DNA of 64,000 nt from NCBI RefSeq assembly GCF_016097555.1, contig NW_024532411.1, positions 186,001 to 250,000 on the forward strand, written 5' to 3'. The DNA is from Gigantopelta aegis (Eukaryota; Mollusca; Gastropoda; Neomphalida; Peltospiridae). A program made the translations under genes and the position numbers. Shown one piece after another: positions 1 to 64,000 of this stretch; positions within the stretch are counted from its first letter, which is position 1; the number at the start of each line of letters is the position of its first letter. A model generated the notes under the pieces. The model worked only from the letters and a program-made list of their open reading frames with translations. It did not search any database and was not told the DNA's origin.

Positions 1-3000
1 TGTGAGAATGTCGTTTGTCTCTCAAATTCTTGTAATGGTAATGGCAACTGCTCAGTGGTAAATAATATAATTACATGTGCCTGTCATACTGGTTTACAGG
101 TCAAACTTGTGCTACGATATTAACGTATGTCCTGATGAACCTTGCTTGAATGGAGGTACTTGTGTGGAGGGCACCGGATTAAGCTTCACCTGCAACTGCC
201 TGATCACTACTCAGGTGATACATGTGAGACATATGACCATGTAACCCCAATCCTTGCCAAAACAATGGTAATTGCATTGCCAACAATAACACATATATCT
301 GCAACTGTACCGACAATTTTACTGGTACAGATTGTGAATCAATGATCTCCAGTAACTGTTCCAAGGATTCTGACTGTTCAAATTCTACCTTCTGCCATAT
401 GCTTGTAGTTCTGACAGTTACCCATCTCACAAATGCTCTTCTAAGTGAGGCTATACATCTTAAAGGTATTTCGTATGTAAGTATAAGAAGCAACAAGTAT
501 CCATCTTTTGGCACTAAGTTCTCTATGTTTGCTGTCTTCAATCAAACAGTGGGTAACCGTGGTTACCTTCTCTTTATGGCACCTCTGGCAGTTCTCGTAA
601 TTTTTGCAGTCTACTTGGATAACAATGGTTCTAATATTTGGTTTTACTACACAGATACGTCAGGTACTCAGAGAAACTTCATTATCAATGCTGTTTGGAA
701 CGACAACCAAAATCATTCTTTAGCTGTTACCGTGGATACAACTACATTATTCGCCAACTTTTATTTTGATGGTTTACTTGTCGCTAATGGAATCAAGTCT
801 TTGCAAAATCCAGACTTTTCATGGGGGTTAGTTAGTCAAAGTAACCATTGTCATAGTGTTAAGACAGTATTTTAAAAGTAATTGTATAGTAATAGTCAGT
901 TAGTTGATGTTTATAGTTGGAAAATCATTGCTGTATTTTGAAATGTAATTTGTTTTGAAGTTTCACCTCTTTTGGTGAGAGACACACCCCTTAGAGTGTA
1001 TGTTCTCACATAAGAACATTAATATAATGACAGCTCAAGTTACATTTAACTAAAATCAACAAGTAGTGACACATGTTGTGACCTATCAAATTATCATGGC
1101 ACGATGTTATCAATGTTTTATCTTTCTTGTTTCTCTGTAGATCACTACCTCAACCAAAGCTTCTCTTTTTGTTGGCGCTAGACTACCTCGTTCCTTCCGA
1201 TTTATTGGCACAATATATCAGGTGATCTTCTTTGAGGAGCTCATTGATGCTACATTTGTACAAACATTACATAATGACTTTTTATTCTTTGGTTAAACCA
1301 GTTGGTCAATGTGTTCCATATCTTCAAAGTGGGGATTCTTGTCCCGCTCCTACTGTCGCACCCCTCTACTCTCTGCCAATCATCACAAAACAGTTGGTTA
1401 ATTAATTATTCATTAATTTATTTTTCATTTTCATTTAGATGTCATCCTTACACTCGTTGTATTCCTGATATCTCCTATCAATATACTTGTCAACCAAAAC
1501 CATTAAGTAAAATGACTCATTCATCTATCCCCTTCATCTATCCATCCATTCATCTATCCATCCATCCATCTATCTATCCATCCATCCATCTATCCATCCA
1601 TTTATTCAACTGTCTCTCTATCATAGATTGTACTTCTGATTCAGACTGTGAACCAAACTATTTCTGTGGTAACACAACTCTACCAGAAGATAATGGAAAC
1701 TATTTCCAAAATCCAGCAGATGCTCTTCCCGGTGAGAACATGTTCCTTCAAAACAATCCCTTATATTTTAACGGAGAACAAATATCAACAATCAAAGGAG
1801 CAGATCACCCTAACATAGCCTCTGACCTCACTATCTTTGCAGTTGTTAACCAAACAGCTGGTAATGATGGTTATGTTATCGGTAAAGGAATCAATGACAA
1901 AATGAGAGACTTTGGGTTGTACCTCCGAAGTACAAAGAGAACTGTCTGGTTTATATATGGCTCAGATGAGGATGGTGAAGGTTATAGAGATATTATCTTT
2001 TTTTATGACGTCTCTGTTGCCGATGGCAAATATCACTCTATTGCAGCTGTTATTGATAGCGCTGCTAATCGTGCTATCTTATATGTTGATGGTGTGGTTG
2101 CTGCTCAACAAAGTCCTCTACCAAAAGTGCCTGCATTAGACCAGGGTAAGTAAGTAATGGATAGTTTGATGGGAAAATGATCAACTAGATTAATATTAGT
2201 CTTCAATAAAAAAAGATTAAATAATTGTGAAATAGAAGTATGTTTCTTTCCTTGTAACTATTAGTGCCATGTTTGACAGATGGTAAAAAAATAATTGATT
2301 TTTTACACTATAAAATATTTATGAATATTTTTTACTACTTGGAGGGCTGAGAAACATGACTACACATGTCAAACAGATGCTTTTTTTAGTTTAAACTTTG
2401 AGGGTTGTTTACTGTTACTTTATATTGTGAATATAGTCATACTTGAAATCCAATATACTATTAAAGTACAAATGTAGGGGTTATGAATCTCATTATTATA
2501 TGTGTCTCCCCATGGAAATCAGATGAATGGTCCCATTGGATAAATGGACAGATGGGTAGATGGACCAGGTGGGCCTTGGGAGTGCAAGTGATGGAATGGA
2601 CACCAAACGACTTTATGTTTGATGAATGGGTGTTATGTATTGTGTACATATTATGATTAATGATAATGGATATATAAATGGACAGACGAATGGATAAATG
2701 GACAAATAGATGGATGAAATTGCATTACATATAGATAATTGAATCTGAATTTCTTTTCAGTATAACTCTTCTTTTCTATGTTGGAGGAAGACCAACTACT
2801 CAACATTTCAGATTTAAAGGCACGATTCGCAATCTCTTTATGAGTACTGCTCCTCTTCAACCAGATCAAATTGAAAAGCTCCATGAAGATGCTTTTGATG
2901 GGGACCGAACAATTACTTTAGAAGTTAAAACTATTCGTTACTGTTCTGCCTATCGTGCGACTGGAGAAGACTGTATAGCAGGAACAAAACACGATTTCAG

Positions 3001-3728
3001 GTACAGTACTCTATATAATAAATACAACTTTTAATGACATTAACTTTATATGTGAATTTTTGTAATTAATTTATTGATAAATACTATAAAATACATAATA
3101 AATTAATGACTCCTTATTCTGCTTCTCCTCTAAGTGTTAATAAGTTGTGTCTCATATTCTTTACAAGAGAATAATTTAACTATTAATTTTTAGTATTCAT
3201 TAACTTTATTAATATTATATCATGTACACACACACACAGTATTACAATATTAATCTTTTTTCTCTTTCATCTGTAATAGGTGTCAAAGTCCAGATGAGTG
3301 TGTCCCTCAATACACTACCTCAGTGGCTAAACTATTACCCCTACAATCTCAAACGAGATCTTTTCCTATTTATGGGAAATGTACCACTCCTTGTAATTGT
3401 ACAAATGACCAGGCCCTTGAATGTGGACTTGATGGTAACACTTACCGCAATGCTTGTCAAAGAAACTGTGTCGAAGTTACAGTGAGTTTTAGTCATGACT
3501 TGTATGTGTCCATTCATCCATCTGTCCATCAATTCATCCATCTATCCATTCCTCTATCCATCCATCCATCTGTTCACCTAATCATCCATTCATTGACTCA
3601 AATCACATTGAAGTACTTAAATAGATAGATAGAAAGTAAAATAATATTATTCTTATTTCTCTAGAAACTACATGATGGGACCTTGCTGTGATTATGCTAC
3701 AGCTTATGCAGGCACCTGTGGATCTTGA
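1..3728 (+). CDS. EGF / laminin-G-like / Kazal-like extracellular protein (3' part)
   Basis: Multi-exon gene entering from the left edge. The first 350 bp encode EGF-like modules (CENVVCLSNSCNGNGNC, then CPDEPCLNGGTC, then NPCQNNGNC). Two concanavalin-A/laminin-G-like modules follow. The first spans about 342-840 plus an exon at 1141-1296. The second spans about 1629-2146 plus an exon at 2761-3000, with the typical strands FAVVNQTAGNDGYVIGKG and AILYVDGVVAAQQ. Between them is a Cys-rich linker (CHPYTRCIPDISYQYTC). The C-terminus has a Kazal-like core (CGLDGNTYRNAC) at about 3420-3460 and a final exon at about 3665-3728 ending in GTCGS and TGA. These module families are known for secreted or cell-surface adhesion proteins, and no membrane segment is visible at the C-terminus. 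The EGF part changes reading frame at least twice, which I read as indel errors. The 5' end and signal peptide lie outside the window. The domain calls are good; the family name is unknown. Confidence 0.75.
1519..1605. repeat. (TCCA/TCTA)n microsatellite in an intron
   Basis: Imperfect TCCA/TCTA tetranucleotide tract lying between the Cys-rich linker exon and the second laminin-G-like exon. Similar tracts, on either strand, occur in introns of almost every gene here (for example 3510-3590, 7015-7095, 15068-15150, 28855-28875, 46030-46110). Confidence 0.9.
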
Positions 3729-4235
3729 TGACAACACATTTAGAGAATATATTAATAAACTAGCATTTATTAATAGTTATAAAATTATAGACTTTTTTAA
3801 ACAGCAATATATTTAGATGTGAATTATGTAAGCATAATATTAGCTTCATTACCCAGTAATATTTTTTGCATTCTTGTATAAGTTATATTATCAGAAATAA
3901 ACTTTATTATAGTTTTTTATCTATTATTTTGTTATTTAATCTACTATTATTACATTTTGGAAACAGTCTTTTTGAATATTTAATGTCAAAACCACACCAC
4001 CATGGATAGCTTTGTTGACAGAATGTTAGTTATAGTACAAGAAAAGTACATTAGTTATTGGTATTGGACATTATTACTATATTATGCATATCATCTCAAT
4101 GATCAAGTGAAGGTGTGGTCATCTATTGTTGTCATAGTAACTGATGATACAATAAATAAACATATACACATGTATGTCACAGTGACATTTATTGCCAGCT
4201 GTAAAACTGAAGAGTATAAAATACAATTTAAATAA
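3729..4235. other. Tail-to-tail intergenic region
   Basis: AT-rich sequence between the stop of the EGF/LamG gene (+) and the stop of the small membrane protein (-). It holds AATAAA-like motifs (near 3895) expected for a 3' UTR. An open frame at 4002-4235 (+) has no recognisable similarity and no codon pattern I trust. Confidence 0.6.
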
Positions 4236-4598
4236 TTAATTTTCACTAATAACAGTTGTTACTTCGATGAACTCAGGACTTGTGTGTTTAGACGTGGGAA
4301 CAATTTGTGTATGTTCATATTGTCTTTGACACAACTTGACAAGAATTATCATCAACACTATAATAATAATTATTAACATTATTATTATTAAAACTCCTGG
4401 AACAAGAACAGCTGCTATAAGCTGAGGACTAGTACCATGAGTAATGCTGCTAGTAGTGCTATTGACAGAGGGTGTCTCATCTTCTTCAGTTCTTTGTATC
4501 AAAGAAAGGAAGAAAACCCAACAAAATACGAGATACTTTCCAGCTGCATGTGGCCATAGAAATCGTGAAAACATTTTTCTGTTGTTGTATACAAACAT
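4236..4598 (-). CDS. Small single-pass membrane protein, unknown
   Basis: An uninterrupted minus-strand frame of up to 120 residues; a second in-frame Met lies at codon 9. The N-terminus (KYLVFCWVFFLSLIQ) looks like a signal peptide. It is followed by a short Ser/Thr-rich stretch with potential N-glycosylation (NSTTSS), then a very hydrophobic Ile/Leu/Val segment (about residues 60-88), then a basic stop-transfer end and a 30-residue cytoplasmic tail rich in Ser/Thr. The layout is that of a small type I membrane protein. It could instead be the 3' exon of a larger receptor whose splice acceptor lies at about 4485. I recognise no family. The TM segment is encoded by an ATT/ATA-rich tract, so low-complexity DNA could also imitate a TM helix. 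Confidence 0.45.
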   Translation of the reverse strand: MFVYNNRKMFSRFLWPHAAGKYLVFCWVFFLSLIQRTEEDETPSVNSTTSSITHGTSPQLIAAVLVPGVLIIIMLIIIIIVLMIILVKLCQRQYEHTQIVPTSKHTSPEFIEVTTVISEN

Positions 4599-5368
4599 AT
4601 TTAAATAATACTGAAGTAGTTATATTAAGAGGTATATCAAAAAATTGGATGACTATAATTGGGGGCTGTAAATCTGTAAGTAAAGAAGAAAGATACTGAT
4701 AAAATTTAATCAATGATTATTACAACAGGATAGCATAGTTGTGGATTAATGATGACTCAATCTATTACAATATAAGAATTAAGATTTATAATAACTTATA
4801 ATTATTAAAAGTAACATTGTTCAGTTGTCATGGAAACAAAGAAACATTGGTAAACACATTTATTCAAACTGTGCAGCTGTTAATTACAGTCTATATTATA
4901 TAGTTTATAAGAGACAATTGTTTTCATTTAATTTCAAATCATTAGTTTTATATAAGATTGGTTTTGGACTCACCTTTAAAGATTCATCATTTTGTTATAC
5001 TCCACCCCTCTTCAATGTAAAATGATATTCAAACTATTCATAACAATTCCTGTGTGTCATTTAATACTTAGCAAAGTGTTATGAACTTTAAAACAATCCA
5101 ATTGACCACTCTCTTAAAGAATTTTCCAGCTGAAAGATGAATTGATCTAATATTAATTTTAACATACAATTCATCAATAGACAATATTATAATATATGCT
5201 AATATTGCAGAACAGCTGCATTATAATTTTAAATTAATAATTTAATAATAATAATTCACACACTATGAAAATAAATGTTGATTGGGGTGGTCATGTTGAA
5301 AATTTATTTAACCTCTTTCAGAATTATTACAATAGATCATGACCACTACAGCAAACTATGTATCATGA
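4599..5368. other. Intergenic, no gene seen
   Basis: AT-rich stretch between two minus-strand genes. Open frames at 4472-4699 and 4825-5025 (+) lack similarity, splice context and compositional bias. It probably contains the upstream region of the small membrane protein and the 3' UTR of the aminotransferase. Confidence 0.5.
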
Positions 5369-8237
5369 TTATTTGCTGGAGTATTCTTTCAAGACAGCTC
5401 TCAAAACTCCTACAGCAAAACGAACATCTTCCTCAGTGACACACATTGGAGGTTTAATACGCAAAGTCTAGCAATGAAATATACCAGTATTAGGTACTTT
5501 ATTGATAAAGATCTAACATACAGTGCCATAAAGTCCACCTTTACCAATAAGAACACCATGGTTCTTGCAGTTCTCCCATATCTCTGTTACTTCAGCAGCT
5601 GGAAGAGGTTCTTTAGTTTCCTGTATAGAGATAAAGGATGCACAAATGAATGGATAGATAGTTAGAAATGGAAGGATGACGGTCATTTCCGACCTTGTTC
5701 TTTACTAACTCCAGTCCGATCATTAGTCCTTTTCCTCGGATATCACCAACAACTTCAAACTCATCTCGTAACTTCATCAACTCACTAAGGAGCAAAGTAC
5801 CAACATGATTACAATTTGCCTGCAGTTTCTCTTCATCAATAACCTAATTATAATAATTATTAAAATTAAATATAATGAATTATATTAATTATTACTTACA
5901 TCTAATACAGCTGAACCAATTGCACAAGCCATAGGATTACCGCCAAATGTATTAAAATGCAATGCTTGAGTCATACTCTGAGCAATAGCTATAATAATTA
6001 TTAGTTAATAAAGTCAATTGTTAATCTATTGATTACCGGGGTAGTAACCACGGCAGCCATAGGAAAACCATTACCAATACCTTTAGCCATTGTCACTGCA
6101 AGAAAGAAAGAAAAAAAAGAGAAAAAAATTAAAAAATGAGAAGAAGAAAGTGAATTAAATAAGCAAAATAAACAATAGATAGACAAATGGATGGATGGAC
6201 AGACTGATAAATGAACAGACCTATATCTGGTACAACATCTTGTGTTTCAAATCCCCAATAGTGTGTACCTAGTCGACCAAAACCACATTGAACCTAGTAC
6301 AAAAAGTACCTAAATTATCAATTGTTTCCATTATTGGATCAATTTCAAACAACAACATTAATGTAGTCAAGGTAAGAAGTTAAAATCCACTGACACTATG
6401 AGATCCTACCTCATCAGAGATACACACTCCGCCCCTCTCTCTGATAAGTTCATAAGCTCGCTTCAAAAATCCTTTAGGTAAATGAACAGCTCCACCTACT
6501 CCCTGTAAAAAATGGAGGACTATTATTAAGCAATAATTAGGTTGCATGTAGTACATATGATAATATATTATAATACCTGTATTGTTTCAGCTAAGAATCC
6601 TGCCACTTTCTTTGGACAACAATGTTTCAAAAGATCTTCTAGCTGGTCAGCATACATCAAAGATGCTTCACATTGTCCTGGATAGACAACATAAGTATGT
6701 GCCGACAATTCAAGACTATAAATAGGATACCTTTAGCACAATTGCAAGGACGCTGAGTCTGAGCAATACTGTCTCGACAATTGGCTCCCCCCCAAGGGCC
6801 ACGAAAGACATCTGGGTTGATACTCTATATCATAATTTACTGATGTTGATAGTGGTAATGCCAATGAGTGGTTTAACTCACAGCATGGATACCGAGGTGA
6901 CGATGTAATGGATACTTCCATGTACCAATATTTGTCATCTCCATAGCAAATGGAGAACCTCCATGATAACTATTTCTATAAAAGATTATTCAACCAAATG
7001 ATGGATGGCTTGTGCAAATTAGAGATGGATGGATGGATAGATGAATAGACAGATTCAACAGTAGATTAAATGGATGGATGAATGAAATGATAGATTGATA
7101 AAGAGGCTATACTGACCTTAGCGTTACAATATCATGAGCACCAGTATGTAATTTGGCCATAATAACAGCTAAATCATTAGCCTCAGATCCACTGTTAGTG
7201 AAATAAACAACCTAGTATGGGTATGAGGAGAGCGGTATAGGTATGAGACTTAGTATTGAGTACCTTAAGATCTCCGGGTAATTTTGATGTGAGCTGTTCA
7301 GCAAATTCATGTATTGTGGGATGGAGATATATATTAGTGGTGTGCCATAATGTCTCTAATTGTCTCTGGGCTACTTCCACCAGCTTACTTTAAAAAGAAT
7401 TAAAAATTATAAGTATGAAATATCTCTGTTCATTTGTCTGTCATCTGTCTGTCATTCATTTATCTATATAGACTATCTGTCCATCTGTCTGTCTGTCATT
7501 CATCTATCTTTATACACATCAATCTGTTATCCATCCATCCATTCATTCATTACTAACGGGTGACAATGTCCTACGCTAACAGTCACAATTCCAGCAAACA
7601 AATCAAGATATCGTTTACCAGTATGATCAAAGAGCCATTGTTTATAACCCTATTATGAGTATATACATTAAAGATACTATATTTAGCTTAATTGATGCTA
7701 TTATTACATCATTAAGGTTACTATATTTAGAATTACTTGATGTATAAGAACTGGTTTAGTATAATATGTTAATAAAGCTGGAGTGAGGTGCTTTTTTCTA
7801 ATAGCAAGAGTATCGTCATAAGACCGACCCTGTATTGATGGATAAATAAAATGATAAATTAATTGAATGGATAGATAAATAAAATAATGGACAATAACAT
7901 GGATGTACTGATGGATGAATACATAATAGAAGGTTGAACAATGGATCAATGGTTGGTACTAAATGGATTTACTTTTGGTGTTAAATAGATTTTTTATATT
8001 TCCTTACTGTGTATTGTTTAGGTATAAAGTCGCAATGAGGCATGGAAGGGAGAGAGATGTCATTCTCCAGTGCAGATGGTGAGACTAGCAAACAGTATAA
8101 TTTTTAAGTGTATTAAGAGTTAACGGCTTACCCACTGGAGTTGTGGAAGACCATTTGCTACATGCTATGATGCTATTCCATTTGAAAATGCGTCCCTTTG
8201 TTTTTGAGAAGGAAGACAGTAGACCTTTGATTGCCAT
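5369..8237 (-). CDS. AGXT2: Alanine-glyoxylate aminotransferase 2-like, mitochondrial
   Basis: PLP-dependent class III aminotransferase. AGXT2 transfers an amino group from alanine (or other donors) to glyoxylate in mitochondria. Multi-exon. Exon 1 (8132-8237) encodes a basic, Ser-rich, acid-free leader starting [20 protein letters not shown], a good mitochondrial presequence. Exon 2 (8008-8084) ends in [11 protein letters not shown], matching the start of the mature AGXT2 region. Then come [20 protein letters not shown] (about 7760-7830), the [23 protein letters not shown] region with the PLP-contacting Asp (about 6235-6500), and [18 protein letters not shown] (about 6035-6095) with the Schiff-base Lys. 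The C-terminus (last exon, to 5369) reads [19 protein letters not shown]. Full length is near the usual ~500 residues. The start was chosen because exon 1 splices in phase 1 into exon 2. Divergent from ENTR1 with a shared promoter. Confidence 0.9.
7015..7095. repeat. (ATGG)n-type microsatellite in AGXT2 intron
   Basis: Imperfect GATGGATGGATAGATGAAT-like tract. Related tracts lie at 6185-6205 and 7840-7925 in other introns of the same gene. Confidence 0.85.
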
Positions 8238-8286
8238 GCTGGAGATGCTTGAGCCACCCCTACTTAGAGGTGTGGCTGTCTGCAAA
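8238..8286. promoter_or_regulatory. Bidirectional promoter between AGXT2 and ENTR1
   Basis: Only 49 bp separate the AGXT2 start codon (minus, 8237) from the ENTR1 start codon (plus, 8287). Both starts are supported by splice phase or by family N-terminal motifs. The 5' UTRs must therefore overlap the neighbouring gene or be extremely short, and transcription of both must begin in this compact region. No TATA box is visible between the two ATGs. Confidence 0.6.
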
Positions 8287-11200
8287 ATGGCTGATGAGAA
8301 TGAAGAGAGTGTCAATCCTTTCTCATTTAAAGCGTTTGTGAGCAAAAGAGAACATGGAAAAGATGACAGCAAGAAAAAAGATGGCCCTAAGAAAAAGAAA
8401 AGTACCACCAGTAAAGCTGGAAAATCTGTTACTGATAGCGACACTACTCCATTCCCAGAGGTAGCCTCAGGAGGTGATTGAAGCTCTCTACGTAACTATA
8501 ATATGTATATCATAGGATAGGTCACATGATTAAATGGATAATGGAATGTGTAGATACATGTACATATACACTAGATTGTTGTAATGGGTATACTCACCCA
8601 CTCTCTTAAATGTGTTTACAATCTCATTACCACATTACATATGTACATGTAATTATTAAGTACTAATAGACATGTACATGTACACATAGCTAGTATTTGG
8701 TGTACCATGACAATTTCCCTTGCATACTTATTCTGCAATGAGGAAGCTGTGCTGTCCTCAATGCAGAGGACATGTTGAATAGCACACTAGAGTACTAGTA
8801 TGGGACTAGAACAAGTGTCAAGTATATCTTTAGTCAGAGTGTTCTTTTTATAAGAGGTTTAACATGTCTTTAGATAATCCTTTCTCGTTAAAAATTTTGT
8901 GAAGACAAAATCAAAGACTCAACAAGAACATAGCCATCATAAAGATTCTAACAGCTCATTTAGTAGTGACGAGGGGGAGAATGTCCCCTTACCACCACCA
9001 ACATTACTAGACCCTCTACCACAACTTCCACAATCACTTCCTGTATCAGACCCTATAACTCAAGACTTATTTTCTAGTGACAGTGACAATGAGTTATCGG
9101 ACCCCTTAAAAGGGGGTCTACCCCAACCTGTTCCCATATTAATATCAGACCCCTTGACTGAACCCACAGTGGAAATTAAAAATAGTGATGAAAGTGATGA
9201 AGAAGGCAGTCCCTTTGAAATGAATCCATTTCCAAATGTTGCAGTATTGGCACCTGATGAATCACAACACCAGCTGTTGAGTGAATTGAAGAAGGTGGAT
9301 TGATAAATGAATTGATGGACGAATGGATGGATTGATGGACGAATGGATGAATTGATGGATGAATGGATGGATTGATGGACGAATTGATGGATTGATGGAT
9401 GAATGGATACATTGTAATAGGTAAAGACAGAAAATGAAATGTTAAAAAAAAAATTAAGCAATTATGAAGAAGAGTTAAAAATAGAAAGGAACAAGTATGT
9501 TAATATCACTTACCCAAAACAATTGTTTATTTTCCATTGGTCTGTCTGTCTGTCTGTCATTATCACTAATAGATCCAGTTTGCTAAAGGAAGAGATGAAA
9601 GTTTTAAAAGAAAAGGAAGACAAGGAGACAAAAGCTTTAGAAAATTTAGTGCAAAAAGTAGAGAAGAACTTAGAAACAGCAACAGTCAGTACAATATAAA
9701 ATGTATTAACTTTAATATTCTTATAGCAAAGAGCAGCAGCTGCTGAAACAACCATTGCAAAATTAAAATCAGAGATACAAACTTTGCAGGTTAGATGACT
9801 TAAGTGTGAGACACATATCTAATAGTGTATTGAGGTAGTTTTTAAAAAAGAAAACCATTCGTTGAAATTGAACAAGTATTAAATTTGATTAAAAGCTTAA
9901 ACTCTCTATAATTGAGGACACTTGTTCAAGTCCCATACTAATACTTTAGTGTATTATACAACCTCTATATTGAGGACACTTGTTCTAGTCCCATACTAAT
10001 ACTTTAGTGTATTATACAACCTCTATATTGAGGACACTTGTTCTAGTCCCATACTAATACTTTAGTGTATTATACAACCTCTATATTGAGGACACTTGTT
10101 CTAGTCCCATACTAATACTTTAGTGTATTATACAACCTCTATATTGAGGACACTTGTTCTAGTCCCATACTAATACTTTAGTGTATTATACAACCTCTAT
10201 ATTGAGGACACTTGTTCTAGTCCCATACTAATACTTTAGTGTATTATACAACCTCTATAATTGAGGGACACTTGTTCTAGTCCCATACTAATACTTTAGT
10301 GTATTATACAACCTCTATATTGAGGACACTTGTTCTAGTCCCATACTAATACTTTAGTGTATTATACAACCTCTATATTGAGGACACTTGTTCTAGTCCC
10401 ATACTAATACTTTAGTGTATTATACAACCTCTATATTGAGGACACTTGTTCTAGTCCCATACTAATACTTTAGTGTATTATACAACCTCTATATTGAGGA
10501 CACTTGTTCTAGTCCCATACTAATACTTTAGTGTATTATACAACCTCTATATTGAGGACACTTGTTCTAGTCCCATACTAATACTTTAGTGTATTATACA
10601 ACCTCTATAATTGAGGACACTTGTTCTAGTCCCATACTAATACTTTAGTGTATTATACAACCTCTATATTGAGGACACTTGTTCTAGTCCCATACTAATA
10701 CTTTAGTGTATTATACAACCTCTATAATTGAGGACACTTGTTCTAGTCCCATACTAATACTTTAGTGTATTATACAACCTCTATATTGAGGACACTTGTT
10801 CTAGTCCCATACTACTACTTTAGTGTATTATACAACCTCTATATTGAGGACACCTCTATGCTAAGGACAATTTTCAAGTTTACATAAGCCCTCATTATAG
10901 AGAAGTTTCATTGTTTGTTTTTAATAAAAAGTAAGACAGAGGTTTTCAATGCATGACCATGTTATGACACATTGTTTTCCCATTGGTAAAGGTGTTGATC
11001 AAATTGGTTTAGTTCTTGAAAATAATTAAGGTGATGATAACTCATCAGTTTACGATATATTACGTTGTGAATTTAGAAAACAATTATTATTATTAAAAAA
11101 ATTGTTAACAACTTCTGAAGAATTGTTAAATAACAAGTACCTTTCATCTATCCATCATATATCCATCTGTTCATTCATTTATCTGCTCATAGATGCAATT

Positions 11201-11355
11201 AGCTAAGCCAATCCTCAAGCTATTCATAAAAGCTATGAAGACCTTGTAACAGGTGTTAGAGAGAAAGCTAACTATGCTTCACAGCAACTTCGAACTGCAG
11301 CACAAAGAGCAGACTTACAGATTAAGTTAGTAGATCTAGAGAGAGAAAGAGAGAT

Positions 11356-11426
<71 letters not shown>

Positions 11427-11534
11427 GTAATTAATTCTCAACTTTTTAGAGAATTATGTCAGGGAGTAGAATCATTGAAGATAGTATCAGAACTTCTAGA
11501 AAATATTGACAGTATTTATGAAGTAAGACATTAA
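8287..11534 (+). CDS. ENTR1: Endosome-associated trafficking regulator 1 homologue
   Basis: ENTR1 (SDCCAG3) is an endosomal coiled-coil adaptor acting in receptor recycling, retromer traffic and cytokinesis. Seven exons are visible: 8287-8473, 8874-9294, 9421-9494, 9573-9684, 9727-9789, about 11193-11335 and 11450-11534. The N-terminus MADENEESVNPFSFKAFV carries the NPFSF motif typical of the family. A second NPFS copy begins exon 2 (about 8875) and a third NPF (MNPFPNVAVL) follows at about 9222, so EH-domain binding is plausible. The centre is acidic, Pro/Ser-rich and disordered. Exons 3-7 form the conserved coiled coil (LENLVQKVEKNLETAT, then AETTIAKLKSEIQTL), and the end GVESLKIVSELLENIDSIYE matches the family's GAETLNLVAEIL-type ending. 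Exon 2 loses one base in an A-run at about 8890, and exon 6 has a frame break near 11205. I read both as sequence errors. The upstream in-frame ATG at 8143 is rejected because that DNA encodes the AGXT2 leader. Confidence 0.88.
9302..9412. repeat. Degenerate (ATGG)-rich minisatellite
   Basis: Tract of about 110 bp of GATGGATTGATGGACGAATG-type units filling the short intron between ENTR1 exons 2 and 3. Confidence 0.85.
9896..10860 (+). repeat. 58-bp tandem minisatellite, array 1 (about 16-17 units)
   Basis: Near-identical 58-bp units (spacing read directly: 9961 to 10019), containing CTCTATATTGAGGACACTTG and CATACTAATACTTTAGTG. It fills most of the 1.4 kb ENTR1 intron 5. Unit differences are few (TATATTG versus TATAATTG). 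Same family as 21415-22132 and 30246-30752, which read on the opposite strand. Confidence 0.97.
11337..11424. repeat. (GA)n microsatellite
   Basis: Nearly pure GA dinucleotide tract in the last ENTR1 intron, ending about 25 bp before the final exon's acceptor. Confidence 0.95.
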
Positions 11535-11754
11535 AAGAGGAAGTTCTTTTTTAATTATAACTAATTTTTTGTATGTTTCATAATTTTTGCAAGTTATTAC
11601 ATTATTAAAAGTTATTACGTTATTAAAGTTATTAAAGTTATTACATTATTAAAAGTTATCAATAATTGTATTATAATTATTTTTACAAAATTAATCAAAA
11701 AAAATGAAAAAAAATTAACATTATTTTAGTTTGGATGTTTTATTTAGTTAGTTT

Positions 11755-12769
11755 TTAATGATTAGGGTTTAGTGTCTCCTTAATACAATACACATTATCT
11801 AGTGTGAACTGAAGGAGCTCATGTAACTCATACATGTTATAATATTGATCAGAGAATGATGTACAATTGGAACAACGCGCAGGTTTGGTCTATGGAGGGA
11901 GGGAGAGAGAGAGAGAGTTTCAACTTAAGCCACAGAGTACAAAATGGTACATGTACTGTTAAAGTTAATTTTTTTAAAGCACAAGAAACTTACAGAGTCA
12001 TATTGTCCAGGTGCAATAAGACCAGATGCATCATCACCAGATGAATCACTAAACTGCAGATGTGAGATAATATAGGAGAAAGTGTACAGTTATCACTTAC
12101 TGTATTTTGAAGAGAGTTGATTACAACTTTTACCTTCTCTTTACAAGAATTAAAATATAATAGCAATAAAATGTCACTGTTATTAATACTGTTCTCATAA
12201 TTGATAACATTTAACAATACTGGCCACATCTCCTGAAGATGATCTAGATCTTTACGAAGATGCTGCAAAGCAGAAGTAAGTTCCTGCAAAATAGACATGT
12301 TTATAGCATAACATAGATAATGAATAGTTTGCGTAATAGAAATACAAACTAAGGATTTCAAATTACACCAACAATCCATCACTGTTTGCAACATTATTAA
12401 CAAGAATAAGAAAAAAAATTCTACTTACATTAATTTTACAATTGTCATGAGGTTTCAACACACAATTAACAAGTGGAACCTTGGTGTAATATTGCCGCCA
12501 AATCTTAGGGTCAACTGCATCATGAAAAAAATCACAATATTACTAGCTGTGCAATAATATTTGCATACACTCACTATTCTATCTTTAACATTCAGACAAG
12601 AATCTCTAGCATGAACAACTTTGTCATAGAGCTGAAGGGCTTCATTGAATGTTAACAGTGATGGCTCTGGATCAACAATACTAACAGGGTCGAGTGGAAT
12701 GATAAAAATTGGACTGGCTATAGAGTAGTTGAAGCACAAGATGGCCACAACAAAGAAGGTATATTCCAT
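11755..12769 (-). CDS. Small secreted four-helix cytokine-like protein, unknown family
   Basis: Five exons with canonical splice sites: 12575-12769, 12429-12514, 12101-12283, 11994-12053 and 11755-11889; about 219 residues. The N-terminus MEYTFFVVAILCFNYSIASP is a clear signal peptide. The mature part has four amphipathic, helix-prone segments: FNEALQLYDKVVHARDSCLN; ELTSALQHLRKDLDHLQEMW; DILLLLYFNSCKEKVKVVIN; and YELHELLQFTLDNVYCIKET. Several cysteines and two N-glycosylation sequons (NNS, NCT) are present. Three of four introns are phase 0 and fall between predicted helices, as is typical of animal class I helical cytokine genes. The first junction is off by one base (exon 2 is 86 nt); a lost base beside its acceptor would make it phase 0 too. 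I recognise no homologue by sequence. It might instead be an unrelated helical secreted protein. It lies tail-to-tail with ENTR1, 220 bp apart. Confidence 0.6.
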
Positions 12770-14165
12770 TACTAGTTATAGATCGGTTCGTTTGGTTAAC
12801 TTGATAATTACTTCACTTTAAGTTTGTTGTGATTCTGAACCAAGAAGCAGTAATCTTTTATAGTATGCTGATGAATCTGTGCAAGATAATCCCATTTCCA
12901 CTTAGTTCTAATATATTATCCCTAAAAAGATATAATTCAATACACTGCAATATACACTTACACAATAGACAATGTCTTTGCAACTCTGGCCCAAATTAAC
13001 TGCTTATTTAACTGTCCCAGGATCTCCCATCTCCGAGGGAGGTCAGAACAGGAACAAAGTGAATATAGTTTTGGAAAGGAGCATAATATAAGCTATGCAA
13101 ATTATATTGACATACCTCACACTTTCCTGGTACACAAACTGCAAGTACTATAGTTATCATAGCAGTCCACATTTAATATACATATACAGGATGTCGTTTA
13201 TGTTACCGCAATATCTAATTTGTAGGGTACAATTGGTGAATACCCCTTTAGTAAAAAAGTCCCCCTATTATTTCCCTATAAATCCCATGGACTTTTTTTA
13301 AGTTGCTATTTGATGTGTTGTAAGCATGTATGTATTTAATAATTATATTTAATTTAAATGGCTATTTTTTAGAAAGAAAGATGATATAATAAATTAAGTA
13401 TTAATTAGTCAATTGATTCACCAATGCATGTATCCATGGTGATGATTAAACATGTACAGCCAAAATACAAAGTCTGCACACACACACACTAAAGTATAAT
13501 ATAATAAGTGTTTTTTTTAATATAGAGATGTATTAGCAGCAATATTGCTATAGTTAATTTGTACATACCAGTATGCTACAACAATATATACCAGATGAAC
13601 GCACAGTATGTGTTGCAAGCAAATCTTGTGTACACTGTCACCAATAGTCACCATTACTTTTCACAAACCTCTATAAGATACCATGACAACTTCTACCGGT
13701 AGTATCTGTGAAAAACAGAGAAATGTCACTTGTTTTTACCAGGCGCAAAGCGAACACTTTCGTTTATTTACTTACATGTAGACACGAGCTCTCTGTAAGA
13801 TACAATTGCTGTGGTACATTAAGAGATGTCGTACATTGGATAAAGATGGTAATGTTTTACAACCAGTAACAATCCTATTGAGAAATTGGTTTAATAGTTC
13901 ATAGTTAGGTGTGTGTGAGATAAGGCAAAATACACAGGAAAGAGTTTGTTTAGTGAACAAATACAGTTATAGTGTGGATGGTATTGCCATGTAAATGTTC
14001 AGTGAATTGATATATAAACTATAAACAACAAGAATATTGAGGTATCTAGTAATGTTTACTTATTGTAATTCAAATAGAACTTATCAGGCAACGTTAATTG
14101 TAGGTACCTTGATTAATTAGTTGCGTGGGTGTTTACACTCGAAGTGCAAAGAAAATTTCTTACAG
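12770..14165. other. Intergenic region with possible upstream exons
   Basis: Promoter side of both the secreted-protein gene (-) and the unknown gene at 14166 (+). A minus-strand open frame at 13772-13960 is preceded by intron-like sequence but matches nothing I know. A CCGGTAG motif lies near 13697. The acceptor-like sequence directly before 14166 suggests a 5' untranslated exon of the plus gene lies in here. Nothing else is supported. Confidence 0.4.
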
Positions 14166-16004
14166 ATGGAGAGACCTGCTAGCAGACAATTAGCCGGTGT
14201 GAAGCACCAGATATACCACCCTCAGCTTCCCACTTTGCGAAGGATGGATATGGATACCAATATACATCGATTGTCTACAGAACATTCTCGTCATACAACA
14301 CTTTGCTCCAGAGGTGACTAGTTCTCCACGTCAATTGTGATCTATTAATAATTTAACTAACTTTCTTATTATTATTTCATTGTCTTTCCTGTATCTAAAT
14401 TATTTACAGATCAATTTATCAAAGCACGTACTATGCTACATGTCCGAAAACCCATTGTTCATTGTCAGGTACGTGGTACAATTCAAGTAATATAATATAG
14501 CCTGTCGTCCGATATCCTTCAGAAGGAAGTCCTTAGATTATTAATGTTTAATATTTAGGGGGTGGGAAAGTTTATACAAAGCAAAGTGTATACTTTCTGT
14601 CAGACTGCTCATGACTAGCAATAGTCTCATACCCAAACCTACAATGTTGTAGATCTGGGTATGAGACTACATTAGCAACTGCTAATAAAATGAAACAATT
14701 GTTATTTTCGAATAATATTGATGTAATAACGTTGTAGTCAAAATTTGAAAAGAGAGAGATAACTACATGTTTACATTATTTAAAATAATATCTTAATAAC
14801 AAATGACACTCCTATATATATTATAAAAAGAACTATTAAATCATTAATCATTGTAATTTAAAGTTCCACTATTAACAATGTACACTATTATTATATACCA
14901 TAGCATCAGCTGGTTTGTATATATAGTAATCTTATATGGAATGTTTTAATAAATTCATTATAAACTCTGCTATGTCAATGAATATTATTAACAATTGTTT
15001 TGTATTATTTACAATTCATTGACTAATTTTATTCACAAATATAAACAAAATATTATCTCATGGACAACCATCCATCCATCCATCAATTTATCATTAATTC
15101 ATCTATTCATCCATCTATTCATCCATCCATTGACCCAACCATCCATCCATCCAGACTGTTACTGATAATGACACTAAAACAAGAGAGTTGTTCAGTATCA
15201 GCCATTATCTAAAAGGTAAGCCACACCCACCACATGGCGGTACTATATTAAACACATGTACTGATGTACTAATACTACAGCTGCCATATTGATGAATGGA
15301 ACAAAATAGTAAATCTACTAAAAGACTAAAAATCAACACACATCATCAAGTATAGACGGTAAGGGATAACTCCTAGTATAATTGAGTTAATTATCCTTAT
15401 ATTTTACGAGGAACTTTAGCATTAATTAATTCTTCTAATTTTATTAGATACTCAAAAGCCGACCCAATTCTCTGGACTGTTCATGAGAAGGAAACATCCA
15501 GAAATAACTGCTTCTTGGCAGGTAATGATAGACATAGATGACTAACTAATGAATAGATTAGAGGCAAATAAATGATAATTTGATGGACAGATCTAGATGG
15601 ATGACTTAAGACTGAGCATATTATAATGATATATATTAATATAGCATGCTTTGACAGTGAAGAATCCTAGACAAGATAGGAGACAAAATCGTCCACAGAC
15701 TGCAACTAAAACCTATACCAGCGACCATGTAGTAAGTATTCTTAGTTCATTGTATTAGTATATATTATTACCTTTCTCTCTCTCTCTCTCATTCCACATA
15801 CAGTAGCAGATATAGAGCCACTTCCAGGTAAGATAACAGTTAGTCCATATTTTTGGAAATGTGTATTATGACAGGAAGTAACACAATTTCACTTTTAGTT
15901 CTTAATTCTTATTTCTACACTTTCTCTACAGACCCTACTCTGCCTATCCTTGGTACTAATGTAGACTCTTCCTGTTGTAACTTACTCCCAAAGACTCATT
16001 TGTA
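14166..16004 (+). CDS. Unknown small basic protein
   Basis: Several short exons with good GT-AG sites give a continuous frame: about 14166-14313 (MERPASRQLAGVKHQIYHPQ, then LPTLRRMDMDTN), about 14411-14468 (FIKARTMLHVRKPIVHCQ), about 15154-15213 (TVTDNDTKTRELFSISHYLK), about 15449-15520 (FSGLFMRRKHPEITASWQ) and about 15646-15728 (HALTVKNPRQDRRQNRPQ). Two further exon-like pieces (about 15804-15826 and 15932-16004, ending in a stop) continue in a coding-like way, but the junction before them gives an in-frame stop as written, so the C-terminus may lie at about 15805 or a base may be wrong. The product is about 130-180 residues, basic, with no signal peptide, TM segment or recognised domain. 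The Arg/His/Pro-rich, loop-like make-up resembles small ciliary microtubule-associated proteins, but that is only an impression. Confidence 0.55.
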
Positions 16005-16556
16005 ACTCATATATCATATCTATTGTCTGTCTAATGTCTGTCAATTGTTGTATTTAGCTACAGTTATGTCTCTAGAGCTGAACATTTGTTTCTACTTTTT
16101 AAATGACATGTACACTTTTCTGTCCAAACTGTTTGACAGCTGCCACAATGATTCCTCATTAAGGCTCATTTGTTTCTAAAAAAACTAAAATGTTATCTAA
16201 CAGCAATCTACATGTCATGTAATGATGATGTCATTATTATCAAATAATATATGTTGAAGCAAAATATCCTTTTATAACTACTTATAATTAAGCAATCATT
16301 TCCTAAAAATATACAACCTGATAATATTGCTGATCTGATGTATCATTCTTTCTTCCAAATTGTCCCAGTTAATGTCAGAAGTTATAGAGTCTTTTCCCAA
16401 CAATATGTGTGAGAATTAAATTTTAGTAAAACAGCAAAAAATTTCAAATTATGAATTCACTAACAAAAAATCTATCTTGATTAAAACTATTAAAATTAAT
16501 AACATAATATTAATAGCAGAAGACAGCAGGGCCATCCTCTCAGAACATCATATTTG
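16005..16556. other. Tail-to-tail intergenic region
   Basis: Probable 3' UTRs of the unknown gene (+) and the PDI gene (-). AT-rich, with no coding signal. Confidence 0.6.
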
Positions 16557-17655
16557 CTACAGTTCAAATTTCTTGAGGACATTTTTTTCTTTTAGTAAAT
16601 TCATCAACTTTCTTTGGATTGATCCCACCCTCTGGAAAGATGATAAGACAAAATGGACACATGAAAAGAGATAATAGATGAATGGCATGACAAAAATGGA
16701 CAGAGTAAGTTAAAGGATTTGTAACTAACTCATCATGCGCCCAAGACGATCACTCTCCGATTGAATATAATCATCTCCTTTCTCTTTGACTTTATTCATC
16801 ACTTTGACATAGTACTCAGCACTAAGAGAAAGAGAGAGTGTGTTATGTAGAGGAGAGCTAAGTGACAGCTGCTATCAAATAAAACTACCATTTTGGTAGT
16901 CAATATGATACTAGCTCTAAATCCAATGCTATAATATATTGTAAAGAATATATATACAAATTTTAATGTAATTTTTTTTAGACGAGATACTGCTCTAGTT
17001 AGAAATGTTCTATTAATGTACAAACAAGTTATGGAAGACAAAACAACTTTAATTCCGTTTATTTGTACAACTAATGATGAAATCTATATTTCTTCAATGA
17101 TGTCATATTAGAGACTATGTCATTGCATATTATGGTGGTAAGTTTGTTATGAGTTGTAATATGTATTAAGTCATAGAGGGGAATAACTACTCTCATAGGA
17201 ATATTAGTCAGTAGTTCATCGAGACTTAGTTAAAGCCCTCCCTCTCTCCTTCTTACTTAGGATTATCGAGTGTTTTAGCCTTAGCATCAGTTTCAGAGAG
17301 AATAGCATCACGAGAGTCACTTTCTTGCATGAACTTTTTCACCAAATCATCCAATTCTTTAATAACACCAGCCTATAGTATATTTTTAGTATATTATTAG
17401 TATACTGTTAGTGTATTGTTAGTATATTAGGTTATTATAATATTGCTTACATCAGCATTAAGACTACCACCTTTGACACGATGTGTTCCACATTTTTCGT
17501 TCAAATAATCAATAAAATCTTGAGTACCTCTAGGAGCAGAGTACTACAAAAATTGAAACACATTTTAAAAAATAACTTGTATTTCTTACATCTTCTGGTT
17601 CTTTCTTGTCTTTAGAAAAGAACTTGATGGTTGGGTAACCACTTACACCATACCT

Positions 17656-17688
<33 letters not shown>

Positions 17689-18927
17689 TGACAATGAAAA
17701 GTTACTAACTTACTTAGAAGCAATGTCTCTGCTACTGTCAGCATCAATTTTAGCTACCACACACTAAAGGGATGAGAACAATGATAATTAATTAATTAGA
17801 GTTAACAATAGTCTATTGTATTAATAATCCTAAACTCAACATTAATGACTCACATTTTCATCATTCTTAAAAGTCGTAGCTACCTCCTCATAAGTAGGAA
17901 TCAAGGCCTTGCAATGACCACACCCTAAATTATCAGACAAGAGGATCACATGACAGTCACATGACATGATTAGCATATCCTTATCCATCACTTACAAGGA
18001 GCATAAAACTCAACTAAGACATCTTTGTTTGTATCCATGACGATACTGTCAAAGTTACTAGGATTTAAGTCGACAACATTACTGGCATCCTTTTTGACAC
18101 GACCTCGAGAACCTAATGACGTAAAAGATCATACTAGAAAGTTTAAAGTTCACTAGTTACCAGTTTTTTCATTGATAAAAGCTATAATCTCTTCTGCTGA
18201 ACGTCCGCCACTATAACTGTTAAGAGATGACACCAAAATTAAAAGTTTTATGACTCACTCTTCTGGTGTGGTTGATCCTTTAGGAAAAAACTTAAGCGTG
18301 GGAAAACCTTGCACACCAAATCGTCCTCCGAGAGTTCTGTCGGCATCAGCATCAACTTTAGCAATTATTACATCATCAGAATTATCAAATGTCTTTCCAA
18401 CTTCCTCATAAGCAGGGGCGAGACGCTTGCAGTGACCACACCCTATAAAGACATAGTTTTAACGTAATTACGGGTGTGGTTATCCACCTGGTTTGTATAT
18501 TATAATATTATAATTAGTATCCTTCCATAACCCCACCCCCTAAAACCTAAACTAGTGTTGATACCCTACTATAGGCATAGCTTCATATTGTTAAGTCTCA
18601 TACCCAGACTCCTTGGGACATTGGTATGAGGTGGAATGAGATTCTAAAGTGTATATATATATGCTAATTACTATCAGATGTGTTAATTACTGTTAACTAA
18701 CTTACATGGAGCGTAAAATTCTACAAATGCAGCTTTTGATCCGTCAACATACTGTAACAAAAAAAACAATTAATAGTTAATTAATTACATTAATAATGTA
18801 GTAAAATTACGTCAATAAATGATAAAAGACTCACTTGATCAAAGTTATCATTATTTAAATCAATCACTACAGACTGAGAGAGAGTTATTAATACAATAAA
18901 TACAAAAGAACATTTGAAGATATCCAT
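16557..18927 (-). CDS. Protein disulfide isomerase with ERp29-like C-terminal domain
   Basis: ER thiol-disulfide oxidoreductase. Order: signal peptide ([20 protein letters not shown]), thioredoxin domain 1, thioredoxin domain 2, all-helical tail. The first active site is formed across a splice ([19 protein letters not shown], exons ending at about 18711 and starting at about 18442). The second is [19 protein letters not shown] (about 17999-18030). Each domain keeps its cis-Pro loop ([16 protein letters not shown]). The tail (about 16557-17375) reads [20 protein letters not shown] and [16 protein letters not shown], the pattern of the ERp29/PDI-D domain. This a-a'-D architecture is known from plants, protists and many invertebrates. 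The last exon is 16557-16631, with clean phase to the preceding exon (SDRLGRMM). I see no classic KDEL; the protein ends in FEL. D-domain PDIs in other groups also sometimes lack KDEL. About 12 exons, no clear frame breaks. Confidence 0.9.
17655..17682. repeat. (GA)n microsatellite in PDI intron
   Basis: Short pure GA tract next to a PDI exon. Such GA/CT tracts recur in introns across the window (23393-23414, 27220-27241, 28286-28318). Confidence 0.85.
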
Positions 18928-18998
18928 TCTGAAAAGGTCACGAAGCATGTGCTTTAGGGGCGTGTCACTTAATAGGCGTGGTCTCAATGTTTTGAAAA
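18928..18998. promoter_or_regulatory. Bidirectional promoter between PDI and AT-hook-like gene
   Basis: 71 bp separate the divergent start codons at 18927 (-) and 18999 (+). This is the second such compact head-to-head pair in the window. The stretch contains GGGGCGTGTC and AGGCGTGGTC, two GC/CACCC-box-like motifs about 17 bp apart, unusual in this AT-rich sequence. Confidence 0.55.
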
Positions 18999-19483
18999 AT
19001 GAGCAGTCCATCTTCAGATAAAGTAGATCCATACATTTAGTCATCTAATAATCTTTCATCCATTTATCTATCTATTCATCCATTAGAGTTCAGCAAGTGA
19101 GGAGACATCATCAAAAGATAGTCGCTCCTCAAATCATACAGTCCAAGACAACAACCTAACAACATCAAGTTGTAATTTGAGAGGAAGGAACAATGGTGTC
19201 GCTATAACAGTAACCCTTCCCCCTCCTCGGTTACATCATCCACGTGGTCGAGGAAGACCCAGCAAGTGAGTATGTGTGAGAGAGAGGGAGAGACGTTTTA
19301 TATTTTTATTAAAGGGCTGAGTTACAAGAGAGAGAGAAAGACCGACAAGACCAGGTGACAAAAATGTTTGAAGAGAGAGGAGAATTCTATTCTCTAGTAT
19401 TAGTTGGTCTAAATAGAAAATTGGCAATACAAAATGGACTTTGGAAAATGATAAACGCAAACAAAGAAACATCAAACCAATAA
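18999..19483 (+). CDS. Small protein with AT-hook-like motif, unknown
   Basis: Three exons in consistent phase: 18999-19022 (MSSPSSDK), about 19087-19265 and about 19315-19483. The product is about 124 residues. The N-terminal half is Ser/Asn/Thr-rich and probably disordered. The middle carries PRGRGRPSKK, a core AT-hook pattern (RGRP) for minor-groove DNA binding. The C-terminal half is charged and helical (LQEREKDRQDQVTKMFEERG, then LVLVGLNRKLAIQNGLWKMI). It is probably a nuclear protein. The start codon was chosen because it gives a complete, in-phase gene with an upstream boundary just 71 bp from PDI. I do not recognise a family. Confidence 0.6.
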
Positions 19484-19876
19484 CAACTGTATCATAGATC
19501 CCTAATTGTAATTAAATAAGCCCCTATAATTATTATAATCATTAACAAACTCATTAGAGATATCAATTTCTCTATAACACTTCAATTTGTACACATTATT
19601 ATAGAATATATTAATTTGATAAATACATGTACAGATATTACCACATCATTGTAACAATAGTTGTAATAACGTATAATATATTCTAATCAAAAAAGAGAAA
19701 AAAAAATTGTTACCAAGACAATCACTTGAAGTAACAACAAAAAGGTGGAAAAATGAAACGTTTTTTTTAATAAAATGGCTAGTATGTGAGTCCTGCAGAC
19801 AAAGGCAGGATTTTAAACTAACAATAACAATAATAATAATAATAACAATATCAACAGCCAATTGTTATACCAGTTG
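19484..19876. other. Tail-to-tail intergenic region
   Basis: 393 bp between the stop codons of the AT-hook-like gene (+) and VAP (-), presumably shared 3' UTR sequence. AT-rich; an (ATA)n tract lies near 19820-19850. Confidence 0.6.
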
Positions 19877-20607
19877 TTAAGATGTATATGTTCCTACGAA
19901 ATAGCCCATGACAAGGGCAACTAAAATTAATAGCATAGCTATTAAATTTAGAGATGATTCATTCTTATTTTGAGGTGATTTCAAAGGTGCCTTCACTGAT
20001 GTGGACTGCGCTAAATATTGTTGCCTCAAACGATCTGTTTCAGTCTAGCAAGGAAACAAAAGAAATCAACAGCTAGACTGGTTGTCAATGGCAACAGCAC
20101 CCCACCCTCAAGTTATAAATTATTATTACACTTAATTTGAAAACATGCAGAGAGTTGGTTTACTTTTAATATTTTGTTTTCTTCTGCTAATTTCTTGGCT
20201 TTGTCTCTAAGCACTCTCATTTCCTACAGTAATAGTATGAGTAATATTACAGGTACAGTATGTTTTATAACTTACAGATTGTAGTTGATCAGATTCTGTA
20301 TTAATCTATGTAATCAGGAAAGAGGAAGATAGATAGAGAGTAAGGGGAATGGATAGGAGGGAGGGAAACATAAGAGAAAGGATATTAGGGAGAGAGGGGA
20401 ACATAGAAAGGGATGATGATGGGAGAGAGGAAGAAAGTAGTAGATAAAAATGACCACATTAAACATTTCATATATTATATGCACCTGTCCAGTGGTTGTG
20501 TGTGCAGGTGTAGACCCAGCTGTTGGTTGAGAGGTAGGTAGAGGCTCCTACAATAGCAATGGATTTTAACCTCAAATACACACTCTCTTTCTCTCTCTCT
20601 CTTCCTC

Positions 20608-20701
<94 letters not shown>

Positions 20702-23700
20702 ATTTGGCATATAGTCTATCAAACTAGCTCATTACATATAATAGCTACCTCTGGTGATGGTCTAACTGATGTTTCTTCTGCATTTGGTAAAGTTCTAGCT
20801 GGTGTAAACATATTCGGTTTCTCATCACTAGTATTTGGAGACTCTGACTTAACAGCTGTTGTCTAGGGGAAGAGAGTGTGTATATATTTTATATAAATTA
20901 CAACACAGGCATTTACTGGTTCTGATGTTGAAGCTTCAGCATCAAGAAACAAACATTTCAATTTAGAATCCATGAGTTTCTTTTTATCAGCATTTTTCAT
21001 CTATCAAAACAATAAAAACATTTAAATAAGGTCACAGCTAATAGATGGAGTCTCTTACAGCAACATCTAAATCGTCAGCATTAAAACCATCATCAACACA
21101 CATTGACTGGACCATAAACTTGTGTTTGGTACGTTCTGCTACAGCCACTTCATCCATTGGCTGTAACATAACTGTGTATAAGAAGTAAGGCAACTTAAGT
21201 AACTTGTTTATAGTAATTAAGTATTCCTTAGTGATTCATTAATGACAAAGTGTATAAATATTCATTGTGCATGTATTATAAGTACATGTACTTAGGAGAG
21301 AGCAATTGACATTCCTTCCAACTAAAATAAAGGTACAAAGTCTGATCTACAATGGACAAGGATAATTCCTAGCTCAATTCTCTCTACATAATGTCTGAGG
21401 TGACTTTAGAAACTGTCCTTAGCATAGAGGTGTCCTCAATATAGAGGTTGTATAATACACTAAAGTATTAGTGTGGGATTAGAACAAGTGTCCTCAATAT
21501 AGAGGTTGTATAATACACCAAAGTATTAGTATAGGACTAGAACAAGTGTCCTCAATATAGAGGTTGTATAATAAACTAAAGTATTAGTATGGGACTAGAA
21601 CAAGTGTCTTCAATATAGAGGTTGTATAATACACTAAAGTATTAGTGTGGGATTAGAACAAGTGTCCTCAATATAGAGGTTGTATAATACACCAAAGTAT
21701 TAGTATAGGACTAGAACAAGTGTCCTCAATATAGAGGTTGTATAATAAACTAAAGTATTAGTATGGGACTAGAACAAGTGTCCTCAATATAGAGGTTGTA
21801 TAATACACTAAAGTATTAGTATGGGACTAGAACAAGTGTCCTCAATATAGAGGTTGTATAATACACTAAAGTATTAGTATGGGACTAGAACAAGTGTCCT
21901 CAATATAGAGGTTGTATAATAAACTAAAGTATTAGTATGGGATTGGAACAAGTGTCCTCAATATAGAGGTTGTATAATACACTAAAGTATTAGTATGGGA
22001 CTAGAACAAGTGTCCTCAATATAGAGGTTGTATAATACACTAAAGTATTAGTATGGGACTAGAACAAGTGTCCTCAATATAGAGGTTGTATAATACACTA
22101 AAGTATTAGTATAGGACTAGCAACAAGTGTTCCAAGGTGCCACTATAGTCACTGAAGTACTAATGTAATTTTATTTTCTCAATGATTACAATACATCAAA
22201 GACCTCTCCATATAATACTATGCAACCACTCTCTACAATAACTTAGTTATAACCACACATATCAAATTACTACTATTAATACTGTTCTCCTAACACATCA
22301 GTGACGAATAATTAGATACTGTACTATAATATTATAAACACAAGTCACACATACAAGATGATGTGGCTATATAGAAGAACAGGAATTTAATCTAAGGTAA
22401 TTATTACAATGTAATGTATTTAAGTTACTAGGTGCCTATAGCATCACTTAGGTATTAGCAGATATAGTATAGGCCATACTACCTATAGTAATGACACACC
22501 CCCTACATATGTAACTCAATACATTTCATTCATACCATTCTCAAAATTAGAAAAAGGGAATGTAATAGGAACACAATTTGATAGACTCTCATTTTATCAA
22601 AACGAGTGGTTTTTTTAGTTAGAATGCTTTCTCCATTATTGAATTTGTGATTTTAGAAGCATAACATTTGAGATTTCAAACACTTGTACTAAACTGCCTT
22701 GTAATTGATATTAATTGCAGGGGCATCCTTGTTACCTGATACTTCTTGTTCTCCATGAGGTGCAATGACTCCACTATTAGGTCTGACACAATATTGTTTA
22801 GGAGCTGTTGTCTTCACTTTAAACCCCACCCTTTCATTCGACGGGTTACGAAGTGTAAGTTTAGTTGTTACGACCTCTGTGAATGGACCTAAAAATCACA
22901 AAATAGAAGGTAACCCTTTAATTTGTCAGAAAATTAAAGTTATTATATAATTTCTGTACATAGGAATGTCAGCGTCATTACTTTTAATAATAATTAAACA
23001 GAGGGACTCCCTCATAGCAACAATGCTGTGTACATAGGAATGTCAGCGTCATTACTTTTAATAATAATTAACTAGAGGGACTTCCTCATAGCAACAACGG
23101 TGCGTAATTAACACATTAAGTTGTTAATAATAGCATAATGGTAGAAAGCAAACTTGTCTTATTGTTAGATCCTAATCAACACATTAACACATTTAATATT
23201 TAATTTTATTTAATTTATATGAACAAAGTGTATAGGAATAATAATTAACAGACAATATGCAATAGATTCATCATCATTTCTATGTTAAATAAAATTGTAA
23301 TTTTGTATTAAAATTATGAATTATTATCTAATGTCGTAAAAACAACATTGAAATTATTAATGGAATAATATATACTATGAACAAGGTTTTCTCTCTCTCT
23401 CTTTCTCTCTCTCTGGTATGGTAACCGTGACATCATAATGACAATGTACACTAACTTGTTGTTCATTAAAATACAATTCCAATGCTTATCCTGAAATAAA
23501 ACCTATCTATTCTACTATCCTAGCAACATAATGATAGCTAAGACTATGTACATTCATCTTGCTTGTTTATTTTAATAGGGACAATTATTAATCAGCCAAT
23601 GACAGTCAATCATCTAACTCTTGACACGTTAGAAGAGAGACAAACACTACAGCTGTAATACTAATAGTTAGGTCATATCCTCAGTATGGAGATGTACTCT

Positions 23701-24095
23701 CAGTGTTGAGGTTAAGTAATGTACCCAAGTATTAGTATAGGAATACAATATATTCTGGAGAGGGTGAGTGCATGCAGTGTCCTCAACATAGAGGTTCTGA
23801 ACATATAATTTATCTTGAATTTTTAGAGTGGATTCGTGGTTTAATATGAAGAGTTAGTCATGGCTGTGGTAAAATTCAATGACAGAGATATGATGCACAG
23901 GACTATCATATACACATGTAATATTATACTAAACACAATGATTAAACAATGTTCCCTCATTGTTATAGTATAATTTACTGCAATAATTGTCTACTGTACT
24001 GCTAATTAACTGTGATTATTACAGTTAAGTTCACCTTTAAATGTTAGTTCGATAGGTGGAACAAGTTCTAATATTTGAGGTGATTTAGTGGTCAT
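19877..24095 (-). CDS. VAPB: VAMP-associated protein (VAPA/VAPB) homologue
   Basis: Tail-anchored ER protein that tethers FFAT-motif partners at membrane contact sites. Exon 1 (24035-24095) encodes [20 protein letters not shown], the start of the MSP domain. Exon 2 (22736-22888) encodes the conserved core [20 protein letters not shown] followed by [14 protein letters not shown], including the Lys/Thr positions that bind FFAT peptides. Exon 3 (about 21061-21175) gives [10 protein letters not shown], and the next exon (about 20920-20999) [17 protein letters not shown] Ser/Thr/Pro linker and a short coiled coil (about 20160-20225) follow. The last exon (about 19877-20045) ends with a hydrophobic anchor ([18 protein letters not shown]) and a short lumenal tail. 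About 250 residues, normal for the family. The intron between exons 2 and 3 holds a 58-bp minisatellite array. VAPA and VAPB cannot be told apart; a pre-duplication orthologue of both is expected. Confidence 0.93.
20588..20702. repeat. (CT)n followed by (CA)n microsatellite
   Basis: Long CT tract running into a pure CA tract within a VAP intron. It creates spurious Arg-Glu / Cys-Val open frames on the minus strand. Confidence 0.95.
21415..22132 (-). repeat. 58-bp tandem minisatellite, array 2 (about 12 units)
   Basis: Reverse complement of array 1: units of 58 bp with GAACAAGTGTCCTCAATATA and GAGGTTGTATAATACACTAA. It lies in VAP intron 2. Its start (CTGTCCTTAGCATAGAGG, about 21414-21431) is also the reverse complement of the sequence following array 1 (CCTCTATGCTAAGGACA, about 10852-10868), so the flank is shared too. 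Some units repeat as a higher-order triplet (21449-21622 versus 21623-21796). Confidence 0.97.
22953..23101. repeat. Two-copy tandem duplication, period about 74 bp
   Basis: TACATAGGAATGTCAGCGTC and the following 54 bp occur twice in direct succession (starting about 22957 and 23031) with a handful of differences. It lies in the first VAP intron. Confidence 0.9.
23670..23795. repeat. Degenerate relic of the 58-bp repeat family
   Basis: Diverged pieces of the unit are recognisable (CAAGTATTAGTATAGGAATA and GTGTCCTCAACATAGAGGTT) in VAP intron 1. A similar single relic lies at about 8752-8820 in ENTR1 intron 1 (GTCCTCAATGCAGAGGAC and TAGTATGGGACTAGAACAAG). Confidence 0.75.
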
Positions 24096-25053
24096 CTTTC
24101 AGAAGTTATCTCTTTAACACGTTTACACACAACAGAATCAAGTCAATTTGAGAGAAAATTCTGCAATAAAAGGGTAAGATAAGTTGCAGAGTCAATCATG
24201 CAGAACAAATAAAATACTATTAATATGAACGTCTGTAAGCTTAGTTAACAGAGTTCTTAGCAAATTTATCTTACCTGGAAGAAGGCCAGAAGGAAGAATT
24301 CAAAAGGAAAACTCAAGAAGGGGTGAGCAGGTGCTTTCAGTAACACGTGATTTTCACGTGATATCAAAATGGCTCCTTCACCTCGTGTGATATGAATCAT
24401 CTTGCCCACTCCACACCCATATATATTGCACAGAGTCAAAGAGGAAAAGAGCGGAGAGTTTAACACTCGAGGGCGAGTCCTGTTTTTTGAGACAGCCCAA
24501 CCTTACACCAAGCAATACGTGGAAGTGTTTGCAGTTGTCAGATTAGAAAGTTTCTGCAGAAAACTGGACTTAGACTCCATCTTTTTCTTTACAGGACTGT
24601 CAAGAGACTACTACCATAAGTACAGCACATTACTACTCTGAATTAGAGCAAGTAATATTCAATCTATAATAATAGTCACCATCAACCATTTCTGTCTCTC
24701 TTCCTGGTTTGAATTGGATAGCTATTTCTAAATATATTTCAAATACTCACAGTGGCCATATTAAAGTCAAATGCTTCTTCATAAGCTCATTAGACATCAG
24801 AGTGTTATCATATTGTATTAAGAGCAGTCCAAATTTGGAAGAGATTACCATTTAAAATTGTGAGGTCCAAAAGGTACAAATGGATGGATGAATGGATGGA
24901 TGGATGAATTAACATACTGACTGATAGATGAATGATATACAAATGGACAGATAGGTAGAGTGTTGGACAAATGGACAGATGTACTTATAAACAGGATATC
25001 AGGACTGTTGCCATATTGTCTATGTATTGTTATGTTGACTAAAGGTATCAAAA
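24096..25053. promoter_or_regulatory. Divergent VAP / TRAPPC8 promoter region with paired CACGTG boxes
   Basis: Two E-boxes of CACGTGA form lie at 24344-24350 and 24355-24361, 11 bp apart (about one helical turn): CACGTGATTTTCACGTGA. They are CLEAR/bHLH-zip-type sites (USF, MYC/MAX or MITF/TFE class). They lie about 250 bp upstream of the VAP start and 700 bp upstream of TRAPPC8. The 80-codon frame at 24402-24641 (+) is probably non-coding. An ATGG-type microsatellite lies at 24879-24930. Confidence 0.5.
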
Positions 25054-28000
25054 ATGGCTGACTCTTTGCAGTCATTTGAGGCACATATTAAGAACATTTG
25101 TGGTGTACAAGTAGCAGTGAGATGTTCTAAAGATGTGGAAGAAATTTGTCAAAAGAACTTTCTCAGTTTTTGTGAGATGCTACGACCATTTAGCCAGCTA
25201 GCAGCAGAAAGTGAGTAGCAGTAGATGGATAGATAAATTAATGAATGGATAAATAATAGAGAAAGATGGATGGTTGGATAGTTCAATGGACAGATAAATA
25301 GATGGATTAATTAATATACCCATGTCAAAGGATAGTTGAACTTGTAAACTAACCTGATACGAGCTGTTATAAAGAACTATTTTATTTATATAGCTCAACT
25401 ATATGACACTCAAGGACATCTATATCCTGTACGTGATCTTCGGATACGATTCAGGGAGCCACGCCCACATGTCACATCCACCAGCATGATAGAGCAATTA
25501 CTAAGTGAAACAATTCATTGGTCAGAACGAGAGGGTATTAACGCTAAACCAAGTGGTCCTGTTATACAAACTGGCTCTGACGTAACACCAGGTACATGTA
25601 CATGTAGCTATCTTAACTGTCTTCCTCTCTCTCTCTCTCTCTCTCTTCCTTTCCTCTTTCTTTTTACGTATCTCACTTCCTCTCCTTTCTTTCTTCGTCT
25701 GTTTCCCTTAGCAACCACACCATGGTTTGATCATTTCTGTGAATCATATCACGATAACGTACAAGTAATGGAACATGAATACATCAAACATTATGTAGCT
25801 GGTATGTTAATCATTTTATGTTATATATTTACTCTTATATTATTATTACAGCTATATTAGTGGTTTCTAGTCAACAACCTCATCCCATAGAGGTGTTTCA
25901 AAACCTTTATAAGACCCAGAAGGAGTCTGAAAAACAACGGACTTATCCATATTGGTTACCATCTCCTCATCTATATTATTATCATATTTTAGTACACGAT
26001 GTCGTTGAAGGAAACAGGAAACAGTAAGTACATTACTTCCTCAATTAAGTTTCTTGACTTCCTCTTTCTATGCTACTCCTTCCATTTTCTGTAGTGCACA
26101 AGAAAGTTTTGATCTAGTTAAAGCCACGTATGGTGCTGGCAGCTGTTATTTTCTGCCCATTAATTCACTCAGTCCAAGTTCATTTCCTGATGCAACTATA
26201 CCAGAACCCTGGAGTGGGTTCCTAAGAATACCTTCTTCACCTACTCTCTCAGGACAGGTACTACTGGTTCTTTTGTTTTCTTTTACTAATATTACTTTTC
26301 CAGGATGAAACTGATTTTGGACTTAAGCGGTTTAGACGAAGCAAATCTGCCACTCCCTCTCCTCTACCTTCACCCTCACAAACTCCACCTCAACTACGTG
26401 CCTCTTCCAACAACCACACCCCACAACTCCTCCCAAATCCCTTGGTACTCCTGTTGAAGTCCGTGAAGAAGCTCGACTAATTTTGGAGGATGAAGATAAC
26501 GAGAGTCTTAACGAAGGTCCTGAGCAATCTAATAGTACCACAAGTGTTCTGTCAGCCCAGGTATGTATTATCAAGCTCCACCCATTGACCACACCTCTAG
26601 TTTTTATCTGGTAATTTGTTTCTATTTTCAGATTGAATTAGGTGATGATCCATTGACTCAGTTAAAAATAACAGAAGATTTGATAGCTGGTCCTGACAGT
26701 GAGAGTAAAGGAGTAAGACAAGTAAGAGTCGGACAATGTTTGGGATTAGAAGATCAGAATAACTTGAGGAGTTTTGTGAGGGACTTTTCTGCTCGGCTAC
26801 TACCACACTTAGCAGCTGTGTTAAAGAAATTGTATGATTTGGTAAGTTTTGGCTAAAAATGATTCCTTCATTCTCTCTCAGTTACAAAGTAAGAGAACTA
26901 TGACAAGGAGAATGTCTGATTTCTCAAGAGGTGTTTGGTGGAAAATGTTGGGAGGAGGTAGTGGAGGAGGAAGTACAACGTCCGGTGGGAGTGGCTCTAA
27001 AAACATCGAAGAACTGAGGTAATATGTTTTGTTATCTTTGCAAGAAATAACTTTTTATTTGTTGTGTTTTTTTTAGTGATTCTGTACAGCGTCTTATGAG
27101 GCTTGTTGGTGACTTAGCATATCTCTTGCAAAATTATGAATTAGCTTATAACATGCATCATACACTGAAGAGAGATTTACAAGGCAAAGATCTGTGGATA
27201 CATTATGCAGGAGCATTGGTGAGAGAGAGAGAGAGAGAGAGATTATTTATTTATTTCTTAATTTCTTAGGAAATGGCTGCATTATCTGCTCAAATGAATG
27301 GTCAAACTCGTAAGGAAGTCCAATCCTACCTTGAAGAGGCTACCAACATTTATCAGAACACTCTGACGTAAGATAGACATGAGGTTTTATCTTTTTTAAT
27401 TTATTAGTTTATTTTTCTTTCTGTTATCAGATTACCTTGGCTGTCTTTAAGATCTTCCCTATTTCTCTGTGATGTGCTTAAAGCTAGAAAAAAATATCGG
27501 GACTTGACACAACAATTCATTAAAATGATTAATGAGGTACTAATGACAGGGTCTGACCCTGTTTAGTTATTGACCAGTATCATTTTCATTTCCTTACAGG
27601 AATCTGATCTGAAGAGTGCTCTGTTTTTAGAACAAGCTGCTCACTCTTTTTTAAGGATTTATCCAACTCCAATGACTCGTAAATATGCTTTTCACTTGAT
27701 ACTGGCTGGACATCATTTCTCAAAGGCTGGACAGGTATAACTAAATAGTCTGATACCCAAACTAGTGAACCAAGTTTGAGGCTGAGTCCTGAGAATAATA
27801 TCTGTTTGTGTACATGTACTATTATAATAGTGTGTGTGTTTATTCTAGAAATATCATGCTGTACGAGTATATAGACAATCTTTATCAGTGTATCGTGATA
27901 AAGGCTGGAGAACAGCTGAGGTAAGAACTCACTTGTTACTATATCAATGTATCTCTCTCTCTCTCTGGTAAGGAAGGACTACACTAACTTCAGCTGTGGT

Positions 28001-31000
28001 AGATTGTGTTTTTCTCTCCATTCTCCTGAAGAAGCTCACAATGCTATTGAATGTCTTCTCTCACATGAGAGCTATCAGAGTATACAACAGCAGTTATCTA
28101 ATGTTAGAGACTTCATTTTTGTTAAAAGGGTCAGTCAGCACATTGTATACAGATTGTATTGAATACAAATAAATATATAGTACTACACATATGATGGTAA
28201 TATGGTCTATTGTTATTTATATAATAGTGAAATTGAAACTATTTTCTAGATCTTGTTTGTTAACTGAGCATTGACATATATAGACTCTCTCTCTCTCCCT
28301 CTCTCTCTCTCTCTCTAGATACTTCTAGCTCAGTCTAATCCTTCCTTACATAAACAAATTCCACTAACTTCATCTTCATCTTCCTATACTAGTCATCGTA
28401 ACGTCTCCAATGTTCCTCATTTGCCACTTCCCTTCATTAAATCTCAATTAATAACCACTACATTTGATAATGGTGTCCTAGACACTTCCACGTGGTTACA
28501 ACCACACTTAGAAAATGATCTACAATTAGACAATAGGAACATTTCACAGGTTCTACCAAAAATTGATTGTACAGTGTTTAATTTTCCAGACTCACTATCA
28601 TCTAACGGTCCAATATCTAAAAAAGATTCTAACAAGAATTTAATTATAGGGGTTTCCCCTTATGATCCAGCTATGTGGAGATTGGGTGAGAGAGGTTGGT
28701 ATCGATTGGAGCAGCTGTGTTGGAATGGTTGTACCGAGATAGAACGTCAACCTGCTGTCCTTTATATGGACAAAGATACTGATAATACTAGAATTCCACT
28801 TTGTCCCGTGAAAGGTATATTGTCTTATTGATCTATTGTTTGTCTGCATCTCCATTCATCCATCCATCCATCTATATATGTATTCATTTATCTATTAATT
28901 AAAGTTTAATTTATTTATTTAACCCTCTGTCCACAGAGCCTATTAAAGTGGGTGTGGTTTTAAAAAATCCACTTGCAATTCCTCTTGCTATGAGAAGAAT
29001 TATTCTTATTTGGCATTTTACACCTTTATCAAATCAAGTGAGGAACAATGTTAAGATAATTAACTTTTTATCATTGACATTATTACATGTACAAGTATAT
29101 GTACATATATATACATGTATATGTATATATATATGTACAAGTATATGTACATGTACATATACATGTACATATACATGTATATGTATATATATATGTACAT
29201 GTATATGTACATATACATGTATATGTTATTTGCTGTGTAATGGTTCCGTATCCTTGTAAGGAATCCAGTGATGATGCTGTAGTGTGTGAAGTCGTGGAGT
29301 CATATGTTTTGCCTGCAAGAAGTCAAGAAAAAGTGAGGCAATAATATAATGATTATAGTGATGTCATTGTTTTTGTATGCAATGTTCAATACATAATGTA
29401 TAATAGTCACACTGGAATAACTAGTTTTAAACTATAGCCATCCCATCGCTTATAATATATTGAGCCTATGTTTAGACTATGAGATCCTGTATATATTCTT
29501 GCACTTTAATGCACTAATTTTGTTTATTTTTATCTCTTTAGCTAAATCTATGGATTGTTCCTGTCAAAACTGGTTCGCTTACTATTACTGGATTAGCTTA
29601 TAATCTATGTGTAATGGATGGTGAGCAAGACTCACTTACTTTGCCACTTTTCAATGATATACTCAAACAAGATGAGTTCTATGATAGTGGGGATTCTCTT
29701 GTCACTCAAGGGTTCCAGGGAAGAATAGATTTTCGATGTCAGGGTCGGAGAAGGAATGAAACTAAGACTGATAGGATGGGTGTGGTTTATGGAGAGGACA
29801 ATAGACTTTGTTGGCGAGTCATTGATCCCATGCCAAGAGCCATTGTAAGTACATGTATATATAAGATTGTATCCATTTTGAATTTCTATCTGTCCATTCT
29901 TCAAATGTACATCTATTATCAATCCATTTTTCTCCTTTATCTACATTACATGCATCCATACTTCATTTTCATCCATCCATTTTCCTCTATGTACATACAT
30001 TCTTCCTTTTATTTGTCCATTCATTCTTTTTTTAGATGATTATTCAAGGTTTTTATCAACCTTTATTAGCAGGAGAAATAATATCTTTGATAATAAAAAT
30101 TATCAACTGTAGTTCAGAGGCTATCACTAACTTGAAACTATCTACCTCATTACAACATTGTACTTTACTGAAACAGGTATATGATGAGCAAACTGGACTT
30201 TGGAAATCATCATTGTTATATAAATGTGTCTTTATGTTTGAATATTAATGTGGGACTAGAACAAGTGTCCTCAATATAGAGGTTGTATAATACACTAAAG
30301 TATTAGTATGGGACTAGAACAAGTGTCCTCAATATAGAGGTTGTATAATAAACTAAAGTATTAGTATGGGACTAGAACAAGTGTCCTCAATATAGAGGTT
30401 GTATAATACACTAAAGTATTAGTATGGGACTAGAACAAGTGTCCTCAATATAGAGGTTGTATAATACACTAAAGTATTAGTATGGGACTAGAACAAGTGT
30501 CTTCAATATAGAGGTTGTATAATACACTAAAGTATTAGTATAGGACTAGAACAAGTGTCCTCAATATAGAAGTTGTATAATACACTAAAGGATTAGTATG
30601 GGACTAGAACAAGTGTCCTCAATATAGAGGTTGTATAATACACTAAAGTATTAGTATGGGACTAGAACAAGTGTCCTTAATATAGAGGTTGTATAATACA
30701 CTAAAGTATTAATATGGGACTAGAACAAGTGTCCTCAGTATAGAGGTTGTCATTTATTCAGAGTGTCTTTCATGAGATATTTCATTCTAGTATCATATAC
30801 ATAAACACATGTTTATATATACTACATACATATAAACATGTATGTAGTACATATTAATTACATGTAAACATGTAGATCATGTAGATAATGTATATCTAAC
30901 ATGATATTTCATTACTAGACATCATCACTAATGGACTCTGGTGTCTTCTCTACCTCTGATGATACACAAGAGTTGGCCTTCTCTTCTGTCCCTCTTCCTT

Positions 31001-33716
31001 CATTATGTCCTGTGTGTTTGTCTCTACCTTTATCTACTCCTTCCATTTTACCAAACCAGTTTGCCCAATATCAACTGTTAGTTCATGTACCACAGTCTAA
31101 AGCTGTTGAAATTCCTTACAATATGGTCTTATATTATGAGCCAGATTGGTCATCTAAAGAGGCCCCACCTACTCCTAATAATTGTATGAAGTGAGTCACT
31201 TAATTCATGTCACATTGAAATAACTTTGTCTGTTCTTTTTACACACATACACACACTCTCTATCTCTTCCCCCTCTAGTCACAGAGTACTAAGACACAGC
31301 GAGACACTTACTGTACAACAATGTCTTCATGGTAATGTCTCTGTTACACACAGTGTTGTGCCAAGACTTGAAAACAATCTCAAAACAAATGAGTAAGTCA
31401 ATATATTATTACTATAACATTATATACTCTCCTTTTGTTCAGTCTGGATCACACTAAATTACTGATATCAGTTGAAATTGAGAACAAGAGTGGTGCTTTA
31501 GGATTACCAGTAGATGTTAAAATTATCCAAATATCTAGTGTTAGTTACAGCTGGAGGATAGAGGCTGTAACTCAAAGAAAAGGTAATTTTAGCTATTTTC
31601 ATTTCGACAACATTACATTAACTTATAGAGCACTTATGTTAGTGATTTAGTAATGATTATGATTAATTGTAACATGTGTTTGTATGTATGTTTGTTTGTT
31701 TAGATTTAAGTTTGTCTCCTGGGGAGAATGGTGTAATGCACCTTCGTGGGACAAGAGATGTTCCCAAGTGTACAATGGATCGTTTGATGTTTTCTGATGT
31801 CCCTCTTACTGATAAAAGAGTGAGATTAAATCATGTGATCTTACATATTAAATCACATTTATCAAATCATGTTATGTCAAATCATATGATCCTTTATATT
31901 TAATCATGTGCTCATTTATATTAAATCATGTGATCCTTTATATCAAATCATATGACCCTTATATTAAATCATGTGATCCTATGTACATATATTTATAGTT
32001 ATTTTATTTGGTTTCCTTCTTGCTAACACATCCACTAACAATCATCTTTTGTTACTACCATTTTCTTTAGATCAGAAGTGGTGAATTTCCAGCAAAAGAC
32101 TTATTTTTTGCTTCAGAAGCTTCTCGTCAACTTGGATTTCAAACAACAAATGTCACTGAAAAACATTGGCATAGGTGTTCAGGGAGAAAACCAGTGTGTG
32201 TGAAAATAAGATTGGCTTGGTGATATTCTGGGAGGTATATTGTCTGCTACACAATAGAACATATGTAATAAATGTATATATATATATGTGCTGTGGATAT
32301 ATGCTGAGTTAATGACTTGCAAATATTTACTAGATACACTTGTATTGCTGTACAGTTAGTATCATGTGAAAAGCATGCTTCCAAGTCAGTGGAGTTTGAT
32401 AGATCCTTCTAAAGTTTTGAGCTTATTAAAAGTATGTATTTCAAATGGGACAGAGAAAGTTTTCAAGGGAAGAGATAGGAGACATTTAAAGGGTTTTCAG
32501 ACTCATTTTGTCATGTTGGTTTCCAGTTTGTTTAGGCTGTATACTATATGTGATTGCTGTTATTGTTATGTCTCTCTCTATTTTTATCTAGACTATACCT
32601 CCCGATCATACGAGTGGACGGCCTCATTTTGGACAAAGCTGTATTACTATTAATCTTCCTCAAACATCGACTATTCTTACATATGTAAGTATATGTCTAT
32701 ATGAATAAACATATTGGTTTCTTTCTTTTTAGCCACACCCCTCATCAGCTACACCTTCTAGTCCTTGTTTAACATCATCTCCTTACGATCTTGTTAGACA
32801 CACCCTCTTATATCCTGCTACTGTGTCACATGACTTTTCTGCTGCTAATCAATATGTGTTGTACCAGTAGGTGTGGTCTTATCAAATTGTACCAGCGAAG
32901 AAGTGACTGTATTAGTTGAATTGTTATCTACTCTGAAGTGGCTGTTGGGGTGAGTACTAGGTATTAGAAACATGGTTGCTATGGTAATCATTGATTTTGT
33001 TCAGTATAGAGTTATAATGTAGTACTTAATGCTACGTTGAACTTTGATTTATTGTCAATATTGATTTATGATATAGTGTAATTATAGTACTGTAAATGTC
33101 AAAATTTTTTGCTGCTCAAACTTTCCAGAACTCATAATTTCTCGTTTTGTGTCAACCACGAAAATTTGATTATTAATTATTAATTATTCACGAGTCTAAT
33201 TTTTGTGTTTTGTGTCAACCACGAAAATATAACTACCTCAAAAATTTTGACATTTACGATAATTAAAACTTAATGCTTTGATTTGTACGTTTAAAGTACA
33301 TTTCAAAGTGGGTGTGGTTTATACATTGTTACAGTTAATAGACAAACATAATAAGTATTAAAATACCGATGGGTCTCTTAAATGTGCAGTTTTAAATATC
33401 ACATGTATTAAATAAAATATTTCTCTATTTTATAAATTGTTGATATTTATTTCCTTTCAGTATTAGGTCATTGGAGCCACCATTTCACTGGTCTGGTCCC
33501 TGTAGGAGAAACCTAGTCTTGTCTCCTCTCTCTAAACAGACCATTAGTACTAATGCTACTTTTTCCTCACCAGGAGTGTATTGTTTGAACTCTTTGCGTG
33601 TTAAAGCCAGTGTAAAAGGATCTGAGACTCATACTGCATCTAATATGTATTGTCAGAGGTGGCAGGCTACTAGTTACTTACTTGTTAACGATGTAGGTGT
33701 GGTTAAGTGTAGTTGA
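25054..33716 (+). CDS. TRAPPC8: Trafficking protein particle complex subunit 8
   Basis: TRAPPC8 (yeast Trs85) is the TRAPPIII-specific subunit for ER-Golgi traffic and autophagy. About 25 short exons. The start [20 protein letters not shown] resembles the human N-terminus, followed by [18 protein letters not shown]. Next come [20 protein letters not shown] (about 25713-25800), [16 protein letters not shown] (about 25967-26015), and DPWSQY-like EPWSGF (about 26206). The middle has [19 protein letters not shown] (about 27677-27734), the family's most conserved block, and LDNAVSAF-like [12 protein letters not shown] (about 28037). The C-terminal half holds Ig/ASPR-like beta domains (EPITVEVAF-like [17 protein letters not shown] at about 28939). 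The last exon ends GVVKCS (33716). The length suits the usual ~1400 residues. At least two single-base frame breaks (about 26430, 32865) look like sequence errors. Introns carry a minisatellite array and a MITE-like element. Confidence 0.93.
29085..29228. repeat. (TATGTACA)n low-complexity repeat
   Basis: Self-complementary GTACATATACATGTATATG-type tract in a TRAPPC8 intron. Produces spurious Tyr/Val/His-rich open frames. Confidence 0.95.
30246..30752 (-). repeat. 58-bp tandem minisatellite, array 3 (about 9 units)
   Basis: Same unit and strand as array 2, inside the TRAPPC8 intron between exons ending at about 30176 and starting at about 30919. Relative to TRAPPC8 transcription it is antisense, whereas arrays 1 and 2 are sense relative to their genes. 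Confidence 0.96.
33089..33260. mobile_element. MITE-like element with about 20-bp terminal inverted repeats
   Basis: Starts ACTGTAAATGTCAAAATTTT and ends with its near-exact inverse AAAATTTTGACATTTACGAT. Inside, the sequence TTTGTGTCAACCACGAAAAT occurs twice in direct orientation (about 33144 and 33210), giving a compact 172-bp non-autonomous DNA-transposon-like unit. It lies in the last TRAPPC8 intron and codes for nothing. Confidence 0.75.
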
Positions 33717-34099
33717 TAGGTGCCTCTGTATTATTGTTAATAGTTTAAGTAGAGTTATAAAGGTTTTATAAAATATATGTTGTATCGTCTGTGTTTTTTG
33801 TATAATTTGTTCAATGAAATATTTTGAAAACTAATTATAAAGAAATTATAATATGTAAGTTTATAGAGAGGAGATTTGTTAATAATAGAATGTATTTTAG
33901 TAATCTTTTGTTAAAAATTATTACTACAAAGCTACTAAAAACCAATGACATTAGTAGGTATTACTTGTTAAGTGACATGATTGCTGCTCTAAAATGTTGT
34001 ATTAGATTTTAAAAAATATATATTAATACCCCCTTTGTGCTAATGGTACATGTGTATTAATGAATCTTTAATTTTTTAGATTTTATTTCTACAAACTCT
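33717..34099. other. Intergenic, AT-rich
   Basis: Includes the TRAPPC8 3' UTR. The 62-codon frame at 33824-34012 is AT-rich and unsupported. Confidence 0.5.
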
Positions 34100-35350
34100 A
34101 CTTAACAAGGACCATATTAGCTAAATTATTAAAAAATTCAAGTATTTAACGAGCAAGGCCATTCTTAATTTTGTCTTGAGTCAAAAATTGAGAACATGTA
34201 ACAAAAATCGCCCTGACATTTTTCAAAATGTTAGCTACATAGGTCCTTTTAAAAAAATTCTGAAATTTTTTTTCAGCTTTTTTTGATGGAATCATGTAAA
34301 GATACTTTTTCTAATAATGGCTTTAAAAAATTTATTAAACCTAGTAGCTTTGCAGAAATGTATTTTGTTCCTTAATTTGCAATGCTATTCAAAAATAATA
34401 TTAGAGAGCTGAAACTTTTGAAAATTGAAGTCAATTACTACAATTTTCGGATGGATTTATTTCTACATTTGACGTTTTTACAAAGCTATAAAAACCTTCC
34501 CTACTTTAATCACTATTATTATTATATGTTATACGTTATGCACGTAAAAGTACAAAATTGAACAGTAGGTGTTACATTATCATAGAATCAAAAATCACAA
34601 CAACAGTATCTACAGTGCAAAAGTCGCCATCTTGATAATGAATAATCGATTTCATTAAGTAATATTCTTAGTGTCAGGTTAAGTGACTTTCGCGGGTTAA
34701 AATAGTTAAATAAAATGTATTAATTATTATTACTATTATTTATTATCATTATTATTGTTGTAGTCTTACATTCATCTAGATTTAATAACAATAATACAAT
34801 AATAAAAATAGTAATGTATTTAACTATTTTGAGTCACTTATCAAAAAATTATGGCTTTAATTAATGAAAATCGATTATTCATTAGAATGGCGACTTTTGC
34901 ACTGTTAGATACTCATTGATTTTTGACTAACAACCTACTGACAATTCAAGAACGAAAATGATCAATTTTAGTATTTTTACGGAATTTTGTACATGGTATA
35001 ACTGTTAATAATAATAGTGATAAAGTAGCATTGTAGAAATAAATCCATCCGTATAATTGTAGTGACTTCATCTTTAATTTCAAAAGTTTCAGCTCAGGTT
35101 CTTTAATATTAATTGAATCTCCAAAGCATTGCTACATGCAAAGTACTAGGGAACTAGAATGTATCTTTACATGATAGATATTTTTACCTTTAAAATGGTG
35201 AACTAGATTTAAAAACCACTATTCTCCCTTGTTATGTACATGTACATTAATTTCTGATTATACTAAACAAGGACCTATATAGCTAACTTCATTAGAAAAT
35301 TCAAGTGATTTTTCTCCCAATGATGTAGGGCCATTTCTTAATTAGAACCA
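34100..35350. mobile_element. Imperfect foldback element, about 1.25 kb
   Basis: Large diverged inverted repeat centred near 34740. Examples of paired segments: AAAGTCGCCATCTTGATAAT (about 34619) with ATTCATTAGAATGGCGACTT (about 34878); GAGCTGAAACTTTTGAAAAT (34407) with TTTCAAAAGTTTCAGCTC (35078); GTTAGCTACATAGGTCCTT (34228) with AAGGACCTATATAGCTAAC (35269). The left outer part also contains a further copy of the end sequence in direct orientation (AACAAGGACCATATTAGCTA, 34106). No coding capacity is seen. It is probably an old non-autonomous foldback/MITE-type DNA element. Confidence 0.7.
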
Positions 35351-35809
35351 TGGACTACAGCATATTTGTATATAACTTGATGTGCAGTAGGTCATGTAAT
35401 TAACTGGGGTACTGACAGATGGATTAAACATGATGATAGTTTAAGAATTATATATGACAAAGTTCAGATATAATAGACATCATTACCTTAGGTATATTAT
35501 ACACTAATTTAGAGGATGTTGTAGAAGTTGAATATGAAGAGCTCAAGCATTTAAAAAGGAAGAAGTTGCTTTAAGAGAGGAGTCATCTAAACATCAATTT
35601 TTTACAAACTTTAACAACATTCTGAAAAATAGTTGGAAAATTTGTGGTTTTTAAGAGTATACGGAGCCTGCTCTTTTTTCTCGCATTATATTTCTATACA
35701 AATTGTAGAATGTTTCCGTGCACTTCCGTACTGACTATTCGTTCCGTAATATTATTAGGATATTCTCTGCATAAGGTTGGTTTGTTACATTATTGCACTA
35801 TTGTTAAAT
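35351..35809. other. Upstream region of TTC38 copy A with a palindrome-family fragment
   Basis: About 35685-35735 (GCATTATATTTCTATACAAA, then GTAGAATGTTTCCGTGCACT) matches in direct orientation the right arm of the big palindrome (about 41873-41920) and, inverted, its left arm (about 38228-38290). TTC38 copy A is thus bracketed by inverted copies of the same short sequence. Confidence 0.6.
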
Positions 35810-38185
35810 ATGGAGATGCAAGATTGTTGTGGTAATGTACTCACTTGTAGCAATCAGGAAGCTCTAAGTCTCTACAATGAAGTGTTGGAGGCTTTGCTTA
35901 GTCAAAAGGAAGGATTTATCAAATCATTGAGACGTGCTATTAAACTAGATGAAAACTTTGTCTTGGCTCATTGTTTGATGGTAATTTTAATCTTTTGATT
36001 TTATGCAGCAATTTTTTTTAAATCTAGGGTTGTCTCTTATGTGACGCATATGGTCCGTCTGATTCTTCAGGTAACCAGCTATCCCATCTATTAATCCATC
36101 CATTTTTTGTATATAGTTCAAGTTCATGTTGATGCTGTTACTAAGCTCTATCCAAAAGTCTTGGATCGTGAACAGAGACACATTGATGCATTCTTTGCTA
36201 CTCATCAAGGAAATACTCCTAAATCTAATGAAATATTGGCTGACATCACAGTCAAATATCCAAGGGGTAATAAATATTTAAGTAGTCTCATTCCCATACC
36301 AGACTAAGTCTCATTCTCATTCCAATATCCTAACAGTCAGCAAAGAAACTTTCTTTTTAAAATGTATATTTGTTTAAAATATTTTCATAACTTCATATTT
36401 CTATTCTCAGACCTTCATGCTGCTCGATGGGCATTTGGTGATTATTTGAAGACTGGAGAATATCCTCGTATGAGAAGTCTAATGTCAAGAGCTATTACTC
36501 ATTGTCCTGAAGACTTCCATTTATATCCTTATGTCCTCAGTCTGTGAGTTTGGGAAGTATTTAGATTTCATTATATAGAGTGATGCAATATGACTATATA
36601 GCAAGACTCATTTTGCTTTCCGTGTAGTCACATTCCCATACTACCTGTCTGAGAATGAGACTATCATCCTTGTACCACCAACTTTTTTGTAAAGTCATTG
36701 TAAAACATTTAGCTGTTTTAAGCTGTCTATCTTTTTAAAAAATAACTATTTATAACATTCTTCTCTCAGGTATGCCTTCTCACTTGAGGAGACCAATGAG
36801 AGACAACTAGCTGAAGAACTTTGTCGGCAAAGTTTAGCTCTTCAACCAGTTAATCCTTGGGCAATACACACTACTGGTATATAGAGATAGTAATATGTTC
36901 TGCTTATCTCTTTGTCAATAGCTCATGTGATAGAAGAAAGTCAACATGTAGAGAAAGGGGTGGAGTTTCTTTTGTCGACTCGTAAGAACTGGCAAGATTG
37001 TCTTTTGGGTCACCATATTACTTGGCACTTAACTTTGTATTATTTTGGTATGTCCATCTGTTTCTATGGTTACATCTTTGTCCATTTCTCCGTTCATCCA
37101 TGTTTAGTCTATCTGTTCAATTTTCTATTAATCTATTAACAGATCTCAACAATACTGATAAAATATTGGAAGAATTTGATTCAGTAATGGCCCTTTGTAT
37201 GGATTCAAATAATCTATTTCAGTTACTAGATGCAACTTCTCTGCTATGGCGACTCAATGTAAGCTACAAACAAGTTATTAGAAATTGTATTATGATCTAT
37301 TGTCAAAAAGATAATGGGAATAGATCCAGGAGAAGAGGTGGAAGTTGGTGACTGATGCTTTTCAGAGTCGTGTTGGTCATCCAACATATTCATGGTTAGT
37401 ATCATACTTTAATTGTAATAAGATCTCTTATCTTATTTGTATAGGTTAGAGACACATCTCATGATGTCATTATGTCATGGTAAGGTATCTGCTGACACAG
37501 CAAGACTAGCTCTGGCTAGACAAGTTATTAAGGTAAGATTTTAATAATATTTTAATGTTGATACTGTTTTCCTTTACAGTCAATGGAAGAATATTGTCAC
37601 AACGCAACTTACGATTCTACTATTGCTGAGATGGTATGGTTGTAATGTTTTAACAATGGTCATGTTAATATTATTTATATTGTTAGATTGGTATACCAGT
37701 TTGTAATGCATGTTAGCTTATGGAGAAGAGAAATATGATGAGGTTAGTGAGTGGACAGATAGAGAAAAAGATAGATCATAACAAAATAATTTATTTTATT
37801 ATTTAGGTTTTGTCTTTAATGTTACCATGGAGATATGATTTTGTTAAATTTGGTGGTAGTTGGGCACAACGACAAATATTTGATATGACTCTGATAATGG
37901 TACACACAATAATGTTGTATATTATATAACTAATCATATCATTATAGGCTGCTATTAATGGGAACCAACTCCAACGAGCTCAGGCCCTTATTATTGAATT
38001 AAAGGTTTTAATAACAAGCACTATATTTTATTAATAAATTCTTATATAGGATCGTAAACCATTTTTTTTTTTTTTTTTTTTTTTTTTTGTTTTTTTTTTT
38101 TTTTTTGTTGTTTTTTTTTTTTTTTTTCAGTAAAACTTTACAACGTTTACATGATCAAGTCAGAGCTGCTCTGAAGAGAGAATAG
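35810..38185 (+). CDS. TTC38: Tetratricopeptide repeat protein 38, copy A
   Basis: About 14 exons with intact GT-AG sites. It begins MEMQDCCGNVLTCSNQEALS, followed by LDENFVLAHCLMGCLLCDAY; YPKVLDREQRHIDAFFATHQ (human family pattern LTRREQLHVSAVETFANG); SLEETNERQLAEELCRQSLA; NPWAIHTTAHVIEESQHVEK (family SVHTVAHIHEM); and FDMTLIMAAING near the end. TPR-like helical repeats cover most of the length. TTC38 is a cytosolic protein of poorly known function, conserved in animals and many bacteria. There is a frame change at about 37337 (PGEE to RWKLVTDAFQ), and the last exon is interrupted by a poly-T tract (38062-38127). Exons from about 37875 on are part of the left arm of a palindrome. It is the best preserved of three tandem copies. 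Confidence 0.8.
38062..38127. repeat. Poly-T tract inside the last TTC38-A exon region
   Basis: 66 bp, nearly all T with three G interruptions, replacing four to six coding bases. The matching position in the right palindrome arm (about 42031-42036) has no T-run. This could be a recent insertion or a sequencing artefact. Confidence 0.9.
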
Positions 38186-39694
38186 TTTAAAGTCAATGTT
38201 TAGGTTTTTAATAAGAAGTATACGGATTTTTGAAGTATACAGAAGTATACGGAAACATTCTGAAATTTCTATAGAAATATAATGCAAGGAAATTAAATAT
38301 AGTTCCGTATACTTTCCTACTAAAAATATACAATAAATTTTTTAGTCAATTAAAAGGTCACTAAAGAGTAGATTTCCACACCAATTAAGTAAATTATTTA
38401 AGTATAAAAAAATATTTCAGACAATTGACAGATGAGGTATTAAATAAGTTTATTAAACAAAATTTAGAAGATTATATTACAATATAAGAATGAAATTCAA
38501 TTAATTAAAAACTATATTTTCTAAAATATTGTGCACTTAAAAAATATAATTAGATGAAGTCATTGAATTAAATCAGTTTTAAAATGAAGTTTATTAAACA
38601 AAGAAAATTACAATAAATATTGACAAATTAAAATATAAGAATGAAATTCAATTAATTTATTTTATAAACTACAATTGACAAAACAAATCTAAAAAAAATT
38701 AAAAAAATAAGAAAATGTAAAAGAAAAAATGCTTCAGAACTCTAGTCCAGAAAGAGTTCCCAAAGAGTCCATCCAGTCCAGAAAGAGTCAAAGAGATTTC
38801 CCAGAGTCCATCCAGTCCAGAAAGGGAGAGTCCAGCAGAGAGGTCCAGGTCCACAAGTTGAGAACATAGAGAAAGAAAAAGAAGGAGATGTAAACAAACT
38901 GCATCACTAAAAAGAAGATGGATGAATAGATGTAGAATGAAAAGACAGCTCACCTTTTTCAACAGGGATGGTCCTGCAGGGAAAAAAAGAAAAGGTAAAT
39001 AAACTGAACTGGTTACAAAAATGTATGGATGGATGGAGAGATGGAGGAAGAAGAAGTGAAAAAGGACCACAACTACACAACACACACAGCACACACACAC
39101 ACGCACCCTACATACCCTCTCCCCCACCCCGGGGGGGTAAAGAAAGGGGGGTTGGTGGGGGGGAGAGGGATTTGTAGGGTTTTATGTGTATGTATGTGTG
39201 GTGTATATAGGCTAGATAGCCCAAAAAAAATTGAAAAAAAAAATTAAAAGAGAAGGAAAGAAGGCTTGAAGGAAGACAGGAGAGAATCCATCCAAGATGG
39301 AGAGCGACTCATCTTTTCCATCGATGGAGAACATCGGTCCAAGTAAAAGGTTCCAGGAGATCCATCAAAGAAAACCAGTTCAAGTAAGAGCTTCCAGAAG
39401 ATTCAGTAAAGAACATCAGTCCAGAACATCAGTCCAAGTAAAAGGTTCCAGGAGATCCATCAAAGAAAACCAGCCAGTTCAAGTAAGAGCTTCCAGAAGA
39501 TTCAGTAAAGAACATCAATCCAGAACATCACTGAGAGAACCATCAGTCCAAGTAGAAGTTCTGTAGAGAAAAGGAAGAGACTTGAAAATTTTTTTTTTAA
39601 AAATGATGATTACAAAAGTAGCAAAAAATAACATAACAAAAGAGATGAAAAAATAAAGATGAGTAAACTGAAAAATAACATGATTGTCCAAAGC

Positions 39695-39838
39695 GGTGAT
39701 CCAACGATGAGATGCGATGTCCAACGATGAGACGCGGTGATCCAACGATGAGATGCGATGTCCAACGATGAGACGCGGTGATCCAACGATGAGACGCGAT
39801 GTCCAACGATGAGACGCGGTGATCCAACGATGAGAGGT
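39695..39838 (-). repeat. Alternating 20/21-bp minisatellite (left arm)
   Basis: Alternates TCCAACGATGAGACGCGGTGA and TCCAACGATGAGATGCGATG-type units, about 7 in all. The mirror copy is at 40318-40458 in the right arm. The long His/Arg/Trp/Ser open frames in both arms come from this repeat. Confidence 0.9.
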
Positions 39839-40317
39839 CCAATGAAGAAAGTGCACTCACTGAATACTTTTAATACAAACTGTCATACTCTGCACACGCC
39901 ATATAGCATGGTGATCTCTGTGTGGGTGTGATTAGTCTAGTGTTACCATGGTTACTTTCTCATTAGCGATAGTTCCCGCCAAATAAATCTTGGGCAAATT
40001 TGGTAGCTATGGTAACATTAAATAAACTGTCATAGTATAGCGTTACCATGGTTGATTATGATTTATTTGGCGGGAAATATCGTATTCTGCATATAGCTTG
40101 GTGATCGTTGTGTACATGCGCTTGTGACTAGTATAACGTTACCATGGTTACCAAATTTGCCATGATTTATTTGGCGGGAACTATCGCTAATGAGAAAGTA
40201 ACCATGGTAACACTAGACTAATCACACCCACACAGAGATCACCATGCTATATGGCGTGTGCAGAGTATGACAGTTTGTATTAAAAGTATTCAGTGAGTGC
40301 ACTTTCTTCATTGGACC

Positions 40318-40458
40318 TCTCATCGTTGGATCACCGCGTCTCATCGTTGGACATCGCGTCTCATCGTTGGATCACCGCGTCTCATCGTTGGACATCGCAT
40401 CTCATCGTTGGATCACCGCGTCTCATCGTGGACATCGCATCTCATCGTTGGATCACCC
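40318..40458 (+). repeat. Alternating 20/21-bp minisatellite (right arm)
   Basis: Reverse complement of 39695-39838: TCTCATCGTTGGATCACCGC alternating with TCTCATCGTTGGACATCGCG. One unit differs by a single-base deletion from its left-arm partner. Confidence 0.9.
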
Positions 40459-42223
40459 GCTTTGGACAATCATGTTATTTTCAGTTTACTCATCTTTATT
40501 TTTTCATCTCTTTTGTTATGTTATTTTTGCTACTTTTGTAATCATCATTTTAAAAAAAAAAAATTTTCAAGTCTCTTCCTTTTCTCTACAGAAATTCTAC
40601 TTGGACTGATGGTTCTCTCAGTGATGTTTCTGGATTGATGTTCTTTACTGAATCTTCTGGAAGCTCTTACTTGAACTGGCTGGTTTTCTTTGATGGATCT
40701 CCTGGAACCTTTTACTTGGACTGATGTTCTGGACTGATGTTCTTTACTGAATCTTCTGGAAGCTCTTACTTGAACTGGTTTTCTTTGATGGATCTCCTGG
40801 AACCTTTTACTTGGACCGATGTTCTTCCATCGATGGAAAAGATGAGTCGCTCTCCATCTTGGATGGATTCTCTCCTGTCTTCCTTCAAGCCTTCTTCCTT
40901 CTCTTTTTAATTTTTTTTTCAATTTTTTTTGGGCTATCTAGCCTATATACACACACACATACATACACATAAAACCCTACAAAATCCCTCTCCCCCCCAC
41001 CAACCCCCCTTTCTTACCCCCCCGGTGTGGGGGAGAGGGTATGTAGGGTGCGTGTGTGTGTGTGCTGTGTGTGTGTGTAGGTTGGTGGTCCTTTTTCACT
41101 CTTCATTTCCTCCATCTCTCCATCCATCCATACATTTTTGTAACAGTTCAGTTATTTTACCTTTTCTTTTTTTCCCTGCAGGACCATCCCTGTTGAAAAA
41201 GGTGAGCTGTCTTTTCATTCTACATCTATTCATCCATCTTCTTTTAGTGATGCAGTTTGTTTACATCTCCTTCTTTTCTTTCTCTATGTTCTCAACTTGT
41301 GGACCTGGACCTCTCTGCTGGACTCTCCCTTTCTGGACTGGATGGACTCTGGGAAATCTCTTTGACTCTTTCTGGACTGGATGGACTCTTTGGGAACTCT
41401 TTCTGGACTAGAGTTTCTGAAGCATTTTTTCTTTTACATTTTCTTATTTTTTTAATTTTTTTTAGATTTGTTTTGTCAATTGTAGTTTATAAAATAAATT
41501 AATTGAATTTCATTCTTATATTTTAATTTGTCAATATTTATTGTAATTTCTTTGTTTAATAAACTTCATTTTAAAACTGATTTAATTCAATGACTTCATC
41601 TAATTATATTTTTAAGTGCACAATATTTTGAGAAAATATAGTTTTTAATTAATTGAATTTCATTCTTATATTGTAATATAATAATTTCTAAATTTTGTTT
41701 AATAAACTTATTTAATACCTCATCTGTCAATTGTCTGAAATATTTTTTTATACTTAAATAATTTACTTAATTGGGTGGAAATCTTACTCTTTAGTGACCT
41801 TTTAATTGACTAAAAAATTTATTGTATATTTTTAGTAGGAAAGTATACTGGAAACTATATTTAATTTCCTTGCATTATATTTTTCTATAGAAATTTCAGA
41901 ATGTTTCCGTATATTCTGTATACTTCAAAAATCCGTATACTTCTTATTAAAAACCTAAACATTGACTTTAAAACTCTTCTCTCTTCAGAGCAGCTCTGAC
42001 TTGATCATGTAAACGTTGTAAAGTTTTACTGCAAGTTTTACGATCTATATAAGAACTTTATTAATAAAATATAGTGCTTGTTATTAAAACCTTTAATTCA
42101 ATAATAAGGGCCTGAGCTCGTTGGAGTTTGTTTCCATTAATAGCAGCCTATAATGATATGATTAGTTTATATAATATACAAACATTATTGTGGTGTACCA
42201 TTATCAGAGTCATATCAAATATT

Positions 42224-42883
42224 TACATGGTGATCGCTGCACAGGGGTGATTAGTCTAGTGTTACCATGTAGAAATTATTGCTAATGTAACCATGGTAAC
42301 TGTAGACTTCTACATATTTTGATCACCCAATTTCAATTATCAATTACAACCTTACACAGCAATTACAATAAAAATTGATAGCAATTACACACAATTACAA
42401 TAGTTTATTATCAGTACCCTATACAAGTGCTCTATACATTATTCACAGTATTGTTTTGAAAATAGCAGACTTCTCAGCTTTCTTTACCAAAATAATTATG
42501 GTCATGTGTACATCACGTGATGCGACAACCCTTACCAGACTACGATTTATTGTATAGTAGTTAAAAGTCCTGCTTTATTTACTCCATGTACACATTTTAG
42601 AAGGAGCAATCAAGATCTAATTCAAGTCTAGCAAATTAAAGATGTTGGGTTTCCATTTATGTAGCCTGGTGACCTCATAGAGGCATGGTATCTTGTGCTC
42701 CTCTTTCCCCAGTATGAAATACTGACTACAGGTCTACATAGACTGAGTACAATTTTGGAAAATCTCAAAAACAATAGTTTAAAACTAGCAAGTCCTACAG
42801 AAATCTGCTGAAATCTTCCTTGACACTCATATGAAATCCTTGGAAATTTCCGTAAATCTCATCTACCTCCCCCTGCATACAAC
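42224..42883. other. Region between palindrome and TTC38 copy B
   Basis: 42226-42310 is another diverged copy of the palindrome's inner end (CATGGTGATCGCTGCACAGG, then GATTAGTCTAGTGTTACCAT), now placed directly against the outer edge of the right arm. The rest holds an AATTACAATA-rich tract (about 42340-42405) and the presumed upstream sequence of copy B. Confidence 0.6.
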
Positions 42884-43803
42884 ATGGAAGGAGAGAAAGG
42901 ATGCAAGATTGTTGTGGTAATGCACTCACTTGTAGCAGTCCAGGAATCCTGCAGCCCTAGAACTCTACAATAAAGCACTGGAGTCGTTTGTTAGCTACAA
43001 AGATGATTGCATGGACTCTTTAAAGCGCATTTATCGAACTGGACGAGAACTTTTGTCATGGCTCACTGTCTCTTGGTAAGATAATGATTATATCATTGGT
43101 GTAAGCATCTTTTCTTTCTAGGGTTGTCTTATGCTGATACATTTGATCCTGCAGGTTTGTACTATGTTCACAATATCTGTTAATTAAACTGTCCTCACAT
43201 GATTATCTGTCCATCCATTTATTCCATTTCTTGTATAGTTCAAGTTCATCTGGATGCTGTTACTAAGCTCTATCCAAAAGTCTTGGAACGTGAACAGAGG
43301 GCACATTGATGCATTCTTTGCTCTTAGTCAGGGAAAACACTCCGAAATCAAATGAAATATTAGCCAACATTGGTGTCAATTATCCCAGAGGTAATGCATA
43401 ATTGACTAGTCTCATCCCATACTTCCATCCCTATTATATAATCTTCTAGATCTTCATGCTGCTCGTTGGGCATTTGGTGACTACTTTAAATGTGGGGAGT
43501 GGCTTCGTTTGAGAAGTCACATGGGCCAAGCTGTTACTCATTGTCCTGTTGAGTTTAACCTCTATCCTTATACTTAGCCTGTGAGTGACAGCTAGCTATA
43601 TTAAGGACTATCACTCTCCTTTGATTGCTAGATATGCCTTGTGGTTTGGAAGAAACTAATGAGAGAGATTTAGCTGAAGAGCTGTGCTACCAAAGTTTAG
43701 CTATTGATCCTCATAATCCATGGGCTACTCATACATTAGGTAATATACATTGTATCTATAACTGTACCTCTCTCTCGTCTCTCTCCTCTCTCTGTCCTCT
43801 CTG

Positions 43804-43834
<31 letters not shown>

Positions 43835-45527
43835 AGCTCATATAATTGAAGAGGTTAGAGATGCACAGAAGGGGATTGATTTTCTGATATCAAACTCGTA
43901 AAAACTGGCAGGATCACTTATTAGGTCTCATACAACATGGCATTTGACCTCTTTATTACTTTGGTATATTATACGATTATCTTATCCATCTAATGTGCAT
44001 TTGTCCATCCATTATGCATTCATCCATCCATCCATAGATCTTAACCAAACTGATTAAATTCTACAAGAGTTTGATACAATTATGGCCCCTTGTGCCAAAA
44101 ACAAAGGACCACTTTGACTTACTTGACACTGCCTCTCTCTTTTATGGCGTCTAAATGTGAGCTATAGTTCTCTATCTTTTATTTATTCATTATAATATAC
44201 AGGTTATGGGTATAGATCCTGGCAGGAAAGATGGAAGTTAGTAACTGATGCATTTCAAACTTACATAGATAGCCCCTCAACGTACTTGGTGAGTTATTTC
44301 TCTCTTTGATGTTTTAATAGTATACTTTTTTGGCGATCCTTTATTTGTCATTTAAGGCTTGAAACTGCATATTCTTGGTAAGGAGGACATTAATTTAATA
44401 CTGATCTTGTTCTTTGGACTGAGTGGTTATTTTAATGACAGGCTCTCTGCTCATCTCATGATGTCATTGTGTCATAGTAGGTATCGAGCTCATGCTGCAA
44501 GACTAGCTCTGGCTAGACAAGCTATTAGGTAAAGAGTTTTAATTATTGTAAGTTTTAGTATTTCAAAATTAAAACTAAAATGTATTTTAATAAGAAGTAA
44601 AATTAATTTACTATTATTTAATTTCATACATTATATATAAGTTTTGATTAAATATTAATTTTCTACCAAAAATTGAAGAATTTACTCACATTGCCATTCT
44701 TCTTATCCATTTAGAAGGAAACTATTAAACTATTCAATTTTTAGAAACAATACCAAACTTCATTTTGATTTTTGTTGTAGAATATGGAAGAATAATGCTG
44801 CCAAAGCCACTGTCTATGATGCCTCTTTCACAGACATGGAATAATATATATATATTGTTTATATCTTGAGATGTGAATAGGTTGGTATACCATTTTTGTA
44901 ATGCAATGTTAGCGTATAGGAGAAGAGAAATATGATGAGGTAGTGAGTGGATGGATGGAAGGTGGAAGATAGATAACATATAATAACACTGTCAAGTAAC
45001 AACTGTTCTTATATGTAAGGTTATATCATTAATGTTACCTCTTAAATTGACTTTGTCAAACTTGGTGGTAGCTGGCACAGCGACAAGTCTTGAACTAACT
45101 TTGATTATGGTCAATTTATAGTTGTCAGGAGCTCATAAAGAATGCGAGTGGTACCTTGCATTTTCGTGGGTCCGGTAGTATTATAAGATGTCTTAGTTCT
45201 TACTATTATCATTATAGGCTGCTATTAATGGAACACAACTCAGACAAGCAGAAGCTCTTATTATTGAACTAAAGGTAATGACTAGTTTAATAATAACTAG
45301 ATGTTATAATTAGTCCATTTTATTTATCTAAATGTACTTCTTCATAATAGGATCGTAAACCTCGCAGTAAAGGTCTGCAACGTTTACATGATGCAGTCGA
45401 TCTGCTCCTTAAGAAACATGATTTTAAAATTGAAACTTTAAGCAGTACTACAATTTTAAATGGCCCAAATAAAAATTTATTTTTTGCTAATGCTGTTTTT
45501 AATTATAGGTGTGTCTATATTGTCTAA
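42884..45527 (+). pseudogene. TTC38: TTC38 copy B, frame-disrupted tandem duplicate
   Basis: The exon order of copy A is repeated with clear similarity: TGCAAGATTGTTGTGGTAAT at the start, LYPKVLEREQ (about 43262), HAARWAFGDYFKCGEW (about 43457), LEETNERDLAEELCYQSLAI (about 43647), RWKLVTDAFQTYIDSPSTY (about 44228) and a last exon DRKPRSKGLQRLHDAVDLLL (from 45352) with an intact extended C-terminus. At least five single-base frame changes occur, for example near 42960, 43310, 43630 and 44160. Splice sites are mostly kept. It may be a recent pseudogene or a working gene in badly sequenced DNA. Introns again carry TCCA tracts and a CT tract (43770-43835). Divergence from copy A at amino-acid level is moderate, so the duplication is not brand new. 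Confidence 0.7.
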
Positions 45528-48435
45528 ATGAAATTTAATAAGAAGAGCAAATGGAGGCAAGCAAAGAGGTATTATTACAGGATTGTTGTTTTGGTAATCC
45601 ACTTACTTGTGAGAGTCAGGATGGGCGCGTAGAAAACTCTACAACGACAACTGGAGGTCCTTTATCCAGTCAAAAAAAAGTCATTTATTGGCACCTTAAC
45701 TCATGTTATTGAATTGGACAACACTTTTGTCTTGGCCCATTGTTAATGGTACAGAACACATAACATATATATCTACATGGACCACGCACCTTTACATATA
45801 TATGGACATACTATACAATGTTGTTTGACTATTAAGGTTCTGGGAAAACTTTGTATTGAGAGATACAGGTCCTTATTTGATGAGTGGGATGGGGTGGGGC
45901 TGACTCTGCATTTATTACTATGGCAATTTATTTTCTTTCTAAAATTTTTATTATAGGGGTTTTTATGTTATGTGACATATACAAAACAGTGATATAGGAT
46001 CCCATAAAGGTAAAGTTAATCATCCCTCTGAACGTCCATCCTTCCTATCCATCCATCCATTTATCCAACCGTCTGTCCATAATTGATCAAAACCGTCCAT
46101 CATCCATCCATGCCTTTTCTGTATAGTTCAAGTTATCTTGATGCTGTTACTAAGCTCTATTCGAAAGTCTTGGAACGTGAACAGAGAACATTGATTCATT
46201 CTTTGCTCTAGTCAGGGGAAACTCGCAAATCGAATGAAATATTGACGGATATCACAGTCCAATATCCCAAGAGGTACTTATTGTCATCCCCATACACTCA
46301 TACTGGAAAAACTGGATTGTGGTATATGATGCTTCAGTCTATATATTTTTAGATCTTCAAAGCTTTGCACATTGGCATTTGTAGGTTATAAAAGTACTGC
46401 CCAAATTTCCTCCAATGAGAGATCTTCTCTCACGAGCTGTAACTCATTGTCCTAAAGAGTCCATTTTTTATCTTATCTTGTTAGTTGGTAAGTCGATTTT
46501 ATTAGAGTATTAAAACACCACAGCTTCTCTCTCCTCCCCTCTCTATCAAATCTTCTCTCTCTCTCTCTCTCTCTCTACTCTCTCTCTCTCTCTCTCTTTA
46601 CACACACATATAGATTATTCCTTTTCACTGAAGAGAGCCCAAAAATGGGGGGGGGGGGGTGGGGGGAGAGACAGTAGGCTGAAGAACTTTGTCAACAAAG
46701 TTTAGCTCTTCAACCAGCTTAATACCTTGGCAATACATACATATGTGTAAGAGATCAATCATCCTCTGTCTACCTTCTTTCTTATTGTTTTTCTTCCCCC
46801 TTTCTTATTTCAGCTCATGTCATAGAAGAAACTAAGGAGGCAGAGAAAGGGGTGGAGTTTCTTTTGTCAACTCGTACTAATTGAGATCTTCTTATATTTG
46901 TCATCACCTTACTTGCAACTAACTTTGTTTTATATGGAAAACTACATCTGTCTGTCTGTCTGTCTATTCATTAAATCTACTTTCATTATTATTTTTCTAT
47001 CCATTTACAGATCTCAACCAGATTGACAACAGTTTGGAAGGATTGGACAACGGATTGTCCCATGCATGAAAGTCATTTCAACTTTCCAACTTTCATACAT
47101 ATGGTAGTTATGTGGCGTCTGAAAACGTGACAAACACCTGTACATCCATCCATTTATCTATCATAACAGATAATGGGAAATACGATCAGGAGGCCGCAAG
47201 ATGGATAGTTGGGACTGAAGCTTTTCAGCCTGCGGTAGGCCATCCAAACAACACTCATGGTAACATCTAATATCTCTTCCGAAGCACTTTTCAATGCTCA
47301 TATGCGTATTTGTTTGTTGTGGTTTTTCATTTCTTACGTATTAGGGGAGACACATCTCATGATGTCTATATATGTCATGGTAAGGTATTGACGAACAGCA
47401 AAGGACTAGCTATGGCGAGAAAGTTATTAAGGTATAAGGTTTTAGTCTCTATTGCACCTTTGTCTGGTTGAGCGATGTTCCTATCTCATTTTTGCTCTAA
47501 TCTCTATAGTCCATGGAAGATTTTGCTCAAAGTGGACTTCATACAATGTTACTATTGCTAATATTGTAAGCAGCTGCCATATATAAGTCCAGCAGTAATA
47601 TTATTCATAAGATTGTTTAGATTGTTATACCAGGTTGTAATGCTTGTTAGCTTATGGAGAAGAGAACAAATATGATGAGGTTAGTGAGTGGACAGATAGA
47701 GAAAAAGATAGATCATAACAAACTAAAATATTTTATTACTTTAGGTTTTGTCTTTATGTTACCACTGAAATATGACTTTGTTAAATTTGGTGTAGTTTGG
47801 GCACAACGACAAATATTTGATATGACTCTGATAAGCGGTACACACAATAATGTTGTATATTATATAACTAATCATATCATTATAGCGGCTATTAATCGGG
47901 AACCAACTCCAACGAGCTCAGGGCCTTATTATTGAATAAAGGTAAATAAGTAATTAATAAACTAGGTACAAACCTATTATAAAAGTATAACTGGTTTAGT
48001 TTAATAACTAAGTATGGTAATAACTGGGCATTGTATTAATAACTAAAGTAATGAAACTATTAATTAACTGGTAATGAAATTGTATATTGTAGTTTTTATA
48101 TGCAACATAGCTGGAAAATATTATTAACTACTTTGTACGGGTTTTGTGTGTGTGTGTGTGTGTGTGGGTGGTGTGTATGTGGGGGTAATTATATAACGTT
48201 TAATGTGTACTTGGTAATGATATCTATAACTATTTTAATTTATCCATCAGATATATGGTGTTACTTGTTGTTAACTGTACTTATTTAAATTATTTGTCAC
48301 AAAGTTAATTTTAGTACTAATTATTTAAATTAAGAGTGGTAAGCATTAAATTTAAATAACGTTGTATGATTAAAAAATGTAATTTTTAAAGGAAGCAATG
48401 CCCTATAACATCAAAGGTATGATATATCTGATTAT

Positions 48436-48710
48436 AGATGTTAGGTTTGGTCATACAAGTTCTGGTTATACAAAGTTATTCGGTTTTTAAATAAGATATT
48501 CGGTTATACAAGTTGTTCTGGTCATACAAGGTCTGGTTATACAAGTTGTTCTGGTTTATAAGATATTCTGGTTATACTGGTATAAAGTTGTGTAACAAGT
48601 TTCGGGTGTTACAAGGTTATTCTGTGGTATGGTTATACAAGTTTGTTATGGTTTTATAAGATATTCTGGTTATACAAGTTGTTCTTGTTTTATAAGATAT
48701 TTCTAGTTTA
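48436..48710. repeat. Degenerate GTTATACAAGTTGTTCTGGT repeat
   Basis: About ten imperfect units of 18-30 bp built from GGTTATACAAG, GTTCTGG and TTTATAAGATATTCT. Unit length varies, suggesting old slippage or sequence errors. Confidence 0.85.
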
Positions 48711-49984
48711 ATAACACATGATAGACAAGTGTTTCTACAAACTTACCTTCTCTTTCTACTTTATCTCCTCTATCAGTTTTCCTTAATTCTAACAATAGTA
48801 ATAGAACGACTTAGAACATTTTTAAAAAAAAGATACAGACCTAGTTAAACAGACGTCAAAAGAAAATAAAAAAATACCTGATGGAGAGCACCTCACTCTT
48901 ATGATTATTAGTAGCAGATTATGTCAATGAGGTCACAAGGTCACACTGTTTATATATTCCAACCCTCACATTCATGAGTTTAGTTTTTAACCCGACACAA
49001 AAAGTTTTGATATAGATGGTAAGTATTTGATATAGAATGCTCGAGATATTCATACCTAATGGAGTTAGAAAACAAAGGATTTTAACAATTGAGAAGCTAA
49101 TTTAGGTTCTACTAAATTCTAGTTAACCAAGCATAAGGCTGATATGTCAAGAGGGAAAAAATTAATGGATCAAGTACTGATTGTCTGCTAAGTAGCATTA
49201 AATATGTTTGTACAGTTAGAGGCACAGGTTAGAGTTCAAAGGGTGTCTGGTCAGGCACTCATTCTTTCATGCTTTTATAGATGAAGATTTGCGTATGCAA
49301 AAGGTAAATGTTGTCATGTCATGTTCATTCTAAATTTAAGAGCACATGTATGAACCCAATTGACTCTATACTTTAGGTGCCTCGACTAATAATAGTAATA
49401 CAATAAAGTAATAATATGTCAGACCACAATTGTTTTAAAGTGATCACCCACTTGCCCCTTTTCATGTTTCCATTGACAAGGGTAAAATTAACTTGTGCAG
49501 AATGTCATTTGGTGTCATGTCATGCTTGAATTAAAAATTTGAGGCGCATGCAGGTACCATGCAGTTACCATAGTGATACTATTAATTGTTTTGATAACTT
49601 GTAGATTGACTGTGAGTGTAGAGAGGGAGACAAAGACAAGCCAAGACAGAGAAGAGAGAGAGAAAGAGAGAGAGAGATTAATTCTCAAATCATGTTATAT
49701 CAATATCATTGAATAAAATGATCCACAAGTCATCATTTTTAGCATTGTTGGTAATTTTTATATCCATGATAAAATAATGTACTGTTGGTTCTGTACCTTA
49801 GTATTTGCAATATATAATTGTTAAGTTATGTTATTATCATTTGTTTACTTATTTTATTATATAAAACATGATTATCAGCAGAAGTTCTTTTCAATATACT
49901 TACCTGCTCTTTACACTATTTATTTCGAAGCTAAACTAAAGATAAGCACTAGAGTAAGAAACTAGGACAGCACTAGATAATGTT

Positions 49985-50340
49985 TAAGGCCCAAACCAGA
50001 TACTAAAGGACCAATAGATGACACTTAGAGGAAACTAGAGGACCGACCAGATACTAAAGGACCAATAGATAAACACTAGAGGAACACCTGAGGACCGACC
50101 AATACTAAAAAAGGTACCACTAGATGACACTAAGACGATACTAGACGATACTAAAGGACCAACTAGATGACACTAGAACGATACTAGACGATACTAAAGG
50201 ACAACTAGATGACACTAGACGATACTAGAACGATGACTAAAGGACCAACCAGCACTAAAGGAACCAACTAGATGAACTAGAGGGATGACCAGATGACAGA
50301 CAACATGGGACGGACACTAAGAGGAAACTAGAGGACCAAC
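49985..50340. repeat. Degenerate ACTAAAGGACCA / GATGACACTAGA repeat
   Basis: Interspersed short units (ACTAGAGGACCGACCAGATA, CTAGACGATACTAAAGGACC) repeated about a dozen times with frequent small indels. Purine-rich on the plus strand. Confidence 0.85.
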
Positions 50341-53300
50341 CCAACCAAAATAAACGGAAAGTAACATCTTCGGAACCAAAGAATATTAATAACTCAGCTG
50401 TGTACACAATTAATATGAGTTCACGAAGGGTCATGAATAAACCAAAAAAAAAAATGGTGTTTGCGAACTGGACCTCATTATTAAAAATAAATTTAACTTG
50501 TACGTTCTGTCTTACCACAAAATTAATCTTGTAACCCATTAAGATCTCCAACCTTTCTTTCTAGATTGACTCACTCAATTGATCACTCACTCGCATTATA
50601 ACTATACATTAACTGAATGTCATAATATGGAGGAAAATGTCATTATTTAATTTGACGTAATGAATGAGAGTGAAAGTGTCCAGTGAGAGGGTATTCAATA
50701 ATCAGGTATATATGACCATCCCGAGATGGGTAGGCAAGAGCGGATAAGATTGGTAGGCCGGGTTAAGTAGCGCTGTTAAGTAGAGCCAAATCTTAACCAT
50801 GTACCTGACTAATTAACTTTAATATTGGTCACATGATGGCTACGTTATAGATAGACGTTTATTATTGGTATATGATATATTCAATAGCTATGGTGAGAAG
50901 TGTGGTGAGGTTTTGTATAATGTTTGACCTTATTTCTTAGCTACATTCAAAAGATTGTAATTAAGTTGTTTTGGAAACAATTCTCTACTTAAAATACTAC
51001 TTACTATTATATGGAATCATATAGTGACTGGTACAGTCTTTGTTATATTGAGTTAATATGATATCAAGGTATATACTATTATTATAAGTATAGATAAACT
51101 TACTGCATAATAGGTTTAGATATGATGGCTAGAGAGGAAATAGAGCAAGGAGTATGACGAAGTCTGGAGTGCTCTATTTTGAAGCCAGAGTGCTTTAGTG
51201 TCCTTAGAAGCCTCCAACGCCATTGTCTACCAATGTAGGCAATTTAAAACGATCCATGCCCAAGGTCAACTCAACCCAAACCCGTCATAACCACAAGTCT
51301 AAGCCAATGGATCTCATTGGGAATTATTAATACATTACCTATTCGTAACATAAAAACTAAAGTTATTTAATTCAATTACTATATGGGGTATAATATTTCT
51401 ATTCACTATTCTCCAGTCATAAGGACATGTCTGTACGAGAGCTACCTACAGCACCAATAACATTAGAGTCTTGCAAAATTGTTCAGAATGAACATTAAGC
51501 CCCCCCCCCCCAATAAAAAATTTATCCATAATGAGCTGCGTTAAGATTATGCTATGTGGTTATTACATATACTATATATTGATATATATAATGAGAGAGA
51601 GTGTAGAAGAGTTCTACCTGACTACGTGTCCAGTTCTTTTGACCTGGTATAATAACCATACTTCAATCTTGTGGATATCATCCTACATTCTAATTATCAT
51701 CCCAAATAATTGACCAGTGATATCACTCTACAGAATTGGATCGAATGTTTGTTTTATTAGTATTATAGTTATATAATATAGTATAGAATATAAGAAAAGT
51801 TATGTGGAATATAGTATCATACACTGTTATGTTAATGCACTAATAGCATCGGATTACTTCATTCTATCAAATTAATCATTCGCTTAGACAGTGGGTGATA
51901 ATCAAATATTAGGAGATTGAAGAGAAGTGGAAGTGTTTTTCTATGGGAACCTAAACATGGTCTAACCAATTAAATAATCTGAGCCACAAAGCCAGACCAG
52001 TTATACCACAAGTCCCTCCCAAGTCACAGAATTCTTTTGGATGTTAGAAAATAGATCTTTATATCCATAAACCTACTGAGTTAAATAAATACCTTATATA
52101 TCTCCATAATATTAAAAGGAACTAGTTCATAAATTGTCTAAAAATATCAATAACACCCTGTTTGTTGTGTTGTTGTTAATGTTGTTGTTAATGTTGTTGT
52201 TAATGTTGTTGTTGTTGTTAATTGTTGTTGTTTTAATGTAGTTGTTGTGGTTGTTGTTTTTACCAAGATTGTGGAATGTGTATGGATAAAAGGGAGAGAT
52301 GGCCTTAAGTGATGAATTGACAGGTGAATGGTAGATAATGGACCAGGTGGATGGACAAATGGATAATGAATGCATAGACAGATGATTAAAGGATCCTCTA
52401 TTAGATACCTCTCATAGTCAGTGCATATCCTTTTGTGTCAGTGCATGTTCAGTATATGTCAGTGCATGTTCAGTGTATGTCAGTGCCTGTCAGCTTTACA
52501 TCAAGTTTTCAAGTGTATGTATTGTTAGTTATTAATAAGCTATGATATGTAGATACTTCTTACGACCATATTTCTTTTCTTCTCTTTCCCTCAAAGGCTC
52601 CCAAAAGCCACACAAATAAAGTTCTTCAACAATTGTTTGATCAAGTCGCTGGTGGCATTAAAGAGAGATGAGAAACTTGATCAGTAATCAACAGTGTAAA
52701 AGAAGAATGAAGTGATATGTTGGTTCTTTACCTATTAATACTGTATTATATATACTGAGAGAAACGACGTTATCTTGAACTAGTGTTTCTATGTTATATG
52801 CTATTTCATGTAAAACTGACCTTAAACTTATAAAGAGAATTCTAGGGGGCTATCTATCTCATGTTCCAAGCACAGCTGCTTCAATCCTCTATCGGCAGGT
52901 GTAATACTGCCTATGTAGAAATTGTATTACTAAAGACAGACAGTTTCAAGGTTACGAAAGTGTCCGCTATTGAAAGGTGTCAGTATTTATCTCTCTAAAC
53001 TTGTCAAGGCAATTTTTAACCAATGAGTAATATGTAACCATTTAATATTGAATATTCATTTTAGACATGTTTACTATAGATCAAAATTCCTTTAAGTCAA
53101 AACATTGTGGTTTAAACCACACTTAACACAGAACAGCCTATGGTCATAATATGGTATGTGTTGGTTTTCCGTTTGGATCACTAAAATATCTTTTGTCCTT
53201 TTCACCCTCTATTTATGTCACCTCTATGGTAGATATCATCTACCAAAGACTAGATAGTTACATTCTTACTCTGCCTTCCACTTAGCATCTACTAGTAGAC

Positions 53301-53371
53301 GAAGTTTTCTAGCATGCTCTCGTTGTAACGAGGTGTTTTGAAGTTAATATAGATATAATAGGGCATGTTAA

Positions 53372-53580
53372 CTATAGAAAAGTACATGAAAACAATAGGA
53401 AATACAATGAAAAACAATAGAAAATACATGAAAACAATAGAAAACTACATGTTTTCATGTAATTACAATAGGAAATACACCTTTTCACATAATAACAATA
53501 GAAAAATACATGTTTTCATGGTAATAACAATAGGAAATACATCTTTTCACATAATAACAATAGGAAATACATGTTTCATG
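53372..53580. repeat. Minisatellite of ACAATAGGAAATACATG units
   Basis: About eight imperfect units alternating ATGAAAACAATAGGAAATAC and TTTTCACATAATAACAATAG. The second half contains the inverse complement of the ATGAAAA part (TTTTCAT), so the array is partly self-complementary. Confidence 0.88.
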
Positions 53581-55131
53581 TATTAGTGCTTTAACTTAAA
53601 GCCCATTGTTTTTAATTTAATATAAGTTGAGAAAGTGAACACCCACTAATAATGCAACGATAAGACTTGACTAGCTATGCCCCCTGGCAATAACTGATCC
53701 CCTTGATATGATGTGATAAGCTCTTCCTGTTTAAATAGTCTTATCCTTTCCACCCAAATATGTATACTCTCTGATAACCATCTGTAGTTAAAAGGATAAC
53801 AGGTGACATCACTAGTCACTCAGTCAGGTATCCCAATAATGGTAGTTATTCACATAATATATAGTTAATAACTGACATAGTATAGTAGTACTTGTACTTA
53901 AATGATTGTTTGTTTGTTTAGTCAAATGACTCTTTAATAGTCTAGACATGTGTGTGTGTCTCATTGGTATGCATTCTATGTGTATACTGGTGTACTACCA
54001 AAGGTAATACCAATAGACATGAATGTAACTCTACTCTATGATGGCCTGATATTAATGAAATTAATGCAATGCTCAACCTTGTAATTGGTTATAGTTATTT
54101 CAAACTTTAAATAACTCTGTGATTAGTTGCATGACAATTTAGCTAGATTAGAATAAGGTCACATGAAACTTTGTCTCTCTCTTTGTCTGTTTATTTGTTA
54201 ATTAACATACTGTCCTTCACTAAATCTAGTCAAGACTTCTATACATCTTCTTCATCTGAGTAAGTATTTATCTGAGTAGTATTTAGCAAATATTATTGTA
54301 TTCTGGTGCATTAATACCATATACTAATGGAGTTTTTATATAGATGTATCTGACATAGTAATTATATATGACAAAACTATGTTGATGTGTGTATTATATA
54401 ATGCTAGTACTATTGAGTGGATATTAAGATCATTGGTCAAGTCCACTATTCATTTTTATTAAAAGTCCCTAGTGCTAGTATTATTGGGTGGAAGTTTAGA
54501 TCACTGGGTATAATGTCTGCTTATTATAAACCAACTGTCATTAGATCATCACAAGATGTCTAGCTTTTAAGATATAAAAAGGTGTATGTATATGGTAGTA
54601 CATGTACCTGTATTTGAAGATACAAAGAAGTACAGTATTGGTACAGTTCAACCCTCAGTAGGAATATTGTATTAGTCATTATTGTGCTCGCACAAGAACA
54701 CAATGGTACAGTGGTGTGTGTAGGTCAGGTTGACTTTGAACAGTGGTTCAACGATACTTGAAAGTACATGAGTTTATCATTAACTGGGAAATCCATTGGT
54801 CTCATAATGTATCTATAACAAAGAATGGCTTTTTAACAATTCTAACAAATTAAGTTTTTATAATATACTAGCTATTATTAGTGGTTTAGATCAATGTGTC
54901 AATTAACTATTCTATTACAATAACTAGTTGGTTTATTATGAACATTTAACCATCATATTATTGTTCAACTTTAAGATATAAAGAGCATATTACATTGTTA
55001 CATGTACTTGAGATGTATATCACTAAATGTGCTACGTGTAGAGAGAATTGAATTGTGCTAGTCACTTCCATTATGAATGTATTCTCTATCTCATGAAAGC
55101 AGTACAATATGACAGACAACAATATGATAAT

Positions 55132-55382
55132 ATAGATTAGATCCAGACTAGTAATATAGATAGATTCAAGTCTAGTTAGATCCAGACTAGTAATATAGAT
55201 TAGATCAGTCTAGTTAGATCCAGACTAGTAATATAGATTAGATCAAGTCTAGTTAGGATCCAGACTAGTAATATAGATTAGATCAAGTCTAGTTAGATCC
55301 AGACTAGTAATATGATAAGATCCAGACTAGTAATATAGATTAGATCAAGTCTAGTTAGATCCAGACTAGTAATATAGATGGA
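55132..55382. repeat. About 40-bp minisatellite
   Basis: About six units built of AGATCCAGACTAGTAATATA and GATTAGATCAAGTCTAGTT. ACTAGT is palindromic, and CTAGTT/AACTAG-type parts make each unit partly self-complementary. Confidence 0.92.
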
Positions 55383-56683
55383 GATCAATGACTTTTGTAC
55401 TCTTCTATCCTATTGGAAAGTACTCTGCCTCTTTGGAAGCATTAAATGATCAATATTGGGTATGGATCGGTCAACCTACCTGTCTATCATTATATTAACA
55501 AAACCCAACATTACATCATTACCATAACCATGTCATAGTTTCAAGAGTTAGTGCCGCTACAATACAATGTACAATAAATGTATTATATAGGGAATTAAAT
55601 GATTTATATAAAAGGTGGACCTGCACTTTGACATTTCATTATGAAGATACTCAAATAACCTCATATTGTATCATTTATAAGTATCCTACCACTCTCAATA
55701 GACTGAAAGTACATACATCAATGAATATGCGCTTTGCCACTTGACAATGACCATTCCCAAATATTATGTCATATACCAACATATTGTATGCTTAAAATGA
55801 CAGAACGGTACATTTCCAGGTTGACCCGACTCTTTGTCCTTAGCATGAATGTACTAATGAACTCATGTTTTGAGATCATTTTGTCACTTGTTACATGCGC
55901 CAAAAAGGGTTTAGAAGTACACGTGCACAACAGGTGGTTAATAAGTTATTCACGAACGTGGTTACTTGATTTTAGAACTTGATAAACATGTTTTTGCTGA
56001 GTGTAGCGACACCCTAGCACAGAAGGATAATATTACTGTGTACATATGGACATGGGACTTTATTGATTACAAAGGATTTATTGTGGTCGTTTTTAAGTTA
56101 TACCAGGATATAGATAAATTAAGAAAGAAATAATAAAACTTAAGTATGTACATGTACTTTACAGATCCACAATATTTGATATGTAAATTTAAATAAAGGA
56201 GTTGTTATAGTAAGTGGTCTTTCTTCTTTGTGGGGCTATAATGCTCCTCTAAAGTTAACACGTTTCTCTTCTCTTCTTGACATTACCAAATATTATATTG
56301 GGTATGTTAAAAGTATTGTTCCTTATGATGTAGGATGTAGTGAGTAAAGATAAGTTTTTAGTCAAAATGTCTTCATCAAATCTCACTCCCAATGTAATAA
56401 TGTATGTTAAAAATACTAAGTTCAATATGAGGCTTGCAATGTACACTTCATTGTCTTGTCATTGGATGTGTGTGTGTGTGTGTATAGATGAATGATTCCT
56501 AGAACACTCCTTTCTTTCTTATGATGAGGAATTCTTGTCCAAGTTTTAGCACTGTACCCAGACAAACTATCCCCACACTCATTGTGACACATACAGTATT
56601 ATACTGATATACTATACTATATAAAACAGCAGCTGTGTACAGACTAATAAGAGAAGGATATTCTGTCTCTATTTGTTATGTAG

Positions 56684-57188
56684 GCACCAGAAACTGTTGA
56701 TTTAAGTTATTCTGTATCTGATAACGTTCAAAGGTATACAAGTTATTTATCTGGTTACTTTATCCATCATTATATTAATATAGTTATATGAACAGATTGT
56801 CTTTGAGTGAGTTCAAAGGGTGTACTTAGTCAGTACTCGTTTTTGAATGCGGTGAGATATTGTGCATGTATAATGTAAGTCGTACTTAATTCTAAATTAA
56901 TGACCATATATGGATTGTTGTACTATATATAACCTTTGGTTGTTTATTATAGTGAAAACAATTAAGGTCACAAAAGGTCATGATTGTTTTATTTTATTAG
57001 TACATGTATTTATATTCAGATTGTATAATATACAGCTGCCTATATTGTCTACTGGTTTGTAATTCAGTGATTATTGATATTGTCATCACCTTAGTGAGTA
57101 TAGTAACATGAGCACAAATGGTGTACATAATGGTCTTGATACACCTTCTCCTTCAGTCCCAGCAAAAATCATTTTAAGGAGACGTTAA
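56684..57188 (+). CDS. Possible last exons of an unknown gene
   Basis: 56684-56733 is framed by TATGTAG and GTATAC and reads APETVDLSYSVSDNVQ. A next piece from about 56775 reads YMNRLSLSEFKGC in matching phase, then stops as written. A terminal exon-like piece at 57095-57188 follows a TCACCTTAG acceptor and reads EYSNMSTNGVHNGLDTPSPS then VPAKIILRRR and stop. The residue make-up is protein-like, but I do not recognise it and the upstream exons are not found. A weak call. Confidence 0.3.
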
Positions 57189-57541
57189 ATAATTATCGTA
57201 AGGAATTCTAATCAGAAACATATTATGAAGGATCAAAAATCATTCTATTAAAAAAGAAACTAACAAATAACAAAAAAAAGTTAGTAAAATATAAAGTATA
57301 ATACAATATAATAGAGTTACAAACATAACATTTACAGCAGTACTTTAGAACTGACAAATTTAGAAATAAAAGGACTTGACGAAGTACAAGCAAAAAAACA
57401 TTTAAGCCAATACCAGCTGTTTTTTGTTGACCAGACTAGCTTTATTATCACAGTAATGAAAGAAAGAGAGGAGAGACAGAGTGAAATGAAACGAGTTCCA
57501 AAGACCACTTTTGAAAATATAGAAAAAATAATATAAAAATG
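57189..57541. other. Tail-to-tail spacer
   Basis: A-rich sequence before the nuclear-receptor stop codon, presumably 3' UTR on both sides. No coding signal. Confidence 0.5.
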
Positions 57542-60294
57542 TCAAGTTTCGCCCACATCTCCTATTGGCTCCTCTGGGGCACCATCTCCTTGATTAATCA
57601 TTGACATAAGTAGGAGTGCGTCAATACGTGCTTCACCCTCGTGAACAAATTGTTCCAATCGCAGCTTTCTGTGACCTCCATACTCCTTCATATAGTGGCG
57701 TCAGTAAACACAGAAGCTCTCCAAAACGGCCAGGCTCATTCCTCTCTGAATATTCCATAAGTTTCTATATGCTTCCTTCTACGATATTGTCGAACGGTTT
57801 CTCTGTTACACAAGCAATTGGATTCTATCGGAGGATGAGACCAAGTTGACTATTAGTCCATTCACTTATCTAATGCATCCAATTATTTGTCCATTCATCC
57901 ATCCGCCCACACACACCCATCACCAAATTACCTGGATTAAAAAGGACTATTTCTTTCATTAAACTTAACTCTTGATCATCCATATTGAGAACTTTCAGAG
58001 GTACCACAAGCTTTGTAAGCGTTACCATGGCAACAGTAGCTACACCTGAGTTTTTATTAGTTGTTCTCATAACTTTACCAGTTGATCCTAAAAAGAAGCA
58101 TTCCTAGAGAGAGAGTGTGTGTATGGGCGTGAGAGAGAGAGAGAGAGAGAGAGAGAGTTAATTATGTTTCTTCAATTACAACAGCATTATTAATTATGCG
58201 TATGACTACCACATGACTCAACTGATTCACAACAGTCTAAAGTACATTGAACACATCATCAATGATAGATCAATGAATAACTATTATTCTTAAAAAATAC
58301 AAATATGAATCTAAATTCTAAATAATCTGACATTACAATTTCAAGTTAATACAAATATAAAATTAAATTCATTAGAGCTAACTACCTTCGACATTTTACG
58401 TGTAAATACTGCACATAGTTACTTGTTGTGGTGACTAGAGTTATAAAAACATTGTCTCTGCTATCCATAGGGTGGACTTTGAAACATGAATACAGTTACA
58501 TACTTACAGTCAGCACAATAGAGTTAATGAGATTAGTAAAATACATCTATTAGATTAATTCTCCTATCTTACAGCAGCTAGTGATAATTACCAATGGTCA
58601 AGGTTAAATAGACAGTATTTCATCACCATAGCAACATCATGTTTTCTTGTAACAACTGATGTTTTTTTAAAAACTAGATTTACAAATTTTTAAGTATTAT
58701 CATTTCTAGTCAACCTCAAAGGATAACTTGGCATTGAGAAAAAGCATTTTTAGGTCTCCATACTCGATACTGTAAACAACGTACTACATGGTTCTGAATT
58801 CTTACAAATATTATCAATATGCTGAATTATAATTTAATTAGTGTCATGTACTTACCAAACCAAGTGTTATATAATAGTGTATTTAACACCAGATGGACCT
58901 CACTGATATACATGCTAAAAAATGTGGCCTTGTACAGACTATAATCCTATGACAAATACTCATTTCTCAATAATCTAGTTAATTAATCATGGTTTTGTAA
59001 GTCACGCTTATAGTAATATTACAGAACTTATTAAAATCTTATGTCCATTCTCCTAACACAAGACTCATTCTAGTACCTAGTATTCTAGAACAGCATGGAA
59101 GCTTGGGCCACATCTTATATAAATTGGCATTAATATTATTACACAAAATCTGTACAAAAATAATACTGCCTCTTACAATTGTTATTGCTAGCCACAAAAT
59201 CTGCATAACAAAAGGCGGGACACCATACAAAGAAGTACTGATATGTAATAGCAATTCTCTTTCTTGTGCTTTGACAAGATTTACTTGACTAGCCTGTGGC
59301 AGTCTGGGGATAAGACTAGGAATTTTTATATAGAAGTACTATCTATACCTTGTACATATTTGTTATTATGATAACAACAGATGGGCTATGTATGGACTCA
59401 TGACCGCTAATTATCATATGCTAAAAACTCAATTATAGTATTGAGATATAATGTTATATGTTATACTCTAGTTGTCAATGTTTTTCAAGTTGGAAGTTAG
59501 GATTATGGATTTTGTTCAAAGCTAATGCAATAAGTCTTTTTGTACTTGAATGGATATTTGTTACATAACTAAGGCCAGGTGTTGCATAACATTACAACAA
59601 AACTATTAGAAATATAATTGTTATGATCAAACTTTGATATCTTCTCGTTTTTGTAGTGAGAATACCTATCTATGGTATGTCTATGATATCTTACACTTTA
59701 TTATGTGATCACGAGCAGCTGTTATTTAAAGTGATTATAATAGTTTGAAGACAAAACAGTTATTATTTTAAAATGATTATTGGTGTGGTACATGGATGTA
59801 TTGAATTCCAGCTGTGTAATGCATTCTCTCTCTCTCTCTCTACTTACCATCATAAGCTATAGATGCTCTAGCAAACCCTAGCATTACAAGTTCTGGTACA
59901 GTTCTTCTCAAGAGAGCCTTTTGATCAAGTGGAGATAAATCATCGAAATCTTCTACCTAAACCACAAACACAATAACACAACCACTCTACTTGTGACCAC
60001 TCTACTGATTACATCAGATATAATTTAAATATCTTAATTAAAGAAGCAGCTGTACTTAATACATTGTCTTGATCGATCTTATAGAGAATTTCACTATAAT
60101 AACAGCTGGTTACAAATTAGTTGCAATGATTAACTTATTCTCTTTACGAGCAATCAAGTTAGCTAAGCAGCTGTTCTCCTTTTTCCTCACCTCTGATTTG
60201 GCCCACTTGAACAAGTGTCTGATTCTCAATCTTAATGAATCTAATACTTCTTCAACTTCTGCCTCAGGAGCGTCAGCAGCTGGAGTGAGTGAGT

Positions 60295-60327
<33 letters not shown>

Positions 60328-60349
60328 AGAGGGAGGAGGAGATAGAGAG

Positions 60350-60400
<51 letters not shown>

Positions 60401-62715
60401 GGCACATTACTTTTTATGTTATGTATCACTCTATATAATTCAATACCTAACACAGTCTATGTACATGTACATATATAGTGTATTAGAAAGCCTCCTTTAT
60501 ACATGTACATATATAGTGTATTAGAAAGCCTCCTTATTAATATTAAGTCAATATATCAACTAGTCCATTGCTACAATAAAAACAGTTAACTTGTTTTGCC
60601 AGTTTTAGTGCTAGTAGCTGATATTACAGCTGCTGTTATTGTATTATTATAAACACATGTAAAAAGCCATAAAGTTAATGAATCCACTTATAGTTCATTT
60701 ATCAATCAATTCAGCTATTTGTATATACATCATTTCGTACCTAAAGATCGAGATGGTTTCATAATAGGACTTGGACAAGCTGACGTAGGAACACTAATAG
60801 GATCACAAGAATTCATGTTTATAATTTCAAGTTCTGGTTCTGTTTTGGTTCCTTCTGGTACTTCAACTGTTAATTTACCATCTCTGTCATGAGTAAAGGA
60901 TGGTGAGGGTAATGGCTGTTCACTCTCCTGTACAATAAAGGGATTTAATAGTAAGTGACCTTAGTAAACTTTAAACTAGTAAACATCAGTACTTACCAGT
61001 GACCTAGGATAGCTACCATTAGTGAGCTCTAGACTAGCAAACATCAGTACTTACCACAGTGACCTAGGATAGCTACCATTAGTAAGCTCTAGACTAGTAA
61101 ACATCAGTACTTACCACAGTGACCTAGGATAGCTACCATTAGTAAGCTCTAGACTAGTAAACATCAGTCTTTACCACAGTGATCTAGGATAGCTACCATT
61201 AGTAAGCTCTACGCTAGTAAACATCAGTACTTACCACAGTGACCTAGAACATACATAGTAGCAACCATTAACACTTACTCCAACAGGACTGGTGACAGCT
61301 GAGCTTGGCATGGAGATACTTGACGAAACACTACCTCCACTAAAAGACACCCTACCAAAAGGATTTTGGCCACCAACAGAGTGCATAGGAATATTTACAG
61401 AAGATGGCTGGGAAAATCCAGCTGGAAGTCGAACCATAGATGATACTATTGAAGGAAAAGGGACTTGAGGATTATGAAATACTAATGGCGTTGGGGAAGG
61501 ATTTTGAAAGAAAAAAGTTTGAAGTGCTTGTGGGTGTGGTTGCAGTTCTATAACTTGTTGGACTCGTTGGTCGACTTCCATTAATGGCGTACTAGGTTGG
61601 CTTATGTTTTGAACGGAGAGGTGTGGTGTTGGAGGTTGAGACAATGGTTGATAATGAAGAGGTGGAGGAAGGGGGTGTGGTCTGTGTGGCGAGGGTAGTG
61701 GTGAGTTCACAGGAGTACCATGTGGTGTTTCATGAGGTGTGGCATAAGGAGTATGGTCTTGCATTATTACCATATTATTAGCATTGGTGGCATTATTTAG
61801 TTGTGAATAATTCATTGCCGACGGCAACATAGCAGGTGGAAGAGACAATGGAACTACAGAGTCTATAGATGGGTTGGTTATTAGAGGCAACTGACACAGC
61901 TAGTCTTTGCAAATTTGCCTGTACTTGTGCCTGCCGAGCTGTAATATGATTTAGAGCATCCTCTAGGCGTTGTTTCTTTAGTAACATTTCACCCCAATTC
62001 ACTTATGTATAGTTCTTTTACGAATGCTACTAGTATCAACCTTAGTCCCAGTCCCAGTCCGGGTCTGAGTCTGAGATTCTGGAATGCCACACCCATTATT
62101 GTTGTTGGCTACTATAATTGGTACTTCAGGTGTATCATGATTAACGATATCATTTAAACTATTACTAGAGGGTGGGGCAGCAAGTGAAGGAGGAGGGACT
62201 TGTACAGTTACAGTGGACTTCGTTGCTTAACAATTTTATTAGACAATTCTTTATTTGTTGTTTTCTCAGATGACAGAGGAGAGTTTGAAACAAGTATTTG
62301 AGGAGATTTCTTACTGGAACTTTCTTCGGAAGTTGATCCAGGAGTCGGTACTGAGCTTTTTCATGAATGTTCTCTAAACTGTCTCCAGAGAATAATTTTG
62401 GCATGGTAGCATCTAGTACGCCGGAATAAATAGACATGTCTGGAGAAGCTATGAATTGAATTGATCAAAATCATTTTCATAATCAAATCGGCATCATTTT
62501 CATTTTTAGGTTCTCTGCTGTTGTTGTCTGAGTTGTTGGTTGTCGTAGCAACAGTGGGCGGAGATAAACTATTGTGCTTGCCATTTTGTTGCAAAGATGA
62601 AGTCATTCCTCTTTTAGAACTTTTTTCAGACTTCATTCCACGATCACGTTTTCCCAAGTCACCTGACTTCCCTGTGTCACCTGATCTTTAGATTTGCGAG
62701 GAAATTTCTTGACAG
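57542..62715 (-). CDS. Nuclear receptor, NR2/RXR-HNF4-like (5' part outside window)
   Basis: Ligand-regulated transcription factor; animal-specific family. Exons: 61279-62715 (long hinge), 60741-60927, 60191-60279, 59848-59956, 57932-58087 and 57542-57849, all with matching phases. The ligand-binding domain is clear: helix 3 RLRIRHLFKWAKSE; the signature FDDLSPLDQKALLRRTVPEL (helices 3-5); helices 7-8 NMDDQELSLMKEIVLFNP; helices 9-10 EYSERNEPGRFGELLCLLTP; and a C-terminal helix LEQFVHEGEARIDALLLMSM near the AF-2 position. The hinge is very long, Ser/Thr/Pro-rich, with PHETPHGTPVNSPLPSPHRP and a short helical stretch (LLKKQRLEDALNHITARQAQ). No zinc-finger DNA-binding domain is visible up to 64000, so it must lie further upstream, or be absent. 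The hinge exon has about five frame changes and the last exon about four, while the three middle exons are clean. Confidence 0.8.
58128..58157. repeat. (GA)n microsatellite in nuclear-receptor intron
   Basis: Pure GA tract just upstream (in gene sense) of exon 57932-58087. Confidence 0.9.
60293..60398. repeat. (GA)n/(G)n tract
   Basis: About 100 bp of GA repeats with a G-run (60317-60326), serving as the CT-rich stretch directly before the acceptor of exon 60191-60279. Confidence 0.95.
60484..60538. repeat. Short direct repeat in nuclear-receptor intron
   Basis: TACATGTACATATATAGTGT ATTAGAAAGCCTCCTT occurs twice in succession (from about 60461 and 60500), period about 39 bp. Confidence 0.8.
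60961..61278 (-). repeat. 60-bp minisatellite carrying splice-site motifs (about 5 units)
   Basis: Fills nearly the whole 351-bp intron between exons 61279-62715 and 60741-60927. On the gene's sense strand each unit contains GTAAGTACTGATG (a strong 5' splice site), TTACTAATGG (branch-site-like), ATCCTAG (3' splice site) and the 9-mer GTCACTGTG, before the next GTAAGT. The 9-mers lie at 61235-61243, 61175-61183 (first base changed), 61115-61123 and 61055-61063, plus a 7-nt version at 60997-61003. The first unit starts exactly at the real donor of the hinge exon. Confidence 0.92.
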
Positions 62716-64000
62716 CTGGAAAAAAAGGGAAAATCCAGGTTATACATGGTTATATAATCATTTGCTCAAAATGACATCAAACAGCTGTATTTTTTCATAA
62801 TAAGACTATACAAATTGTTAGAGATAATTGTTTGTGCTAAAGTATAAAGTTCAGGTCACTTGACTAATAAAAAAACTATTCTTTCTACCTTTGTAATACT
62901 ATATAGAGTTCAGTTAAAGTTATTAGAACACATCGTTAAGGACAGAGGTTATCCAAGCTGTCAACTCATTAGAGAAAATGGTGACTAGTTTTAATTAATG
63001 AACTCTTACATATATGGACATAATTAATTATACAGGCGTCAGCAAAATAAACGTTAATTATATTCACAGTTTGTATTTTTATAGGGTTCGTGACGTCATA
63101 CTCGTGGCATCATATTACGGAATGTGACATTCAATTGTCATTATGACAGACAATGAAGTCATTACATATCACTTCCTTTATCGATTAGGAAGTTGCCTCT
63201 TCCTTATTAAAAATGATCCTATAATTAGATTATATAAACATTTAATATAATGAGCCATATCTGATTAACAAATACAATAGAGAGGATTCTGTTTACAACT
63301 GACATAGGATTCACTGTCTCTACCAGAACTAACTAGCATTTACTCTAATACTAGAGTTATCTACCCAATCAGCTGTGCTATAATCAATGTCTCTTATCAT
63401 TTGTCTGGATACTGTTTATAATATCATGTGCAGCTAGTCTAAGATTGTTTGAGACACATGGCTCCATATTGTCCATTTCATAATTTGTATGTGGCTTTCG
63501 AATTAACATGCATAAAGTAACTTCTGGTACTAATTTTAATAATTGTTTGACACATATACTCATACTTCTGCAGTCACCATAATTAATTTAAGAGTAGGCG
63601 GTTAAAGGAAGCTATTAAGATAATAGTACAAGATAATAGTTAGTTACTTTTAAGAAGGTCATATAAATCAAAAAAAATATGATAGATAGTAAAGCAGCTG
63701 GATTATCATAAACAGCTTGCATCATCAACTACAAGTAGGCTAGAGTTCAAAGGTCAAAGGAAATGGCAATTTAGAAAGTAGTTAAAAATGCCAAGATAGC
63801 AGCTGTACAATAGCTGACATGCATGTCAATGGATTATAGAATTTGATGTAATGACAGCTGCAGCTATACAGACTCAGGATACTCCTACAGTACTGAAAAT
63901 GGCAAGGATGATATATAGGGGTCAAAAGTCAGAGGAAGAACATGTAGTCAACAGAGCCCACAAAGTACACTATGAAATGGCTTACAAATAAATAAGAATT
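62716..64000. other. Probable nuclear-receptor intron
   Basis: Begins upstream of the hinge exon's acceptor (TTTTTTCCAG). AT-rich, no exon recognised on either strand, and no zinc-finger motif. CAGCTG E-boxes recur (about 63694, 63800, 63856), which may be chance. Confidence 0.5.

Follow-up and report, generated by a model that had tools for sequence, protein, structure and literature searches.

The 64,000-nucleotide window analysed here is part of a 280,929-base contig (C255) from an assembly of 1.15 Gb in which the largest contig seen reaches 120.6 Mb. Its minus strand carries a small gene of five exons (Table 1), already proposed in the preliminary description, and this gene looks real. 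The exons join into 215 codons through canonical splice sites (donors GTGAGT, GTAAGT, GTAAGT and GTAAGT; acceptors CAG, CAG and TAG for introns 2 to 4). When GTRAGT donors and CAG, TAG or AAG acceptors were allowed over a region of 1150 nt, the longest spliced ORF had 216 codons, against a mean of 52 and a maximum of 160 in 1000 dinucleotide shuffles, none of which reached 200. This 216-codon path retains intron 3, the five-exon path being one codon shorter. By longest spliced ORF, the region ranks second among 220 equally long segments taken from both strands. Summed over the exons, a codon score that had been trained on 13 stretches taken as coding gives 2.5 for the proposed frame and -17.1 or lower for the others of the six frames; for exons taken singly, the proposed frame scores highest in only three of the five.

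Table 1. Features of the five-exon gene (positions are those of the window)
Feature	Position	Strand	Description
Spliced gene	12769 (ATG) to 11757-11755 (TAA)	minus	Five exons, canonical splice sites
TATAAA	12857..12862	minus	93 nt upstream of the ATG; sequence match only
Exon 1, phase-0 version, 195 nt	12575..12769	minus	Predicted signal peptide, about residues 1-18 (hydrophobic), and predicted helix A, 41-64
Intron 1, phase-0 version, 71 nt	12504..12574	minus	GTGAGT...CCTAAG
Intron 1, rival phase-1 version	12570-12515	minus	GTGTAT...CAG
Exon 2, 75 nt	12429..12503	minus	Putative A-B loop, two cysteines; rival version starts at 12514
Intron 2, phase 0, 145 nt	12284..12428	minus	GTAAGT...TTGCAG
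Exon 3, 183 nt	12101..12283	minus	Predicted helices B and C with a short turn, one cysteine, sequon N124
Intron 3, phase 0, 47 nt	12054..12100	minus	GTAAGT...CTGCAG
Exon 4, 60 nt	11994..12053	minus	Ser/Gly/Asp-rich; putative C-D loop, judged from composition
Intron 4, phase 0, 104 nt	11890..11993	minus	GTAAGT...CCATAG
Exon 5, 135 nt with stop	11755..11889	minus	Three cysteines, sequon N179, putative helix D, about 183-211
AATAAA polyadenylation-type signal	11739..11744	minus	Directly after the stop codon; recognised by its motif alone

The first junction can be read in two ways. The GTGAGT donor at 12574 and the CAG acceptor at 12515 are mutually out of frame, which is why the preliminary description had supposed that a base is missing at 12514/12515 and that phase 0 depends on restoring it. 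This correction is needless since two in-frame junctions are available in the sequence as it stands. The donor at 12574 joined to an AAG acceptor (CCTAAG, exon 2 from 12503) gives a protein of 215 amino acids and restores phase 0 unaided, so that the three phase-0 introns described earlier (introns 2 to 4) become four. Alternatively, a GTGTAT donor at 12570 joined to the CAG acceptor gives 220 amino acids with intron 1 in phase 1. The length of about 219 residues first proposed is thus replaced by 215 (phase-0 form) or 220 (rival junction). The donor at 12570 is conceivable because an Arf gene on another contig of the assembly, C676, shows donors such as GTATAA and GTAACC, read by eye at frame breaks. 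As the frame of that gene also breaks once inside an exon, an assembly indel may be present at the first junction of the gene studied here. If half of introns are in phase 0, four phase-0 introns would be expected in about 1 gene in 16; taken alone they are weak evidence.

The N-terminus of the protein is hydrophobic, with a helix predicted at residues 2-18. Single exons were modelled with AF2; folds made in this way, with no alignment, may be biased towards helices and lend weak support. They place helices at residues 2-18 and 41-64 of exon 1 (mean pLDDT 56.5, helix A being of low confidence) and at residues 2-29 and 35-59 of exon 3 (mean pLDDT 82.1), where they form a helical hairpin. The helical character of exon 3 is therefore supported by the models, that of exon 1 weakly so, and that of exon 5 is presumed. 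The protein would then begin with the signal peptide and helix A; one loop would lead to the B-C helix pair and a second loop to helix D, with introns located between helices. The preliminary description had the introns splitting the predicted helices, but none is cut. It had also described all four helical segments as amphipathic. This holds for helix B, whose hydrophobic moment is reached by 28 of 2000 shuffles, and not for helices A, C and D, where the moment is within chance (664, 561 and 436 of 2000 shuffles, respectively). The several cysteines and two sequons noted earlier are present: there are eight cysteines, seven of which follow the predicted signal peptide (an odd number for the mature protein), and sequons at N124 and N179 in the mature part, a third one lying within the signal peptide. 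A Foldseek search with the exon 3 hairpin returned 41 matches at E<=10. None of them reaches E<=0.001 or is a cytokine; they are mainly bacterial WXG100-type proteins and other hairpins.

Searches for relatives point to an orphan. Among 11 matches in the assembly at E<=10, five are the exons of the gene itself and the other six have E values of 0.28 to 8.2. No tandem paralogue was found in the window by DNA comparison, and at the protein level the matches listed elsewhere in the window do not exceed chance, the best (E 0.076) being interrupted by stops. Collections of viral contigs (exon 3 query) and of prokaryote genomes (220-aa query), neither of them of animals, yielded 29 and 54 pattern matches respectively, with none confirmed. 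NCBIfam gave no match. Pfam matches to Osw5, LysC, tRNA_bind_3 and Nup54_57_C (E 0.016-0.48) were taken as chance.

The preliminary description had proposed homology to class I helical cytokines from architecture, while reporting no sequence match. The Pfam and PDB sequence searches, followed up to E 10, indeed list no cytokine; this is a weak test, as cytokine sequences change rapidly in evolution and low-scoring matches are removed by the filters. The class I receptor domain PF09067 has no match in the assembly, and the control genomes gave none either, which makes this search uninformative. What stands is the predicted gene plan, which fits that of helical cytokines and in which all introns can be in phase 0. 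Five-exon helical cytokines are not known from sponges, the kind of organism supposed in the preliminary description.

This exon-helix plan is, in our analysis, the best argument for the cytokine reading. In the IL-4 gene, according to the excerpt of PMC4905449 considered here, introns lie between helices and exon 3 encodes a helix-turn-helix. The same excerpt allows a comparison with IL-4/IL-13, where signal peptide and helix A are in exon 1, the A-B loop in exon 2 and helices B and C in exon 3, followed by the C-D loop and finally helix D, as predicted here. However, the coding region of IL-4/13 genes is spread over four exons with three introns there, whereas the present gene has its putative C-D loop in a separate exon, and the present protein is longer (215 amino acids against 142-153 in the salmonid IL-4/13 genes of that excerpt). 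Genes of the IL10 family, IL3, IL21 and IFNL1 are described in the relevant part of PMC2654155 as having five exons, introns that divide helices and no split codon, a plan shared by the phase-0 version of our gene, but no sequence similarity to them was found and exon 4 here is loop-like. Teleost type I interferon genes are likewise given four phase-0 introns in a passage of PMC4929537.

The age of such ligands is not agreed. The preliminary description takes class I helical cytokines to be bilaterian or vertebrate, but PMC6797617 places the four-helix bundle and its ligands already in the ancestors of Cnidaria; the same paper reports the class I receptor CRLF3 from cnidarians onward and as missing from Porifera. 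Extracts of two other papers state that reports of IL-6-family cytokines come from vertebrates only, JAK and STAT being already present in Porifera (PMC13203501), and that common gamma-chain cytokines are restricted to jawed vertebrates, with IL-6 and IL-17 mentioned in invertebrates (PMC9465101). If the organism were a sponge, a helical ligand in it would be relevant to the order in which ligand and receptor arose. Shared ancestry with the helical cytokines of vertebrates is possible but unproven. It is very unlikely that the gene encodes a true helical cytokine of an early-branching animal, derived from a five-exon, phase-0 ancestor common to IL-10, IL-3, IL-21 and interferon-lambda, whose sequence diverged while the exon-helix plan was kept.

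A less specific reading makes the gene an orphan, single-copy in appearance, that probably encodes a secreted helical protein. As a tentative proposal, close to an even chance in our estimate, this would be a mature four-helix protein of about 197 residues acting as an extracellular helical ligand, the most likely reading among several. The protein would leave the cell by means of its putative signal peptide. Four long helices, A-B and C-D being joined by long loops and B-C by a short turn, could pack into a compact helical bundle, probably braced by disulfides, and outside the cell the bundle might bind a surface partner as helical ligands do. This proposal is favoured because the spliced frame is far above chance and its summed codon score is the highest of the six frames, because the N-terminus is hydrophobic, exon 3 is predicted as a hairpin and the exon-helix plan is cytokine-like, and because seven cysteines and two sequons lie beyond the signal peptide in a protein that shows no paralogue in the assembly. 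It is weakened by the ambiguous first junction, the low confidence of helix A, the odd number of mature cysteines, the chance-level amphipathicity of helices A, C and D, the lack of cytokines among the Foldseek matches and a weak Arf-like stretch. Small and readily testable, the gene is for now an orphan whose exon plan is suggestive.

The Arf-like stretch is the strongest family hint among the sequence matches, and a relation to Arf is best treated as a minor hypothesis. The Pfam profile Arf (PF00025) matches residues 63-142 of the phase-0 form over 80 profile positions (E 0.0018, 18.2 bits) and residues 70-147 of the 220-aa form (E 0.0062, 16.5 bits), both scores falling below the curated cut-off of 22.3 bits. 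Arf chains make up most PDB sequence matches. They account for 8 of 12 when the phase-0 form is the query (lowest E 0.09), for 7 of 8 when it is the 220-aa form (lowest E 0.31) and for 7 of 11 when it is exons 2-4, where the top match is nevertheless a ribonucleotide reductase; exon 3 alone recovers no Arf in Pfam. Local alignment of residues 62-142 with five Arf-family proteins of the assembly gave z values of 4.64, 6.04, 5.41 and 3.37 for four of them but 0.88 for the fifth, while the N-terminal flank was no better than shuffles against the same five and the C-terminal flank showed a weak signal for one (27 of 1000 shuffles). These values might reflect a highly derived Arf protein, in which exons 2-3 would derive from the latter half of an Arf GTPase and the signal-peptide exon would replace the nucleotide-binding half. 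Intron positions were compared closely for two Arf-family genes of the assembly. In the Arf-like gene L018, an exon seems to begin before RPLWRHYY, two residues from the aligned position of intron 1, which would agree with such an origin, whereas the compact-intron Arf gene on C676 (L032) has its very short introns at other places, with none near intron 1. Arf proteins bind GTP through the P-loop, DxxG and NKxD motifs. The translation contains no GK[ST] and no DxxG before residue 150; a single DSSG at 154-157 is distant from the Arf DxxG place, and the alignments have NVIN or NYEN at the NKxD position. Moreover, Arf has a strand in the region aligned to exon 3, where two long helices are predicted here. 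With the nucleotide-binding motifs missing, a signal-peptide exon in front and the sub-cut-off score, a derived Arf protein is rather improbable. The assembly also holds three intronless Arf genes, open across the whole profile, on chromosome-size contigs (L010-L012).

Two other explanations compete with the extracellular ligand. The protein could be a secreted helical orphan with a role outside signalling, in the matrix, adhesion or defence, its cytokine-like plan being a coincidence among many orphan genes. Genes with all introns in phase 0 are not rare, and both the lack of cytokines among the Pfam and PDB sequence matches and the lack of assembly paralogues are consistent with such a role, as would be the reported absence of CRLF3 from Porifera (PMC6797617) if the organism were a sponge. 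The predicted succession of helix A, the B-C pair and helix D, separated by loops and with introns between helices, is nevertheless a close fit to the cytokine plan, and we regard a non-signalling orphan as somewhat unlikely, although a serious competitor. The gene model itself might also be wrong or decayed: the exons may belong to another transcript, an assembly indel may affect the first junction, or the gene may be a pseudogene damaged at that point. The out-of-frame donor and acceptor of intron 1 and the frame break in the C676 Arf gene, which suggests that indels may occur on such contigs, argue for this. Against it, the first junction has two in-frame alternatives, and the remaining junctions, the TATAAA and AATAAA motifs and the open frames are intact; a faulty model is the least probable of the explanations considered.

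The contig itself shows signs of a distinct origin. Arrays of a 58-base satellite are found in the window at 9904-10853, 21430-22130 and 30243-30750. In the assembly this satellite has at least 121 matches on at least 15 contigs, C255 and fourteen others numbered 598 to 2899, these counts being lower bounds as 40 of 76 candidates were scored. The three satellite contigs whose size was seen measure 280,929, 196,425 and 145,873 bases. Among the candidates scored, no match lies on C1-C15, nor on C676 (177,812 bases). This distribution of the satellite, together with the small introns of the present gene and of the C676 Arf gene, suggests that the likely source of C255 is a second, compact-intron organism within the assembly, to which we infer that C676 also belongs. 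Alternatively, satellites may simply gather on unplaced contigs.

Several other features were observed in the window. One piece is TRAPPC9-like; it has no Pfam match, and the assembly search found only the window copy. An exon of a class III aminotransferase lies on the minus strand at 5616-5843 (PF00202, E 7e-9). On the plus strand, EGF and laminin-G-like exons at 237-872 and 1278-2150 probably belong to an extracellular protein. Finally, the segment 39270-41400 is an inverted duplication, in which the repeat arrays at 39328-39835 recur reverse-complemented at about 40318-40826 with mirrored ORFs.
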